Source: Blastococcus saxobsidens DD2 (GTDB taxonomy: Bacteria; Actinomycetota; Actinomycetes; Mycobacteriales; Geodermatophilaceae). From it: a stretch of DNA of 64,000 nucleotides. Location: contig NC_016943.1 in NCBI RefSeq assembly GCF_000284015.1, positions 1,157,541 through 1,221,540 on the forward strand, written 5' to 3'. A program made the translations under genes and the position numbers. This document shows, one piece after another, positions 1-64,000 of this stretch (positions are counted from its first letter, which is position 1; each line of letters opens with the position of its first letter). The notes beneath the pieces are model-generated. The model worked only from the letters and a program-made list of their open reading frames with translations. It had not been told where the DNA came from and did not search any database.

Positions 1-2
1 CG

Positions 3-854
3 GCGCTGGCTCCGGAGTACGAGTCCGACCAGATCGTCAACTTCCCGTCCGCGTGGTCGAAGACGCTCACCCAGATCCCGGGCACCGGTGTCGTGGGCGC
101 CACCTACGACGTGGAGATCGCCAACGGCTACGACTACCTCTTCCGGGAGGGGCTGCTGCAGGAGGGCGACACGGTCGGCCACATCTACTTCGAAGGCGAG
201 TACGGCGCCAACGGGCTCGAGGGCACCCAGGCCGTCGCCGAGGCGAAGAACCTCGAGGTCATCCCGGCGCAGATCAAGGCGACCGACCAGGACATGAGCG
301 CGCAGATCACCCAGTTCAAGGCGGCCGGTGTCGACCTCATCGCGCTGACCGTGGCCCCGGGCCAGACGGCCTCGGTCGCCACCGTCGCCGCGGCGCAGGG
401 GCTGGACGTGCCCATCCTGGGCAGCAACCCGGTCTTCGCGCCCGGGCTGCTGCAGGGCCCTGCGGCCGACTGGCTGAAGACGCACCTGTACGTCGCGTCC
501 CCGGTGTCGGCCTTCGACGCCCACCCGGAGCTGCTCCAGCAGTACCAGGAGGCCTACCCCGATGCCGCCCCGAGCCTGGGCGTCATCGTCGGCTACGGGA
601 TGAGCGAGCTGATGAAGCAGGTGCTCGACCAGGCCTGCGAGAACGGCGACCTCACCCGTGAGGGCGTGCTGAACGCGTTCAACGAGCTCGAGCAGGTCGA
701 GACCGGCGGCCTGGTCGTCCCGATCCGCGGCTTCGAGCTCGGCAAGTCGCCCAGCCTGGAGAGCTTCATCCTCCAGCCGGCCGACGTGCCCGGCGGTGCA
801 ACCGTCCTGGAGGACTCCTTCGAGGGCGAGTTCGCCGCGGACATCGCCGGCTGA
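3..854 (+). CDS. ABC transporter substrate-binding protein, branched-chain amino-acid type (5' partial)
   Basis: The reading frame is open from the first complete codon at position 3 and ends with TGA at 852-854, so the N-terminus lies outside the window. The remaining ~283 residues read like a periplasmic-binding-protein type 1 (Leu/Ile/Val-binding family) C-terminal part, with stretches such as FEGEYGANGLEGTQAVAEA and TDQDMSAQITQFKAAGVDLI typical of the second lobe. Proteins of this family are usually exported lipoproteins that feed an ABC importer; the permease and ATPase genes are not visible and may lie upstream. The substrate cannot be read from sequence. A strong hairpin follows the stop. 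Confidence 0.85.
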   Translation, partial: ALAPEYESDQIVNFPSAWSKTLTQIPGTGVVGATYDVEIANGYDYLFREGLLQEGDTVGHIYFEGEYGANGLEGTQAVAEAKNLEVIPAQIKATDQDMSAQITQFKAAGVDLIALTVAPGQTASVATVAAAQGLDVPILGSNPVFAPGLLQGPAADWLKTHLYVASPVSAFDAHPELLQQYQEAYPDAAPSLGVIVGYGMSELMKQVLDQACENGDLTREGVLNAFNELEQVETGGLVVPIRGFELGKSPSLESFILQPADVPGGATVLEDSFEGEFAADIAG

Positions 855-868
855 TCTCCCGCCACCGA

Positions 869-900
869 CAGCGCCCCCTCCCTCCGGGGAGGGGGCGCTG
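869..900. terminator. Bidirectional hairpin terminator
   Basis: A perfect 14-bp stem (CAGCGCCCCCTCCC with its complement) closes a TCCG tetraloop. It sits between the stop of the substrate-binding protein and the stop of the convergent MFS gene, so it can serve both. There is no long T tract, which is normal for high-GC actinobacteria. Confidence 0.85.
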
Positions 901-914
901 TCGCGTTCCGGCCC

Positions 915-2072
915 CTACAGCCGCCTGGCGCGGGCGGCCGGCAGCAGCCGGATCGCGAGGGCCGCGGCGAGCACGGCGGCCACGGTCAGCGGGAGGGTCG
1001 CCGACGTCGCCCGCGCGGCGACCGCGGTGACGAACGGCGCGGCGAAGCCGACGTACGCGAGCGCGAGGAACAGCGACGTCAGGGCGCCGAGACGGGCTGG
1101 AGCGGCGAGCCGGGCGGTCAAGGTCAGGCCCGCGGCGAGGCACAGCCCGCCGCCGGCGCCCAGCAGGGGAGCGGCGGCGATCAGCCACGGCAGTGACCCC
1201 GTGGCCGCGAAAGCCGCGGCGGACCCGAATCCGAGCGTGCCGAGCGCGGTTCCGACGACGGCGGTCCACGGCCCCAGCCGGCGTTGCAGCCCGGCCACCA
1301 CCGTGCCGGCCCCGAGCGTCACCCCGGCCAGCACGCCGGTGACCGCGACCCCGCCGTAGGGCAGGTCGACCAGCAGCGGGACAGCGGAGATCATCGTCGA
1401 CGGGAACGCGTAGACGCAGACCGCGACCGGGGCCAGCACCGTCGCCACCAGCAGCCCGTCCCCGGGACGGATCAGTGGGGAGGCCGGTGGCGCGACCGCC
1501 CCCGTGGGGCGGTCGCGCTGGAGGTCGACCGTCTCGGGCAGCCGCAGGGCGAAGGCGAGGCCCACGGCGACGAGCAGGGTGTGCAGCAGGTAGGGCAGCA
1601 CGGTCGGTGCCGGGGCGTACTGGCCGAGCAGGCCGCCGGTGAGCGGGCCGAGCGAGAACCCGGCGGTCATGGCGAAGGCGGCCCGTCGTCCGCCGGCGCC
1701 CTCCCCGGATGCCTGGGAGAGCTCGCCCACCCACGCGCTGCCCACGCTGAAGACGACCCCGCTGACCACGCCCTGCAGGAAACGGGCGGCGAACAGGAGG
1801 GTCAGCGAGTCACCGGCCGCGGCGAAGGCGAGGGAGGCCAGTCCGGACAGCACGATGCCGGGGATCGCCACCCGCCGGCGGCCCAGCCGGTCCGACAGCG
1901 GCCCGGCCAGCAGCAGCGCGGGCACCAGCCCGGCGGCATAGCAGCCGAACAGCGCCGTGAGCACCTCGGCCGAGAGGTCCAGTCGCTCCTGGTAGATCAG
2001 CAGCAGGGGGGCCGGGACGTTGGTGCCCGCCGCGACGGCGAAGAGCGCGAAGACGGCCCGCTTCCAGATCAC
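915..2072 (-). CDS. MFS transporter
   Basis: This 385-residue hydrophobic protein shows the length and pattern of a 12-helix major facilitator. The N-terminus (MIWKRAVFALFAVAAGTNVP) runs into helix 1. The loop between helices 2 and 3 carries LSDRLGRRRVAIPG, the classic MFS signature, at about residues 58-72. Helices are separated by short Arg-rich loops. It is an inner-membrane secondary transporter, probably an exporter of the drug/H+ antiporter group, but the substrate is unknown. It is convergent with the preceding gene and sits just outside the left end of the integrated element. Confidence 0.85.
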   Translation of the reverse strand: MIWKRAVFALFAVAAGTNVPAPLLLIYQERLDLSAEVLTALFGCYAAGLVPALLLAGPLSDRLGRRRVAIPGIVLSGLASLAFAAAGDSLTLLFAARFLQGVVSGVVFSVGSAWVGELSQASGEGAGGRRAAFAMTAGFSLGPLTGGLLGQYAPAPTVLPYLLHTLLVAVGLAFALRLPETVDLQRDRPTGAVAPPASPLIRPGDGLLVATVLAPVAVCVYAFPSTMISAVPLLVDLPYGGVAVTGVLAGVTLGAGTVVAGLQRRLGPWTAVVGTALGTLGFGSAAAFAATGSLPWLIAAAPLLGAGGGLCLAAGLTLTARLAAPARLGALTSLFLALAYVGFAAPFVTAVAARATSATLPLTVAAVLAAALAIRLLPAARARRL

Positions 2073-2177
2073 CGGCCGACCTTATGGGTAGCAACTGTGC
2101 CGGTCGGAAAGGCGACCGGCGTGGCTCGCAGACGACGAAGCGGCCCCGCCCCGGAGGGCAAAGCCGCTGGTCGATCC

Positions 2178-2222
2178 TGGTGCGCCATCAGGGACTCGAA
2201 CCCCGAACCCGCTGATTAAGAG
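2178..2222. repeat. attL: 45-bp duplicate of the tRNA-Lys 3' end
   Basis: Identical over 45 bp to 17072-17116, covering encoded CCA, acceptor 3' arm, T arm and the 3' half of the anticodon stem-loop on the minus strand. Identity stops at 2222, so no full tRNA can form here. As the tRNA body lies at the right end, this left copy is the displaced original chromosomal 3' end. Confidence 0.95.
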
Positions 2223-2485
2223 CCGTTATTGGACGCCATTTTGCGCCCATTTCGCATCGTGCATCGCCGCTGCTCAGGGGGCTGTCGCACGTCGCTGACC
2301 TGCGGTAACGTCGGTGACGAGGCGGTGGTGTGAATGTTGGTGACAATTGGCAGACGTCGGCTAAGAATGGCTGGAGACGGCTCTGCTGCGGACTCCTTGC
2401 GGACAGCCGCAATTGTTCGCCCCGCTGATGGCTCCGATCGGCAGGCGGCGGCGGGCGCCTGCGGCAGCGTCCTGGGGGCCTGACG
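2223..2485. other. Region between attL and integrase, no gene seen
   Basis: Less GC-rich than the flanks. It holds the left arm-type repeat (2386-2407) and presumably the integrase promoter. No convincing small excisionase reading frame was seen. Confidence 0.5.
2386..2407 (+). repeat. Putative left arm-type integrase site
   Basis: The 22-bp sequence contains TGCGGAC twice and matches 16984-17005 at 20 of 22 positions in the same orientation; only two central bases differ. The pair lies 164 bp and 67 bp inside the two att cores. Matching sites near both ends fit arm-type integrase binding sites, which is inference. Confidence 0.5.
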
Positions 2486-3619
2486 GTGGTCAGCATCGCG
2501 CGGCGGCCCAACGGGCAGTGGCGGCCGCGCTACCGCGACGCGGCGGGAAAGGAGCACGCCCGGCACTTCGACAAGAAGGCCGACGCGCAGGCGTGGCTCG
2601 ACTCGGTCACCACCTCGGTGCTCACCGGCGCCTACGTCGACCCCAAGCGAACCCGGGTCACCGTCGCCGAGTGGGCCGGCCAGTGGCTGGACAGCAAGGT
2701 CGACCTCAAGCCGACGACCCACCGCTGCTACGAGGTCTCGCTGCGGGTGCACGTCCTCCCGACCTGGGGCCCGGTGCGGCTCGGCGACATCACCCACCAG
2801 GGCGTCGCCGCCTGGGTGGCCCAGCTGTCCCGGTCGGGGAAGAGCGCCTCGACCGTGCGCCACGCCCACCGGGTGCTGTCGCTGATCCTGGGCCTGGCGG
2901 TGCGTGACGGCCGGCTGGCCCGCAACCCGGCGGTCGGCGTGCCGCTGCCGCGCAGGGTGCGCGGCGAGCAGATCTTCCTCACCTACGCACAGGTCGACGA
3001 CCTGGCCGCGGCCGCCGGCCGGGACCGGCTGGCCATCCTGTTCCTGGCCTACACCGGCGTGCGCTACGGCGAGATGGCGGCCCTGCGGGTGCGCAACCTC
3101 AACCTGCTGCGCCGCCGTGCGCTGATCGCCGAGGCCGTCGCCGACGTCAACGGCCGCGCGGTCTTCGGCACGCCGAAGACCCACCAGCGCCGGCAGGTGC
3201 CCATTCCGCGGTTCCTGGCCGAGGAGCTCGCCGTCCACGTCGCGGACAAGCTGCCCGGCGACTTCGTCTTCGCCGCGGAGAAGGGCGGCTTGCTGCACCT
3301 GCGCAACTTCCGCCGGATGAGCTTCGACCCCGCTGTTCGCGCCGCCGGCCTGGACGGGCTCACCCCGCACGCGCTGCGGCACACCGCCGCCTCGCTGGCC
3401 ATCGCCAGCGGCGCCAACGTCAAGGTGGTGCAGACCATGCTCGGCCACCAGTCGGCGACGATGACCCTGGACCTGTACGGCCATCTGCTCAACGACCAGC
3501 TCGACGAGGTCGCCGACGCGATGGACGCGGCGCGTGCCGCCGAGGCGTCGTCGCGTCGCCCGGCAGCGACCGTGGCGGCGCTGCCCACCGGTCGCTCGGC
3601 CGGCGGCCCGGTCGGATGA
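2486..3619 (+). CDS. int: Tyrosine recombinase / site-specific integrase
   Basis: 377 residues. The N-terminus has the arm-binding three-strand fold signature (VSIARRPNGQWRPRYRDAAG), followed by a SAM-like core-binding domain (about 60-150) and the catalytic domain. Catalytic residues are visible: R193 in TGVRYGE, H295-x-x-R298-H299 in HALRH, H321 in LGHQS and nucleophile Y331 in LYGHLL. It should catalyse integration and excision of the surrounding element at tRNA-Lys. The GTG start at 2486 gives the expected family N-terminus. The gene reads inward from the left att site. Confidence 0.95.
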   Translation: MVSIARRPNGQWRPRYRDAAGKEHARHFDKKADAQAWLDSVTTSVLTGAYVDPKRTRVTVAEWAGQWLDSKVDLKPTTHRCYEVSLRVHVLPTWGPVRLGDITHQGVAAWVAQLSRSGKSASTVRHAHRVLSLILGLAVRDGRLARNPAVGVPLPRRVRGEQIFLTYAQVDDLAAAAGRDRLAILFLAYTGVRYGEMAALRVRNLNLLRRRALIAEAVADVNGRAVFGTPKTHQRRQVPIPRFLAEELAVHVADKLPGDFVFAAEKGGLLHLRNFRRMSFDPAVRAAGLDGLTPHALRHTAASLAIASGANVKVVQTMLGHQSATMTLDLYGHLLNDQLDEVADAMDAARAAEASSRRPAATVAALPTGRSAGGPVG

Positions 3620-4058
3620 CCCGACCAGCGGGCGGTCATGTGGAGCCGTGGCTGGGCCGCTTCCCACCCCCGAGCAGGATGCCGGCCGTCTTGGTCGCCG
3701 GAAGGGCGCTGCCGCGTCGCTGCGCGATGGGCCTGCGGCCCACCCTTCCCGCGACCTGCGCCGGCCGGCGGGAGGCGGGTTGCGGGATGCGGCCAGGACT
3801 GTGGGACGCCGCCCGGGGTCCGAAGGGAAGGCCGATTCCGGGCACTGCTCGAGCCGGTCGGGACACACCGCGGAGCGGGACGCCGACTGCGCCGTCCAGG
3901 AGGGCTGTGGACGACGAACGAGCCGTCCACAGTCGTGGCGGCTAAGCGCTACGGCGACACCGAGGCCAGACACTGCGCGTTAGTCAGGTGCGACCAGTCT
4001 GGAGGGCGCGATATGCCCTAGCCATCTTGTCGCGACCGATGCCTGAGCCGACCTTAGG
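3620..4058. other. Gap after integrase with an inverted repeat
   Basis: No gene is supported here. A 9-bp inverted repeat, CTGTGGACG at 3905-3913 and CGTCCACAG at 3924-3932 with a 10-nt loop, could terminate the integrase transcript or be a protein-binding site. Confidence 0.5.
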
Positions 4059-4067
4059 GTGCCGAGC

Positions 4068-5603
4068 ATGACGCAGGAGGCGGACGGGGCGCAGAGTCGT
4101 GACAGCGGAGATCCGCGCGAGGAGGAAAAAGTTCGCGTTTGGTGGTGGCAGCGCCCAACCCTGCGCGCACTGGCAGAAGAACATGAATCTGAATGGCGAC
4201 GGCTACTCAACGACCCCACCGAACGCTTACCTCAGATCCCTGACCAAGCTGGCGTCGCACTCTCCGGTTTCGTATTCGCAGAGGCCTTCCCGCCCTCGAT
4301 GGCATCTCGCCTGCATGAACGCCTCGCAGCTCGGTCCTCCAAGAAGGGGGGATCGCCTCGCGCACGCTGGCAGGACGTGTGGGCACTCAGTCGTAGCGGC
4401 GAAGTGACAAGTTGGTCGACTCTAGGCGTCGTATCGCGCCCGAATCATGGGAGAGAGTGGGCTACTGGCCGCACGGATTCCACCCTCCCGAAAGGCGTGG
4501 AAAACGTGGAGCTGCATCTAGTGCATGTCATCCCATCCGTTGCCATCGTTACCGCCGCATTCGCACTCACGGATGAGGGCTCCGACTTAACGAAGCTCTT
4601 GCGGACCGACTACACGGGCGGGGCTCGTAATCCCAAAGTCATACCGCTAGGGACAATGGGCTCACTTCGCTCACGGATTCCGTGGTCGCGTCCCGCGCGT
4701 CACACGACGTCGGCGCAAATTAGTAGCCGCGCGGACGAGCGCCGCCGAGCCTTCAACGAATACACCGAGCGACTCGAACAAGAATGCAGATCCTGGTTTG
4801 TTCGCGAGTTTCCTGGCCGTTTCTCGAGGGTCGACGCCCGGGATGCGCCCTCGGTGAGGATAATGCTCGTTGAGGGTTGCGACCCCTTCCGCGAGCGCGA
4901 TGACTGGATCGCGGATATCGGGCTCGGATGGACATTCCCTGTTTTCACCTCCTCGGCTTGTCCGGGATGGTCGCTAACATCCGACAGGCCAACTCCGCGC
5001 CAACGGCGATTCGGAGTCACTGTCGCCGCGCGACGCGACGACGTGGCAGCCGATCCCCGTCTTGGCGAAGGCCCCGAACCAAATGCGGCGATAGTGAGGC
5101 GTGTGACTCGACAGCATCAAGCGCTTATCGTCCCTCAGTCCCTCGAAGCTCTGCTGTCCGTGCATGCAGACCGGCTAGCCATCTTGCGGGACGGGGCTGG
5201 ACAGCGCGGGAAGGTGAGGCGACCCGTACGTGAAGCGCGCGCACTAGACGACTACCTCTTGGGTGACGGTCTCGATGCGGCAACTGTAGCGCCAGACGTA
5301 AAAGCACTGGCACAAAATTGCTCAGTCTTCTCCAGAGACCTTCCAGTCTATGTCGAGGATCTGAGCCACTTAGCGGCCGATCAATCCAAGCCTGCCGCTG
5401 AACTGGTCCCTGATCTAGCGACCGAACTTGTTCGTCGCTCCGAAAGCCTGATTGAGGACATGTCCAATACTATCGATAACCTGCGGGGTTCTGCCGAGCT
5501 GCGACAGGCAGTGGCGAACACTCGCCTCCAGCGAACGGTCGTAAGTTTCACGCTCGTTGCTTTGATCGTTGCGGTTGTCAGCCTTCTCGTGACCATTCTT
5601 TGA
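4068..5603 (+). CDS. Unknown tail-anchored membrane protein
   Basis: 511 residues, no family recognised. The soluble part carries Trp/Arg-rich stretches (RVWWWQRPTLRALAEE near the start). A helical, probably coiled-coil segment around residues 435-480 is followed by one C-terminal membrane helix (VVSFTLVALIVAVVSLLV) ending at the stop, so it is predicted to be anchored by its tail with the bulk in the cytoplasm. ATG 4068 is chosen because an AGGG sits ~9 bp upstream; GTG 4059 is possible. Base composition is clearly more AT-rich than the surroundings and codon use differs, suggesting recent transfer as cargo. It stands alone between large non-coding gaps. A defence or surface role is possible but unsupported. 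Confidence 0.75.
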   Translation: MTQEADGAQSRDSGDPREEEKVRVWWWQRPTLRALAEEHESEWRRLLNDPTERLPQIPDQAGVALSGFVFAEAFPPSMASRLHERLAARSSKKGGSPRARWQDVWALSRSGEVTSWSTLGVVSRPNHGREWATGRTDSTLPKGVENVELHLVHVIPSVAIVTAAFALTDEGSDLTKLLRTDYTGGARNPKVIPLGTMGSLRSRIPWSRPARHTTSAQISSRADERRRAFNEYTERLEQECRSWFVREFPGRFSRVDARDAPSVRIMLVEGCDPFRERDDWIADIGLGWTFPVFTSSACPGWSLTSDRPTPRQRRFGVTVAARRDDVAADPRLGEGPEPNAAIVRRVTRQHQALIVPQSLEALLSVHADRLAILRDGAGQRGKVRRPVREARALDDYLLGDGLDAATVAPDVKALAQNCSVFSRDLPVYVEDLSHLAADQSKPAAELVPDLATELVRRSESLIEDMSNTIDNLRGSAELRQAVANTRLQRTVVSFTLVALIVAVVSLLVTIL

Positions 5604-6061
5604 TCACGTTAGCGATCCCGGGCATGGCAGGGCTCGTGCAAAGTCGTGCGACACGGCCTGACCCCGTGCTGGCGCGGCCTACTGGCTGATGGGCGCCGAT
5701 CATCGGCCGTCTATCGCTCCGGCGTGCGACCCGCCCGGTCGCTGCACTGTTGGATGCTCGGCCCGCCGAGCCCGGGGCGGCACCAGTTCCCCGCCGGTCG
5801 AAGACGACGTTGTGGCGCCACGCAGGGGCAGGCGTGCGCGGTGGGACATCGGTGCGCACATTGTCCCGCTCTTAAGAGGCTGCCCGTGGGGGCCTTCCTG
5901 ACCCTCCGGGAGATCCGAGCACACCGCAGCGACGAGTACGGCGATGAGTTCCCTCGGCCGGGGCGATCAGGGCCCGGCTGTTCCCGTCGAGCGGGCGGTG
6001 CATGGTTCCGGGCGTCGAGCCTGGTGCGGCCGAGCGCGGGGTCCGGGGTGCCCGCCGCCGG
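5604..6061. other. Non-coding gap, nothing recognised
   Basis: About 460 bp with only shadow reading frames; no repeat, RNA or gene remnant was recognised. Confidence 0.5.
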
Positions 6062-6661
6062 TCAGCTTGACCTCTCCCGACTGGCGAGGAGTGCTGAGGC
6101 GACCACCCGGTCGTACTCGTCGAGCGGGAGGTCGAGCGCGTGGCGGACTCGCAGCCGCGCCGCCATCAGCCCGGCGGCGTCCTCCGCGGCGTCGAGGTCG
6201 TCGCCCTCCTCGACGTCGTTCACCGCGCGCTGCACGCCCATGGTGAGCCAGCGGTGCGCGGCGCGGAGGTCGCCCGTCGACTCGTAGTTCTCGCCGACGA
6301 GCAGGTAGACGTCGCCGTCGATCGGTCGCTCGCGGCGCAGCTCGTCGGCCAGGTCGCGGGCGGCGTCGAGGTCGCCGACCCGCAGCAGGCCGCCGTGCAG
6401 GTAGCAGCGGACGTCGGGCGGCACGTACTGCCCGGACTCGACAGCGCGGCGGAAGCAGACCACCGCTTCGCGGAGATCACCGGCTGCGGTCAGGTGCTCG
6501 CCTGCGCTGACGAACAGCAAGGCCGGGGTGACCTCCCCGGCCCGCGGGTCGGGCTCCTCGGCCCAGGCGGCGAGCCGCTGCGCCGTGGCGCGGCGCTCCT
6601 CTGGCGTCCGGGCTCGCGCATACAGCTCCTCGATGTCGTCCGCGGTCCGTGGTCTGCGCAC
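6062..6661 (-). CDS. TPR-like helical-repeat protein
   Basis: 199 residues starting at GTG 6661 (VRRPRTADDIEELYARART). The frame stays open to 6853, but the extra N-terminus is Pro/Arg-rich low-complexity sequence and is left out. Repeated helical pairs are seen, e.g. EHLTAAGDLREAVVCFRRAV and AARDLADELRRERPIDGD, with TPR-like spacing. The stretch RAAHRWLTMGVQRAV closely matches HELALRWLTNGLELAV in the SEC-C protein encoded at 10042-11070, so the two are probably paralogous modules. Likely a cytoplasmic scaffold; partner unknown. It is divergent from the AbiE-type operon. Confidence 0.7.
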   Translation of the reverse strand: MRRPRTADDIEELYARARTPEERRATAQRLAAWAEEPDPRAGEVTPALLFVSAGEHLTAAGDLREAVVCFRRAVESGQYVPPDVRCYLHGGLLRVGDLDAARDLADELRRERPIDGDVYLLVGENYESTGDLRAAHRWLTMGVQRAVNDVEEGDDLDAAEDAAGLMAARLRVRHALDLPLDEYDRVVASALLASRERSS

Positions 6662-6862
6662 CCGGCCACCGTAGGCGGCGCGCGCGGGTCGGGGTACCGG
6701 GGCGCGGAACGGGGTCCGGCGGGGTGGCGCGGCGAGGAGAGGGGGCCGGGCGTCGAGGCGGAGTCCCCGGAGGCGCAGCGGCGAGGCGGCTACCGTGCTG
6801 ACCGCTGGTCTGGGAAGGATGGGTGGGCGCGCCGTCAGAGGCGTCATCTGCAAGCCTCTGGC

Positions 6863-6875
6863 ATGCTATAAGCAT
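6863..6875 (+). promoter_or_regulatory. Promoter with palindromic operator for the AbiE-type operon
   Basis: The 13-bp palindrome ATGCTATAAGCAT contains an extended -10 hexamer (TGC-TATAAG). It is followed by GGAAGGAG at 6881-6888 and ATG at 6895. AbiEi-type antitoxins are known to autorepress by binding inverted repeats in their promoter, so this is a candidate operator; binding is inference. Confidence 0.55.
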
Positions 6876-6894
6876 TATCAGGAAGGAGCTGTTA

Positions 6895-7959
6895 ATGTTT
6901 ATACCTATGCACGCCTGGGCGGCGCTACTCGAGTCCGGGGTCACCGTACGGCCCACGGGGCCGGCCCAGGTAGAGCTCGTGGCCGCCGAGGGGGATGCGG
7001 TGGCCGTCACCGCGGTCGTGGAGCGCCGGCTCACGGCGCTGTCGCCCAGCCATGTCCGCAGCCACCTGATGCAAGGTTCGCCGGCGCGTGGAGAGCTGCT
7101 GCTGGTGGTCCCCTCGGCCAGTCGGGCCGCCCTGGACGCGGCCGCCGCGGCCGGCATCTCGGTACTCGTGGCCGACCCGACCGGTCCGTCTGCGGTCACC
7201 GGACGGATCGTGCTGCCCGACCGGACCATCGAACTGGGCGTCGACCTCCCCCGTCCGGACGCGAGGCAGCCGCCGAGCCGACCCGGAAGGCGACCGTGGG
7301 GCGCGCTCACCGTCGTCCGCCGGCTGCTCACCGCCGGCCCGGCCACGCAGGTCGACCTGGGACGGTCAGCCGCGGTGTCCCAGGCGCGGGTGTCCCAAGC
7401 GCTGTCCGGGCTCGTCGCCGACGGACTCGTGCGACGCACGGCCGACGCGGGCCGGCCCCGCTGGGCCCCCGCGGACTGGGACGCGCTGGTCGACTGGTGG
7501 CTGACGAACTACCCGGGCCCCGGCGGCATCACCACCTACTGGTACGGACTGGCGGGCGTCCCCGAGCAGGCCCGGGCGGCCGTTGCCGCGGTGAGCGCCG
7601 CCGGCATGCCGGCCGCGGTGTCCGGCGACGTCGCCGCCGACCTGCTCGCGCCCTGGCGGCGACCCGGCCGGGCTGTCGTCTACGCCGACCCGTCCGGCCG
7701 ACCCGTGCACGACGAGCTGACCGCGGCCGAGCTGACGCCGTCGGGTGCCGGGGAGGCCACTCTCGAGCTGATCGTGCCGGCCGACCCCGGCGTGTGGCCG
7801 GCGCCTGGCACGAGCGCTGCCGAGGCCGACCTGCCGCTGGCAGACCCCCTCCAGCTGCTCTGGGACGTGGCCCGCGCCCCCGGTGCCGACGTCGACCAGG
7901 CCGTCGCCGCGCTGCGGCCGGTGCTCAAGGCCCGCGCGGCGGCCGCCGCGTCACGGTGA
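6895..7959 (+). CDS. AbiEi-like antitoxin / winged-helix regulator
   Basis: 354 residues. ATG 6895 is chosen for its strong SD (GGAAGGAG, 6 bp away); an upstream in-frame start at 6823 would pass through the promoter. A winged helix-turn-helix lies at about residues 145-195 (TAGPATQVDLGRSAAVSQAR, then LVADGLVRRT). The gene overlaps the next by GTGA and precedes a nucleotidyltransferase-like gene. This order is typical of AbiEi/AbiEii type IV toxin-antitoxin systems, in which the antitoxin represses the operon and counteracts the toxin without direct binding. The family call rests on the HTH plus context. Confidence 0.7.
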   Translation: MFIPMHAWAALLESGVTVRPTGPAQVELVAAEGDAVAVTAVVERRLTALSPSHVRSHLMQGSPARGELLLVVPSASRAALDAAAAAGISVLVADPTGPSAVTGRIVLPDRTIELGVDLPRPDARQPPSRPGRRPWGALTVVRRLLTAGPATQVDLGRSAAVSQARVSQALSGLVADGLVRRTADAGRPRWAPADWDALVDWWLTNYPGPGGITTYWYGLAGVPEQARAAVAAVSAAGMPAAVSGDVAADLLAPWRRPGRAVVYADPSGRPVHDELTAAELTPSGAGEATLELIVPADPGVWPAPGTSAAEADLPLADPLQLLWDVARAPGADVDQAVAALRPVLKARAAAAASR

Positions 7960-8759
7960 GCGCCGCACACCGCCTGGTCCTGGTGTCGGCTGGCCGGGCC
8001 AGCGACGCGGCGTTCCTCGCCGCGGCCGACCTGGCCGCGATCGCCGCCGATCTCGATGTGCCCTACCGGCTCGTGGGCGGCAACGCCGTCACCCTGCTCG
8101 TCGCCGCGCACGGGGTCAGTGACCTGGTGCCGGGGCGAGAGACCGCCGATGCCGACTTCGGCGCGGCGTACCCGGTGGTCGCCGACCCGCGGCTGCTCGC
8201 CGCGCTGCGCGAGCGCGGGTACCGACAGCAGTCCGGCAACAGGTTCCTCCGCACGCACACTCTGGGGCCGACCACCGGACGCGCGGCGCCGAGCTGGGAC
8301 CTCGTCATCGACGTGCTGGCCCCGTCCTACGTCGGCCGGCTTCTGCCTAACCAACCGCACGGCGAGCTGGTGGTCGACGAGGTGCCGGGCCTGAACCTGG
8401 CGCTGGCCCGTGACGGCACGCCTGTCACCGTCGAGGTGACCCTCACCTCGGGTCACAACGTGGCGACGGCCCTGATGCTGCCGGACGTGGTCTCCGCAAT
8501 CTGCCTGAAGGCCTACGCCTACGCCGGGCGCTTCACCGAGCGGGACGCCGTCGATCTGTGGCGCCTGCTGGAGGCGGCGTACGCCGCCGGCATCACCGCC
8601 GCCACGTGGCCGGCCGGGCCTACGGCCACCGAGGCAGCGGCCGTGCTGCGCCAGCACTTCGGCCGCCCCGGCGCCGCTGGCCTGGCCCGCGCCGGCGACA
8701 GCATGCGCGACCGCACCCGCATCACCGCACTCGTGACCCACGTCGTGGGTCCACGCTGA
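7956..8759 (+). CDS. AbiEii-like nucleotidyltransferase (putative toxin)
   Basis: 267 residues from GTG 7956, overlapping the upstream stop by 4 bp, so probably translationally coupled. The pattern RLVGGNAVTLLVAAHG followed by RETADADFG is the nucleotidyltransferase G-G-x-A ... D-x-D arrangement: the metal-binding acidic pair lies near residue 62. AbiEii/MenT toxins transfer nucleotides to tRNA or other targets in the cytoplasm. Together with the preceding gene this is a likely abortive-infection or element-stabilising module. A domesticated nucleotidyltransferase with another role cannot be excluded. Confidence 0.7.
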   Translation: MSAAHRLVLVSAGRASDAAFLAAADLAAIAADLDVPYRLVGGNAVTLLVAAHGVSDLVPGRETADADFGAAYPVVADPRLLAALRERGYRQQSGNRFLRTHTLGPTTGRAAPSWDLVIDVLAPSYVGRLLPNQPHGELVVDEVPGLNLALARDGTPVTVEVTLTSGHNVATALMLPDVVSAICLKAYAYAGRFTERDAVDLWRLLEAAYAAGITAATWPAGPTATEAAAVLRQHFGRPGAAGLARAGDSMRDRTRITALVTHVVGPR

Positions 8760-8807
8760 CCGGAGCGGCCTTCTTCGAGGGTTCTGCCGATGTGCGACTT
8801 GACCTGC

Positions 8808-8855
8808 AATTTTCATGTCATCGGGGCCTCGGCGTGACATCCGGCCCGGAAAATT
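8808..8855. terminator. Composite hairpin between convergent genes
   Basis: Outer arms AATTTTC (8808-8814) and GAAAATT (8849-8855) enclose inner arms ATGTCA (8815-8820) and TGACAT (8835-8840), with an asymmetric bulge CCGGCCCG on the 3' side. It lies between the stops of the AbiEii-like gene and the minus-strand pRiA4b gene, so it may act as terminator. The AT-rich outer stem is unusual for this genome. Confidence 0.5.
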
Positions 8856-8953
8856 CACGTCTGCCACCACGCGGTTCCAGCACCGTTCCCGTCGGTGCGG
8901 GATCACCTCCTCTTTCGAAGCCGGCCCGCTCGCGTGCTTGCGAGTAGCGCCCT

Positions 8954-10045
8954 TCAGACGAGGTCGGCCAGCAGGGTCGCGCCGGGCAGCAGGGAGCGGG
9001 CCGACGGTCCGGCGGTCCACGCTCGCCAGCTGGTCGCGAGCATGTCCGCCCCCGCCAACTGGGGCGCCAGGCGGTACAACTCCTGCTCGACGTCGACGAC
9101 CGTGATCGGGTCGTTCCCGCGGTGCCAGCCGTGGCCGAGCATCGAGAAGACCTCGGCGGCGAGATCGCGGGTCGTCAGCGAGCCTCGTGCGACGACGAGG
9201 GCCACCGCGCGCTCGGCGACGAAGGTCGAGAAGCCCCGTGGCGGGAACCAGCTGCGCAGCCGGCGGACGGTCTCGACCTCGTCGCCGGCGGCCTTCGTCG
9301 GGCGGAGCACGCCGCCCGCCAGCCGCAGCAGGCCGACGTGGCGGAGGATGTCGTGCAGCGCGGCCAGTGGCAGCAGGTCCTCCTCTATCGACGCCGGGCG
9401 GCCGAGCGGATACCAGTCCGGGCGCTGCTGCTGCACCGTGCGCACGACCACGCGCGGCAACCGCCCGCCCGGGGTGAGCTTGACGCCGTCGGCCAGTAGG
9501 CCGAGGAGCAGCCGGACGCTCTCCGGGACCCGACCCACCGCGTCACGCACCCGCCGGTCGGTCGCCTGCTGGTCGAACGGGCACAGCCGGTCGCCGACCC
9601 ACTCGCGCATCGCCTGGTGCTCGGGGTGCCGGGGGTCGGTCAGCGTCGTCAGCAGCTCGGCGTAGCCGCCCGGGCCGCCGCAGTCCTCCGGCGGGCAGGC
9701 GCCCTGGCCGTCGACGCAGCCGGCGGCGTCGCCACCGGGGCCGAGCACTTCGACCTCGTGGGTCCACCCGTCGCCGTAGTCGTAGAGATAGGTGAACTGA
9801 GACGGGAGTGCCGACAGCCGCACCCCCCGCTCGTCCGTCTCGCCCTCGCCGTCCCAGTCGTTGAGCGGTACCGAGTAGACAGCCGAGTCGGTGCGGTACT
9901 GGTGCAGGTGCGAGTCGGTCCAGCCGAGCGCGACCTGCAGCACCTCGTGCAGCTCGTCCAGGGTGATCGCGGCCGGGACGTCAATCACCCGCTGCACCGC
10001 GGGCGTGACCTCGCGCAGGGTCATCCGCAGCCGGGTGGTCTTCAC
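8954..10045 (-). CDS. Plasmid pRiA4b ORF-3 family protein
   Basis: 363 residues from GTG 10045, overlapping the upstream gene's stop by GTGA. The N-terminal ~180 residues match the pRiA4b ORF-3-like fold: RLRMTLREVTPAVQRVIDVP, LDELHEVLQVALGWTDSHLH, then FTYLYDYGDGWTHEVEV and a Cys-containing CPPEDCGGPGGY motif. The C-terminal half is a helical region without a recognised family. The domain is common on plasmids and mobile elements, and its biochemical role is not established. Coupling to the SEC-C/TPR gene upstream suggests the two act together. Confidence 0.85.
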   Translation of the reverse strand: MKTTRLRMTLREVTPAVQRVIDVPAAITLDELHEVLQVALGWTDSHLHQYRTDSAVYSVPLNDWDGEGETDERGVRLSALPSQFTYLYDYGDGWTHEVEVLGPGGDAAGCVDGQGACPPEDCGGPGGYAELLTTLTDPRHPEHQAMREWVGDRLCPFDQQATDRRVRDAVGRVPESVRLLLGLLADGVKLTPGGRLPRVVVRTVQQQRPDWYPLGRPASIEEDLLPLAALHDILRHVGLLRLAGGVLRPTKAAGDEVETVRRLRSWFPPRGFSTFVAERAVALVVARGSLTTRDLAAEVFSMLGHGWHRGNDPITVVDVEQELYRLAPQLAGADMLATSWRAWTAGPSARSLLPGATLLADLV

Positions 10046-11070
10046 CGCGCGCCGCCGGCGCCCGGGGCGGCGCAGCACTTCTTGTACTTGCGCCCCGAGC
10101 CGCACCAGCACGGCTCGTTGCGCCCAGGCGGCCAGGTGACCACCCGCGTCGGGTCGTTGCAGAGGTCGGCGGCGTACCGGGCGCGCAGCTGTGCTGGATC
10201 GCCCTCCTCCTGGTTCGCCTCCCGCCACGACGTGTACTCCGCCCACCGCAACGGCGCGATGCGGATCACGGTCATGCCGGCATCCGACGCCTCGCGCAGC
10301 CGCCCCTCCATCCGGCGGCAGTAGGTCGCATGGTCGACGAGGCCGCCAGCCTCGTCGCGGACGGTCGAAGCGCCGGCGATATCAGGCCAGCGCTGTTCCA
10401 GGTGCGGGTACTCGTCGGCAGGCAGCCACGCCCAGGCCACCGGCGGCTGCCCGGCGGGGCCGCGCGGTCCCTCGGCCGGCCCCCTCGGCGGCCGCGGGCG
10501 GAACACCGGCGTGCGCGCCACCGGCCGGGGCTCGGCGGTCTGCAGCCGGTCCGGCTCCCGCCCCAGTGCGGCAAGGCTCTCCGCGCGCAGGTCCCGCAGC
10601 TGACCCACCAGCCGCTCCGGGTCTCCCGTGCGCACCGCTAGCTCGAGGCCGTTCGTCAACCATCTCAGCGCGAGCTCGTGCTCGCCGATCGCGCTGTACT
10701 CCAGCCCGGCGTTGTTGTAGAGCCACACGTCATCCGGCGTATCGCGGGCCACCTCGTCCCAGACCGCCGCCGCCTCCTCCGCCCTGCCGTGGCGGGTCAG
10801 GATCTCCGCTCGCCGACAGCGCGGATCCGGTGCGCTCTGGTAGCCGCGGTCGACGAGCACGTCCGCGTGCCGCAGCGCATCCTCCACCCTGCCCGACCGG
10901 TCGTAGGCATCGGCGAGCTCGTCATGCAGCTCCAGCACGTCGAGGTACTTATCCGCGGCCGGGTCGGCCTCGCAGACCGCGAGCGCCCGCTCCAGCACCC
11001 GCGCGTACGTCTCCGGCGGACCGGCTGCCGCCTCCCTGAGCTCGCGGACAACACGGTCCAGCTCGTCCAT
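10042..11070 (-). CDS. TPR-like protein with C-terminal SEC-C zinc motif
   Basis: 342 residues from ATG 11070. Helical TPR-like repeats fill roughly residues 1-165. A Pro/Arg-rich linker follows at ~185-215, then a mixed region, then a C-terminal SEC-C motif (PGRNEPCWCGSGRKYKKCC, C-x-C-x8-C-C), which binds zinc in SecA and many uncharacterised proteins. First gene of a two-gene minus-strand operon, coupled by GTGA to the pRiA4b gene. Its repeat region resembles the protein at 6062-6661. Cytoplasmic; target unknown. Confidence 0.8.
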   Translation of the reverse strand: MDELDRVVRELREAAAGPPETYARVLERALAVCEADPAADKYLDVLELHDELADAYDRSGRVEDALRHADVLVDRGYQSAPDPRCRRAEILTRHGRAEEAAAVWDEVARDTPDDVWLYNNAGLEYSAIGEHELALRWLTNGLELAVRTGDPERLVGQLRDLRAESLAALGREPDRLQTAEPRPVARTPVFRPRPPRGPAEGPRGPAGQPPVAWAWLPADEYPHLEQRWPDIAGASTVRDEAGGLVDHATYCRRMEGRLREASDAGMTVIRIAPLRWAEYTSWREANQEEGDPAQLRARYAADLCNDPTRVVTWPPGRNEPCWCGSGRKYKKCCAAPGAGGAR

Positions 11071-11204
11071 GCGCACGGCGCCATCATCGCTGACCCGGCT
11101 CCGCGAACAGGGCGCGACCTCCACCTACACGAGGCAACGCTCACCAACAACGTCCGACATCAATGGCCGACGTGCTCTCGAAAATCGCTCAGGAGACCTT
11201 CTGA

Positions 11205-11334
11205 AAGCCCTGCAAGAATGACGGCAAGAATGACGGCACGCATGCTATCAAGATAGGCAGACCGAACCCCGCTTCGCGGGGCCATCGTCGTCTCTTGGGG
11301 TGACGCGTTGGACATTGTTGGGTGGCGTTGACAA
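11205..11334. promoter_or_regulatory. Candidate oriT / control region upstream of the relaxase
   Basis: Contains a perfect tandem 12-bp repeat GCAAGAATGACG (11212-11223, 11224-11235), a perfect 5-2-5 palindrome CTATCAAGATAG (11245-11256), and a hairpin CCCCGC-TTC-GCGGGG (11267-11281). Direct plus inverted repeats just upstream of a relaxase gene are the usual layout of a MobF origin of transfer. The nick site cannot be assigned. The 9-mer GCATGCTAT here also occurs in the AbiE promoter. Confidence 0.45.
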
Positions 11335-14300
11335 ATGCAGGGCGGAATGAAGGTGTACGCCGGCGCGCCGGCGGCCGCCCGCTGCTACCTGGAGGCCGAC
11401 CGGGGCCGGGCGGACGACTACTACCTCACCGAGGGCACCGGGCTCGCCCGCCGGTTCACCGCGACCCATGGCCGGGTGACCGAACTGGGCCCGCTGACCG
11501 GCGAGGCCTACGAGACCTGGGTCGCCGGGCGGGACCCGGAGTCCGGTCAGTCGCGGGGCCGGCTGCGGTCGGACGCGCACGCCGTCCGCTTCGTCGAGGT
11601 CGTGGTCAACGGCCCGAAGACCTGGTCACTCGCCGCGGCGCTGCACCCGGACATCGCCGCGGCGTACGAGGCGGCGCAGGACCGAGCCGCCGAGCAGATC
11701 GTCGCCTGGCTGTCCGAGCACGCCACAACCCGGGTCGGGCCGGCCGGGGGTCAGGTACAGGTGCCGGTCGAGATGCTGGAGGCGGCCACGGTGCGGCACT
11801 ACACCAGCCGCGCGAACGACCCACACTGGCACCTGCACCTCCAATTCCTCTCCCGGGTGTACGCCGCCGCCAAATGGCGCGGCCTGCACACCGTCGGCAT
11901 CCGCGACTTCCTGGGCGCGATCAACGGGATCGGGCACGCGGCGATGGACACCGACCCAGAATTGAACGCCGCGTTCGCCGCCAACGGCTACACCAAGGAC
12001 CCGACCGGAGAAATACCGCAGCTGGCCGAATATGTGGGCGCGTTCAGCGCGCGGCATGCGCAGATCGCCCGGAATGCGGACCGCTACGAACGGGAATGGG
12101 CCGCCGCGCACCCCGGCGAAACAGCCGGGCCGGCACTGCGCCACGCGTGGGACGCCCGCGCGTGGGCCGAGGGCCGCCCGGACAAGGTCGCGCCGCAGCC
12201 CCGCGCGGACGTCGGCGAACGCTGGCGGACGGATCTTGCCGAGTTGGGCTTCCGCGCACCGACCAATCCCGTCCCGCTGTCGCCCACCCCGGTCGGCGCG
12301 CTGGACCGCGACGAGCTCGTCAGGCGGGCGCTGACTCGCCTGGCCGCCGTCCGCTCGGCATGGAACGCCGCGGACGTGCGCGGGGAGGTGGAGCGGCTGA
12401 TCGCCGCCGAGGGGGTCGTCGTCGATGCCGGGGTGCGGATCGAACTGGCCGAGGATCTCACCGCCCGCGCCATGCGTGCGTGTGTGCCGCTGCTGCAGCG
12501 GGACGGCGTGGCGGAGCACATCCGGGCCTGGACGTCCCGGCCGGTGCTCGCCGTCGAGGCCGACCTGACCGCCCGTTTCGCGGCCCGCGCCGTCGCGCGC
12601 TCAACCGACGCACCTCACTCTGGTCCAATACCCCCGCCGACCCACCTGACACCGACGGTCGCGCCCGCGGCGACTGCCGGAAAGCTGGATGCCGGTCAGA
12701 CGGCGGCGGTCGCCGCGCTGGCCGGCGACCGCGCGCTGATCGTGATTGAGGGCGCCGCGGGCGCGGGCAAGACCACCACCCTCGCAGCCACCCGCCAGGC
12801 ACTCGAGGAACAGGGGCGGCGGCTGGTGGTGGTCACCCCCACGCTGAAGGCCGCGAAGGTTGCCGCCGCCGAGATCGGGACTGCGGCCGGTTCGGTGGCC
12901 CGGCTGACCTTCGAGTACGGCTGGCGCTGGGACGACGATGGCGCCTGGACCCGCCTCGTCGTTGGTCAGACCGACCCGGTCACCGGGAAGACCTACGCCG
13001 GGCCGGAACAGGCGGCGCGGCTGCTCCCTGGCGATCTCCTCGTCGTGGACGAAGCGGGCATGCTGGACCAGGACACCGCCCGAGCGCTGCTGACCATCGC
13101 CGACGAGTGTCAGGTGCGCGCCGCACTGCTCGGCGACCGCCACCAGCTCGCCGCCGTGGGCCGCGGCGGTGTTCTCCACCTCGCGGTCGGCCAAGTCGAC
13201 GCCGATGCCTACCTGACACTGCAGGGGCTGCACCGGTTCACCCGCACCGGCCCCGACGGCCGCACACTGCCCGATACCGCATACGCGGACCTGACCCTGG
13301 CGATGCGCGCCGGCGATGACCCCGGGAAGGTGTTCGACGTACTGCTCGCGCGCGGGCAGATCCGGCTGCACCCCGACCCGGAGACCCTGCGGGAGGCGTT
13401 GGCCGGGGCCGCCGCCGCGCCGTCCTCCACCGACGGTGAGCGCATCGCCGTTGTGGCCGACACCCGCGAGCAGGTCGCCGAGCTCAACGCCGCTATCCGC
13501 GACCGGCTCGTCGCCGCCGGCCGGGTCGACGACGTGCACGCCGTCGTCACCGCGGCGGGGGAGTGGATCGGGGTGGGAGATCGGATCGTGACCCGACGCA
13601 ACGACCGCGACCTCGACGTCGCCAACCGCGACACCTGGCTGGTCCGCGCCGTCGCCGGCTCGCGGGGCGGACTTCTTGTCACCCCGGCCGATGTCACCCC
13701 TGCCGACGGTGCGCGTGGGTCTGTCACCCCCGCTGTCCCTCCGCGCTGGCAGGGTGCGCGGGTGCTGCCCGCCGACTACGTCGCCGCGCACGTGGAGCTC
13801 GCGTACGCGGCGACCGCGCACGGCGCGCAGGGGGAGACGGTCACCGCCGCCCATCTGGTGGTCGGTGAGCACACTGGGGCCGCGTCCGCCTACGTCGGAA
13901 TGACGCGCGGCCGGCGGGCCAACACCGCCCACCTGGTCGCCACCGATGTCGACCAGGCGCGGGAGCAGTGGATCGCGGTTTTCGCCCGCGACCGCGCCGA
14001 CCTCGGCCCCGCCCACGCCGCCCAGCGGGCAGCGGCCGAAGCCGCCCGCTACGCGACCCCCCGGTCGCTGGACGACGTCCTCGCCGAGCTGCGCGCCGCC
14101 TGGACCGAGCAGCAGCGCTGCGGCGACCTGCTCACCCGCCAGCAGCTGCAACGCGAAGCCCTCCGCGCAACCGTCGCCCGACACGCGGAAAGCTCTCAGC
14201 GGCTCTCCTGCCTGGAGGCCGACTGCGCGCAGGCCGCGACCGACGCCGCAGCCGCCCGGCAGCGGGCCGAGGCCAGCGGCTCCCGCGTCGCCGCCGACGC

Positions 14301-15012
14301 CGACCGGATCCGCGACGCCCTCCTCGACCGGTGGAACGCCGAGCGGGAGGCCGTCCGGCAGGCCGCCAGGGTGGTCCTCGACGGCTCCGGCCGGCTGGGG
14401 CCGCGCCGCGGCGCAGTGGCCCGCGCCGGCGAGCAGCTCACCGACTGGCACGCCACCTGGGCGTCGCACCTGCCGGGCCTGCCCGCCGACCACGCCCAGC
14501 TGATCCGGACCGCCGCCGGGAACGATGATCGGCCGACCCTGGAGGCGGCGCTGGGTGCCGCGGCCCGCCGTGCCGCCGAACGCGCGGACCCCGAGTACGC
14601 CAAGCTCGCCGCCGCTGCCGTCGCCGCCGAGCGCACCCACTACACCGCGCAACGCGAGCTGGACCGCGCCCGGTATGACCACGACCACCGCCACGGCACC
14701 ACGAGCCAAGCCGACTACGCACAGCAGCTGGCCGAGGCCGAACGCGGCCGCGCCGGCACCCGCCAGCAGCTCACCGACATCCGGGCGCGCATCACCACCC
14801 TGCAGGCCGACCCGGCCCTGCTCGCCCAGCCGCCCGAGCGTCTCCAGCAGGAGAGTGCGGCCTGGCGCGCCGGCCGCGACGCCATCCGACGCACGGCCCG
14901 GACGACTCCGCAGCCGACGGCCGGGGCCGACCCGAGCGTGCGCCGCCCGCACCCGGAAGACTTGCGCTACCTCACCCCACACCGCACCCCCGGCCAGGGC
15001 ATCGGGCGCTGA
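11335..15012 (+). CDS. MobF-family relaxase with SF1 helicase domain (TrwC/TraI type)
   Basis: 1225 residues. The N-terminal relaxase domain (~1-300) has candidate nucleophile tyrosines (Y18, Y29, Y30) and the metal-binding triad H164-x-H166-x-H168 in HWHLHLQF. A helicase domain follows with Walker A GAAGAGKTTT (K479) and Walker B VVDEA (D572, E573). A long Ala/Arg-rich coiled-coil tail fills ~870-1200. It should nick oriT, stay covalently bound to the DNA 5' end and unwind it during transfer. Start at ATG 11335; ATG 11347 is possible. Size and order match TrwC-type proteins. No coupling protein or secretion genes accompany it. Confidence 0.93.
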   Translation: MQGGMKVYAGAPAAARCYLEADRGRADDYYLTEGTGLARRFTATHGRVTELGPLTGEAYETWVAGRDPESGQSRGRLRSDAHAVRFVEVVVNGPKTWSLAAALHPDIAAAYEAAQDRAAEQIVAWLSEHATTRVGPAGGQVQVPVEMLEAATVRHYTSRANDPHWHLHLQFLSRVYAAAKWRGLHTVGIRDFLGAINGIGHAAMDTDPELNAAFAANGYTKDPTGEIPQLAEYVGAFSARHAQIARNADRYEREWAAAHPGETAGPALRHAWDARAWAEGRPDKVAPQPRADVGERWRTDLAELGFRAPTNPVPLSPTPVGALDRDELVRRALTRLAAVRSAWNAADVRGEVERLIAAEGVVVDAGVRIELAEDLTARAMRACVPLLQRDGVAEHIRAWTSRPVLAVEADLTARFAARAVARSTDAPHSGPIPPPTHLTPTVAPAATAGKLDAGQTAAVAALAGDRALIVIEGAAGAGKTTTLAATRQALEEQGRRLVVVTPTLKAAKVAAAEIGTAAGSVARLTFEYGWRWDDDGAWTRLVVGQTDPVTGKTYAGPEQAARLLPGDLLVVDEAGMLDQDTARALLTIADECQVRAALLGDRHQLAAVGRGGVLHLAVGQVDADAYLTLQGLHRFTRTGPDGRTLPDTAYADLTLAMRAGDDPGKVFDVLLARGQIRLHPDPETLREALAGAAAAPSSTDGERIAVVADTREQVAELNAAIRDRLVAAGRVDDVHAVVTAAGEWIGVGDRIVTRRNDRDLDVANRDTWLVRAVAGSRGGLLVTPADVTPADGARGSVTPAVPPRWQGARVLPADYVAAHVELAYAATAHGAQGETVTAAHLVVGEHTGAASAYVGMTRGRRANTAHLVATDVDQAREQWIAVFARDRADLGPAHAAQRAAAEAARYATPRSLDDVLAELRAAWTEQQRCGDLLTRQQLQREALRATVARHAESSQRLSCLEADCAQAATDAAAARQRAEASGSRVAADADRIRDALLDRWNAEREAVRQAARVVLDGSGRLGPRRGAVARAGEQLTDWHATWASHLPGLPADHAQLIRTAAGNDDRPTLEAALGAAARRAAERADPEYAKLAAAAVAAERTHYTAQRELDRARYDHDHRHGTTSQADYAQQLAEAERGRAGTRQQLTDIRARITTLQADPALLAQPPERLQQESAAWRAGRDAIRRTARTTPQPTAGADPSVRRPHPEDLRYLTPHRTPGQGIGR

Positions 15013-15765
15013 ACGTCGGCCATCCGGCGACCACCTCCGGCAGCGCGGGCGAGGCCCGGCGGCCGTTTCCCGCGGGCGACCGCAGGCGAACAGCAGAAAC
15101 AGCACATGGACCGGATGGGCGGGAGGCGGGCAGCAGGCGGACCGGAGAAAAACAGGAGGTCGCGCCAGAAACTGGCCAGGGGGTGTCAGCGATGACCCGA
15201 AGTGGGCACCTCTCCGATGCGCGATCGTCGACTGGAGGGTTGCTGGCGAGACCTGGCAGATCCCGGACTGGCCCACCGGTCCGTCGGGGCGAATCCTGCC
15301 TCCTGGCGGATGGTCGACGCCGCGCAGTTCAAGCCGCGCCCGACCAGCGGTTGACGTATGGGAGCTTATCCAGGACTGCGCAACCCATTGTGACGAGTAG
15401 ACGACGACGCTGGTGACATGAGTGCGGTCCGGGTGGCGAACGGCAGGCCGGGCGAGGTCACCGGGCGCCTCAGACCTTCCGCGACAGACTTCAGCGTTTC
15501 CCTGGTGGGCGTACTCGGCCAGAGGGTCACCTGCCGTCCAACAGGCGGGGGGTGACGTCGGATCGCCGCCCTCGAACCCGGCGACACGGTCACCATCGAG
15601 TCTGCCGCCGACTTCGCCCGGCCCCGCCACGCGCCGCGCCGTCGTCCGCCTCGCCAGCCCGCACATCGTTGTGACCGGCAAGAGACCTTGCGGGTGACGA
15701 GTCCCCTGCCCGACCTCGGAACTCGCCCGATGACGGACCGACCTACGCTCGCTCGCCAACTGCGG
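15013..15765. other. 753-bp non-coding gap, probably decayed sequence
   Basis: No intact gene. A short open stretch near 15565-15640 reads RIAALEPGDTVTIESAADFA, which looks protein-like but lacks a start and is soon lost, so a gene remnant is possible. Confidence 0.4.
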
Positions 15766-16593
15766 TCAGGCCGCTTCAGACAGCGCTTCCGGGCCGTGCT
15801 CCCCGAAAATTCCGGGTGAGCCCGTCGGGCAGTCGCCGGCCCTTGAGGCAGGCGGATAGATCACCCCGTCGGCGCTGTAAGGACGCTTGGCGCGACTGGG
15901 CTGCTGACGGTACTTCTGGCCGGCCTTCTTGCCCGCCCTTTTTCTCCCTTGACGGTCCGCGCTGCGGTCACGACCGACTCCTTGTCGAAAAGGCCGGCGT
16001 GGAGCCGAAGCGTCGCCGCTCGCTGGCGGGCTGAGCGTGTCCGCCTCGCCGGCGTTGTGGCTGGACGCCGTGGCGGAGGCCGCCACCTCCGCTCGGCGGG
16101 CGTCGAACTCGCTGGGTGCGCTGTTGCCCCCGGCGGACAGGGTCGCCCGGGCGCTTTCCAACGCCGGCTCTACGACCTCCTGGGCGGCGGCGGGCCGCGG
16201 GGTCGAGTACGACAGGGCCGCGGGCTGCGCCGCCTTGTTGAGCGCAACCACCAGCCCGTCCGCGTCGCCCGCACTGAGCACCAGCCCGGTCGTGGAGAGA
16301 GCGACCATCAGCCGATCGGCCTGGTCGCGGAGCGGCCGGGAGGCCGCCGCTTCGAGCTCGCGGAGCACCCGGGAGGCCGCCGCTTCGAGCTCGCGGAGCA
16401 CCCGGGAGGCCGCCGCTTCGAGGGACTCGCACCACTCGTCCAGGTATTGGGCTCGCATGGCCAGGACTTCGACCGACGGGTCGGCAGCGGGCCGTTCAGG
16501 GGCGGGGATCCGGGTCACCATGCCGCAGGGGCAGGATCCGCCGGTCGCCGGGGCCAGATGCTTGCCACCGGTGCAGAGCCATGGTTCGAACAT
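15766..16593 (-). CDS. Hypothetical protein with in-frame 11-residue repeats
   Basis: 275 residues from ATG 16593 (MFEPWLCTGGKHLAPAT). The N-terminus holds CTGGKH...CPCG, a possible zinc-binding pair. Residues ~60-95 consist of a helical 11-residue repeat LEAAASRVLRE, present about 2.6 times and encoded by a 33-bp tandem repeat. The C-terminus is Arg/Lys-rich (RQGRKRAGKKAGQKYRQQ), which could bind nucleic acid. No family recognised. Located between the relaxase and the right end of the element, facing the relaxase. Confidence 0.55.
   Translation of the reverse strand: MFEPWLCTGGKHLAPATGGSCPCGMVTRIPAPERPAADPSVEVLAMRAQYLDEWCESLEAAASRVLRELEAAASRVLRELEAAASRPLRDQADRLMVALSTTGLVLSAGDADGLVVALNKAAQPAALSYSTPRPAAAQEVVEPALESARATLSAGGNSAPSEFDARRAEVAASATASSHNAGEADTLSPPASGDASAPRRPFRQGVGRDRSADRQGRKRAGKKAGQKYRQQPSRAKRPYSADGVIYPPASRAGDCPTGSPGIFGEHGPEALSEAA
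16337..16422. repeat. 33-bp tandem repeat, 2.6 copies, in a coding region
   Basis: Units start at 16337, 16370 and 16403 and are identical over the two full copies. 33 bp is 11 codons, so copy-number changes keep the reading frame of the hypothetical gene at 15766-16593. Confidence 0.9.
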
Positions 16594-16857
16594 AGCGCCC
16601 TCAACTCTCGAGCCTGGCCCTACTCCATGCGTGGTGGGCCGAGGCACCAAGAATCCCGTGTGTCACTCCCGCAACACGGCGCGCCACGCCCGACCGTTTT
16701 GGTGTCGTGACCTTCAGCACACGTCGCTGGACTTGTGGCTGACGACGAGGCCGGGATATCGCTTTCGGCTGTCCACTGGCCGTGGAGGAGCAGTCGCGAC
16801 AGTCGCGCTCACCAGCGGAGTGCCCGGTCGAGCCTCCGCGGCGAGACCGCGGACGGC

Positions 16858-16892
<35 letters not shown>

Positions 16893-16983
16893 CGATTCTG
16901 CGCAGGCATGGACCGCGCCGCGCCGCGGCACCGGATCGGATGTGGCCGCCCAGGTGGCTCCCAGGATTGCCGATCGCGGACTT

Positions 16984-17005
16984 CTGCGGACTGTTTGCGG
17001 ACAGC
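16984..17005 (+). repeat. Putative right arm-type integrase site
   Basis: Partner of 2386-2407, 20 of 22 identical and in the same orientation, with two TGCGGAC motifs. It lies 67 bp inside attR. Confidence 0.5.
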
Positions 17006-17071
17006 TTGCCGGCCCGATGCGCCGATGATCTTGTCACTCCGGGAGAAACCGCAGGCCAGCGGCCTGTTGCG

Positions 17072-17147
<76 letters not shown>

Positions 17148-17320
17148 CGCGCCCGGCACGCCAGGCGACGAGAGGGAACCATACCAGCGCTCCGGCGGCG
17201 GCCGGCGGCCACCCTGGCTGCGGGTGACCGACACGACCCTCCCGATGTCGTCCTGGCGTGGACACTGGGAAAGAGCCGTCGCCCGTCTCGGGGCGGGGTG
17301 GGGGAGAGGAGTCGGGACGC

Positions 17321-18550
17321 GTGCGACGTACTGCCGCGATGATCGCCACGGGGGCGCTGGTGCTCCTCGCCGGGTGCAGCGGGGACGACCAGCCGGCCGG
17401 GTCGGCGCAGCCGACCCCGCCTCCGGCCGCCGCCGAGCCGGCGACGGTCGAGCTCGCGGTCGCCGACGGAGCGGTGGACGTCTCACCCGTGACCCCGCTG
17501 GAGATCTCGGTGAGCGACGGTGAGCTCGAGGCGGTGACCGTCACCGACGGTGACGGCGACCCCGTGCCCGGGGCGGTGTCCGGCGTCGCCGGGGACGAGG
17601 CGCCCGAGCAGGAAGGCGCCGACGAGCCGGCCGGCGACGACGCCCCGATCTGGACGCCGGAGACCCCGCTGGCCTACGACACCAGCTACACGCTGGCCGC
17701 CACGGCCACCAACGCGGAGGGGCAGGAGACGACGGCGACCTCGGCGTTCACCACGGTCGCCCCGGAGACGCTCTCCATCCCGTCGATCGGCCCGCTGGAC
17801 GGCCAGACCGTCGGCGTCGGGATGCCGATCCGCGTCTGGTTCGACGACCCGGTCGCCGACAAGGCCGCCGTCGAGCGCCACCTGGAGGTCACCAGCACCG
17901 AGCCCACCGACGGCGTCTGGAACTGGTTCAGCGCCCGCGAGGTGCACTTCCGCCCGTCCACGTACTGGCCGGAGAACATCGAGGTCACGCTCGACGCCGA
18001 CCTCTACGGCGTCGACTTCGGCGACGGGGTGTGGGGGGAGAAGGACCGCTCGATCTCCTTCTCCATCGGTGAGCGGCACGTCTCCGTCGCCGACGCGGCC
18101 AGTCACACGATGGAGGTCTACGACGGCGACCAGCTGGTGCGGACCTTCCCGATGAGCGCCGGCGGGCCGGAGTTCCCGAGCCGCAACGGCCCGCACGTGG
18201 TCACCGAGATGAACCGGCACATGGTCATGGACTCCAGCACCTACGGGACCCCGGTCGACAGCCCGGACGGCTACCGCACGCCGGTGGAGTACGCCGTCCG
18301 GCTCAACAACAACGGCGAGTTCGTGCACGCCGCGCCGTGGTCGGTGGCCCAGCAGGGGCGGGTGAACGTGTCGCACGGCTGCATCAACCTCTCCACCGAC
18401 CGAGCGGCCTGGTTCTTCGGCTTCTCCCAGCCGGGCGACATCGTGGAGATCGAGAGTTCGATCGGGCCGACGCTCTCGGCCGCCGACGGCGACATCTACG
18501 ACTGGGCGATCCCGTGGGAGGAGTGGCAGGCCGGCAGCGCGCTCACGTGA
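17321..18550 (+). CDS. L,D-transpeptidase lipoprotein (YkuD domain, Ig-like domains)
   Basis: 409 residues from GTG 17321 (VRRTAAMIATGALVLLAGCS): a signal peptide with lipobox LLAGC, so probably a membrane-anchored lipoprotein on the outer face. An acidic, Pro-rich linker is followed by Ig-like regions (~110-250) and a C-terminal YkuD catalytic domain with the signature H...SHGC (VNVSHGCINLS; Cys nucleophile). These enzymes form 3-3 cross-links in peptidoglycan; domain order matches the mycobacterial Ldt family. The preceding tRNA-Lys gene is on the opposite strand. Start chosen because it places the Arg pair directly before the signal helix. Confidence 0.93.
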   Translation: MRRTAAMIATGALVLLAGCSGDDQPAGSAQPTPPPAAAEPATVELAVADGAVDVSPVTPLEISVSDGELEAVTVTDGDGDPVPGAVSGVAGDEAPEQEGADEPAGDDAPIWTPETPLAYDTSYTLAATATNAEGQETTATSAFTTVAPETLSIPSIGPLDGQTVGVGMPIRVWFDDPVADKAAVERHLEVTSTEPTDGVWNWFSAREVHFRPSTYWPENIEVTLDADLYGVDFGDGVWGEKDRSISFSIGERHVSVADAASHTMEVYDGDQLVRTFPMSAGGPEFPSRNGPHVVTEMNRHMVMDSSTYGTPVDSPDGYRTPVEYAVRLNNNGEFVHAAPWSVAQQGRVNVSHGCINLSTDRAAWFFGFSQPGDIVEIESSIGPTLSAADGDIYDWAIPWEEWQAGSALT

Positions 18551-18620
18551 GCCGCCGCGGCGCGGCGTTTCCGGCCCACTGACGGCGGGCACCTCCGTCG
18601 GCGACACCGGAGGGGGCCCC

Positions 18621-19022
18621 GTGGACACCTGGCTGATCGTGCTGATCGTCGTCGTCGTGCTGGTGGTGCTCGCGCTCGCGGCGCTGGCGCTGGCCAAGCG
18701 CAACCGCGTCTCGCGGGTTCGCCGAGAGGCGGAGCACCGCGAGCAGGCGCGGGAGAACATCCAGGAGGCGCACGTCCGGGCGACTCGCGCCGACGCCGAG
18801 CAGGCGCTCGCCGAGGAACAGGCGGCGCGTGCCCGGCGGGAGCTGGCCGAGGTCCAGGAGCGCGCAGCGCAGGCCGAGAAGGAGGCCCGCCAGCGCGCGG
18901 CCAGGGCGGACGAGGACCGGTCGGAGGCCGAACGTCTGCGGGCCGAAGCGCAGCGGCTCGCACCCGATGTGGTCTCCGACGGGCAGCACGAACATCCGGA
19001 CGGCGGCGCCACCCGCCGCTGA
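18621..19022 (+). CDS. Small membrane-anchored coiled-coil protein
   Basis: 133 residues from GTG 18621. One N-terminal membrane helix (WLIVLIVVVVLVVLALAALA) is followed by a basic stop-transfer patch (KRNRVSRVRR). A long charged Ala/Glu/Arg helix (residues ~35-115) with heptad character then predicts a cytoplasmic coiled coil. No enzyme motif; family function unknown. It follows the L,D-transpeptidase gene by 70 bp on the same strand, so co-transcription is possible. Confidence 0.75.
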   Translation: MDTWLIVLIVVVVLVVLALAALALAKRNRVSRVRREAEHREQARENIQEAHVRATRADAEQALAEEQAARARRELAEVQERAAQAEKEARQRAARADEDRSEAERLRAEAQRLAPDVVSDGQHEHPDGGATRR

Positions 19023-19091
19023 GCCGCACCGCTCAGTTCCTGCCCCGGGAACGGTCCTACCCCTGAGGACCGTCACACCGGAGGGGTGCAC

Positions 19092-20174
19092 ATGACCGAT
19101 CTGCTGGCCATCGGAACGCGCAAGGGGCTGTGGCTCGCCCGCAGCGACGACGACCGCCGCACCTGGACGCTCGACGGGCCGCACCTGCTGGCCCAGGAGA
19201 TCGCGGCGGTCTCCATCGACACCCGCCGTCCGGCGCCCCGGCTGCTGGCCGGCGTCCAGTACGGGCACTGGGGCCCGACCGTCACCTGGTCCGACGACCT
19301 CGGCGGCAGCTGGCACGAGACCGACTCCGGCGCCATCCGCTTCCCGGAGGACACCGGGGCGGCGCTGGGCCGGGTCTGGCAGCTGCGGCCCGACTCGGGG
19401 GACCGGCCCGACGTCGTGTGGGCCGGCTGCGAGCCGCAGTCGCTGTGGCGCAGCACCGACGGCGGCTGCAGCTTCACGCTCGTCCGCGGGCTGTGGGACC
19501 ACCCGCACCGGCCGACCTGGGAGCCGGGAGCCGGTGGGGGAGCGGTGCACACCGTCCTGCCCGATCCAGCGACCGACCGGATGACCGTCGCGATGAGCAC
19601 CGGCGGGGTCTACGTCAGCGAGGACGGCGCCACCGGCTGGGCCCCGCACAGCCGGGGGATCAGCGCCGTGTTCATGCCCGATCCGGCGCCCGAGTACGGG
19701 CAGTGCGTGCACAAGGTCGCCGTCGACGCCGGGGACCCGCGGCGGATGTACGCGCAGAACCACTTCGGCGTCTTCCGCACCGACGACGGGGGCGCCTCCT
19801 GGACCTCGATCGCCGACGGGCTGCCGGCCGACTTCGGCTTCCCGGTCGCCGCCTCGCCGGCAACACCCGGCACTGCCTGGGTGGTGCCGCTGGTCGCCGA
19901 CATGCAGCGCGTGCCCCCGGGCGGCCGACTGCGCGTGCACCGCACCCGCGACGCCGGCGGGAGCTGGACCGAGGTGGGCGCCGGCCTGCCCGACGGGGCC
20001 TGGACGGCGGTGCTCCGGGATGCGCTGTGCACCGACGACCACGAGGTGACCGGGGTGTACGTCGGCACGCGGGACGGGTGCGTCTACGCCAGCACGGACG
20101 AGGGCGACACGTTCAGCACGGTGGCCGAGCACCTGCCCGACGTGCTCGTCGTGCGGGCGGCGCGGCTGCCGTGA
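19092..20174 (+). CDS. BNR/Asp-box beta-propeller protein (sialidase-like fold)
   Basis: 360 residues from ATG 19092, chosen for GGAGGGG 5 bp upstream; GTG 19086 overlaps that SD. It contains repeated Asp-box-like motifs: SDDLGGSWHETDSG, STDGGCSFTLVRG, RTDDGGASWTSIADG, RTRDAGGSWTEVGAG and STDEGDTFSTVAEHLP. Such repeats form a beta-propeller as in exo-sialidases and Vps10-like proteins. No signal peptide is seen, so it is probably cytoplasmic, and sialidase catalytic residues are not evident. The next gene, 13 bp downstream, encodes a MoaD/ThiS-like protein; the two are probably co-transcribed. Confidence 0.82.
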   Translation: MTDLLAIGTRKGLWLARSDDDRRTWTLDGPHLLAQEIAAVSIDTRRPAPRLLAGVQYGHWGPTVTWSDDLGGSWHETDSGAIRFPEDTGAALGRVWQLRPDSGDRPDVVWAGCEPQSLWRSTDGGCSFTLVRGLWDHPHRPTWEPGAGGGAVHTVLPDPATDRMTVAMSTGGVYVSEDGATGWAPHSRGISAVFMPDPAPEYGQCVHKVAVDAGDPRRMYAQNHFGVFRTDDGGASWTSIADGLPADFGFPVAASPATPGTAWVVPLVADMQRVPPGGRLRVHRTRDAGGSWTEVGAGLPDGAWTAVLRDALCTDDHEVTGVYVGTRDGCVYASTDEGDTFSTVAEHLPDVLVVRAARLP

Positions 20175-20187
20175 CCGGGGGGCGGAG

Positions 20188-20469
20188 ATGAGCGTGCAGA
20201 TCGTGCTGCCCGGCGTCCTGGCCGATCTGGCCGGGGGCTCGCGGCACCTCGAGGTGGACTCCGCCGGCACCACCCTGGACGCGCTGCTCGACGAGCTGAG
20301 CGCCCGTCACCCGGTGCTGGGCCGGCGGATCCGGGACGAGTCGGGCGCGCTGCGGCGGTTCGTGAACGTCTACGTCGACGGGGAGGACGTGCGCTGGCAG
20401 GGCGGCCTGGCGACGCCGGTGCGCAACGGCGCCGTCGTGCAGGTGCTGCCCTCGGTCGCCGGCGGCTGA
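20188..20469 (+). CDS. MoaD/ThiS family beta-grasp protein
   Basis: 93 residues ending in Gly-Gly, the activated C-terminus of sulfur-carrier beta-grasp proteins. It contains DALLDELSARHPVLGRRI and FVNVYVDGEDVRW, typical of MoaD-like folds. It would need adenylation by a MoaB/ThiF-type enzyme, none of which is in the window. Pairing with a beta-propeller gene rather than with moaE or moeB suggests a role outside molybdopterin synthesis. A palindromic repeat lies directly after the stop. Confidence 0.85.
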   Translation: MSVQIVLPGVLADLAGGSRHLEVDSAGTTLDALLDELSARHPVLGRRIRDESGALRRFVNVYVDGEDVRWQGGLATPVRNGAVVQVLPSVAGG

Positions 20470-20471
20470 CC

Positions 20472-20535
20472 CAGGCATAGGAGGCCATGCCTACGGTTTC
20501 GCGTCCGATCCCGTAGGCATAGCTTCCTTTGCCTG
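20472..20535. repeat. Palindromic repeat, copy A (64 bp)
   Basis: The left arm begins CAGGCATAGGAGGC and the right arm is its imperfect complement; 22 of 25 arm positions pair, around a loop of ~14 nt. Same family as 28064-28127 and 40834-40896. It lies in a gap between convergent genes and may terminate both. Confidence 0.9.
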
Positions 20536-20546
20536 AGGGGCGGGGC

Positions 20547-20789
20547 TCAGAGGGCGGCGAGCGTGGCGCAGTTCGGGCAGAGCTGGTGGTCCTCGTAGCC
20601 GTCCGGGGGCCAGGACACCTGCTCGTCGATCGAGACGTAGGCGCCGCACAGTGCCTTGCGGCTCTGCCCGTTCACCCGGCCGATGGTGGCGTGGGCCGGG
20701 CCGATCTGCCGCGGCGTGAGGCCCTCCGCGCCGAAAGAGCCGACCATGAGGACCGCGTGTGCCGTGCCGTACGCGTAGACGGTGGTCAT
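20547..20789 (-). CDS. Small hypothetical protein with Cys motif
   Basis: 80 residues from ATG 20789 (MTTVYAYGTAHAVLMVGSFG). Cysteines at 48, 71 and 74 (LCGAYV and LCPNCATL) suggest a small zinc-binding module. No family recognised. It sits between the palindromic repeat copy A and the fadD terminator. The frame extends upstream to 20852, but that part is Arg-rich and unlikely to be translated. Confidence 0.55.
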   Translation of the reverse strand: MTTVYAYGTAHAVLMVGSFGAEGLTPRQIGPAHATIGRVNGQSRKALCGAYVSIDEQVSWPPDGYEDHQLCPNCATLAAL

Positions 20790-20891
20790 GCCGACCAGAG
20801 TCCGAGCCTTCCGTCCCTTCCGCCACCACCGCCGGGCACGTGTCGGCCGCACCCGTCACACCGGTCCCACCTGTTCCGGAATGGAGCGACG

Positions 20892-20921
20892 GGGGCCCGT
20901 CCGCAGCCGCGGACGGGCCCC
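20892..20921. terminator. Terminator of fadD
   Basis: A perfect 13-bp stem GGGGCCCGTCCGC with its complement closes an AGCC loop, 15 bp after the minus-strand stop of the acyl-CoA synthetase gene. Confidence 0.85.
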
Positions 20922-20936
20922 GTGGTGCCGAGCGGG

Positions 20937-22727
20937 TCAGTGGGCGTAGATCTTCTCCACCTCGCCGGCGAACTCCTTCATCACCACCGAGCGCTTCAGC
21001 TTCAGCGAGGGCGTCAGCTGGCCACCCTCGACCGTCCACTCGACCGGGAGGATGGCGAAGGACTTGATCGACTCCGCCTTGGACACCTGCTCGTTCGCCC
21101 GGTCCACGGCAGCCTGGATCTCCGCCACCACCTCCGGGTCGTCCACCAGCTGTGCCATCGGGGTGTCCGTCGCCCGGCCCTTGGTCTCCAGCCAGCCGGG
21201 CAGCGCCTCGGCGTCGAGCGTGACGAGGCAGCCGATGAACGGGCGGTTGTCGCCGACCACGATGCACTGGCTGACCAGGGGGTGCGCCCGGATCTTGTCC
21301 TCCAGGACGGCGGGGGAGACGTTCTTCCCGCCGGAGGTCACGATGATCTCCTTGATCCGGCCGGTGATCGTCACGTAGCCCTCGTCGTCGATGACGCCGA
21401 GGTCGCCGGTGGCGAACCAGCCGTCGCGCATCGTCTCGGCGGTGGCCTCGGGGTTGTTCCAGTACCCCCGGAACACCTGGGGGCCGCGCACCTGGATCTC
21501 GCCGTGCTCGGCGATGCGTACCGCGGACCCCGGGGCCGGCCGGCCGACCGTGCCCACCTTCATCGCGTCCGGGCCGCTGACCGTGCTCGGCCCGGTGGTC
21601 TCGGTCAGCCCGTAGCCCTCGAGGATGGTGACGCCGATGCCGCGGAAGAAGTGGCCCAGCCGCTCGCCGAGAGGTGCCCCGCCCGACAGCGCGTACTCCA
21701 CCTTGCCGCCCATCGCCGCCCGCAGCTTGCCGTAGACCAGGGTGTCGAACAGCTTGTGCTGCAGGTTGAGCCCGAGGCCTGCCCCGCCGCTGTCCTGCGC
21801 CTTCGACCAGGCGACCGCCACCCGCTCGGCGCGGTCGAAGATCCCACCCTTGCCGCCGGCGTGCGCCTTCTGCCGTGCGCCGTTGTAGACCTTCTCGAAG
21901 ACGCGGGGCACCGCGACCAGGAAGGTCGGCTGGAAGGTGCCGAGGTCGGCCAGCAGCGAGGCGAGGTCGGGGGTGTGGCCGAGCCGTGCGCCGTTCTGCA
22001 CGCAGCCGATCTGGATGATCCGCGCGAAGACGTGCGCCAGGGGCAGGAACAGCAGTGAGCTGGCGTCCTTCGCCGCCATCGCCGGGATGACCTGAGGGGC
22101 CAGTTCGGCGACGTACAGCAGGTTGCCGTGGGTCAGCTCGCAGCCTTTGGGCCGCCCGGTCGTGCCGGAGGTGTAGATGATCGTGGCGAGCGTGTCGGCC
22201 GTCAGGGTGCTGCGGCGCCCGGCGAGCTCCTCGACCGGCACCTCGGCGCCGGCGGCGGCGACCGTGTCCAGGTCGCCGGCCTCGATGTCCCAGACGTCCC
22301 GGAGGTCGGGCAGCCGGTCGCGCACCGAGCCGATCATCGACCGGTGTGCCGCGTTCTCGACCACCACGGCCACCGCCCCGGAGTCGGACAGGATCCACTG
22401 CGCCTGCTCGGCCGACGACGTCTCGTAGATGGGCACGGACACCCCGCCGGCGGTCCAGACGGCGTAGTCGGCCAGCGTCCACTCGTAGCGGGTGCGGCTC
22501 ATGATGCCGACCCGGTCGCCCGCCCGGACCCCGGCCGCGACCATCCCGCGGGCCAGTGCGGAGACCTGCGCGGCGAACTCCCGGCTGGTCACCGGCATCC
22601 AGCGGCCGTCGACGTTGCGGCTGAAGGCGACCTGTTCCGGGGTGTCGCCGGCGTTGTCGGTGACCGCATCGGTCAGTGCGGCGGATGCCGGGATCTCGAA
22701 TGCGGTGGGCGTGGAGTACTCCTGCAC
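20937..22727 (-). CDS. fadD: Long-chain fatty acid--CoA ligase (FadD15-like)
   Basis: 596 residues. The AMP-binding P-loop YTSGTTGRPKG lies at 185-195; GYGLTETTGP and the hinge/lid motif GRIKEIIVTSGGKNVSP follow further on, all typical of the ANL superfamily. It activates fatty acids to acyl-CoA via acyl-AMP in the cytoplasm. Length and motifs match the mycobacterial FadD15 type. Divergent from the acyl-CoA dehydrogenase gene across a 124-bp gap with a TetR-type palindrome, so both are probably controlled together. ATG 22727 gives the family N-terminus. Confidence 0.93.
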   Translation of the reverse strand: MQEYSTPTAFEIPASAALTDAVTDNAGDTPEQVAFSRNVDGRWMPVTSREFAAQVSALARGMVAAGVRAGDRVGIMSRTRYEWTLADYAVWTAGGVSVPIYETSSAEQAQWILSDSGAVAVVVENAAHRSMIGSVRDRLPDLRDVWDIEAGDLDTVAAAGAEVPVEELAGRRSTLTADTLATIIYTSGTTGRPKGCELTHGNLLYVAELAPQVIPAMAAKDASSLLFLPLAHVFARIIQIGCVQNGARLGHTPDLASLLADLGTFQPTFLVAVPRVFEKVYNGARQKAHAGGKGGIFDRAERVAVAWSKAQDSGGAGLGLNLQHKLFDTLVYGKLRAAMGGKVEYALSGGAPLGERLGHFFRGIGVTILEGYGLTETTGPSTVSGPDAMKVGTVGRPAPGSAVRIAEHGEIQVRGPQVFRGYWNNPEATAETMRDGWFATGDLGVIDDEGYVTITGRIKEIIVTSGGKNVSPAVLEDKIRAHPLVSQCIVVGDNRPFIGCLVTLDAEALPGWLETKGRATDTPMAQLVDDPEVVAEIQAAVDRANEQVSKAESIKSFAILPVEWTVEGGQLTPSLKLKRSVVMKEFAGEVEKIYAH

Positions 22728-22772
22728 AGGGGCTCCCTCGGTGGTGCATCGGGCGTGACCTGGATCGCGAAG

Positions 22773-22794
22773 ATACAGAACGATCGGTCTGTAT
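22773..22794. promoter_or_regulatory. TetR-type operator between fadD and acyl-CoA dehydrogenase
   Basis: A 22-bp palindrome: arms ATACAGA and TCTGTAT around a CGATCG core, with 20 of 22 positions symmetric. Location in a divergent promoter region of beta-oxidation genes, with a tetR gene ending the cluster at 27427, makes that TetR the likely ligand (inference). Confidence 0.7.
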
Positions 22795-22851
22795 GTTCAG
22801 GTTTCCCGCGCGCTGACCGCCGGGAGATCATCCGACCACCCGGAGGTGGCT

Positions 22852-23994
<1,143 letters not shown>

Positions 23995-24027
23995 CCCTTC
24001 CCACCCCGAGGACCCGAGAGGACGAGC

Positions 24028-25241
24028 ATGTCCACCGAGGCATTCATCTACGACGCCGTGCGCACCCCGCGCGGCAAGGGCAAGCGGACCGGCGGGCTGC
24101 ACTCGGTCAAGCCGATCAGCCTGACCACCGGACTCATCGACGAGGTCCGCCGCCGCAACCCGCAGCTCGACCCCGCGCTGGTCGACGACATCGTGCTCGG
24201 CGTCGTCTCGCCGGTCGGCGAGCAGGGGGCGGTCATCGCCCGGACCGCCGCACTGGCCGCCGGGCTGCCCGACACCGTGGCGGGCGTCCAGATCAACCGG
24301 TTCTGTGCCAGCGGCCTGGAGGCGGTCAACCTGGCCGCGCAGAAGGTGCGCTCGGGTTTCGAGGACCTGGTGCTCGCCGGTGGCGTCGAGTCGATGTCGC
24401 GCGTGCCCATGGGCTCCGACGGAGGGGCCTGGCCGATGGACCCGGAGACCGCGGCGCGGACCGGCTTCGTGCCGCAGGGCATCGGCGCGGACCTCATCGC
24501 CACCCTCGCCGGCTGGAGCCGGGAGGACGTCGACGCCTACGCCGCCGAGTCGCACGCCCGCGCGGCCAAGGCCTGGTCCAACGGCTACTTCGAGCGATCG
24601 GTCGTCCCGGTGACGGACCAGAACGGCACCGTCGTCCTCGACACCGACGAGCTGGTCCGCCCCGGCACCACGGTGGAGTCGCTCGCCGCCCTGCCCTCGG
24701 CGTTCGCCGGCATCGGGGACATGGGCGGCTTCGACGCCGTGGCGCTGAACAAGTACCACTGGGTCGAGCGGATCGACCACGTGCACACGGCCGGCAACTC
24801 CAGCGGCATCGTCGACGGCGCCGCGCTGGTCGTCGTCGGCACCGAGGAGGCCGGCACCCGCCACGGGCTCACCCCGCGGGCCCGCATCGTCAGCACCGCC
24901 GTGTCCGGCAGCGACCCGGTCATCATGCTGACCGGCCCCGCGCCGGCCACCCACAAGGCGCTGGCCAAGGCCGGCCTGAGCGTCGACGACATCGACCTGG
25001 TCGAGATGAACGAGGCATTCGCCGCCGTCGTCCTGAGTTCATGGCCGACACCGGCTTCGACCACGAGCAGGTCAACGTCAACGGCGGCGCCATCTCGATG
25101 GGGCACCCGCTGGGCGCCACCGGCGCCATGATCCTGGGCTCGCTCGTCGACGAGCTCGAGCGGCGCGACCTGCGCTACGGCCTGGCCACCCTGTGCGTCG
25201 GCGGCGGCATGGGCATCGCCACCGTCGTCGAGCGAGTCTGA
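24028..25241 (+). pseudogene. Acetyl-CoA acyltransferase (thiolase) with a -1 frameshift
   Basis: The frame from ATG 24028 gives a normal thiolase with catalytic Cys93 ([12 protein letters not shown]) up to NEAFAAVVL. At about 25036 a single A appears to be missing: CTGAGTTC where CTGAAGTTC would read LKF. After the shift the product runs out at 25131. The correct sequence resumes in another frame, with [16 protein letters not shown] and LCVGGGMG carrying the second catalytic His and Cys, ending at 25241. Repaired length would be ~404 residues, as in FadA-type thiolases. It is either a sequencing error or a real inactivating mutation. The neighbours are the other beta-oxidation genes. Confidence 0.9.
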
Positions 25242-25252
25242 GGAGCACCCCG

Positions 25253-27415
25253 ATGAGCGACAGCACCATCCGCTGGGAGTCCGACGCCGACGGCGTCGTC
25301 GTCCTCACCCTCGACGACCCGTCGTCGTCGGCGAACACCATGAACGACGCGTACGTGCGGTCCATGGGTGAGACCATCGACCGGCTGGAGCGCGAGAAGG
25401 GCTCGATCCGCGGGGTCGTCCTGACCAGCGCGAAGAAGACCTTCTTCGCGGGCGGGAACCTGGGCAGCCTGATCCAGGCGACGCCGGAGATGCGGGGCGA
25501 CGTCCTCGCGCAGGTCACGCGGGTGAAGGGCCAGCTGCGCCGGCTGGAGACCCTGGGCATCCCGGTCGCGGCGGCCGTCAACGGCGCCGCCCTCGGCGGG
25601 GGCCTGGAGATCGCCCTGGCCTGCCACCACCGCGTCGTCCTCGACGACCCGAAGGTCAAGCTGGGCTTCCCCGAGGTGACCCTCGGCCTGCTGCCCGGTG
25701 GCGGCGGGATCGTCCGCTCGGTCCGGCTGCTCGGCCTGACGACGGCGCTGCTCGAGCTGCTCCTCCAGGGCCAGCAGGTCCGCTCCGACAAGGCGCTGGA
25801 GCTCGGCCTGGTGCACGAGACCGCGGCCGACCGCGACGAGCTGCTGGCGAAGGCACGCGCGTGGGTGCTGGCGAATGAGGGCGCCCAGCAGCCCTACGAC
25901 GTGACGGGCTACCAGGTGCCCGGCGGTACGCCGTCCTCGCCGTCGCTGGCCGCGAACCTGCCGGCGTTCCCGGCGAACCTGACCAAGCAGCTCAAGGGCG
26001 CGCCGTACCCGGCGCCGTACGCGATCCTCTCGGCGGCGGTGGAGAGCCTGCAGGTCGACGTCGACACCGCGTTCACCGTCGAGGGCCGCTATTTCGTCGA
26101 CCTGGTGGTCGGCCAGATCTCGACCAACATGATCCAGGCGCTGTGGTTCGACCTGAACCGGATCAACGGTGGCGGCTCCCGGCCGCTGGTCGAGGAGACG
26201 TTCGTGGCGTCCAAGGTCGGCGTGCTCGGCGCCGGGATGATGGGCGCCGGCATCGCGCACGCCTTCGCCAAGGTCGGCGTCGAGGTGGTGCTCAAGGACG
26301 TGGGCGTCGAGGCCGCGGAGAAGGGCAGGGCGCACGTCGCCGGGCTCGTCGGCAAGCAGGTGTCGCGCGGCCGCATGTCCCAGGAGGAGGCCGACGCCTT
26401 CCTCGCCCGGATCACCGCCACCGGCGACGCCGCCGACCTGGCCGGCTGCGACGTGGTCGTGGAGGCGGTGTTCGAGGACACCGCGCTCAAGCACCGGGTG
26501 CTCAGCGAGGCCGAGGCCCATGCCCTGCCGGGCGCGCTGCTGGCCTCCAACACGAGCACGCTGCCGATCACCGGCCTCGCCGCGGGGGTGCAGCGGCCGG
26601 CCGACGTCGTGGGCATGCACTTCTTCTCGCCGGTGGACAAGATGCCGCTGGTCGAGCTGATCGTGGGGGAGCGGACGTCCGACGCCGCGCTGGCCCGCGC
26701 CTACGACGTCGTCCGGCAGCTCGGCAAGACGCCGATCGTCGTCCAGGACAGCCGGGGCTTCTTCACCAGCCGGGTCTTCGGCACCCTGGTCATGGAGGGC
26801 GCCGCCCTGCTGGCCGAGGGCGTGGCGCCGATGAGCGTCGAGCGGGCCGCGTTGCAGGCCGGCTTCCCGGCCGGGCCGCTCACCCTGCTCGACGAGGTGA
26901 CGCTCACCCTGCCCCTGAAGATCCGCGACGAGGCGGCCCAGGCCGGCGCCACCGACGACCACCCGGGGGTCGCCGTGCTTCGGATGGTGGTCGAGCACGG
27001 CCGCACCGGCAAGTCCGCCGGCCGGGGGTTCTTCGACTGGCAGCCGGAGAAGCGGATCTGGCCCGGGCTGACCGAGCTCTTCCCGACCAGCGACGCGGTG
27101 CCGTTCCGCGACGCCCAGGAGCGGCTGCTGTTCGCCATGGCGGTCGAGACGGCGCGCTGCGTCGAGGAGAAGGTGCTCAACTCGGTCGAGGACGCCAACA
27201 TCGGCTCGATCATGGGCATCGGGTTCCCGCCGCTCTACGGCGGCGTGCTGCAGTACGTCGACCAGTACGCGGGCGGGGTCGCCGGGTTCGTGGCCCGGGC
27301 CGACGAGCTGGCCGACACCTACGGCGAGCGGTTCCGGCCACCGGCCATCCTCCTCGAGCGGGCCGTCCCCGCGGGCAGCCTGCGGGCCTCGCTGTCGGAA
27401 AGGGCATCGGGCTGA
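25253..27415 (+). CDS. fadB: Enoyl-CoA hydratase / 3-hydroxyacyl-CoA dehydrogenase (FadB/FadJ type)
   Basis: 720 residues from ATG 25253 with GAGGAG upstream. N-terminal crotonase domain (~1-200) with AGGNLG and [19 protein letters not shown]; then an NAD-binding Rossmann motif [17 protein letters not shown] (~323-339) and the 3-hydroxyacyl-CoA dehydrogenase C-terminal domains ([15 protein letters not shown], then [10 protein letters not shown]). It carries out steps 2 and 3 of beta-oxidation. It follows the thiolase by 11 bp, so this is an operon of dehydrogenase, thiolase, FadB and TetR. Confidence 0.94.
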
Positions 27416-27426
27416 CCGGCATCTCG

Positions 27427-28044
27427 GTGCGCTCGTCCCGCCCGCCGCTCCGCCGCACCCAGGCGGAGCGGCGGGCGGTGACGCGCGCTGCCCTGGTGCG
27501 GGCCACCGTCGAATCGCTGGTCGAGCTCGGCTACGCGCGCACGACCACGCAGGAGGTGCAGCGCCGGGCCGGGGTCTCCCGCGGCGCGCTGACCCACCAG
27601 TTCACGTCGAAGGCCGACCTGATGCTGGCCGCCGTCGACCACCTCTACGAGGAGTTCAGCGCCAGCGTCCGGCAGGCCGCCGCCGATCTCCCGGTGGAGC
27701 CGTCGGCCCGCATCCGGCTGGGCGTGGAGCTGATCTGGCAGCGATTCCACGGACCGCTGTTCATCGCCGCGATGGAGCTCTGGGGGGCGGCCCGTACCGA
27801 CCCGGAGCTGCGCACGGCGCTGCTGCCGCACGAGCGCCGGCTCGGCGCGCAGCTGCGGGGTCTGACGATGGAGGTGTTCGGGGAGCGGGTGGCCCGGCAC
27901 CCGCAGGCCGAGGCGGTGTACCAGGTGCTGCTCACGTCCATGCGGGGCCAGGCGCTGACGTACACGCTGCAGCCCGACGCCCCACGCGCCGGACCGCACC
28001 TGCAGCACTGGATGGCGATCGTCGAGGCATTGACGCCTCCCTGA
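27427..28044 (+). CDS. TetR/AcrR family regulator of the fad cluster
   Basis: 205 residues from GTG 27427, 11 bp after fadB. N-terminal HTH: EVQRRAGVSRGALTHQFTSK with AALVRATVESLVELGYARTT before it. The C-terminal helical ligand domain is unassigned. As last gene of the operon it is a candidate acyl-CoA-responsive repressor acting at the 22773-22794 palindrome. No clear SD; the start is chosen as the first in-frame GTG after fadB. Confidence 0.88.
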   Translation: MRSSRPPLRRTQAERRAVTRAALVRATVESLVELGYARTTTQEVQRRAGVSRGALTHQFTSKADLMLAAVDHLYEEFSASVRQAAADLPVEPSARIRLGVELIWQRFHGPLFIAAMELWGAARTDPELRTALLPHERRLGAQLRGLTMEVFGERVARHPQAEAVYQVLLTSMRGQALTYTLQPDAPRAGPHLQHWMAIVEALTPP

Positions 28045-28063
28045 CCCCCGAGCACTCCACCCC

Positions 28064-28127
28064 CAGGCATAGGAGGCTTTACCTATGGTCGGGGCCCTCG
28101 ATCCGGGTGCATAGCCTCCTATGCCTG
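28064..28127. repeat. Palindromic repeat, copy B (64 bp)
   Basis: The outer 15 bp of the arms (CAGGCATAGGAGGCT) are perfectly complementary; the inner arms are degenerate. It lies between the convergent stops of tetR and the alanine symporter gene, the same context as copy A. Confidence 0.9.
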
Positions 28128-28161
28128 GGCGGTAGGCAGGCCTCGGCGACGGCCGAGGTCA

Positions 28162-29658
28162 TCAGGTCCGTTCGGCGACCGGCAGGATCTCGCCGGTCTC
28201 CAGCCGGGCGCGGTAGCCGTAGAGCTCGCGCTTGACGACCCGGGCCAGGATGTACAGCCCGATGATGTTGGGCAGCGACATCAGGAAGATCATGCTGTCG
28301 GAGAAGCCGATCACGGCGTCCAGCGTCGACGAGGCGCCGATGATCACGAAGAGGCAGAAGATCAGCTTCCACGTGCGGTCCACCAGCATCGATTCGCCGA
28401 AGAGGTAGGTCGCGGCCTTCAGGCCGTAGTAGCTCCAGGCGAGCATCGTCGAGTAGGCGAAGAGGATGACCGCGATCGCCAGGACGATCGGGAACCAGTC
28501 GACCACCGACTCGAAGGCCGCCGAGGTGGTCTGCACGCCCGGCGCGCTGGCCTCGTCGGCGTACGTGCCGGTGATGACGATGGCCAGGGCCGTCATGGTG
28601 CAGATGACGACGGTGTCGATGAAGGGCTCCAGGACGGCGACGTGCCCCTCCGTCGCCGGCTCGCTGGTCTTCACCGCGGAGTGGGCGATGGCCGCCGACC
28701 CCAGCCCGGCCTCGTTGCTGAAGGCCGCCCGCCGGAAGCCCTGGATCAGCACACCGACGACGCCGCCGAACCCGGCCTCCGGGGAGAAGGCCTGGGAGAC
28801 GATCGCCCACAGCGCGTCCGGGATCTCGGTGAAGTTGGCGAACAGGACGGTCAGGCAGGCGAGCACGTAGAAGATCGCCATGAAGGGGACGAGCTTGTCG
28901 GTGACCCGGGCGATGCTGCGGATGCCGCCGATGATCACCGCGCCGACGAACAGGGCCATCACCAGCCCGAAGATGGCCCCGGCGGCGCCGCCGCCCAGAG
29001 GGCCGTCGGCCCCTCCGGTCACCGACTGGGCCTGGCTGAACGCCTGGTTGGCCTGGAACATGTTCCCGCCGCCGACGGCCCCACCGAGGGTGAAGACGCA
29101 GAACAGGACGGCGAGGACCTTGCCGAAGGTGCCCAGCCGCGGGTTCTTCTCCTTGAGCCCCTTGGTCAGGTAGTACATCGGGCCGCCGGACACCCGGCCG
29201 TCGGCGTAGACGTTGCGGTACTTCACGCCGAGGGTGCACTCCACGCCCTTGGTGCACATGCCGACCAGCCCGGCGATGATCATCCACAGCGTGGCACCCG
29301 GTCCGCCGAGCGAGATCGCCACCGCGACCCCGGCGATGTTGCCGAGGCCGACGGTGCCCGAGACCGCCGTCGCCAGGGCTTGGAAGTGCGTCACCTCGCC
29401 GGCGTCCCGGGGGTCGTTGTAGTCGCCGCGGGTGAGCCGGATCGCGTGCTTGAACGCCCGGAACTGGAAACCGCGCAGGTAGATGGTGAAGAAGAACCCG
29501 GCGATCACCAGCCACACCACGATGAGCGGCAGCACCACGCCCTCGTCGATGAAGTCCAGGGGGACGGCGTAGAAGACGACCGAGGTGATCCGTTCGGAGA
29601 TCGGCGCGAACCAGCTGTCGACCTGCTCGTCGAACGTGGCGGCGAGAACTGTCTGCAT
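28162..29658 (-). CDS. Alanine/glycine:cation symporter (AGCS family)
   Basis: 498 residues, polytopic. Family signatures: FQALATAVSGTVGLGNIAGV, then GGPMYYLTKGLKEKN and FRRAAFSNEAGLGSAAIAH. It imports alanine or glycine with Na+ across the inner membrane. ATG 29658 overlaps the stop of the upstream UspA gene (TGATG), so the two are co-transcribed. The palindromic repeat copy B follows the stop and may be the terminator. Confidence 0.93.
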   Translation of the reverse strand: MQTVLAATFDEQVDSWFAPISERITSVVFYAVPLDFIDEGVVLPLIVVWLVIAGFFFTIYLRGFQFRAFKHAIRLTRGDYNDPRDAGEVTHFQALATAVSGTVGLGNIAGVAVAISLGGPGATLWMIIAGLVGMCTKGVECTLGVKYRNVYADGRVSGGPMYYLTKGLKEKNPRLGTFGKVLAVLFCVFTLGGAVGGGNMFQANQAFSQAQSVTGGADGPLGGGAAGAIFGLVMALFVGAVIIGGIRSIARVTDKLVPFMAIFYVLACLTVLFANFTEIPDALWAIVSQAFSPEAGFGGVVGVLIQGFRRAAFSNEAGLGSAAIAHSAVKTSEPATEGHVAVLEPFIDTVVICTMTALAIVITGTYADEASAPGVQTTSAAFESVVDWFPIVLAIAVILFAYSTMLAWSYYGLKAATYLFGESMLVDRTWKLIFCLFVIIGASSTLDAVIGFSDSMIFLMSLPNIIGLYILARVVKRELYGYRARLETGEILPVAERT

Positions 29659-30095
29659 CACGGCACCACCAGGACGGGGACGGGGGAGAGCTGGATCAGG
29701 CTGCTCGGCGTCGAGCCGAAGAGCAGGGTGCGCACCCGGCTCTGCCCGACGCGACCGACGGTGATCCAGGCCGCATCGTGTTCCCGGGCGACGCTCACCA
29801 GCGTCTCCGCGGGGTGGCCGTGCCGGACGATCCCCGACACGTCCAGGTCTCCGGCGGCGGACAGCCGGGTGACCACCGGGTCCAGCACGCGGTCGCGCGC
29901 GGCGGCCTCCTCGCGCGCCTTCTCCACCGAGCGGCGCTCGTTCTCCTCCGCCGTGGTGAACGAGTACGGGGACCACGGGACGACGCAGGCGAAGACCAGG
30001 CGCAGCCCGTGGTGGCGGGCGGCGTCGGCGGCGGCGTCGGCGGCGCGGATGCTCGCCTCGCTGCCGTCGAGACCTACGACGATGGATCCGGGCAC
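29658..30095 (-). CDS. Universal stress protein (UspA family)
   Basis: 145 residues from GTG 30095, chosen because GGAGG lies 7 bp upstream and the product then begins VPGSIVVGLDGS, the usual family start. The C-terminal ATP-binding motif is visible as GRVGQSRVRTLLFGSTPSSL (G-2x-G-9x-G-S/T). Cytoplasmic, with a stress-related nucleotide-binding role. Overlap with the symporter gene suggests coupling to transport. Confidence 0.88.
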   Translation of the reverse strand: MPGSIVVGLDGSEASIRAADAAADAARHHGLRLVFACVVPWSPYSFTTAEENERRSVEKAREEAAARDRVLDPVVTRLSAAGDLDVSGIVRHGHPAETLVSVAREHDAAWITVGRVGQSRVRTLLFGSTPSSLIQLSPVPVLVVP

Positions 30096-30292
30096 GGGCC
30101 CACCTCCGGCCGGGGACGACGTGGCGCGAAGGCTAGCGCTGGTCACCGCTTCCGGCAGGTCGGACATGTGCCGTGCAGGAACCTGCCCGGCGGGTGCCTG
30201 TCGGCGCCGCCGGGGTTGCCCCCCGCACGTGCAGCGCACCGGCCGGGTCCGCGACGCTCCCGCCCGTCGAGCGTGGAAGGTCGGTGGCGCTA

Positions 30293-30312
30293 TCATCGCC
30301 GGATGGCGATGA
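30293..30312. promoter_or_regulatory. Operator-like inverted repeat over the arsR-type start codon
   Basis: A perfect 8-4-8 inverted repeat, TCATCGCC-GGAT-GGCGATGA, includes both candidate start codons of the downstream regulator (30303 and 30309). ArsR/SmtB proteins bind such dyads, so autorepression is likely (inference). Confidence 0.65.
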
Positions 30313-30701
30313 GTAGAGCCGATGTCGCGGCGGTGGCGACGACGGGGGGCAGCACCCCTCCGGTGGACGAGTCCGCAGCGCTGTCCGCGGCGGCGTGCAT
30401 GTTCCGCAGCCTGGGCGACCCGACCCGGCTGGCGATCGTGCGGCACCTGGCCCTCGGCGAGCACAAGGTGATGGAGCTGACCGAGCACCTGGGCCTGGCC
30501 CAGTCGACCGTGTCGGCGCACCTGGCCTGTCTGCGCGACTGCGGGCTCGTGAGCTCCCGGCCGCAGGGACGCGCCTCGATGTGGTCGCTGACGACTGCGC
30601 CGCAGCTGCTGGAGCTGCTGGCCGCCGCCGAGCAGTTGCTGGCCGCCACCGGCGACGCAGTCGTGCTGTGCCCCGCCTACGGGGAGACGGTCGGGCCGTG
30701 A
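30303..30701 (+). CDS. ArsR/SmtB-family metal sensor, CmtR-like
   Basis: 132 residues. Winged HTH with recognition segment ELTEHLGLAQSTVSAHLACL. Cysteines 76 and 80 (CLRDC) lie in the DNA-recognition helix and Cys123 (VVLCPAY) near the C-terminus, the same triad that binds Cd(II)/Pb(II) in mycobacterial CmtR. It should repress the cation transporter genes downstream until metal binds. ATG 30303 or 30309. The downstream transporter context supports metal homeostasis. Confidence 0.88.
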   Translation: MAMSRADVAAVATTGGSTPPVDESAALSAAACMFRSLGDPTRLAIVRHLALGEHKVMELTEHLGLAQSTVSAHLACLRDCGLVSSRPQGRASMWSLTTAPQLLELLAAAEQLLAATGDAVVLCPAYGETVGP

Positions 30702-30780
30702 CCACCGTCGCCCCCGCCGCCCGCTTCCTGCCCGGCATCGGCCGACTACCCCGCACCGTGTCCGCCGAGAGGCTCCCCGC

Positions 30781-31458
30781 GTGAGCGGCCAGCCGACCGC
30801 CCTGACCGATGCCGACACCGAACGGCTGACCCGCCGTGGCTTGCGCCTCGCGCAGTTCACCGTGGTCTACAACGTCGCCGAAGGGGCCATCGCCATCACC
30901 GCCGGCCTGCTCGCCGGGCTGGTCTCCCTCGTCGGGTTCGGCGTCGACTCCGGCATCGAGTCTCTCGCCGCGATCCTCGTCGGGCTACGGCTGTCGGCCC
31001 GGCTGCGGCACGGCAGCACCGACGAGCAGAAGGAGCGCCGCGCGCTCAAGGCCGTCGCGGTCACCTTCTTCGTCCTGGCCGCGTACGTCGCCGTCGAGGG
31101 GGTGCGCAGCCTGCTCGACGACGAGGAGCCGAACACGTCGACCGTCGGGCTGGTCCTGCTCGCTGCGTCCATCGTGGTCATGCCGCTGCTGGCCCGCGCC
31201 AAGCGTCGCGTCGGGTCGGCGCTCGGTGGTGACCCGCTGATCCTCGCCGACGCCGCCGAGACGAAGATCTGCGTGCTGCTCAGCATCTCCACCCTCGGCG
31301 GGCTGGCCCTCTACGCCCTCACGGGCGCTGCCTGGCTCGACCCGGTCGCCGGGTTCGTCATCGCCGCCTTCGCCATCCACGAGGGCCGGGAAGCGTGGGA
31401 GGGTGAACTCGTCGAAGACGATGGACATGACCTCGACGAGGAAGGGGCGGGCCGATGA
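30781..31458 (+). CDS. Cation efflux (CDF-like) membrane protein
   Basis: 225 residues from GTG 30781. Cation-diffusion-facilitator-like core with about six helices: VVYNVAEGAIAITAGLLAGL, VSLVGFGVDSGIESLAAILV and later GDPLILADAAETKICVLLS. Asp residues in the second and fifth helices (FGVDS, DAAE) match the CDF metal site in altered form. It lacks the usual cytoplasmic domain. Overlaps the next CDF gene by 4 bp (ATGA). Probably exports a divalent metal under the CmtR-like regulator. Confidence 0.85.
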   Translation: MSGQPTALTDADTERLTRRGLRLAQFTVVYNVAEGAIAITAGLLAGLVSLVGFGVDSGIESLAAILVGLRLSARLRHGSTDEQKERRALKAVAVTFFVLAAYVAVEGVRSLLDDEEPNTSTVGLVLLAASIVVMPLLARAKRRVGSALGGDPLILADAAETKICVLLSISTLGGLALYALTGAAWLDPVAGFVIAAFAIHEGREAWEGELVEDDGHDLDEEGAGR

Positions 31459-32387
31459 GCGGCGGCCACGCCCACGGGCACGATCACGCCGGCGACCGCG
31501 GTGGCGACCGGCGCCGCCTGGCGATCGTGCTGGCACTCACCGCCACCGTGCTGGTCGTCGAGGTGGTCGGTGCGCTGGTGACCGGCAGCCTCGCGCTGCT
31601 GGCCGACGCGGGGCACATGTTCACCGACGCCGCCGGCCTGGTGATCGCGCTGATCGCGGCCACGCTCGCGCTGCGCCCGGCCACCGCGCGCCGTACCTGG
31701 GGCTACCGCCGAGCCGAGGTGCTCGGCGCCACCCTGCAGGCCGCGGTGCTGCTGGCGGTCGGCGCCTACATCTTCATCGAGGGCATCCGCCGGCTGCTCG
31801 AGCCGCCGGAGATCGCCACCACCGGCGTGCTCGTCTTCGGCGCCGTCGGCCTGGCCGCCAACGCGATCGGGATCGTCGTGCTCACCAGGGGCGGACGCAG
31901 CAGCAACGTCAACATGCGCGCCGCGTTCCTCGAGGTCCTCAACGACACCCTCGGCTCGGTCGCCGTCCTGGTCGCCGCCGGAGTCATCGCACTGACCGGC
32001 TGGCACCGGGCCGATGCGGTCGCCTCCCTGTTCATCGCCGTGCTGATCGTCCCGCGCACCATCAGGCTGCTGCGAGAGACCGTGTCGGTGCTGCTGGAGA
32101 GCACGCCACCGGGGCTGGACCTCGACGAGGTCCGAAAGCACCTGATGGCGCTGCCGCACGTCCTGGAGGTGCACGACCTGCACGCGTCGCAGATCACCAG
32201 CGGCCTGCCGGTGCTCACCGCGCACGTCGTCGTCGAGGACTCCTGCTTCTCCGACGGCCGGTCCCCGCAGCTGCTCGACCAGCTGCAGGCGTGCCTGGCC
32301 GGCCACTTCCCGATCAGCGTCGAGCACTCCACCTTCCAGCTGGAGATGGCCGCGCACGCCGACCACGAGCTCCCCGCGCACCGCTGA
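31455..32387 (+). CDS. Cation diffusion facilitator (CzcD/ZitB type)
   Basis: 310 residues. N-terminal His-rich segment (GGHAHGHDHAGD), six predicted helices with ALLADAGHMFTDAAGLVIAL (metal-site H/D) and LEVLNDTLGSVAVLVAAG, and a C-terminal cytoplasmic domain (LEVHDLHASQITSGLPVLTA). Exports Zn2+, Cd2+ or Co2+ in exchange for protons. Coupled to the preceding transporter and ended by a strong hairpin. Family call is firm; metal specificity is not. Confidence 0.93.
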   Translation: MSGGHAHGHDHAGDRGGDRRRLAIVLALTATVLVVEVVGALVTGSLALLADAGHMFTDAAGLVIALIAATLALRPATARRTWGYRRAEVLGATLQAAVLLAVGAYIFIEGIRRLLEPPEIATTGVLVFGAVGLAANAIGIVVLTRGGRSSNVNMRAAFLEVLNDTLGSVAVLVAAGVIALTGWHRADAVASLFIAVLIVPRTIRLLRETVSVLLESTPPGLDLDEVRKHLMALPHVLEVHDLHASQITSGLPVLTAHVVVEDSCFSDGRSPQLLDQLQACLAGHFPISVEHSTFQLEMAAHADHELPAHR

Positions 32388-32394
32388 GCTGATC

Positions 32395-32431
32395 AGAGAG
32401 GCCCTGGTCGGCGAACCGACCGGGGCCTCTC
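32395..32431. terminator. Terminator after the CDF gene
   Basis: A long stem (AGAGAGGCCC and TGGTCGG against their complements, with one small mismatch region) closes a CGAA loop. It is very similar to the tRNA-His terminator at 58381-58408, consistent with shared ancestry together with the adjacent tRNA fragment. Confidence 0.8.
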
Positions 32432-32436
32432 TGCGC

Positions 32437-32464
32437 GGGGTGAGTGACGGGCTCGAACCCGCGA
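32437..32464 (-). pseudogene. tRNA-His 3' fragment (acceptor and T arm only)
   Basis: Matches the 3' end of the intact tRNA-His at 58418-58493 (GGGGTGAGTGACGG...GCTCGAACCC on the plus strand) with one base missing, then diverges. The neighbouring terminator is also similar. No anticodon or 5' half is present, so it cannot be a functional tRNA. Confidence 0.75.
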
Positions 32465-32538
32465 GCGAGGCCGGTACCCGGACCTGGTGGCCCGGCGAAC
32501 GCCCGGGATACGGGGGTCGTCACGTCCCTGATCGTTCC

Positions 32539-33774
32539 TCAGCGGGCCTGCGCCGCCGTCCGGGGGGCGCTGCCGGGACAGGCCGCACTCGGCCGCTGCT
32601 CAGATGCTCGAGTGGTGCCGACCGAGGGAGGGGCGACTGCCCCGGCGGCCAGCTGGACGACCTCGCCGACGACCCACACCGCGGGCGGGCGCACGGACTC
32701 CTCGGTGATCGTCGTCCCGAGGTCGGCCAGCGTCGTCCGGATCATGCGTTCACGTCCGGTCGTGCCTTCGACCACGACGGCGACGGGGGTGGTCGGCCGT
32801 CGGCCGTGATGGATCAGCGCGGCCGCGATCGCCGGCGCGGTCTCCACACCCATGAGGACGACGACGGTGCCGCGCAGCCGGCCGATCGCGGACCAGTCGA
32901 CGAGTGACTGCGGATGGCCCGGGGGCAGGTGGCCGGAGACGACGACGAACTCGTGGGTGAGCCCGCGGTGGGTCACCGGGATCCCGGCGACCCCCGGGAC
33001 CCCGACCGCGCTGGTGACGCCGGGGACGACCTCGACCGGGACGTCGGCGGCGGCGCACGCGAGCAGTTCCTCCATGCCCCGGCCGAAGACGAACGGGTCC
33101 CCGCCCTTGAGGCGCACGACGTGCTTGCCCGCGCGGGCGTGCGACACGAGCAGCGAGTTGATCTCCTCCTGCGGCATCGCCCGTCCGCGCGGCAGTTTCG
33201 ACGCGTCCACGATCTCGACGTCGGGTCGGAGCCCGGCGACCAGCGATCGCGGGCCCAGGTGGTCGACGACCACGACATCGGCCTGCGACAGCGCCTGCCG
33301 GCCGCGCACGGTGATCAGCCCCGGATCGCCCGGCCCACCACCGACGAGCACGACCCCACCGGTCCGGCCGTCGCGTGCCGGCGGGATTCCCGTGTCGGGG
33401 AGGGCGGGGTAGGCGCTGGAGCCGCCCGGGTCGTCGGCGCGGGTGCAGAAGACCCGAGCGCGCTCGGCGTCGGCGGCGACGACCTCGTCCACCGCGGAGT
33501 CCTCCGTTGCGACGACGGCGTACCAGGCGGCGTCCAGATCGCCGGGCGCGTAGCGGCGCCGGATCCACGACAGGTCCCCGGAGTCGGCCAGCGCCTCGAG
33601 CGCGGGAACGACGACGGGGCTCACGACCGTGACGACCGCACCGGCGTCCAGCAGGCCGACGGTCGCCCGGTAGGAACTGGAACCCCCTCCGACGACGACC
33701 ACCTGCCGACCGTCCAGCCGCAGGCCCACCGGGTGGAGGGGCGCGGACGGCCGGGGGAGCGACGCGGTGCTCAT
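32539..33774 (-). CDS. cobA: Uroporphyrinogen-III C-methyltransferase fused to precorrin-2 dehydrogenase-like domain
   Basis: 411 residues from ATG 33774. The N-terminal ~140 residues form an NAD-binding SirC/CysG-like domain (VVVVGGGSSSYRATVGLLDAG). The C-terminal SUMT domain has LVGGGPGDPGLITVRG, LKGGDPFVFGRG and PGVTSAVGVPG. SUMT makes precorrin-2, the entry to cobalamin and siroheme. Last gene of the minus-strand cob operon; its start overlaps the cobC stop by 4 bp. The dehydrogenase Gly-rich loop is intact; its activity is not proven. Confidence 0.92.
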   Translation of the reverse strand: MSTASLPRPSAPLHPVGLRLDGRQVVVVGGGSSSYRATVGLLDAGAVVTVVSPVVVPALEALADSGDLSWIRRRYAPGDLDAAWYAVVATEDSAVDEVVAADAERARVFCTRADDPGGSSAYPALPDTGIPPARDGRTGGVVLVGGGPGDPGLITVRGRQALSQADVVVVDHLGPRSLVAGLRPDVEIVDASKLPRGRAMPQEEINSLLVSHARAGKHVVRLKGGDPFVFGRGMEELLACAAADVPVEVVPGVTSAVGVPGVAGIPVTHRGLTHEFVVVSGHLPPGHPQSLVDWSAIGRLRGTVVVLMGVETAPAIAAALIHHGRRPTTPVAVVVEGTTGRERMIRTTLADLGTTITEESVRPPAVWVVGEVVQLAAGAVAPPSVGTTRASEQRPSAACPGSAPRTAAQAR

Positions 33775-34823
33775 GGCACCTCCTCGGGACTCGGAGCGGG
33801 CGAGAGGATGGCGGCGAGGTCGGCGGCGAAGGCGGACGAGACCTCGGGACTTCGCACGGCCACCCGCAGGTGGTCCCGGGTCAGGCCGGGGAAGGTGTCC
33901 CCGCGGCGCACCGCCCACCCCCGGTGCCGGAGCACGTCGCGCACCCGCGCCCCGTCGAGGACGCGCAGCAGGACGAACGAGGAGCGGGGACTGCCCTCCA
34001 CGACCACGGATGGCGGCAGGCTGCCGATGAGGGCCGCCCGCCACCGGTCGAGATCCCGTGCGGCCGCCTCGGCCTCGGCCCGCGCTTCCGGGGCGCTGCA
34101 GGCGACCAGCGCGGCGAGGGCCGGCGTGGAGACCGGCCAGTGCGGTTGCTGCGCTGCGAGGCGCGCGATCAGCGGTGGCGGACCCAGCGCGTAGCCGACC
34201 CGCAGACCGGCCAGCCCCCACGTCTTGGTCAGGCTGCGTACCACGAGGAGCCCCGGGAGGTCCCGGCGGGCAGCCAGCGATCCGGATTCACCGGGCACCG
34301 TGTCGGCGAAGGCCTCGTCGACCACCAGCACCCGCCCCGGCCGGGCGAGGGCGGCGACAGCGGCCGCGGGGTGGAGCACGGAAGTCGGGTTCGTCGGGTT
34401 GCCGAGCACGACGAGATCGGCGTCCCCCGGCACGGCGGCCGGATCCAGCCGCCAGCCGTCGTCCGCGCGCAGCACCACCCGGGTGACCGGGTGCCCGGCC
34501 ACCCGCAACGCCGCCTCCGGCTCGGTGAACGAGGGGTGGACGACGGCGGCGAGGCGGGGCCGCACCGCTCGGGCGAGGAGGACGAAAGCCTCGGCCGCGC
34601 CGGCGGTGAGGAGCACCTCGTCGACGGGGCGGCCGTGCGCGGCGGCGACCGCCGTCCGGGCGGGGACCGGGTCCGGGTACGACGCCGCGGCGTCGAGCGA
34701 CGCGTGCAGGACGGCGCGGAGCCACGGCGGCGGGGCGTCGGCGCGCACGTTGACGGCCAGGTCGACCAGGCCGGGGGCCAGTTCGGCGTCGCCGTGGTGG
34801 TGGAGGTCGGTCACGGCGTCCAC
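33771..34823 (-). CDS. cobC: CobC-like PLP-dependent aminotransferase / threonine-phosphate decarboxylase type
   Basis: 350 residues. Fold-type I PLP enzyme: SLTKTWGLAGLRVGYA carries the Schiff-base Lys; VLGNPTNPTSVLHP and VVDEAFADTVPGE precede it. Actinobacterial members (the Rv2231c type) are assigned to aminopropanol-phosphate arm synthesis. Overlaps cobA downstream by 4 bp and cobE upstream by 13 bp. Good family match; substrate not shown. Confidence 0.88.
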   Translation of the reverse strand: MDAVTDLHHHGDAELAPGLVDLAVNVRADAPPPWLRAVLHASLDAAASYPDPVPARTAVAAAHGRPVDEVLLTAGAAEAFVLLARAVRPRLAAVVHPSFTEPEAALRVAGHPVTRVVLRADDGWRLDPAAVPGDADLVVLGNPTNPTSVLHPAAAVAALARPGRVLVVDEAFADTVPGESGSLAARRDLPGLLVVRSLTKTWGLAGLRVGYALGPPPLIARLAAQQPHWPVSTPALAALVACSAPEARAEAEAAARDLDRWRAALIGSLPPSVVVEGSPRSSFVLLRVLDGARVRDVLRHRGWAVRRGDTFPGLTRDHLRVAVRSPEVSSAFAADLAAILSPAPSPEEVP

Positions 34824-35275
34824 GGTTCGCTCCCGGGGTGCGCTCCGCTCCTCGCTCCCATGTCCAGGCCGCCTCCGCGGTCGGTCCGCTCCTCGCTCGT
34901 TCCTTCGCTGCGCTGCTCACGCACCTGTCCGCTCACGGCCACCGCCACGGTCACCCGGCCGTGCACCGTCTTCCGCACGACGAGCGGGCCGCCATCGAGC
35001 AGGGCCGCGGCCTCGGCCACCGAGCCGGTGCCGACGGCCGCCGCCACCTGGTCGGAGGGGGTGGGCACCGGAACCCGCGCCAACGCGGAGGCGGGGTGGC
35101 CGACGAGCGGCCAGCCGCGTCGGGCAGCGGCCTCCTGCAGTCCACGCTCCCGCAGCCTCGCGTCGAGCGTCGACAGCCGCACCGGAGCAGCCCCAGGAGG
35201 CAGGACCGCGTCGACCGCGGCCAGCACCTCTGCGGCGCTCACCCCGCTCGACGCCCCCACACCCACGGTGATCAC
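34811..35275 (-). CDS. cobE: CobE / CbiG C-terminal domain protein
   Basis: 154 residues from GTG 35275, overlapping the cbiO stop by GTGA. Core: [20 protein letters not shown], then [20 protein letters not shown] and [20 protein letters not shown], typical of the CbiG C-terminal/CobE domain linked to ring contraction in cobalamin synthesis. The C-terminal ~30 residues (from about [18 protein letters not shown]) are encoded by a dispersed repeat that also occurs at 49370-49419, so the native C-terminus has probably been replaced or extended. Confidence 0.85.
34885..34935. repeat. Dispersed ~50-bp repeat, copy 1
   Basis: About 47 of 51 aligned positions match 49370-49419 in the same orientation, with one single-base gap. 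It lies inside the 3' end of cobE. A shorter related piece (CTCCGCTCCTCGCTC) is found nearby at about 34840-34855. Confidence 0.85.
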
Positions 35276-36117
35276 GACCGCACCGCCGGCGCCTCCGGGA
35301 GCGCGGCCAGCAGGCGGTCGGTGTCCCGGGGGAGTGCACCGGGGGCCAGCAGACCCAGCTCCCGCAGACGGGCGCCGACGGTCAGCACCCATGGCCGGTC
35401 CAGCCGGGCACGCCGGAGCAGACGGGTGTTCCCCAGGATCTCCTCCGGGGGGCCCTGGACGACGGCCCGGTCCACCACCACGGCGACCTCATCCGCCCAC
35501 CGCAGCGCCAGGTCGACGTCGTGGGTGCTCATCACGACCGTCGAGTCGTGCTCCTGCAGCCGGGCCAGCGCCGCGAGGGTGTCGGCCACCGCGGTCGGGT
35601 CCAGCCCGGCGGTCGGCTCGTCGAGGAGCAGCAGGCACGGGCGCATCGCGACCGCACCGGCGATCGCCACCCGCTTCCGCTCGCCGTAGGAGAGCTGATG
35701 GGTGGGCCGGGCCGCCAGGTGGTCGACGCCCAGCAGGTCCAGGGCCTCGGCGACGCGGGCGCGGACGGCGGACTCGTCCAGTCCCAGGTTCAGCGGGCCG
35801 AAGGAGACGTCCTGGCCGACCGAGGCGCTGAACAGCTGGTCGTCCGGGTCCTGCAGCACCAGCTGGACCACCTGCCGGTGGGCGCGCAGGCCGCGCCGGG
35901 TGTGGGTCAACGGCTCGCCGTCGACGGTGACCGCGCCGGCGACGGGGCGCAGGGCCCCGGACAGGCAGCGCAGCAGCGTGGTCTTCCCGGAACCGTTGGC
36001 GCCCAGCAGCGCCAGCCGCCGGTTCGGCGGGATGCGCACCGCCGCGCCGTCGAGCACCGGCGCCGTACCCGGGTAGCCGGCGACCAGGCCCGAGGCGGCC
36101 AGGGTGCGGTGGCTCAC
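35272..36117 (-). CDS. cbiO: Cobalt ECF transporter ATPase CbiO
   Basis: 281 residues from GTG 36117. ABC ATPase motifs in order: Walker [13 protein letters not shown]-loop [11 protein letters not shown] (typical of ECF ATPases), signature [13 protein letters not shown], Walker [13 protein letters not shown] and switch STHDVD. It powers the CbiMNQO cobalt importer. Coupled by GTGA overlaps to cbiQ upstream and cobE downstream. Confidence 0.95.
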
Positions 36118-36851
36118 CGCACCACCAGCGTGATCGCGGCGATGCCGACGGGCAGCGTGAGCCCGAGCGCCAGGAAGGGTCGCGACGACGGCTGCGCGTC
36201 CGATAGGACCCGCAGCCCGGTCTCCATGCCGCGGCCGGCCAGCCCCGCCTGCATGCGCCGGGCGCGGTCCCACGACCGGGTCAGGACGGCGGCGGCCAGC
36301 ATCCCGGCCGAGCGGTACGAGCGGCGCGGCGTCGACCAGCCCATCCGGGCAGTCTGGGCCTCCCGCACGGTGCCGAGGCTGTCGAGCAGCACGAACAGCA
36401 GCCGGTAGGTGACCGAGGCGATCTCCACCACGGCGGCGGGGACGCGCAGCCGGCGCAGCTGCGGGAGGAGGTCCGACATCGGGGTGGTGGTGGCCAGCAG
36501 CAGCACCGCGGCGGTGCCGGCGACCGCCCGCCCCGCCAGCTGCCCCGCTCGCTCCGCGGCGTCGGGGGCCCAGCCCAGGCCGCCGCCGTCCACCGAGACG
36601 ACCGCCGTCACCGCGCCGACCGCGATGAACGCCAGCGGCCACCGGATCGCGCGGAGGAACGTGCCGGCCGGCACCCGGGCCGGCCCGAGCGCCAGCGCCA
36701 CCGCGCTCCCCGCCACCAGGAGGGCGCCGGGCCACGGCGGGAGGACGAGCGCGCACGCGACGAGGCCGGCGCACAGCAGGAGCTTGTCGCCGGGGGCGCG
36801 GCCGCGCCAGGCGCTGGCCCACGCCGCGTCGTCGACGACCAGGCCGGTCAC
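36114..36851 (-). CDS. cbiQ: Cobalt ECF transporter T component CbiQ
   Basis: 245 residues from GTG 36851, overlapping the cbiN stop by GTGA. Hydrophobic, with several helices. The coupling motifs contain Ala-Arg-Gly-like segments ([26 protein letters not shown]), characteristic of EcfT proteins that contact the ATPase. Inner-membrane scaffold of the cobalt importer. Confidence 0.93.
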
Positions 36852-37156
36852 CGGGGGTCGGCCGCCGTGGGGCTCGGGGCCACCATCGTCCGACGGCCGC
36901 GCAGCCGGCCGAGGGCGTAGCCGAGCAGGCCGCCGCCGAGGGCGGCCTGCAGGGCGAAGAGGCCCGACTCGACCTCCCCCGTGGGGCTGAACACCGACTC
37001 GAACCAGGGGGTGTAGCCGTCGGCCTCGAGCGCCTCGGCGACGGCGGCGTCGGTGCCGCCGTACTCGGAGCTGCCGCCGTCGACGAGCAGCGGGACGGCG
37101 AAGAGTGCGACGACGGCCAGGACGATCAGCGCGTTGACGGGCGTGCGGCGGGTCAT
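36848..37156 (-). CDS. cbiN: Cobalt transport accessory protein CbiN
   Basis: 102 residues with two membrane helices ([36 protein letters not shown]) and an external loop with [23 protein letters not shown], matching CbiN. It helps load metal into CbiM. Starts inside the cbiM stop (4-bp overlap). Confidence 0.92.
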
Positions 37157-37845
37157 GCGGCACCTCCGGCGGGAACGACGGGAGCGGGCTCGAGCACCCC
37201 GAGCTGCTCGAGCTCGGGGCGGGCGTTGACGGTGAGCACGCGGAACAGCAGGACGCCGAGCAGCCCCTCGCCGATGGCCAGCGGGATCTGGGTGACGGCG
37301 AAGACGCCGAGGAACTTGGCCAGCGCGCCCACCAGGCCGCTCCCCGCGTCGGGGAAGGCCAGCGCCAGCTGCAGCGAGCTGGTGACGTAGGTGGCCAGGT
37401 CGGCCAGCGTGACGCCCGCGAAGACGGCGGGCAGCAGGCCGGCACCGAGCACACGGGACAGCCGGTACGCGCCGTACCCGACCCAGGGGCCGACCACGGC
37501 GAAGGCGAACGCGTTCGCCCCGAGCGTGGTCAGCCCTCCGTGCGCCAGCAGCAGCGCCTGGAACAGCAGGACGACGGTGCCCAGCAGCGCCATCACGGGT
37601 GGCCGGAACAGGATCGCGCCCGGGCCGGTGCCGGTCGGGTGGCTGGAGCTGCCGGTCACCGAGGGCAGCTTGATCGCGCTCAGGACGAAGGTGAACGCCC
37701 CGGCGGCGCCGAGCAGCAGCGTCGACTCCGGGTTCTCCCGCACCTCCGTGGTCACGGCCCGGACGCCGTGCACGACGAAGGGGGCTGCGGCGACGGTCCA
37801 GCCGATCGCGTGCCCGGCCGGCAGGAAACCCTCAGCGATGTGCAC
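37153..37845 (-). CDS. cbiM: Cobalt ECF transporter S component CbiM
   Basis: 230 residues from GTG 37845. The mature N-terminus begins Val-His-Ile-Ala-Glu-Gly-Phe-Leu-Pro; the His next to the start is the metal ligand of CbiM/NikM, which fixes the start site. Further motifs: [20 protein letters not shown] and [12 protein letters not shown]. Seven-helix substrate-binding subunit of the importer. Overlaps the cobB stop by 14 bp. Confidence 0.95.
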
Positions 37846-39238
37846 CGGCGTGCTCCGATCGTTCGGCGGTGATGCAGGCGGTGACGAACCGCTCGGCCAG
37901 CTGGGGGCTGCCGGCCCAGTGGAGGTGCAGGTAGGAGGCGTGCACACGCCCCGCGACGAAGCCTTCGGAGCCGGCCGTCGACCACCGCCACGCGCCGGTG
38001 TGGCCCGCGGGTGGATCGGCGTGCGTGCGGTGGAACTCGTGGCCGCGCACCCGCGTGCCGGCCGGGGCGAGCACCGAGTCGGTGACGGCGACCGCAGCCC
38101 GGTAGCCGAGGGTCAGCCGTGGCGACATCGCCGTCGCCACGTCGAGCACCCCGCACATCGGCACGCCGTCGAGCTCGCGGGCGAGGTAGAGCAGCCCTGC
38201 GCACTCGGCGGCGACCGGTGCGCCGTGGGCGGCGAGCGCCGCGACGTCGGCGCGCAACTGCTCGTTGGCCGACAGCTCGGCGGCGTGCACCTCCGGGAAG
38301 CCCCCGCCGACGACGAGTCCGGCGGTGCCGGCGGGGAGGGCGTCGTCGCGCAGCGGATCGACGGCGACGACCTCGGCCCCCGCGGCCTCGAGCAGCTCGG
38401 CGTTCTCCGTGTAGCCGAAGGTGAAGGCAGGTCCACCGGCGACCGCGACCCGGGGCCGGCCCGGCGCAGGCGCGACCTCGGCGGCCGGGTCCCAGGGGCG
38501 TGCGTCGAGCGGAGGCGCGGACCGGGCCAGGGCGAGCACGGCGTCCAGGTCGACGGAGGACGCCACGACCTCGCCCAGCCGGCGGACCGTCGCCAGCGCC
38601 GCATCCGACCGCTCGGCGGCCGGGATGAGGCCCAGGTGCCGCGACGGGGTGTGCAGTTGCTCCATCCGGCGGACCGCCCCGAGCACCGGCACTCCGGCGG
38701 CGTCCAGCGCCTCGCGGAGGATCGCCTCGTGCCGGTCGGTGCCGACCCGGTTGAGGACGACGCCCCCGAGCCGGATGCCGGAGTCGAAGCTGGCGAACCC
38801 GTGCACGAGCGCCGCCACCGACCGCGCCTGGGACGACGCGTCGACGACGAGCACCACGGGCGCCCGCAGCAGCCCCGCGACGTGCGCGGTGGAGGCGAAA
38901 CCGGGCTCCACCGACGGATGGGTGGCCCCGTCGAACAGACCCATCACGCCCTCGACGACGGCGACGTCGGCCGGGCGGGGGTGCGTCGCTCCGCGCAGGA
39001 ACAGCGGGGCGACGCGCTCCACGCCGACCAGCCATGGGTCGAGGTTGCGGCCCGGGCGGCCGGCCGCCAGGCCGTGGTAGCCGGGGTCGATGTAGTCGGG
39101 TCCGACCTTGTGCGGTGAGACCACGAGCCCGCGGGCGGTGAGGGCGGCGATGAGCCCCGTGGCCACCGACGTCTTGCCCGCGTTGCTGCTCGGGGCCGCC
39201 ACCACGATTCTCGGGACCCGCCCGACCCCGATCACCAC
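37832..39238 (-). CDS. cobB: Cobyrinate a,c-diamide synthase
   Basis: 468 residues. N-terminal P-loop domain [17 protein letters not shown] and [12 protein letters not shown]-terminal class I glutamine amidotransferase domain with nucleophile Cys in [12 protein letters not shown]. It amidates the a and c side chains of (hydrogeno)cobyrinate in the cytoplasm using Gln and ATP. Overlaps the cobO stop by 7 bp; part of the riboswitch-controlled operon. Confidence 0.95.
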
Positions 39239-39846
39239 TCGATCCCCCGCTGGCCCTTCTGGCCCGCGTCCATGGGGTGCTTGACCTTCGTCATCTCGAC
39301 CACCAGGTCAGCGGCGTCGACCAGCGCTGGATGCGCGTTCCGGCCGGTGATCACCACGTGCTGGGTGCCGGGCCGACTCGACAACGTCGCGATCACATCC
39401 TCGATGTCCACCCAGCCCCACGTCATGGGGTAGGTGAACTCGTCGAGGACGTAGAAGCGGTGCGCCTCCGCGGCGAGGTCGCGCTTGATCTGCGCCCAGC
39501 CCTCCGCGGCGTCGGCGGCGTGGTCGGTCTCGGTGCCCGTCCGGCGCGACCAGCTCCAGCCGCTGCCCATCTTGTGCCAGACGACCGGTCCGCCTTCGCC
39601 GGTCTGCTCGTGCAGCCGGCCGAGCGCGGTCAGCGCGCTCTCCTCGCCGACCTTCCACTTCGCGCTCTTGACGAACTGGTAGACCGCCACCGACCAGCCC
39701 TGGTTCCAGGCGCGCATCGCCATCCCGAAGGCGGCGGTGGACTTCCCCTTCATCTCGCCGGTGTGCACCACGAGCAGCGGACGGTTCCGCCGCTGCCGCG
39801 TGGTCAGTCCATCGGCGGGAACGCTCTCGACCTGTCCCTTGGGCAC
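39232..39846 (-). CDS. cobO: Cob(I)yrinic acid a,c-diamide adenosyltransferase
   Basis: 204 residues from GTG 39846, chosen for AGGAGG 4 bp upstream. P-loop VHTGEMKGKSTAAFGMAMRA, then VLDEFTYPMTWGWVDIEDV and VITGRNAHPALVDAADLVVE, all CobO/BtuR signatures. It transfers the adenosyl group from ATP to Co(I). The 79-bp gap before it contains competing hairpins. Confidence 0.95.
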   Translation of the reverse strand: MPKGQVESVPADGLTTRQRRNRPLLVVHTGEMKGKSTAAFGMAMRAWNQGWSVAVYQFVKSAKWKVGEESALTALGRLHEQTGEGGPVVWHKMGSGWSWSRRTGTETDHAADAAEGWAQIKRDLAAEAHRFYVLDEFTYPMTWGWVDIEDVIATLSSRPGTQHVVITGRNAHPALVDAADLVVEMTKVKHPMDAGQKGQRGIEW

Positions 39847-39893
39847 TAGTCCTCCTGGCCGGCGCTCGTCGGCCGAGTACCTCGGGGCGCTGT

Positions 39894-39924
39894 GCTCACT
39901 GGTGAGCTCGCACGCTCGCTCACC
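39894..39924 (-). promoter_or_regulatory. Mutually exclusive hairpins between chelatase gene and cobO
   Basis: GTGAGC at 39902-39907 can pair either with GCTCAC at 39894-39899 or, as GGTGAGC from 39901, with GCTCACC at 39918-39924. Only one stem can form at a time. It might modulate read-through or translation of cobO; no further evidence. Confidence 0.35.
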
Positions 39925-39925
39925 T

Positions 39926-42004
39926 CTAGGCAACCTCTCGGACGCTGCGGACCGTCGCCGCGAGGTCGTCCGCCGCGAGCTCGCCCATGGCGAGCGTCGG
40001 CCCCCCGAGGAAGGCGCCCAGCGTGGCGGCCAGGCCGAGCCGGACGGGCCCGGACTCGCAGTCGACGACGACGCCCGCCACTCCCTCCGCGGCCAGCAGG
40101 CGTGCTGCGGCGTGGGCCTCGGCCAGGGGGGCACCTCCCCGGGCGCCGGTGGCGCGGCCGTCGGTGACGACGACGAGCAGCGGGCGGCGCTGCGGGTCGC
40201 GGACCCGCTCCACCCGCAGCACCTCGCGGGCGCGCTGGAGCCCGGCGGCCAGCGGCGTACGTCCACCGGTGGGCAGGTCGGTGAGCCGTGCGGCGGCGGC
40301 CTCGACCGACCAGGTGGGCGGCAGGGCCAGATCGGCCCCGGAGCCGCGGAAGGTGACCAGGCCGACCTTGTCCCGGCGCTGGTAGGCGTCGAGCAGCAGC
40401 GACAGGACGGCGCCCTTCACCGTGCCCATCCGGGCCCGGGAACCCATGGAGCCGCTGGCGTCGACGACGAAGAGCACGAGGTTGCCCTCCCGCCCCTCGA
40501 GCGTCGCCTGGCGCAGGTCCTCCCGGCGCATCTGCAGGCCCGGGCCGGTGCGACCGCGCGCCCGCTGGTGCGGGGCGGCGGCGAGCACGGTGCCGGCCAG
40601 GTGCAGCTTCGTGACGGTGCCAGCCGGGCGGGTCGAGCCGACGACCCGGCCGCGTTCCGAGCGCGCCCGCGACCGCCTGCCGGCGGCCCCCGCCCCGATC
40701 CCGGGCACCTCCAGCCGTCGCGCGCGGAACGGGTCGGACGGCGCGACCGCGGCCCGGTCGGCCGCCGGGGAGGCGTCGGCGCGGCCGCCGCCCTCACCCC
40801 GGGGTGCCGTCGTCGGCTCGCCGCTGCCCTCCTCGGGCACAGGAGGCTGTGCCTGCGTCTCGACGTCGGATTCGTAGGTATTGCCTCCTATGCCTGCATC
40901 GCCCGGGCCGCCGTCCTCGGGACCGCCGCCGTCGGGGCCGTCGTCGGGGCCGTCGTCCTCGGGGCCGTCCTCGGGGCGGCTGTCGGACAGCGCCTGGTCC
41001 AGCACGTCCTCGTCGAGACCGGGTGCGTCGAACGGGTTGCGCCGGCGGCGGTGCGGCAAGGCCAGGCGGGCGGCCACCCGCACGTCGTCCTCGGTCACCT
41101 CGTCGCGGCCGGACCAGGCGGCGTGCGCGATCGCCGCGCGGGCGGTGACCAGGTCGGCGCGCAGGCCGTCCACGTCGAAGGCGGCGCACACGGCGGTCAC
41201 CTGCTGCAGCGCGGCGTCGGACAGGACGACGCGCGGCAGCCGGGCGCGGGCGTCGGCGATCCGATCGGCGAGCCCGGTCTCCTCGGCCGACCACTCGGCG
41301 GCGAAGCCGGCCGGATCGGCGTCCGAGGCGAACCGCCGGCGCACCACCTCGGCGCGCACGGCCGGGTCGCGCGGCGCGGCGACCTCGACGGTCAGCCCGA
41401 ACCGGTCGAGCAGCTGCGGGCGCAGCTCGCCCTCCTCGGGGTTCATGGTCCCGACCAGCAGGAAGCGGGCGGCGTGCCGGACCGAGATCCCCTCGCGCTC
41501 GACGTACGCGGTGCCCATCGCCGCGGCGTCCAGCAGCAGGTCGACCAGGTGGTCGTGCAGCAGGTTGACCTCGTCGACGTAGAGCACGCCGCGGTGGGCG
41601 GCGGCCAGCAGGCCGGGCTCGAAGGCCTTCACGCCCTCGGTGAGCGCGCGCTCCAGGTCCAGCGAGCCGACGACCCGGTCCTCGGAGGCGCCGACGGGCA
41701 GCTCGACCAACCGGGCCGGACGGCTGGGACCGCCCGCGGTGGGCTCGTGCGGGCCGTCGGGGCACCCCGGGTCGGGCGCGGCCGGGTCGCAGGCGAAGCG
41801 GCAGCCGGGCACGACGGCGACCGGCGGCAGCACGGCGGCCAGCGCGCGGACCGTCGTCGACTTGGCCGTGCCCTTCTCACCGCGCACCAGCACGCCGCCG
41901 ACGGCGGGGGAGACGGCGTTGAGCAGGAGAGCCAGCCGCATGTCGTCCATGCCGACGACGGCGCTGAAGGGGTAGATCATGCGCGAATACGGCGCACGGG
42001 GCAC
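39926..42004 (-). CDS. Cobaltochelatase-associated AAA+/VWA subunit (ChlI-ChlD fusion)
   Basis: 692 residues from GTG 42004 (GAGAGG just upstream); ATG 41980 is an alternative. The AAA+ domain (~10-330) has Walker A VRGEKGTAKSTTVRALA and Walker B GVLYVDEVNLL. An acidic/Pro-rich linker (~345-420) is followed by a C-terminal VWA domain with MIDAS VVDASGSMGSRA. Such fused Mg-chelatase-like subunits work with CobN in actinobacteria to insert cobalt. The linker contains a 63-bp palindromic repeat read in frame (AGIGGNTYESDVETQ...). First gene of the operon, behind a cobalamin riboswitch. Confidence 0.9.
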   Translation of the reverse strand: MPRAPYSRMIYPFSAVVGMDDMRLALLLNAVSPAVGGVLVRGEKGTAKSTTVRALAAVLPPVAVVPGCRFACDPAAPDPGCPDGPHEPTAGGPSRPARLVELPVGASEDRVVGSLDLERALTEGVKAFEPGLLAAAHRGVLYVDEVNLLHDHLVDLLLDAAAMGTAYVEREGISVRHAARFLLVGTMNPEEGELRPQLLDRFGLTVEVAAPRDPAVRAEVVRRRFASDADPAGFAAEWSAEETGLADRIADARARLPRVVLSDAALQQVTAVCAAFDVDGLRADLVTARAAIAHAAWSGRDEVTEDDVRVAARLALPHRRRRNPFDAPGLDEDVLDQALSDSRPEDGPEDDGPDDGPDGGGPEDGGPGDAGIGGNTYESDVETQAQPPVPEEGSGEPTTAPRGEGGGRADASPAADRAAVAPSDPFRARRLEVPGIGAGAAGRRSRARSERGRVVGSTRPAGTVTKLHLAGTVLAAAPHQRARGRTGPGLQMRREDLRQATLEGREGNLVLFVVDASGSMGSRARMGTVKGAVLSLLLDAYQRRDKVGLVTFRGSGADLALPPTWSVEAAAARLTDLPTGGRTPLAAGLQRAREVLRVERVRDPQRRPLLVVVTDGRATGARGGAPLAEAHAAARLLAAEGVAGVVVDCESGPVRLGLAATLGAFLGGPTLAMGELAADDLAATVRSVREVA
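40834..40896. repeat. Palindromic repeat, copy C (63 bp), inside a coding region
   Basis: The right arm is the complement of CAGGCATAGGAGGC. The left arm is a degenerate complement (about 18 of 25 positions pair). Loop bases resemble copies A and B and all three share orientation. Its 63 bp equal 21 codons, so the chelatase frame is kept. It lies in the low-complexity linker between the AAA+ and VWA domains. Confidence 0.88.
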
Positions 42005-42044
42005 GCGTCCTCTCCCCGGGTGTCCACGCCCGGAGGTGGCAGGA

Positions 42045-42145
42045 GGCGACGGCGGGAGTTCCTGACTGACCGGAGAACCGGCTCACAGTGGCGGGACCGC
42101 GCCGGAATCTCACCGGGCTTCCTCCACTACCGTCGCGTGTGGCGG
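42045..42145 (-). ncRNA. Cobalamin riboswitch upstream of the chelatase-cob operon
   Basis: On the minus strand the order is GGAAGCCCGGTGA, then the conserved CGCGGTCCCGCCACTGTGA core, then a B12 box AGTCAGGAACTCCCGCCG (42067-42050). This is the classic cobalamin riboswitch consensus. It ends ~40 nt before the chelatase start, so B12 should repress the synthesis and cobalt-uptake operon. Ends are approximate. Confidence 0.92.
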
Positions 42146-42211
42146 CGTCATCAGACCACGACCACCCCGGCACCGCCACGCGGGGTCGTCCCGTCCCTAG
42201 GATCGGCGCCC

Positions 42212-43441
42212 GTGCCAGGACCTGACGCTCCCACCGGCGGCCCGATCGTGGTCGTCGGCATCGGCGCCGACGGCTGGGACGGCCTGTCTCCTGCCGCCCG
42301 GCGCGTGATCGAGGCGGCCGACGTGCTGCGCGGCAGCGCCAGGCAACTGGGGCTCGTGCCGGACGACGTGCCCGCTCAGCGCGTGCCGTGGCCTTCGCCG
42401 ATGGGCCCCGCGCTGGCCGCCCTGTCCGGCACGCACCCCGGCTCCCAGGTCGTGGTCCTGGCCAGCGGAGACCCGATGCTGTCCGGGGTCGGCGCCTCGC
42501 TGGTGCGGCTGCACGGGCCCGGCGCGGTCCGGGTGCTCCCGCACCCCTCCTCGGTGTCCCTCGCCTGCGCGCGGATGGGCTGGCCGGTCGAGGAGGTCGC
42601 CGTCGTGAGCGTCGTCGGCCGCGGGCTGGAGCTGGTGGCCCCGCACGTGACGCCCGGGCGGCGGCTGCTCGTGCTCGGCTCCGACGGGGCCACCCCGGGC
42701 GAGGTCGCCGCCCTGTGCACGCGGCTCGGCTACGGCGCCAGCCGGATCACCGCCCTCGCCCAGCTCGGCGGTCCCGCGGAACACGTGCTGACCTGCACCG
42801 CCGCGGACTGGCCGCACGGGGTCGTCGACCCACTGGCCGTGACCGCGGTCGAGGCCGTCGCCGATGCCGGCACGGTGCCGCTGCCGACCGTGCCCGGCCT
42901 GCCCGACGCCGCGTTCGAGGACGACGGTCAGCTGACCAAGCGCGAGGTTCGCGCGGTCACCCTGGCCCAGCTCGTCCCCCTGCCCGGTCAGCTGCTGTGG
43001 GACGTCGGCGCCGGCGCCGGGTCGATCGCCATCGAGTGGATGCGCACTCACCCTTCGTGCCGGGCGATCGCGGTCGAGTCGCACCCGGACCGGGCCGGCC
43101 GCATCGCGCGGAACGCCGCCCGCCTGGGGGTCCCCGGCCTGCGCGTGGTCGAGGGGCGGGCGCCCGAGACGCTGGCCGGGCTGCCCGCCCCGGACGCCGT
43201 CTTCGTGGGCGGTGGGGCGACGACCCCGTCGCTGCTCGAGACGTGCTGGGCGGCGCTGCCGGCCGGCGGGCGGCTCGTGGTCAATGCGGTCACCGTCGAG
43301 AGCGAGGCGGTGCTGGCGGGCTGGTTCGCCCGCGTCGGTGGTGAGCTGGTGCGGATCGGCGTGCAGCGCGCGCAGCCGGTCGGCTCGTTCACCGGCTGGA
43401 GGCCGGCGATGCCGGTCACAGTCTTCTCCGTGGTTCGGTAG
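42212..43441 (+). CDS. cobL: Precorrin-6Y C5,15-methyltransferase (decarboxylating)
   Basis: 409 residues from GTG 42212. The N-terminal tetrapyrrole methylase domain (IVVVGIGADGWDGLSPAARR, LASGDPMLSGVGASL) is fused to a C-terminal CbiT-like domain (LLWDVGAGAGSIAIEWMRTH, the SAM-binding motif). Full-length CobL as in aerobic pathways: methylates C5 and C15 and decarboxylates ring C. Divergent from the chelatase operon; cobM starts 4 bp after its stop. Confidence 0.95.
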   Translation: MPGPDAPTGGPIVVVGIGADGWDGLSPAARRVIEAADVLRGSARQLGLVPDDVPAQRVPWPSPMGPALAALSGTHPGSQVVVLASGDPMLSGVGASLVRLHGPGAVRVLPHPSSVSLACARMGWPVEEVAVVSVVGRGLELVAPHVTPGRRLLVLGSDGATPGEVAALCTRLGYGASRITALAQLGGPAEHVLTCTAADWPHGVVDPLAVTAVEAVADAGTVPLPTVPGLPDAAFEDDGQLTKREVRAVTLAQLVPLPGQLLWDVGAGAGSIAIEWMRTHPSCRAIAVESHPDRAGRIARNAARLGVPGLRVVEGRAPETLAGLPAPDAVFVGGGATTPSLLETCWAALPAGGRLVVNAVTVESEAVLAGWFARVGGELVRIGVQRAQPVGSFTGWRPAMPVTVFSVVR

Positions 43442-43445
43442 CGCC

Positions 43446-44186
43446 ATGACCGTGCACTTCATCGGGGCCGGCCCGGGCGCACCGGACCTGGTCACCGTCC
43501 GGGCCGCCCGCATCATCGCCACCGCGCCGGTCTGCCTCTACGCCGGCGCCCTGGTGCCGCGCGAGCTGCTGGAGACCGCTCCGGAGGGGGCGCGGCTGGT
43601 CGACACCGCCGATCTCGACCTCGACCAGATCACCGCCGAGCTGGTGGCCGCCCACGAGGCGGGGCTCGACGTCGCCCGGCTGCACTCCGGTGACCCGTCC
43701 GTCTACAGCGCGATGGCCGAGCAGATGCGCCGGCTGGACGCGCACGGCGTGCCCTACGACGTCGTGCCCGGAGTGCCGGCGTTCGCCGCGGCCGCCGCGT
43801 CGCTCAACCGCGAGCTGACGGTTCCCGGAGTCGGCCAGACGGTCATCCTCACGCGGACGTCGGCCCGCTCCACGCCGATGCCCGAGGGGGAGGACCTCGC
43901 CACCCTCGGGGCCTCGCGCGCGACGCTGGTGCTGCATCTGGCCGTGCAGCGGATCACCGAGCTCGTGCCCGAGCTGGTCCCGCACTACGGCGCCGACTGC
44001 CCGGTGGCGGTCGTCGCCCGGGCCAGCCGGGACGACGAGCTGATCCTGCGGGGCACGCTCACCGACATCGCGGCGCAGGTCGAGGCGGCCGGGGTGAAGC
44101 GGACCGCGGTGGTGGTCGTCGGTGCCGTGCTGACCGCGGGGCAGTTCCCCGACAGCCACCTCTACTCGACGACGCGATGCCGCTGA
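43446..44186 (+). CDS. cobM: Precorrin-4 C11-methyltransferase
   Basis: 246 residues. Starts MTVHFIGAGPGAPDLVTVRA, with LHSGDPSVYSAMAEQMRRLD and VVPGVPAFAAAAASLNRELT, matching CobM/CbiF. It transfers a methyl group from SAM to C11. Follows cobL in a two-gene operon and is convergent with cbiD. Confidence 0.95.
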   Translation: MTVHFIGAGPGAPDLVTVRAARIIATAPVCLYAGALVPRELLETAPEGARLVDTADLDLDQITAELVAAHEAGLDVARLHSGDPSVYSAMAEQMRRLDAHGVPYDVVPGVPAFAAAAASLNRELTVPGVGQTVILTRTSARSTPMPEGEDLATLGASRATLVLHLAVQRITELVPELVPHYGADCPVAVVARASRDDELILRGTLTDIAAQVEAAGVKRTAVVVVGAVLTAGQFPDSHLYSTTRCR

Positions 44187-44200
44187 CCGACGGGCAGCCG

Positions 44201-45295
44201 TCAGCCCGCGCGGCCGACGATCGTGCCGCCGCGGTCGATGACCACGACGTCCACCTCGACCGGGGCGCCGCGGAGGAACCCGAGCGCGGTGCCCCGCGCG
44301 CCGGCCGCGACGAGGTCGCCCAGGGAGAGGCCGGCGGCCTGGCACTGCTGCAACGCGTCCAGTGCGGTGTTCGCGGTCCGCACGCCGTCGACCAGTGCCG
44401 GCGGGCTCCCGGCCGCGCGCACCATGGCCGCCAGCGACTCCGTCGACACCTGCGAGCGGCCCGAGTGCAGGTCGAGGTGCCCGTCGGCCAGCTTGGCCAG
44501 CTTGCCGATGCCCCCGGCGACGGTCAGGCGGGGGATCGGGTGCCGGCGCAGGTACTTGAGCACCGCGCCGGCGAAGTCGCCCATGTCCAGCAGCGCGTCC
44601 TCGGGGAGCCCGTACAGCTCCGTCACCACCCGCTCGCTGGTCGAGCCGGTGCAGCCGGCCACGTGCTCGTGACCGGCCGCCCGGGCCACGTCGATGCCGC
44701 GGCGGATCGAGTCGATCCACGACGAGCACGAGTACGGGACGACGACGCCGGTCGTGCCCAGGATCGACAGCCCGCCGAGGATGCCCAGCCGCGGGTTCCA
44801 GGTCTTCCGGGCCAGCTCCTCGCCGTGCTCGACCGAGACCTCGACGACGACGTCGCCGGTGCCCCCGTGCCGGGCGGCGACCGCGGCGACGTGCTCGCGG
44901 ACGAACTGCCGGGGCATGGGGTTGATGGCCGGTTCGCCGACCGGCAGCGGGAGACCGGGCTTGGTCACCGTGCCGACCCCCGCCCCGGCCCGGAACGTCA
45001 CACCGGTCCCGGGTTCGCCGTGCGTGACCCGGGCCGAGACGAGGGCCCCGTGGGTGACGTCGGGATCGTCGCCGGCGTCCTTGACGACGCCGACGACGGC
45101 CGCGCCGTCGGCGAGCAGTTCCCTCGCCAGCGCGAACGACGGGTGCAAGTCGCGAGGCAGGTCGATGGTCACGGGATCGGGGAACTCGCCGGTGAGCAGC
45201 GCGGTGTACGCGGCGGTGGTGGCGGCGGTCGCGCACGCGCCGGTGGTCCAGCCGTAGCGCAGCCCGGTGCTGCCCTCCCTGCCCGCGATCGTCAC
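44201..45295 (-). CDS. cbiD: Cobalt-precorrin-5B C1-methyltransferase (CbiD)
   Basis: 364 residues from GTG 45295. Family motifs RYGWTTGACATAATTAAYTA, INPMPRQFVREHV and GNP-like GILGGLSILGTTGVV; LTVAGGIGKLAKLADGHLDL near the end. CbiD belongs to the oxygen-independent route, where it methylates C1; here it sits among oxygen-dependent genes and no cobF is seen, so it probably takes that step. Divergent from cobK. Confidence 0.94.
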   Translation of the reverse strand: MTIAGREGSTGLRYGWTTGACATAATTAAYTALLTGEFPDPVTIDLPRDLHPSFALARELLADGAAVVGVVKDAGDDPDVTHGALVSARVTHGEPGTGVTFRAGAGVGTVTKPGLPLPVGEPAINPMPRQFVREHVAAVAARHGGTGDVVVEVSVEHGEELARKTWNPRLGILGGLSILGTTGVVVPYSCSSWIDSIRRGIDVARAAGHEHVAGCTGSTSERVVTELYGLPEDALLDMGDFAGAVLKYLRRHPIPRLTVAGGIGKLAKLADGHLDLHSGRSQVSTESLAAMVRAAGSPPALVDGVRTANTALDALQQCQAAGLSLGDLVAAGARGTALGFLRGAPVEVDVVVIDRGGTIVGRAG

Positions 45296-45315
45296 GGGGT
45301 CAGGATGCACGGGCG

Positions 45316-46071
45316 GTGGGCGTGAGCGGCCGGGTGCTCGTGCTCGGGGGCACCGGTGAGGCGCGGCGGCTGGCCGCGGCGCTCGTCGCCGACGGGGTCG
45401 ACGTGGCCAGCTCGCTGGCGGGGCGGGTGACCGCACCCGTGCTGCCGGCGGGCGAGGTGCGGGTCGGCGGCTTCGGCGGGGTGGACGGTCTCGCCGCCTG
45501 GCTCGACGCCCGAGCGGTGCGGGCGGTCGTGGACGCCACGCATCCCTTCGCCGCGACGATGACGGCGTCGGCCGCCGCGGCGACCGGAGCCGTCGGCATC
45601 CCGCTGCTGCGCCTGCACCGACCGGGGTGGGTGGCGCAGGCGGACGACGACTGGCGGTGGGTGGACGGTCTGGGCGAGGCCGCCGACGCCGTCCAGGGGT
45701 TCGGTTCGGTCTTCCTCACCACCGGGCGGCAGGGGCTCGGCGCGTTCGCCGGGCTGACGGCGCACTGCCTCGTGCGCTCCGTCGACCCGCCGTCCCCACC
45801 GCTGCCCGCGCGGACGACCATCGTCCTCGCGCGGGGGCCGTTCACGGTCGCCGACGAGCTCGAGCTGCTGCGACGGCACGCGGTGGAGGTCGTCGTCACC
45901 AAGGACAGCGGCGGCGCCATGACGGCGGCCAAGCTCACCGCAGCCCGCGAGCTCGGGCTGCCCGTCGTGCTGGTCCGGCGCCCCCCGCTGCCACCCGGGG
46001 TGCCGACGGTCGCGACCGTCGACGAGGCCCTCGCCTGGGTGCACGACGCCGTCGGTCCGCGCCGCGCCTGA
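45316..46071 (+). CDS. cobK: Precorrin-6A reductase
   Basis: 251 residues. N-terminal Rossmann motif VLVLGGTGEARRLAAALVAD, the conserved DATHPFAATMTASAA, then FLTTGRQGLGAFAGL and VVTKDSGGAMTAAKLTAARE, typical of CobK/CbiJ. NAD(P)H-dependent reduction of the macrocycle. Two GTG starts 6 bp apart (45316, 45322) are both plausible. Confidence 0.94.
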   Translation: MGVSGRVLVLGGTGEARRLAAALVADGVDVASSLAGRVTAPVLPAGEVRVGGFGGVDGLAAWLDARAVRAVVDATHPFAATMTASAAAATGAVGIPLLRLHRPGWVAQADDDWRWVDGLGEAADAVQGFGSVFLTTGRQGLGAFAGLTAHCLVRSVDPPSPPLPARTTIVLARGPFTVADELELLRRHAVEVVVTKDSGGAMTAAKLTAARELGLPVVLVRRPPLPPGVPTVATVDEALAWVHDAVGPRRA

Positions 46072-46079
46072 GACGAGGC

Positions 46080-46176
46080 CGCGAGCAACGAGGCACGCCA
46101 CCATTGATTCACAAATCTTGCGAGATAATCGCCGTGCCGACGGCAACTTGATCCAAGATTCGAGTATGTTGACGGC
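46080..46176 (+). promoter_or_regulatory. AT-rich promoter region of the Schlafen-like gene
   Basis: Clearly less GC-rich than the flanks. Contains GATAAT after TTGCGA, and a 7-bp inverted repeat AATCTTG (46114-46120) / CAAGATT (46154-46160). No confident -35/-10 pair could be set. Confidence 0.35.
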
Positions 46177-47823
46177 GTGGCCGGCTCCCTCTCAGACCTC
46201 TTCCAGCTGACCGACGTCACCGCGGACGAGTTCTGGAACCTGGTCGGCAAGGTCGAACACGAGCGTCTCGACTTCAAGGCCCGCGTACCGAAGGGCCTGT
46301 CGGACACTCTGGCGGCCATGGCCATGACCACCGGAGGCCTCGTGGTCATCGGCATCGACGACGATCGAAAGTTCGCTGGTGCGCAGCTGGAGCAGGCGGT
46401 CTACGACGGTGTGATGACTTCGGCTCATGACGTGGAGGTGTCCGTCACGACCCACGAGCTCCGCGTCGACGGGGTGCCGGTCGTCATGGTGGGAGTGCCT
46501 GCCGTTACCGGACGCTTGGTCACTACACCCAACGGGCGGGTGCTCCGCAGGGTCGGCTCGTCGAATCATCCGCTCCGGGGCGACGCGCTGGCGCGGTTCG
46601 TGCGGGCAGTGACTCTTCACCCTCGCGAAGACGAGCCGGTATCCGGTGTCGGAGTCGCTGACATCGATCTCGACGCCTTGAATCAACTACTGGCTGCACA
46701 AAAGCGTCCCAGGGTGACCCGGCGGGCAGCGCTGAAAAACATGGCTGAGCTCGGTCTCGCTGTTGAGCGGGCAGGCCAGCTCGTGCCGACGGTCGCCGGC
46801 GTCGTCCTGGCCTGCGTGAGTCCAGATGTTCACATCAAAGGTGCGCGTGTCCAGTTCGTCGACCGTCAGGGTGCCCCGACGCGCACCGGAGCATCACGGT
46901 CTAGGCACACGCTGAGTGCGCCCTTGTCCCGCCTGGTCGAAGAATTGGTTGCGCTGATCGAGAATGCCGGCGAGCGTCACGAGGCCGTGGTAGGCCTTCG
47001 GCGCGAGGTTATTCCTACTTTCCCTCGCGAGGTGCTTCGAGAAGCGCTGCTCAATGCCTTGGCGCACCGCGATTATCAACTTTCTGGCGGAACGGTTGAT
47101 GTCACTTTGTTCTCCGACCGCTTGGAAGTGCGTAGTCCAGGCGGACTTGCGGGGCATGTGACGCTGGAGAATCTCAGAGACGAACATTTCTCCCGCAACT
47201 CCCGCCTGATGGGTGCTTTGAAGAGTCTCGAGCTGGTCGATGAGTTCGGGGAGGGGGTGGACCGCATGTACGAGGGAATGGCGGGGCGTCTACTGCCCGA
47301 CCCGACGTGGTCCGCCACGGATGCCTCCGTCACGGTGACCTTGCGGAGCGAGTCCCCTGTGAGCCTCGACGACCAGGTCTGGCTTTCCATGCTGAGCGCG
47401 ACGCAGATGACCACAGACGAGCGTCGCGTGCTCGTCCTGGCCCGTCATGAGGGGCGCGTCACGCGCCGCAGCGTCCGTGCGCTCCTGGGTCCGGACGTCG
47501 ATGTTCCCAGTCTCCTGCGGGGAATGTTCTTCAAGGCGCTTCTGGTCCAAGTGGGCGAGCGCGGGGGGACCTACTACGAGCTGAGCCGAGAGATCGTGGC
47601 GCGTGTGGGTTCGTACGGCATTGCCGCGCAGGCTCGCCGGCGCGAACAACTGGTCGATCTGGTGCAGTCGCGGCGTCGCCTGTCTGTCGCGGAAGCAGCC
47701 GATGAACTGCATGTGCCCCGGGAAATCGTCAAGGGACTTCTTGTGGACCTGACATCCGAGGGGCTGGTTCGGGCAGTGGGCAACACACGTGCGCGCGTAT
47801 ACGTGCCGGCCGCTGACTCTTGA
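46177..47823 (+). CDS. Schlafen/AlbA-2 domain protein with ATPase-like region
   Basis: 548 residues from GTG 46177. The N-terminal AlbA_2/Schlafen domain reads EHERLDFKARVPKGLSDTLA then GGLVVIGIDDDRKFAGAQ. A middle region with FPREVLREALLNALAHRDYQ and LFSDRLEVRSPGGL matches the GHKL-like ATPase domain seen in such proteins. The C-terminus has winged-helix-like segments (RLSVAEAADELHVPREIVKG). Often annotated as transcriptional regulators or helicase-like; some relatives act in phage defence. Less GC-rich than the cob genes around it and not part of an operon, so probably inserted into the cluster. Confidence 0.82.
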   Translation: MAGSLSDLFQLTDVTADEFWNLVGKVEHERLDFKARVPKGLSDTLAAMAMTTGGLVVIGIDDDRKFAGAQLEQAVYDGVMTSAHDVEVSVTTHELRVDGVPVVMVGVPAVTGRLVTTPNGRVLRRVGSSNHPLRGDALARFVRAVTLHPREDEPVSGVGVADIDLDALNQLLAAQKRPRVTRRAALKNMAELGLAVERAGQLVPTVAGVVLACVSPDVHIKGARVQFVDRQGAPTRTGASRSRHTLSAPLSRLVEELVALIENAGERHEAVVGLRREVIPTFPREVLREALLNALAHRDYQLSGGTVDVTLFSDRLEVRSPGGLAGHVTLENLRDEHFSRNSRLMGALKSLELVDEFGEGVDRMYEGMAGRLLPDPTWSATDASVTVTLRSESPVSLDDQVWLSMLSATQMTTDERRVLVLARHEGRVTRRSVRALLGPDVDVPSLLRGMFFKALLVQVGERGGTYYELSREIVARVGSYGIAAQARRREQLVDLVQSRRRLSVAEAADELHVPREIVKGLLVDLTSEGLVRAVGNTRARVYVPAADS

Positions 47824-47845
47824 CTCGCATCCGCCGGGCGGGTCG

Positions 47846-49342
47846 TCACTCGGGATAGGTCCGCGGCGTCCACACTTGGCCGGACGGTCCCATCCGGGTG
47901 CGCGAGGAGCCGATGATCAGCAGGCAGCGCATGTCGACGGTCTCGGGGTCCAGGTCGCCCAGGGTCGTCACGGTGAGCTGCTCCTCGGGCCCGCCGACGT
48001 CATGGCCGACGACGACCACCGTGTCCGGCGAACGGACCTCCAGCAGCACGTCCCGCGCCTCGCCGAGCTGGTGCGGGCGGTGCTTGGACCGGGGGTTGTA
48101 GAGGGCGATCGCCAGGTCGGCGGCTGCTGCGTGGCGGAGCCGGTCGACCACGACGTCCCACGGCTTGAGGACGTCGGAGAGCGACAGCACGCAGAAGTCG
48201 TGCCCGAGCGGAGCCCCGGCCCGTGACGCGACGGCCTGCGCGGCGGTGAGCCCCGGCACGATCCGCACCGGGACGTCCGCGAACTCCGGCCGGCCGGCCA
48301 CCTCCAGCACGGCGGCCGCCATGGCGAAGACGCCGGGGTCGCCGCTGGACACCACCGCGACCCGCCGTCCCGACCGGGCGAGCTCCAGCGCGTGGGCGGC
48401 CCGCTCGGCCTCCACCCGGTTGTCGGTCGGAAACCGTTCCTGGCGGGGGTTGGCTGGCACCCGGTCCAGGTAGGGGCCGTAGCCGATCAGCACCTCGGCG
48501 GCGGCGAGCGCGTCGGCGGCCTCGGGCGTCGTCCAGTACCGCGCACCGGGGCCGAGACCCACCACGACGACCTCGCCCGCCGGCTCGTCGTCCCCGGCCA
48601 CCCGCTCGGTCACCGGCATCTCGTCGGTCAGCGGGCTGGGCAGCAGGGCCAGGGAGAAGTACGGCACGCTCGCCGGGTCCACCTCGGCCAGCGGCATCGT
48701 CCGCTGCCCGTCGGTCGTCGCGCGCTCGACGTAGAGGGCCCGGTCGAGGACGCCGGCTCGGTCGAAGGCCTCGCGGACCTGCGGGAACGTGCGGCCCAGC
48801 TTCATCACCGCGGCCGAGTCGGTCGTCGACAGCCGCTCGGCGAGCTCGTCGGCGCCCAGCGTGCCGGGCAGGACGGTGAGCACCTCGTCGCGCTCGACCA
48901 GCGGCCGGCCGACGGCCGCGGCGGCGCCGCTGACGCTGGTCACGCCCGGGACGACCTCGGTCGGGTACCGGTGCGCGAGCCGCTTGTGCATGTGCATGTA
49001 CGAGCCGTAGAAGAACGGGTCGCCCTCGGCGAGGACCACGACGTCGCGACCGGCGTCCAGGTGGGCGGCCAGCCGCGCGGCGGCGGCCTCGTAGAACTCG
49101 TCGATGGCGCCCTGGTAGCCACCGGGGTGATCGGTGGTCTCGGTCGTCACCGGGTAGACGAGCAGCTCCTCGACCTGCCCCTCGCGCAGGTAGGGCGCGG
49201 CGATGCCCCGGGCGACCGAGCGGCCGTGCCGGGCGGCGTGGAAGGCGACGACGTCCGCGGCGCCGATCAGCCGGGCGGCCTTGACGGTGACCAGATCCGG
49301 GTCGCCGGGGCCCAGCCCGACCCCGTACAGGCGGCCGCTCAC
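47846..49342 (-). CDS. cobIJ: Fused precorrin-2 C20-methyltransferase / precorrin-3B C17-methyltransferase
   Basis: 498 residues from GTG 49342, preceded by GGGAGG at 6 bp. The CobI half (~1-240) has GVGLGPGDPDLVTVKAARL and LAEGDPFFYGSYMHMHKR. The CobJ half (~250-498) has VVGLGPGARYWTTPEAADAL, VVSSGDPGVFAMAAAV and ALYNPRSKHRPHQLGEARDV. The fusion performs C20 methylation and ring contraction. An ATG at 49420 overlapping the cobH stop would add 26 residues encoded by the dispersed repeat; the SD argues against it. Confidence 0.94.
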   Translation of the reverse strand: MSGRLYGVGLGPGDPDLVTVKAARLIGAADVVAFHAARHGRSVARGIAAPYLREGQVEELLVYPVTTETTDHPGGYQGAIDEFYEAAAARLAAHLDAGRDVVVLAEGDPFFYGSYMHMHKRLAHRYPTEVVPGVTSVSGAAAAVGRPLVERDEVLTVLPGTLGADELAERLSTTDSAAVMKLGRTFPQVREAFDRAGVLDRALYVERATTDGQRTMPLAEVDPASVPYFSLALLPSPLTDEMPVTERVAGDDEPAGEVVVVGLGPGARYWTTPEAADALAAAEVLIGYGPYLDRVPANPRQERFPTDNRVEAERAAHALELARSGRRVAVVSSGDPGVFAMAAAVLEVAGRPEFADVPVRIVPGLTAAQAVASRAGAPLGHDFCVLSLSDVLKPWDVVVDRLRHAAAADLAIALYNPRSKHRPHQLGEARDVLLEVRSPDTVVVVGHDVGGPEEQLTVTTLGDLDPETVDMRCLLIIGSSRTRMGPSGQVWTPRTYPE

Positions 49343-49369
49343 GCTCTGCCTCCCGCTCCCGCAGGCCGC

Positions 49370-49419
49370 TCCGCTCCTCGCTCGTTCCTCGCTGCGATGC
49401 TCACGTCCCTGTCCGCTCA
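49370..49419. repeat. Dispersed ~50-bp repeat, copy 2
   Basis: Matches 34885-34935 at about 47 of 51 aligned positions, in the same orientation. It occupies the cobH-cobIJ junction and overlaps the last bases of cobH, apparently separating two genes that elsewhere in this cluster would overlap. Confidence 0.85.
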
Positions 49420-50037
49420 TTCGATATCGCTCGCGATCGCGTTCACGGCGGCGGCGGTGATCGCGCTGCCGCCGCGGCGGCCCCGGACCACGAGGAAGTC
49501 GAGGTCGGAGGCGGCCAGGGCGTCCTTGGACTCGGCCGCGCCGATGAAACCGACCGGGATGCCCAGGACGGCGGCCGGTCGCGGCGCTCCCGCCGCGACC
49601 ATCTCCAGCAGGTGGAAGAGCGCGGTCGGGGCATTGCCGATGGCGACGACCGCGCCGTCGAGCCGGTCGGCCCAGAGCTCCAGCGCGGCGGCGGTGCGGG
49701 TGGTGCCGAGCTCGGCGGCCAGTGCGGGGATGCGCGGGTCGTCCAGCGTGCACACCACGTCGTTGTCCTTCGGCAGGCGCCGTCGCGTGATGCCGGAGGC
49801 GACCATCCGGACGTCGCAGAGCACGGGTGCGCCCGCGTCCAGCGCGTCCCGGGCGCGCCCGACGACGGCGGGGGAGAAGGCCAGGTCCTGCACCAGGTCG
49901 ACCTGCCCGCAGGCGTGGATCATGCGCACCGCGACCCGGGCGACGTCCTCGGGCAGGGCGGCGAGGTCGGCCTCGGCCCGGATGGTGGCGAACGACTGCC
50001 GGTAGATCTCGGCGCCGTCCTTCTCGTACTCGTACAT
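49417..50037 (-). CDS. cobH: Precorrin-8X methylmutase
   Basis: 206 residues from ATG 50037 with GGAGACC upstream. His41 in [15 protein letters not shown] is the conserved catalytic His of CobH/CbiC; also [32 protein letters not shown] and [16 protein letters not shown]. It moves the C11 methyl to C12 to give hydrogenobyrinate. Operon with cobIJ. Confidence 0.95.
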
Positions 50038-50213
50038 GTGCTGGGGTCTCCATCGCACTCCGTGCCGGCGCGGTCCAGCGCCGTGCGGGGGGAGGCTACG
50101 TCCCGTCCGACGGCAGCCCGCCGCGGACCGGCCCGGGCCGCCTGGGTCCGAGCCGGCGATGAGTTCGGCCGGCATGGCGGGTCCAACCATCGTCGACCGG
50201 TCAGGAGGACCCC

Positions 50214-50858
50214 GTGGGACAGCTGCTGAGAGTCCAGAACTTCACCGTCTCCAGGGACGGTTTCGGAGCCGGTGAGAACCAGAGCCTGGAGCGACCGTTC
50301 GGGCACGCCGATCCCGGTGAGCTGATGGCGTGGGCGCTGGCCACGGCGAGTTTCCCCAACCGCGCCGACCCCGGAGGCAGTCGCGGGCTCGACGACTACT
50401 TCACGCGGGACTTCGCGCACGGCATCGGCGCCGAGATCATGGGGCGGAACAAGTTCAGCGCGCAGCGCGGTTCCTGGCCGGACCACGAGTGGCAGGGGTG
50501 GTGGGGGGACGAGCCGCCGTTCCACACGCCCGTGTTCGTCATGACGCACCACCCGCGGCCGTCGTTCGCGCTGTCGGACACCACGTTCCACTTCGTGGAC
50601 GGCGACCCGGCCACGGTCCTGGAGCAGGCGCGGCAGGCGGCGGACGGCAGGGATGTCCGGCTCGGGGGTGGCGCCACGGTCATCCGGGAGTTCCTCGACG
50701 CCGACCTCGTCGACACCCTGCACGTGGCGGTCTCCCCGGTCGAGCTCGGGGCCGGGTCACGGCTCTGGGAGTCGCCCGACGAACTGCTCGACCGCTTCCA
50801 CGCCGACGTCGTCCCCAGCTCGAGCGGGGTGACGCACCACCTCTTCTGGCGGAAGTGA
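50214..50858 (+). CDS. Dihydrofolate reductase / RibD C-terminal family protein
   Basis: 214 residues from GTG 50214 with AGGAGG upstream. DHFR-like core: [20 protein letters not shown], then [31 protein letters not shown] and [20 protein letters not shown]. Members reduce pteridine- or flavin-related substrates with NADPH; the actual substrate is unknown and the chromosomal folA is usually shorter. It lies between cobH and cobG on the opposite strand and need not belong to the pathway. Confidence 0.88.
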
Positions 50859-50862
50859 CCGT

Positions 50863-52014
50863 TCAGCCGATCCGGTAACCGGCGGCGGTCGCCACGACGT
50901 CGACGACGTCGCCGGAGGGGCGGCCGCAGCGCCGCGCGCAGCCGACCCAGTGCTGGCGGGCCCCCTCGGCGGGGAGCGAGCCGGCGCGCACCGCGGCGGT
51001 GGCGTCGGCGCGCACGTCGGCCAGCGACTTCGCGCAACCGGGTCGTCCCGCGCAGGCGGTCACCCGCAGCCAGGCGCTCCCGGGATCGAGGACCAGTCCG
51101 GCCGCGGCCAGCTCCGCGGCGGCCCGCGCGTCGGCCAGGTCCGGCAGCACGACGCTGCGCCAGGGCGTCACCTGGAGCTCGCCGCCGGACGTGCGGGCCA
51201 GGAGCTCGGCCTGGGCAGCGGTGAGCCGGCCCAGCGGGACGACGGCGACCAGCGCGGTGCGCCCGTCGTCCTGCGCGACCGCACCGGCCGGAGCGTCCGT
51301 CGGCGCCGCCGGCACGGCGACGGCGGGGGAGCGGAACCCCGGGAGCGCCGCCGCGACCCGGGCGGGCCCCGCGGCGAGGTCGGCGATCCGCCAGGCGGTG
51401 CCGCCCTGTTGTGCGCGCACGTCGAGGAAGGCGCGGGTCGCGGCGAGCGACAGCGCGACGGCGTCGTCGGGACCGGCGCGCATCCCCGTGTCGGCGCCGG
51501 CGAGCAGCAGCGCCACGGTCCGCTCGTCGAGGGCCAGGAGCCCGACGTCGGCGCCCAGCCCCGCGACGTCGCCGCGACCGTCGTCGAAGGCTGCGAGGTA
51601 CCGGCCGGGCAGGTCCGCCAGCCGCGGGTCGGCGCAGAGCCCCGCGTCGAAGGCCGGCACCCAGGTCCGCACGTCGAGCAGCCCGCCCACCCGGCCGCTC
51701 AGCACGCTCGCCAGGACGTTGCGCGCGGTTTCATGGGTAGCGCTGGGCAGCAGGCCGATCGCGGCCAGCCGATCGCCGAGCTCCGGCCCGGCGCCCGCGC
51801 GCAGGCCGCGGAGCTGGACGTTCCCCCGGCTGGTCAGCTCCAGCGCGCCGTCGCCCAGTTCGCGCGCGGCCGCGCTCAGGACGAGCAGCTGGGCCGGGGT
51901 CAGCGTGCCTCCGGGAACCCGGACCCGTGCCAGGGCGCCGTCGGCGGCGGCGTGCGTCTGCAGCGCGCCGGGGCACGCATCCGCCCGGTCGCGAAGCGGG
52001 CGGGCAGCGGTCAT
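50863..52014 (-). CDS. cobG: Precorrin-3B synthase (CobG), nitrite/sulfite-reductase-like
   Basis: 383 residues from ATG 52014. Duplicated ferredoxin-like/NiR-SiR half-domains, e.g. GALELTSRGNVQLRGLRAG and GGELQVTPWRSVVLPDL. The Fe-S cluster ligands appear as CAGRPGCAKS and GCARRCGRPSG. CobG uses O2 to make precorrin-3B, so this marks the oxygen-dependent route. Divergent from cobN. Confidence 0.92.
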   Translation of the reverse strand: MTAARPLRDRADACPGALQTHAAADGALARVRVPGGTLTPAQLLVLSAAARELGDGALELTSRGNVQLRGLRAGAGPELGDRLAAIGLLPSATHETARNVLASVLSGRVGGLLDVRTWVPAFDAGLCADPRLADLPGRYLAAFDDGRGDVAGLGADVGLLALDERTVALLLAGADTGMRAGPDDAVALSLAATRAFLDVRAQQGGTAWRIADLAAGPARVAAALPGFRSPAVAVPAAPTDAPAGAVAQDDGRTALVAVVPLGRLTAAQAELLARTSGGELQVTPWRSVVLPDLADARAAAELAAAGLVLDPGSAWLRVTACAGRPGCAKSLADVRADATAAVRAGSLPAEGARQHWVGCARRCGRPSGDVVDVVATAAGYRIG

Positions 52015-52061
52015 GGCCCTGGCGAGGCTACTGCGGCCCCGGGCGCCAGGTACGGTCCCGT

Positions 52062-52172
52062 CATCACGGCAGTCAGCGAGGAAGTCGGTGCAAGCCCGAC
52101 GCGGTCCCGCCACTGTGAGCCCGGCTCTGCACCCTCAGGAGCACGGGTGAGCCAGACACTCCGGCTGCCGTG
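52062..52172 (+). ncRNA. Cobalamin riboswitch upstream of cobN
   Basis: Plus-strand order GGAAGTCGGTGCAAGCCCGA, GCGGTCCCGCCACTGTGAGC, then the B12 box GAGCCAGACACTCCGGCTGCC-like segment starting at 52149. All conserved cobalamin riboswitch blocks are present. cobN starts ~40 nt later, so B12 should shut off its expression. Ends are approximate. Confidence 0.93.
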
Positions 52173-52213
52173 CCCGACGACCCGGGGCGCGGACCCCGAG
52201 TGAGGAACGCGCC

Positions 52214-55200
52214 GTGAGCGACCCTGCCTTCACCCTGCTGTCCACCAGCGACACCGACCTGCTGTCCGCCCGCGCGTCGGGCGCCGGCTGGCGGCTGGGC
52301 AATCCCGCGCGCCTGGACGATGCCGCGGTGGCGGCCCTCGTGGCGGGCAGCCCGTTGGTCGTCGTCCGGATCCTCGGGGTCCGGCGGCAGTACGAGGAGC
52401 TGCTGGCCCCGCTGCTGGCCGGCCCCGCGCCGGTCGTGGTCCTCGGCGGGGAGCAGGTGCCCGACGCCGAGCTCATGGAGCTCTCCACCGCGCCGATGGG
52501 CGTGGCGACCGAGGCGCACGGCTACCTCGCCCAGGGCGGACCGGACAACCTGACCCAGCTGCACCGGTTCCTCTCCGACACCGTGCTGCTCACCGGCGAG
52601 GGGTTCGAGCCGCCGGTGGTCGCTCCGGACTGGGGGGTGCTCGACCGGACGGCCAGGACGACGAGCGGCCCGCGGGTGGCCGCCCTCTACTACCGGGCCC
52701 ACCACCTGGCCGGGAACACCGACTTCGTCGAGGCGCTGTGCGGCGCGATCGAGGACGCCGGCGGGCAGGCGCTCCCGGTGTTCACCTCGTCGCTGCGGTC
52801 GGTCGACCCGGGACTGCTGGAGACGTTGCGGAGCGCCGACGCCATGGTCGTCACGGTGCTCGCGGCCGGGGGTGCGCGGCCCGCGACCGCGCAGGCAGGT
52901 GGGGACGACGGCGCCTGGGACGTCGGCGAGCTCGCCGCCCTGGACGTGCCGGTGATCCAGGGTCTGTGCCTGACGCGGTCGCGCGAGGAGTGGGCCGCCG
53001 ACGACGACGGGCTCTCACCTCTCGACGTCGGCAACCAGGTCGCGATCCCCGAGTTCGACGGCCGGCTGATCAGCGTGCCCTTCTCCTTCAAGGAGACCGA
53101 CGCCGACGGGCTGACCCACTACGTCGCCGACCCGGAGCGGGCGGCCCGCGTGGCCGGCACCGCGGTCGCGCACGCCCGGTTGCGGCACACTCCGCCCGCC
53201 GAGCGGCGGATCGTCGTGATGCTGTCGGCCTATCCGACCAAGCACGCCCGCATCGGCAACGCCGTCGGCCTCGACACCCCCGCGTCGGTCGTCCGCCTGC
53301 TCGCCGCGATGGCCGGGCAGGGCTACGACATCGGTCCCTTCGACGGTCCCGACGCCCTGCCGGGTGTGGCCGACCTCGACGGGGACGCCCTGGTGCACGC
53401 CCTCATCGCTGCCGGCGGGCAGGACGCCGACTGGCTCACCGAGGAGCAGCTCTCGGGCAACCCGGTGCGCATTCCCGCGGCCGAGTACCGGGCGTTCTTC
53501 GAGACCCTGCCGGCGGACCTGCGCGTCGCGATGGAAGAGCACTGGGGCCCGGCGCCGGGGTCGCTGTTCGTGGACGGCGACGACATCGTCTTCGCCGCGC
53601 TGCGCTCCGGCAACGTCGTGGTGATGGTGCAGCCGCCGCGCGGTTTCGGGGAGAACCCGATCGCGATCTACCACGACCCGGACCTGCCGCCGTCCCACCA
53701 CTACCTGGCCGCGTACTGGTGGCTTCGGTCGGTCTTCGGGGCGCACGCGCTGGTGCACGTCGGCAAGCACGGCAACCTCGAGTGGCTGCCGGGGAAGACC
53801 GTGGGCCTGTCCCCTTCGTGCGGGCCGGATGCCGCCCTCGGCGATCTGCCGTTGATCTACCCGTTCCTGGTCAACGACCCGGGGGAGGGGTCACAGGCCA
53901 AGCGCCGGGCGCACGCGACGCTGGTCGACCACATGGTGCCGCCGATGGCCCGCGCGGACTCCTACGGCGACATTGCGCGGCTGGAGCAGCTGCTCGACGA
54001 GCACGCCAACATCGCGGCGATGGACCCGGGCAAGCTGCCCGCCGTCCGGGCGCAGATCTGGACGCTGCTGCAGGCGGCGAAGCTCGACTCCGACCTGGGG
54101 CTGAACGAGCGTCCGGAGGACGACCACTTCGACGAGATGATCCTGCACGTCGACGGCTGGCTGTGCGAGATCAAGGACTCCCAGATCCGCGACGGCCTGC
54201 ACGTGCTCGGGTCCCCGCCTACGGGTGCGAACCGCGTCGACCTGGTGCTCGCGATGCTGCGCGCCCGCCAGATCTGGGGCGGCTCGGTGGCGCTCCCCGG
54301 CCTGCGCGAGGCCCTGGGTCTCGTGGAGGACGGCACCGCCGGGCTCAAGGCCACCGACGCCGTCGAGGCCCTGGCCGACGCGCTGGTGAGCGGCATGGAA
54401 GAGCGAGGCTGGATCGCCGAAGCCGTGGACGACGTCGTCCGCGACGTGCTCGACCGGGACGACGACGGGGTGGCCGCCGTCCTGCGGTTCGCCGTCGCCG
54501 AGGTGGTGCCCCGGCTCGAGCGGACCACCGACGAACTCGACGCGACCCTGCACGCCCTCGAGGGCGGCTACGTGCCCGCGGGACCGTCGGGCTCGCCGCT
54601 GCGCGGGCTGATCAACGTGCTGCCGACGGGCAGGAACTTCTACACCGTCGACCCCCGCGCGGTGCCCTCACGGCTGGCCTGGGAGACCGGGCAGGCGATG
54701 GCCGAGTCCCTCGTCGACCGCTACCGGGCCGACACCGGGGAGTACCCGCGCTCGGTCGGGCTGTCCGTGTGGGGCACCTCGGCGATGCGGACGTCGGGGG
54801 ACGACATCGCCGAGGTGCTGGCCCTGCTCGGGGTGCGGCCCGTGTGGGACGAGGCATCGCGGCGGATCACCGGCCTGGAGCCGATCCCGCTCGACGAGCT
54901 GGGACGCCCGCGGATCGACGTCACCGTGCGGATCAGCGGTTTCTTCCGGGACGCCTTTCCCCACGTGGTGACCATGCTCGACGACGCGGTGACCCTGGCC
55001 GCCGGACTGGACGAGCCCGCCGACGTCAACTTCGTGAAGGCGCACGTCGAGGCCGACGTCGCCACGCACGGCGACCGGCGGCGCGCGACCACCCGCGTGT
55101 TCGGCTCGAAGCCGGGGGCCTACGGGGCGGGGCTGCTGTCGCTCATCGACTCCCGCAACTGGCGCGGGGACGCCGACCTGGCCGAGGTGTACGCGGTGTG

Positions 55201-55834
55201 GGGCGGCTACGCCTACGGCCGCGACCTCGACGGCGTGCAGGCCCGGCCGGACATGGAGGCGGCGTACGAGCGGATCGCGGTGGCGGCCAAGAACGTGGAC
55301 ACCCGTGAGCACGACATCGCCGACTCCGACGACTACTTCCAGTACCACGGCGGCATGGTCGCGACCGTCCGTGCCTTGACCGGTCGGGCTCCGGCTGCCT
55401 ACATCGGGGACTCCACGCGGCCGGAGTCGGTCCGGACCCGCTCGCTGACCGAGGAGACCGCGCGGGTGTTCCGCGCGCGGGTGGTCAACCCGAAGTGGCT
55501 CGCGGCGATGCGCCGGCACGGCTACAAGGGCGCCTTCGAGCTCGCGGCCACGGTCGACTACCTCTTCGGCTACGACGCCACCACCGGCGTGGTCGCCGAC
55601 TGGATGTACGAGAAGCTCGCGCAGACCTACGTCCTCGACTCGGAGAACCGCGAGTTCCTGGAGACGTCGAACCCATGGGCGCTGCACGGGATCGCCGAGC
55701 GGCTGCTCGAGGCGGTCGACCGGGCGATGTGGGCCGAACCGGACCCGGCGCTGCTGGCCGAGCTCCAGCAGGCCTACCTGGACACCGAGGGCGACCTGGA
55801 AGGTGGCGAGGCGCCGGCCCGGAACGCCCCGTGA
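52214..55834 (+). CDS. cobN: Cobaltochelatase large subunit CobN
   Basis: 1206 residues, the family length. Conserved HVGKHGNLEWLPGK, DPGEGSQAKRRAHATLVDHM, and C-terminal YFQYHGGMVATVRALTGR and WMYEKLAQTYVLD. It binds hydrogenobyrinate a,c-diamide and inserts Co2+ with the AAA+/VWA subunit encoded at 39926-42004. GTG start at 52214 following a cobalamin riboswitch; a strong hairpin follows the stop. Confidence 0.96.
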   Translation: MSDPAFTLLSTSDTDLLSARASGAGWRLGNPARLDDAAVAALVAGSPLVVVRILGVRRQYEELLAPLLAGPAPVVVLGGEQVPDAELMELSTAPMGVATEAHGYLAQGGPDNLTQLHRFLSDTVLLTGEGFEPPVVAPDWGVLDRTARTTSGPRVAALYYRAHHLAGNTDFVEALCGAIEDAGGQALPVFTSSLRSVDPGLLETLRSADAMVVTVLAAGGARPATAQAGGDDGAWDVGELAALDVPVIQGLCLTRSREEWAADDDGLSPLDVGNQVAIPEFDGRLISVPFSFKETDADGLTHYVADPERAARVAGTAVAHARLRHTPPAERRIVVMLSAYPTKHARIGNAVGLDTPASVVRLLAAMAGQGYDIGPFDGPDALPGVADLDGDALVHALIAAGGQDADWLTEEQLSGNPVRIPAAEYRAFFETLPADLRVAMEEHWGPAPGSLFVDGDDIVFAALRSGNVVVMVQPPRGFGENPIAIYHDPDLPPSHHYLAAYWWLRSVFGAHALVHVGKHGNLEWLPGKTVGLSPSCGPDAALGDLPLIYPFLVNDPGEGSQAKRRAHATLVDHMVPPMARADSYGDIARLEQLLDEHANIAAMDPGKLPAVRAQIWTLLQAAKLDSDLGLNERPEDDHFDEMILHVDGWLCEIKDSQIRDGLHVLGSPPTGANRVDLVLAMLRARQIWGGSVALPGLREALGLVEDGTAGLKATDAVEALADALVSGMEERGWIAEAVDDVVRDVLDRDDDGVAAVLRFAVAEVVPRLERTTDELDATLHALEGGYVPAGPSGSPLRGLINVLPTGRNFYTVDPRAVPSRLAWETGQAMAESLVDRYRADTGEYPRSVGLSVWGTSAMRTSGDDIAEVLALLGVRPVWDEASRRITGLEPIPLDELGRPRIDVTVRISGFFRDAFPHVVTMLDDAVTLAAGLDEPADVNFVKAHVEADVATHGDRRRATTRVFGSKPGAYGAGLLSLIDSRNWRGDADLAEVYAVWGGYAYGRDLDGVQARPDMEAAYERIAVAAKNVDTREHDIADSDDYFQYHGGMVATVRALTGRAPAAYIGDSTRPESVRTRSLTEETARVFRARVVNPKWLAAMRRHGYKGAFELAATVDYLFGYDATTGVVADWMYEKLAQTYVLDSENREFLETSNPWALHGIAERLLEAVDRAMWAEPDPALLAELQQAYLDTEGDLEGGEAPARNAP

Positions 55835-55870
55835 CACCGACGCGGTGGCGGTGATTGCCCAGCCGCGTCA

Positions 55871-55904
55871 AGGGCGGTGGAGCCAGCTGAGGGCCCACCG
55901 CCCT
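55871..55904 (+). terminator. Terminator of cobN
   Basis: A perfect 10-bp stem AGGGCGGTGG / CCACCGCCCT with a 14-nt loop, 36 bp after the cobN stop. Confidence 0.75.
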
Positions 55905-55967
55905 CGTCCCCGCAGGTGATGTCAGTGAGTCTTGACGGACGCTATCACTTGTCTCATCGTGGTGCAC

Positions 55968-56633
55968 ATGACTGCGCTGACCGCCCACTCCATCGCGACC
56001 CTCACGGGCGCGATGGCCTCGAAGGTGGCCGCGCAGTGCCTCAACCTGCGGCGGAAGACCGGTCAGCCGGACCCGTTCGTCGTGGCCGTCGCCGCCCGCG
56101 ACGCCGAGGAGGCCGCGGAGCTGACCGACCTGCTGCACGTGCTGTACCTCTCGATCCGGGACGCCCACAGCACCCGCGAGGAGGTCCTGCGTGCGCTGTT
56201 GCCGGCCGGACGTCTGACCATGTCGCCGGCGGTGCTCGAGCAGGTGCAGCGCAACGCGCAGGCACAGGCCGAGCTGGCCGACGAGTTCGGTCTGCTGTCC
56301 AGCACCCAGGTCGCCGAGCTCACCGGTTCCACCGCGAGCAACCGGGCTGCCACGGCGAACCGGCTGCGCAACCAGCGGAAGGCGTTCGCCGTCGAGGTGG
56401 ACGGGGCGCAGCGCTTCCCGGGCTTCCAGTTCGGTGGGAACGGCCGGCCGCGGCCGGTCATCGCCGACGTGCTGGCCGCCGTCGGTGACCGGCTGTCCGG
56501 GTGGGAGCTGGCCCTGTGGTTCACCGGCAGCAGCGACTGGCTCGGCGGGGAGCGCCCCGTCGACGTGCTCGACAGTGACTCCGAACTCGTCGTGGAGGCG
56601 GCCCGTCGCCTCGCTGACGAGATCCTCACCTGA
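55968..56633 (+). CDS. Antitoxin, Xre/MbcA/ParS-like, of a RES toxin pair
   Basis: 221 residues from ATG 55968. The central part has an HTH-like segment LLSSTQVAELTGSTASNRAA; the C-terminal ~70 residues (FPGFQFGGNGRPRPVIADVL, then GWELALWFTGSSDWLGGERP) match the MbcA/ParS toxin-binding domain. It should bind and inhibit the toxin and repress the operon. TTGACG at ~55933 and an inverted GTGAT/ATCAC pair upstream may be promoter and operator. The toxin gene follows after 9 bp. Confidence 0.87.
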   Translation: MTALTAHSIATLTGAMASKVAAQCLNLRRKTGQPDPFVVAVAARDAEEAAELTDLLHVLYLSIRDAHSTREEVLRALLPAGRLTMSPAVLEQVQRNAQAQAELADEFGLLSSTQVAELTGSTASNRAATANRLRNQRKAFAVEVDGAQRFPGFQFGGNGRPRPVIADVLAAVGDRLSGWELALWFTGSSDWLGGERPVDVLDSDSELVVEAARRLADEILT

Positions 56634-56642
56634 GCACCGAAG

Positions 56643-57332
56643 GTGCCTGCTGCGCGACCGCATTCGCGGGTCCCGGCGCCGGTCGCCGTGCCGGCGCCGG
56701 CTGCCCCGGACAGCCTGGACCCGCTGCTGACCACCTGGGGGGCGGGGGAGAGGTTCCACCGCTGCTACGACATCGGCTGGGGTTCCCGCCAGTTCCACGC
56801 CGGCGACGACGCCCACCGCGGCCGCTTCCATCCCTTCACCCCGGACGGCGACACCGAGCCCCTGCCGGTGCTCTACGGCGTCGGCGACGTCGACGGGGCC
56901 GTGTTCGAGACCGTGTTCCACGACGTGCCGACCCGCGGGGTGAAGCGGGTGCCGCACGCGAAGCTGCTGCACCGCGTCGTGGTCGCCCTCGCCCCCAAGC
57001 GCGATCTCACGCTGGTCGACCTGACCAGCGAGGGGCTGCGCCGGCTCGAGCTGACCCGCGGGGAGCTCATCGATTCCGACGCGCGCAGCTACCCCGACAC
57101 CGCCGCCTGGGCCCGGGCTCTGCACGCCCACCCGCACGGCGTCGACGGGCTGCTGTGGGTCTCCCGCCAGCGCGACATCGGCCGTGCCCTGGTCCTGTTC
57201 GGCGACCGGGTCCAGGTCGAGGAGCTGGAGGTTGCCCCGGAGGTCCCGCTGACCCTCGGGGCCGGCCGCGGACTGGACCTCGTCGCCGAGGCCGCCGGCC
57301 GCGCCGGTATCACCATCACCGGCCTGGTCTGA
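56643..57332 (+). CDS. RES-domain toxin (NAD+ phosphorylase/glycohydrolase family)
   Basis: 229 residues from GTG 56643. After a Pro/Ala-rich N-terminus the RES fold appears: FHRCYDIGWGSRQFHAGDDA, GRFHPF, LYGVGDVDGAVFETVFHD and GVDGLLWVSRQRDIGRALVL. The R, Y and E positions expected at the NAD+ site are present. Family members such as MbcT and RES toxins degrade NAD+ and arrest growth. Toxin-after-antitoxin order is usual for this class. Confidence 0.88.
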   Translation: MPAARPHSRVPAPVAVPAPAAPDSLDPLLTTWGAGERFHRCYDIGWGSRQFHAGDDAHRGRFHPFTPDGDTEPLPVLYGVGDVDGAVFETVFHDVPTRGVKRVPHAKLLHRVVVALAPKRDLTLVDLTSEGLRRLELTRGELIDSDARSYPDTAAWARALHAHPHGVDGLLWVSRQRDIGRALVLFGDRVQVEELEVAPEVPLTLGAGRGLDLVAEAAGRAGITITGLV

Positions 57333-57410
57333 GCCCCGGCCGGGGCAACTCGTCAGCCGGACGTCGCCCGGCGCTGCGGCACCGACCAGCCGGAGCCGGG
57401 GCGCCCTCGC

Positions 57411-57659
57411 TCAGCGACCGGGTTCCTCCGGCGGTCCGGGAGGGCGGTCCACCGGGAGGACGTGACACACCATGTCCTCCGCGCAACGGGCGGGGTCCGA
57501 GCCGTCGGCGCGGTCACGCAGCCCCCGGATGTCCTCGCGGAGGGCGGTGAGCTCGGCGATCCGCTGGTCGAGGTCGGCGGCGTGGGCATCGAGCAGAGCG
57601 GTGACGTGGTGGGGGGGCTCGCCGCCGTCCTCGCGGACGGCGATGATCTGCCGGCGAGC
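57411..57659 (-). pseudogene. MerR-family regulator, C-terminal remnant
   Basis: Reads IIAVREDGGEPPHHVTALLD, then AELTALREDIRGLRDRADGS and ARCAEDMVCHVLP: the dimerization helix and Cys-containing tail of a MerR regulator. The N-terminal HTH is missing; upstream sequence in all frames is unrelated. Left boundary of homology approximate. Confidence 0.7.
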
Positions 57660-57814
57660 AGCTCGACCGGTGGGTTCACCTCGGCCTGCGTGGCTGGCAT
57701 CCCGCTGACCGACTGGACCGACATCAGGGCCCTCGGCCGGTGCAGGTCGCCTGCCGTAGCGGTTCCTGAGCGGGCGCACGCGCGGCGCGTCCCCGCGTAC
57801 GACGCCCCGGTGCC

Positions 57815-58098
57815 TCAGTCGAGAGCTGTGCCGTTGCGGTGTCCTCGGGTCTCGACCTCGTCGAGGAGGAGCGCGGCTCCGCTGTCGGCGGCGGCGTGGA
57901 AGGGCCGCAGCACGACGTCGACGCCGGCGGCCTCCAGCTGCTCCGCATCGTGGTCGTTGTGCGCGGTCAGGGCGACCTTGCCGGTGAAGTCGGCCTGGTC
58001 GAGCCCGTGCAGCAGCGCCAGGTTCACCGACCGGTCGGGCACGGTGCTGACCACCCAGGAGGTTCCGCGCAGCGGCAGGGCGTTGATCAGCTCCGGCC
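57815..58098 (-). pseudogene. TrkA-N / antiporter NAD-binding domain remnant
   Basis: Reads LINALPLRGTSWVVSTVPDR, then LLHGLDQADFTGKVALTAHN and GVDVVLRPFHAAADSGAALL, a Rossmann/RCK segment as in monovalent cation:proton antiporters. It is cut at its 5' side (58098), where an unrelated dehydrogenase fragment begins, and no transport domain is present. Confidence 0.65.
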
Positions 58099-58309
58099 TA
58101 CGGCATCACCTCCAACGCCATCCACCCCGGCGCCGTCGTGGGGGGAGCGGATCGAGCGGGTCCTCGCGGGGCGGGTCGAGGCCACCGGCCGGTCCCTGGA
58201 CCAGGTGCGGAAGGAGACGCCGGGTCGGGCTGCTGACATCGGCGGCGTGACGGGCTTCGGCCGGACAACGATGGGCACGGAATACTTCGCCGGCTACGAC
58301 AGCCGCTGA
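58099..58309 (+). pseudogene. Short-chain dehydrogenase C-terminal remnant with frameshift
   Basis: Starts mid-gene with YGITSNAIHPGAVVG, the SDR segment after the catalytic Tyr-Lys. An extra G in a run of six near 58145 then shifts the frame to ERIERVLAGRVEATGRSLDQ. It ends at TGA 58309 with an unrelated-looking tail. Only the last part of an SDR gene remains. Confidence 0.65.
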
Positions 58310-58380
58310 CCGAGTTGATGCGAGGGGTCGCGGTGGACGGCGTCCCAAGTGCCGTCGCGGACGGCGCCGGAACGGATGAA

Positions 58381-58408
58381 GGCCCTGGTCAGCGAACTGA
58401 CCAGGGCC
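58381..58408 (-). terminator. Terminator of tRNA-His
   Basis: A perfect 12-bp stem GGCCCTGGTCAG / CTGACCAGGGCC with a CGAA loop, 10 bp after the encoded CCA. Nearly the same hairpin stands next to the tRNA-His fragment at 32395-32431. Confidence 0.85.
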
Positions 58409-58417
58409 TCCACCGCG

Positions 58418-58494
<77 letters not shown>

Positions 58495-58581
58495 GTGCCT
58501 CCGCCCGGACGCAGAGCGCCGGAGGGAACGGGCCAACGATACCGGAGACCCGGCGGCGGTCCACCGGGGGAGTCGCCTGGG

Positions 58582-59241
58582 TCAGGCGTGCCCGGCGTCC
58601 CCGGCCGCCAGCAGGTCGGCGAACGAGCCGACCACCGCGTCGGAGGCCTTCTTCGCCCGGTCGCTGCTGGGCCCGGGCGCCGCGACGAACAGAGTGCGCC
58701 GGTAGTACGCCAGCTCGCGCACCGACTCGATGATGTCGGCCAGCGCACGGTGGGCGAGCCCCTTCGGCGGCTGGGCGAAGTAGACCCGCGGGAACCAGCG
58801 GCGGGCCAGCTCCTTGATCGAGGAGACGTCGACCATCCGGTAGTGCAGGTGGTCGTCGAGCTCCGGCATGTCGCGGGCCAGGAAGCCGCGGTCTGTGCCG
58901 ATCGAGTTTCCGCACAGCGGGGCGGTCCGGCGCTCCGGCACCCAGCGCTTGATGTAGGCCAGCAGCTGCTGCTCGGCCTCGGCGACGGTGAGCGAGGAGG
59001 CCCGGACGGCGTCGGTGAGCCCTGACTTCCGGTGCATCTCGACGACGACGTCGTCCATGCCGTCCAGGTCGGCGTCGTCGGCCGCGATGATCAGGTCCAG
59101 GCCCGGGTCCAGGACGTTCAGCTCCGAGTCGGTCACCACGACGGCGACCTCGATCAGCTTGTCCTTGACGATGTCCAGCCCGGTCATCTCGCAGTCGATC
59201 CAGACCAGGTGTCCCGCGCTCTCCGCCACGTCGCCCGACAT
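58582..59241 (-). CDS. orn: Oligoribonuclease
   Basis: 219 residues from ATG 59241. DEDDh exonuclease motifs: exo [12 protein letters not shown], exo [15 protein letters not shown], exo [20 protein letters not shown]. Degrades 2-5-nt RNA (and pGpG) in the cytoplasm. The start is chosen so that motif I lies near residue 15, as in known Orn proteins. Located just upstream of tRNA-His on the same strand, a common actinobacterial arrangement. Confidence 0.95.
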
Positions 59242-59376
59242 TACGCACCGTGTGCACCGCGCGCCCCGGGTGTCCGCCTCCGTCGCGCCGCCTGCGACGG
59301 CACGGCGCGGAAGGCTCGGCATCGGGCCGCATCCTCGCTAGGGTCGCCGGAACACCCGCCGTCAGGAAGCCTCGCC

Positions 59377-60561
59377 GTGTCCACTGCTCCTGCCCCCGCC
59401 GCCCCTGCCGTGCCGCAGGCGCCGGGCACGCTCCGCGCCGGCCTGGTCCACCCGGTGGCGCTGGTCCGATGGCTCTGGTTCGCCTACATGACCCCCGGCC
59501 GCCCCGGCCGCGCGACCACTCAGCACGAGCTGCGCTGGATCTACACCGCCTGGCTGGCCGCCTTCCTGCTGAAGATGGTCGGGTCGTCCTGGGACGTCTC
59601 GTGGCACTTCATGTGGCTGCGGGACGACCTCGCGCCCCCGCACCTGCTGAACACGGTCGGCACCGCGGGCGTCGTCGTCCTGGTGCTGTTCCACAGCTAC
59701 AGCGGCTACGGCGTCGACCAGCGGGCGCTGCGGCTGATGCAGGTGGGCATCGGCACCTTCCTGGTCGCGATCCCGGTGGACATCCTCAACCACCGGATCA
59801 ACGGCCTGGACATCACCAGCTGGAGCCCCAGCCACGCGCTGCTCTACCTGGGGACGGCCATCATGCTGGCCGGGGCGCTGCGCGGCTGGTGGCTGTACGC
59901 CGCACCCGGCCGCCTGCGCGACCTGGTCTCCCTCGGCCTGTGGCTGTTCTTCGTCGAGAACGTGGTCTTCCCCAACCAGCACCAGGAGTACGGGGTGCTG
60001 TCGCTGGAGGCCTACAACGCCGGGCGGACGACGGCCGAGCCCTCGCTGCTGGACTTCGCCGCCGCGCAGGGGCAGACACCGACGATGTTCATGCTGCCGG
60101 TGTCCTCCTGGGTGCACCCGGCGTGGCTGGTCTGCGCCGGCCTGCTCTCCCTGGTGGTGGCCCGCAAGGTGGTCGGCCTGCGGTGGACGGCGACCGTGGT
60201 CGCCGTCGTGTACCTCGGCTATCGCGGGGTCATGTGGCTGGGCCTGGTCGCGATGGGCTTCCCGCCCTCGGTGCTGCCGGTGGTGCTGATCGTCGGCGCG
60301 GTGCTCGTCGACGTCGCCGTCACCCGCCGCATCCCCGGCTGGGCGGCCGGGCTCGTGGTCGCCGCCGGGGTGTACGCCGTCGCCTTTCCGCTGGAGATGC
60401 TCGGCCTGCTGCCCCCGTGGAGCTGGTGGTCGGCGCTCCCGGTCGCCGTCGCGTTCGCGGTGCTGTGGGCCGGGGTGGACGCGCTGGCCGGCAGTGCGTG
60501 GCTGGCCCGCTGGCGGGCCGCCGACGAGCCGGCCGCCACGCCGGAGCGTGCCGTCGTCTGA
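59377..60561 (+). CDS. Polytopic membrane protein of unknown function
   Basis: 394 residues from GTG 59377. About nine to ten hydrophobic helices, e.g. GTAGVVVLVLFHS, LLYLGTAIMLAGALRGWWLY and VLPVVLIVGAVLVDVAVTRR. Conserved-looking polar pairs in loops (WDVSWHFMW, SPSHALLYLG, NQHQEYGVLS) could form a His-based cofactor or metal site. A Pro/Ala-rich cytoplasmic N-terminus precedes helix 1. No family recognised. Divergent from orn. Confidence 0.8.
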   Translation: MSTAPAPAAPAVPQAPGTLRAGLVHPVALVRWLWFAYMTPGRPGRATTQHELRWIYTAWLAAFLLKMVGSSWDVSWHFMWLRDDLAPPHLLNTVGTAGVVVLVLFHSYSGYGVDQRALRLMQVGIGTFLVAIPVDILNHRINGLDITSWSPSHALLYLGTAIMLAGALRGWWLYAAPGRLRDLVSLGLWLFFVENVVFPNQHQEYGVLSLEAYNAGRTTAEPSLLDFAAAQGQTPTMFMLPVSSWVHPAWLVCAGLLSLVVARKVVGLRWTATVVAVVYLGYRGVMWLGLVAMGFPPSVLPVVLIVGAVLVDVAVTRRIPGWAAGLVVAAGVYAVAFPLEMLGLLPPWSWWSALPVAVAFAVLWAGVDALAGSAWLARWRAADEPAATPERAVV

Positions 60562-60711
60562 TCCGCCGGACCGGCGCGGAGCGCCGATTCCCTCGCGCCG
60601 ATGACGTAGCGTCGGGCGTGGCTGCGTCACGGGGGCGGTCGCCGCGCCGGTGACCGAACCGCGCGCGGAGGCGGCCCGACCGCAGGATCCGACCGCCCGG
60701 AGGACGACGAC

Positions 60712-62457
60712 GTGCTGGCCCTGATCCCGGCGCCGCTGCAGACGGCGGGGGAGCGTGCCTTCTTCGGCGAGCTCGCCCGGTGGGACACCGGCGGCTCGGT
60801 GCGCGCGGCCGTGGTGGCCTCCCTGCCGCTGGTCGACGGGCCGCTGGGCCGCCGTCAGTCGGACGCGGTCCTGCTGGTCCCCGAGGGGATCGCGGTGATC
60901 CGCGTCGCCGAGGTGGTCCGGCAGTCCGGCGTGGTCAGGGCGACGCCCGAGGGCAGCTGGACCATCGCCGCCGACGACGGGCCCAGCCAGGTGCTGCAGC
61001 TGGCCGGTGGTGGATCGACCCCCCTGGACGGGCTGATGCGCGCGGGCATGGACACCGCGGTGAAGCTGCGGCGCGCCGGCCTGGAACCCGGGCGGATCGC
61101 CCGCCTGACCGTCCTGGTGGGCGAGGTGACCGGCCTGGACCCGGCCGACGGCGACCTCGGCGAGGGCGACCACGTCGCCACCCTCGACCCTCGCTCGCTG
61201 CTGCTGGCGATCGCCCGGGCCAGCCGGCACGCCGGCGTCGACAACCCGCGGCTGTGGACGACCGCCGACGTGCGCGCCGCGCTGGAGGCGCTGGAGTACC
61301 CCGGGCGGGGGCCGTCGGTGGAGGAGCTGAACGGGGAGGCGTTCCCGTACTCGCCGTACGTGCTGCGCCGCCCCCAGCTGCTGACGCCGGCCGCGATGAA
61401 CGCCGCGCCGAAGGCGACCCCGCCCGCACCCCAGGCCGCGGAGCCGTCGCCGACCCCCGCTCCGAATCCCGGTGACCCGCTGAGCGCCACGGGGGTGGCT
61501 CGTGCCGTCGCGGCCTCGGTCGCCTCGGCGCACGCCGCCGCGGTGGCCGCCGCGGCGCCGGCCGCCCCGGCTCCCGGCCGCACCGGGCAGCGGGACACCG
61601 TGGAGGTGGATGGGGAGCCCGCGCCACCGGCCGGTGACGCCGGCATCGGCGGGCTCTTCGGCCGCGAGAGGGAGAGCGCGGGGGCGACCGACGGTCCCGT
61701 CCCGCCGCCGTCGCCCCGCACCGCCGTGCTGCCGGCCACGCCGGGTGCCGAGGAACCGCGGGTGCGCCCGCCGCTGTCCCCGGCCTGGGGTGCGACAGCC
61801 TCGGGCAACCGCGCCGAGGGCGGCCCGTCGGACGGGGCTGCCCGGACCCGCTGGGTGATCGCCGCCGTCGTCCTCGCCCTGGTGGTGCTGGGCGCGACCG
61901 CGGCCGGGGTGCTGTTGGGCGGCGGCGACGAGGGCGCCACTCCCGGGACGACGGCGCCGGTCACCGAGAGCGCGCCGTCCGGCCCGGCGCCGGGCGAGGT
62001 GCGGACCGTCGACGGCACCGCGTACACCCTCCAGGCGGTGCAGGTGGACGACACCTGCGCCGGTCACGCGTACGGGCAGGTGGCGGAGTTCCTCGCCGCC
62101 ACCGACTGCACGGGGCTGGCCCGGGCGCTGTACTCGGCGAGCGTCGAGGGCGCACCGGTGGTCGTGTCGGTGTCACGGGTGGCCATGGCCGATACGGCGA
62201 TCGCGCGGGAACTGCGCGAGCTCACCGACACCGACGGCAGCGGCAACGTCAGTGATCTGCTGCGCGAGGGCGTCACCTACGCCGGCGGCCCGGCGAAGCT
62301 CTCCTCGGCCCAGTACGCCAGTGCGGTGTCCGGTCCCACGGTCACCGTCGTCGAGACCGCGTGGGCGAATCCGGCCACCACGGGGAGCGTCGCGGCGCTG
62401 GACAAGGCGGCCTCCGACGGCCTGGCGCTGCCGGTACCGCCCCCGCCCGGGGGCTGA
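60712..62457 (+). CDS. Membrane protein with NERD-like N-terminus, unknown function
   Basis: 581 residues from GTG 60712. The N-terminal ~200 residues (PLQTAGERAFFGELARWDTG, VLLVPEGIAVIRVAEVV, LVGEVTGLDPADGD) resemble a nuclease-related NERD-type fold only weakly. A long Ala/Pro-rich linker (~225-380) leads to one membrane helix (WVIAAVVLALVVLGATAAGV, ~382-401). An extracellular C-terminal domain (~440-575) carries a Cys pair (DDTCAGHAYG and ATDCTGLARAL) that may form a disulfide. Orientation is therefore cytoplasmic N-terminus, outside C-terminus. Function unknown; a septum or envelope role is speculation. Confidence 0.75.
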   Translation: MLALIPAPLQTAGERAFFGELARWDTGGSVRAAVVASLPLVDGPLGRRQSDAVLLVPEGIAVIRVAEVVRQSGVVRATPEGSWTIAADDGPSQVLQLAGGGSTPLDGLMRAGMDTAVKLRRAGLEPGRIARLTVLVGEVTGLDPADGDLGEGDHVATLDPRSLLLAIARASRHAGVDNPRLWTTADVRAALEALEYPGRGPSVEELNGEAFPYSPYVLRRPQLLTPAAMNAAPKATPPAPQAAEPSPTPAPNPGDPLSATGVARAVAASVASAHAAAVAAAAPAAPAPGRTGQRDTVEVDGEPAPPAGDAGIGGLFGRERESAGATDGPVPPPSPRTAVLPATPGAEEPRVRPPLSPAWGATASGNRAEGGPSDGAARTRWVIAAVVLALVVLGATAAGVLLGGGDEGATPGTTAPVTESAPSGPAPGEVRTVDGTAYTLQAVQVDDTCAGHAYGQVAEFLAATDCTGLARALYSASVEGAPVVVSVSRVAMADTAIARELRELTDTDGSGNVSDLLREGVTYAGGPAKLSSAQYASAVSGPTVTVVETAWANPATTGSVAALDKAASDGLALPVPPPPGG

Positions 62458-62467
62458 GGGGCCGACG

Positions 62468-63094
62468 TCAGCCGGTCGCGGCGGCCCAGGCCATCCGGCG
62501 GAGCAGGTCGCCCGTCGCCGGCCGCCCGAGCCGGCCGGCGCTGTGCGGCGTGGAGTTGATCAGACCGAAGACGGCATGCGCACGGACCCGGCAGGCGGCG
62601 GCGTCCGCGCCGGGGTGCAGGCGCGCCAGCACCGCCACCCACTCCTCGACGTAGCGCCGCTGCAGCCGGCGCACCTGCGCGGCGTCGGCGTCGGCCAGCG
62701 ACGGGAGGTCGCGGTCGTGGACGACGATCAGCGCCGGGTTGTCGAGCGCGAACTCCACCTGGAAGTCGATCAGCGCACGCAGCTCGTCGGCCGGATCGGG
62801 CCCCGCCTCGGAGATCCGCTCCCGGGCGCCGTCGGCCAGCCGTTCACTGATCCGGACCAGCATCTCGGCGAGCATCGCGTCCTTGCTCGCGAAGTGCCGG
62901 TAGATGGCCGGACCGGTGACCCCCACGGCGGCGCCCACGTCGTCGACCCCCACCGCGCGGGCCCCGCGCTCGGCGAACAGCTGCGCCGCGGCCTGCAGGA
63001 TCTGCTCCCGCCGGGAGGGCCGTCGGGTGTCGGCGATCAGCGCCGTGTCGCGCGCGGACCGGGCGGGTCCCGCCTGCGACCGGGCCGTGGTCAT
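62468..63094 (-). CDS. TetR family regulator
   Basis: 208 residues from ATG 63094. N-terminal HTH: QILQAAAQLFAERGARAVGV and VGAAVGVTGPAIYRHFASKD. C-terminal helical ligand domain. Divergent from the acyl-CoA carboxylase beta gene across 89 bp that hold two palindromes, so it most likely represses that acyl-CoA degradation operon, as in leucine/isovalerate catabolic clusters (inference). Confidence 0.92.
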   Translation of the reverse strand: MTTARSQAGPARSARDTALIADTRRPSRREQILQAAAQLFAERGARAVGVDDVGAAVGVTGPAIYRHFASKDAMLAEMLVRISERLADGARERISEAGPDPADELRALIDFQVEFALDNPALIVVHDRDLPSLADADAAQVRRLQRRYVEEWVAVLARLHPGADAAACRVRAHAVFGLINSTPHSAGRLGRPATGDLLRRMAWAAATG

Positions 63095-63115
63095 GGCACG
63101 AATGCTAGCCGCGAC

Positions 63116-63131
63116 GTGAACGGTCGTTCAC
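63116..63131. promoter_or_regulatory. TetR operator, site 1
   Basis: Perfect 7-2-7 palindrome GTGAACG-GT-CGTTCAC in the tetR/accD divergent gap, 22 bp from the tetR start. Confidence 0.75.
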
Positions 63132-63158
63132 CCCCGACGTGCGGAGTGGACCGCGGCT

Positions 63159-63174
63159 GTGAACGACGGTTAAC
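63159..63174. promoter_or_regulatory. TetR operator, site 2 (half-site like)
   Basis: GTGAACGACGGTTAAC shares the left half-site GTGAACG with site 1 and has a degenerate right half; it lies 10 bp before the carboxylase GTG. Confidence 0.5.
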
Positions 63175-63183
63175 CTGCTGGGC

Positions 63184-64000
63184 GTGGACGCACCGGTGCT
63201 GCCCCGGACCCTGACGGCCGACCCGGCCGCGGCCGCACGCAACGCCGCCGCGCACGCCGGGCTGGTCGCCGATCTCGCCGACCAGCTGCGGCGGGTGGCG
63301 CTCGGCGGCGGTGAGCGGGCCCGCGAGCGGCACACCGCGCGCGGCAAGCTGCTGCCGCGGGAGCGGGTCGACGCCCTGCTCGACCCGGGCAGCCCCTTCC
63401 TCGAGCTCTCGCCGCTGGCCGCCCACGGTCTGTACGACGGTGATGCGCCCGCGGCCGGGATCATCACCGGCATCGGCCGGGTCGCCGGCCGAGAGTGCGT
63501 CGTCGTCGCCAACGACGCCACGGTCAAGGGCGGCACCTACTACCCGATGACGGTGAAGAAGCACCTGCGGGCGCAGGAGGTGGCGCTGCACAACCGGCTG
63601 CCCTGCATCTACCTGGTCGACTCGGGAGGGGCCTTCCTGCCGATGCAGGACGAGGTGTTCCCCGACCGCGAGCACTTCGGCCGGATCTTCTTCAACCAGG
63701 CGAATCTCTCCAAGGCGGGGATCGCCCAGATCGCGGCCGTCCTGGGCTCCTGCACCGCCGGGGGCGCCTACGTGCCGGCCATGAGCGACGAGGCGGTGAT
63801 CGTGCGCGAGCAGGGCACGATCTTCCTCGGCGGGCCGCCGCTGGTGAAGGCAGCGACTGGCGAGGTGGTGACGGCGGAGGACCTCGGTGGCGGAGACCTG
63901 CACAGTCGGGTCAGCGGGGTCACCGACCACCTGGCCGACGACGACGCGCACGCCCTCCAGATCGTCCGCCAGATCGTCGGCACGCTGGGCCCGCGGGAGC
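63184..64000 (+). CDS. Acyl-CoA carboxylase beta subunit, methylcrotonyl-CoA type (3' partial)
   Basis: Open from GTG 63184 to the window end (272 residues, C-terminus missing). Carboxyltransferase features: [59 protein letters not shown] and [20 protein letters not shown]. The FFNQANLS segment is characteristic of MCC beta rather than propionyl-CoA carboxylase beta. Transfers CO2 from biotin to 3-methylcrotonyl-CoA in leucine breakdown. The biotin-carrying alpha subunit is expected just beyond the window. Confidence 0.92.

Follow-up and report, generated by a model that had tools for sequence, protein, structure and literature searches.

A tail-anchored protein with a CorA-like predicted architecture, carried in the variable slot of an integrative element: a possible stand-alone defence effector

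A gene markedly poorer in GC than its surroundings lies close to a tyrosine integrase gene in the genome of Blastococcus saxobsidens DD2, and its product ends in a membrane helix. What is this protein related to, and what could it do for the element that carries it? We addressed these questions within a stretch of 64,000 nucleotides, called the window hereafter and numbered from its first letter, and by comparison with other genomes, plasmids and phages.

On the + strand, the reading frame starts either at a GTG in 4059 (514 aa) or at an ATG in 4068 (511 aa), and its stop codon is at 5601-5603. The longest open run in the 3976-5845 interval is 518 codons, whereas none of 500 mononucleotide shuffles gave more than 348. 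Because of this excess, and because protein homologues were found, it is not a chance ORF. Its GC content is 0.607 and its GC3 is 0.62, below its own GC1 (0.68). In the comparison set, made of the 36 genes that a GC-position gene caller accepted in the window with a length of 150 aa or more, GC is 0.740 (sd 0.030) and GC3 is 0.925. The same caller passed over the ORF under study, so that the reality of the gene rests on homology. We conclude that ORF 4059/4068-5603 is a real gene, AT-richer than its host and unlike it in composition, as the initial annotation had proposed for 4068-5603. The GC dip is restricted to about 3900-5700. Elsewhere in the window, another low-GC gene is found at 46177-47823 (0.644, the lowest value among the 36 called genes).

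The features of the surrounding DNA are the following:

2178..2222, no strand: att repeat, left end of the element (45-bp exact direct repeat)
2486..3619, + strand: tyrosine integrase of the element (PF00589, E 1.5e-23)
3976..6757, no strand: variable cargo slot (DNA comparison with three sister elements)
4059..5603, + strand: gene under study, encoding the tail-anchored protein (ORF list, homologues, hydropathy)
5845..6067, + strand: decayed tail with a disrupted frame, corresponding to roughly the last 69 codons of a GmrSD-like HEC-05 gene (80% identity to the gene of sister element L101)
6823..8759, + strand: AbiE-like pair, a MarR-type winged-helix protein and a nucleotidyltransferase-like protein (AbiEii at E 0.011 only; judged by eye)
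11335..15012, + strand: TrwC-type relaxase-helicase of the element (PF08751, E 3.1e-51)
17072..17116, no strand: att repeat, right end of the element, 3′ part of the tRNA-Lys gene (45-bp exact direct repeat)
17072-17147, - strand: tRNA-Lys, overlapping the right att repeat

The two att repeats delimit a 14.9-kb element, which also contains a TPR-like gene, a pRiA4b ORF-3-like gene and a SEC-C/TPR gene. Outside the cargo, 1-kb windows across the remainder of the element have a GC content like that of the host (about 0.69-0.78). Integrase matches at E ≤ 1e-60 were present in 31 of 97 genomes, own genome included, the nearest being those of G020 (99%), G010 (97% and 98%, in two pieces) and G047 (94% and 91%, in two pieces). 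The own genome has six integrase matches, its own copy included, and one of them (L103) adjoins DNA related to the relaxase region (75.5% identity over 3.7 kb).

Comparison with three sister elements, those of these nearest genomes, showed where the cargo is exchanged. Similarity to the window extends up to 3975 (L100 and L101) or 3967 (L102), then breaks. Full similarity returns at 6758 in L101 and at 6825 in L102, and L100 reaches its contig end. In two of the sister elements, the AbiE-like pair falls within segments whose DNA is 89-94% identical. In L101, the slot (L101:4543-11930) contains a 678-aa GmrSD-like protein (PADLOC HEC-05, E 1.3e-202; GmrSD_N, E 1.8e-27), a DNA methylase (MTase_III, E 7.1e-94) together with a type III Res-type helicase (REase_III, E 3.9e-24), a PIN protein, and a 400-aa protein without match. 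In L102, the slot (L102:4281-6735) contains ORFs of which the two searched, of 332 and 250 aa, had no match in Pfam or PADLOC, possibly further unrecognised cargo. We conclude that the gene under study belongs to the exchangeable cargo of an integrative, mobilizable element, in agreement with its initial description as mobile-element cargo.

The slot of the window appears to keep a trace of an earlier occupant. The HEC-05-like tail starts 240 bp behind the gene under study. On the L101 protein, the match to the PADLOC HEC-05 profile is limited to residues 1-574, and the window tail lies beyond this limit. DUF262 genes of Rhodococcus plasmids align to the L101 protein over residues 1-675, so that the tail belongs to the HEC-05-like gene itself. 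The possibility that it is a piece of element backbone is disfavoured by this alignment and by the coding-like GC3 that the tail retains. The better reading of 5845..6067, from sequence comparison, is therefore a gene remnant of former slot content. On this reading, the slot once housed a defence gene of a known kind and now houses the gene under study. Relatives of HEC-05 were found on 417 plasmid records.

The protein itself is predicted to be made of three parts:

4251..5048, + strand: predicted cytosolic alpha/beta region, residues 65-330 (AlphaFold2 model and alignment)
5079..5492, + strand: predicted long helices forming a CorA-like stalk, residues 341-478 (AlphaFold2 model and structure alignment)
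5541..5597, + strand: single C-terminal transmembrane helix, residues 495-513 (hydropathy)

Residues 495-513 are the most hydrophobic 19-mer of the protein (hydropathy 2.78), and a single residue follows them. An internal hydrophobic peak at 152-170 was considered as a second transmembrane segment and rejected, as it corresponds to predicted beta strands in the model. The single C-terminal membrane helix announced by the initial annotation was thus recovered, and its mention of a coiled coil before the helix is a fair one, since predicted helices (341-382, 389-403, 407-423 and 453-477) precede the membrane segment. In the alpha/beta region, many residues are conserved in the family (E75, P79, R112, P144, F168, W246, G253, F255 and G288).

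Sequence libraries gave no clue to the origin of the protein. It has no match in Pfam, PHROGs, NCBIfam or PADLOC; no family came up at E ≤ 1 in Pfam, nor at E ≤ 10 in PADLOC-DB 2.0.0. Ten family members searched against PADLOC-DB 2.0.0 at E ≤ 1 yielded a single match, of one member, at E 0.034, and none of the 10 members tested in Pfam matched the CorA profile (PF01544). Altogether, nothing below E 0.034 was obtained for the window protein or its family among Pfam, PHROGs, NCBIfam, PADLOC and PDB sequences. Literature keyword searches, which cannot prove absence, returned no publication that we recognised as being about this protein family.

Predicted structures were more informative. The AlphaFold2 model of the window protein is a middling one (pLDDT 67.6, with five models ranging from 42.0 to 67.6; pTM 0.69), and that of its relative L016 reaches a pLDDT of 78.7 and a pTM of 0.76. 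For both models, the best PDB match given by Foldseek was CorA, with E 0.0075 (window) and 0.014 (L016), and no match was at E ≤ 0.001 for either. The CD-NTase CdnG ranked second for the window model (E 0.013, probability 0.38); this likeness was set aside, being absent from the 50 rows listed by VIA for the window model and from the 50 listed by Foldseek for L016. In the VIA second-look alignment, the best 26 of the 50 rows listed for the window model, and the best 20 of the 50 listed for L016, were proteins of the CorA/ZntB/Mrs2/CmaX group, counting 5jtg and 5jrw, which we take to be CorA, their titles not naming it. The best Z was 8.2 for the window model (187 residues aligned, with a large rmsd of 13.4) and 10.6 for L016 (170 residues, rmsd 4.3). 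According to the notes of the tool, Z values of such size can be common, so that the strength of the result lies in the consistent ranking of CorA-type proteins, and in no single score.

A profile comparison with 20 actinobacterial CorA proteins, selected by their GMN motif, was weak: P was 0.13, and 0.037 when 21 family members were used, with a reversed control at 0.24. As a stand-alone proof of a CorA relation, it is unconvincing (0.037 versus 0.24). In this alignment, the last residues of the window protein stand opposite the end of the first transmembrane helix (TM1) of CorA, at the GMN. The GMN signature that follows TM1 is defining for CorA. The protein therefore resembles a CorA cut before its signature and its second helix. 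Indeed, GMN was absent from the C-terminal 150 residues of all 21 family members, and the window protein, which ends one residue past its C-terminal helix, has no second one. A second hydrophobic stretch behind the C-terminal helix was seen in L042 only, among 16 members. Taken together, the window chain is probably a divergent cytosolic domain and stalk of the CorA/ZntB/Mrs2 type, ending after the equivalent of TM1, with neither GMN nor TM2. As both are missing, an ordinary Mg2+ channel is unlikely. The initial annotation had seen no recognisable family in this protein; this holds for the sequence libraries, and no clear match to a known enzyme family was found, but predicted structures, at borderline scores, point to CorA/ZntB/Mrs2.

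How widespread is the family? Profile searches were run on partly overlapping genome sets. Homologues were detected in 8 genomes out of 394 at class level and in 8 out of 397 at order level, the own genome counting in both; one of the class copies is broken, and one of the order copies has a disrupted frame. Within one family of this order, 6 genomes out of 297 gave a match, in one case weak and partial. At phylum level the figure was 2 out of 286, the own genome and one whose match was judged to be foreign sequence. The latter match (L118, on contig 24 of the actinobacterial assembly G1088) was not retained as a distant lineage of the phylum: it is 86.6% identical to the Pseudoalteromonas replicon protein and lies on a contig of 3.5 kb, and is probably a contamination. 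Two of six early matches (L005 and L006) were also dropped, as short matches in other kinds of ORFs. A scan of 84,980 species genomes with strict patterns gave at least 10 loci, two pairs of which were near-identical. On plasmids, relatives are carried by an Arthrobacter conjugative plasmid (40.6% identity to L016), an Agrobacterium conjugative plasmid (whose protein matched the family profile with a 99.6% probability), an 8.5-kb mobilizable plasmid of Paracoccus, a Rhodococcus plasmid and the Pseudoalteromonas replicon. These were reached only with other family members as queries, tblastn with the window protein giving no match among plasmids and phages. No member was found in 50,697 phage records (three queries), nor in viral contigs (two scans with strict patterns). 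The family is rare and patchy, occurring in about 2% of the sampled genomes of the class and order, and it extends to proteobacterial plasmids.

The window protein is a distant member of this family, its closest relative found (L040) being 29% identical. A profile built without it nevertheless recovers it at E 1.2e-55, and at 3.3e-30 when L040 and L041 are left out as well (Z set to 100,000 in both cases). An alignment of 21 members, from which the broken L041 was excluded and in which a near-identical Williamsia pair counts as two, has 17 columns with a conservation of 85% or more, one of them M1. Of these, 16 are retained by the window protein, the exception being a T replaced by A162. In 18 of the 21 members, the C-terminal end has a hydrophobic 19-mer scoring 1.9 or more; this helix is weak in the two Williamsia proteins (1.42) and missing from Rhodococcus L124 (0.51). 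Broken or truncated relatives are L041 and L014 (L014:1534-2209); the latter is adjoined by a resolvase-like ORF (2406-2987, by eye).

The neighbourhoods of the homologues were examined at 14 loci, nine by profile searches of selected genes (window, L016, L017, L018, L020, L024, L025, L040 and L042), and five by the annotation of the records (L120-L124). Homologue loci outside these 14 are L022, L023, L035, L036, L039, L041, L044 and L117; one gene beside L036 (read as L002) had no Pfam match. As a raw count, restriction-type, Mokosh, HNH-effector or SIR2-AAA genes were near 5 of the 14 loci. In Mycolicibacter (L020), MkoA (2.6e-234) and MkoB (4.8e-71) are divergent and adjacent. An Eco57I-type methylase (8.3e-247) is found at L024, with one unmatched gene in between, and an HNH effector-like protein (1.4e-29) is encoded directly upstream at L042. 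SIR2, AAA and HsdR_N genes are nearby on the conjugative plasmid L121, and the weakest of the five cases is L016, with a DNA methylase 4.8 kb upstream. Outside this count, L018:12351-17328 encodes 5-hmdU-DNA-kinase-like (HMUDK_hel) and MazG_C proteins, and is perhaps a base-modification or nucleotide-defence locus. Mobility signs, i.e. a recombinase, integrase, transposase or relaxase, or a mobilizable or conjugative plasmid, were present at 8 of the 14 loci (window, L016, L017, L025, L120, L121, L123 and L124).

Other contexts were neutral or of the housekeeping kind. The neighbours are housekeeping genes at L122 (Pseudoalteromonas replicon) and metabolic genes at L124 (Rhodococcus plasmid). 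The annotation of L120 names no defence gene, the single gene searched beside L040 was without a match, and the 8.5-kb Paracoccus plasmid has no annotated defence neighbours except a RelBE pair. Contexts are therefore mixed, and not consistently of the housekeeping kind. No partner gene common to the loci was seen in the gene maps (by eye), which suggests that the family gene is a single-gene unit.

What, then, could the protein do? The reading that we favour, with a probability of about 0.45, is that this single gene encodes a stand-alone effector at the membrane, serving defence or exclusion, which has a CorA-like scaffold and is gated via its cytosolic domain. The defence role is inferred from genomic context. 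Through its stalk, the protein would form a ring, and it would stay silent until the cytosolic domain senses a product of an invading phage or plasmid. Upon sensing, the helices would open or perturb the membrane, and this would stop the invader or the cell. In this respect the protein would resemble the CorA effectors found in type III CRISPR systems, but it would act on its own and with a different trigger. Another trigger is needed since three known sources of effector messengers gave no match in the own genome: Cmr2 (TIGR02577) and Csm1 (TIGR02578), the Cas10 marks searched for type III CRISPR, and SMODS (PF18144), that searched for a CBASS cyclase. The initial annotation had named the gene a candidate for defence or superinfection exclusion: the content of the L101 slot, the HEC-05-like remnant and several neighbourhoods speak for it, while some neutral or housekeeping contexts do not.

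The same membrane anchor, on an integrative element as well as on conjugative or mobilizable plasmids, and with the gene close to the integrase in the window, could also serve entry or superinfection exclusion, whereby the anchored protein would keep related elements, or the DNA of phages, from passing the membrane and leave the cell alive. We hold this to be unlikely: the family is spread over unrelated elements and the slot seems once to have held a restriction-type gene, both less expected for element-specific exclusion, and neither the phage records nor the viral contigs yielded members in the searches given above. A CorA-derived transporter or regulator, acting on metal ions or membrane stress for the physiology of the host or the element, would account for the fold resemblance and for the one member that lies amid housekeeping genes on the Pseudoalteromonas replicon and the one amid metabolic genes on the Rhodococcus plasmid. 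It is made quite unlikely by the loss of GMN in 21 of 21 members and of the second helix in the window protein, by the rarity and patchiness of the family (8/394 and 8/397 genomes, own included), and by the presence of CorA (PF01544) already in all 24 genomes tested, own genome included.

Two further explanations appear improbable. According to the published description (PMC10600005), the CRISPR CorA effector has some toxicity when expressed without its partner, and the present protein might likewise be a toxin-like, membrane-toxic product restrained by a linked factor, ensuring maintenance of the element by addiction; against this small chance stands the lack of a partner common to the gene maps, as judged by eye. 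With just as low a probability, the gene could be decaying or functionless cargo, in line with the broken or truncated relatives L014 and L041, the missing C-terminal helix of L124, and the decay of the HEC-05-like gene in the very same slot. The window copy, however, has an uninterrupted frame of 514 codons and differs in only one of the 17 columns conserved at 85% or more.

Returning to the stand-alone effector, there is a sizeable chance that the family is a new defence family. A broader proposal, which we put forward as tentative, is that Actinomycetota and Pseudomonadota share a new class of immune effectors, rare but widespread, each encoded by a single gene. These would be CorA proteins devoid of the selectivity motif, and nearly always of TM2, turned into ligand-gated membrane disruptors and carried by integrative elements and plasmids, in slots where they alternate with restriction systems. 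If true, immunity would have made use of CorA scaffolds beyond CRISPR systems as well, in the form of genes that act alone and respond to another trigger. The family is now defined by its conserved residues and about 20 sequences, and with a copy on an 8.5-kb plasmid it is ready for cloning and testing. The cargo slot of this element family can also be mined for more defence genes.

Among known systems, the GmrSD-like HEC-05 and type III restriction-modification genes of L101 share with the gene under study their cargo position and element family; the proteins are unrelated, and the genomic niche alone is in common. Similarly, Mokosh type I (MkoA/MkoB) is the immediate divergent neighbour of the Mycolicibacter member, but this is proximity only, the family having no match to Mokosh profiles. 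The comparison with CBASS membrane effectors meets a difference in the window genome, which has no match to a CD-NTase cyclase (SMODS). The metal channels of the CorA/ZntB/Mrs2 group (PF01544) are alike in their alpha/beta cytosolic domain, long stalk helices and membrane-entering helix, as predicted here at borderline scores, and unlike in that the window protein lacks a Pfam CorA match, the GMN and TM2. The last comparison is with the CorA effector of the type III-B CRISPR system of Bacteroides fragilis, for which the published description gives activation by SAM-AMP, a larger N-terminal domain joined to a C-terminal one that spans the membrane, a transmembrane part required for immunity, and a proposed pore opening on SAM-AMP binding (PMC10600005). 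The window gene differs in being apparently single, in having one helix, and in residing in a genome without Cmr2 or Csm1 match. The likeness, as drawn from this published description, lies in the association of a larger N-terminal soluble domain with a CorA-related C-terminal membrane part (PMC10600005).
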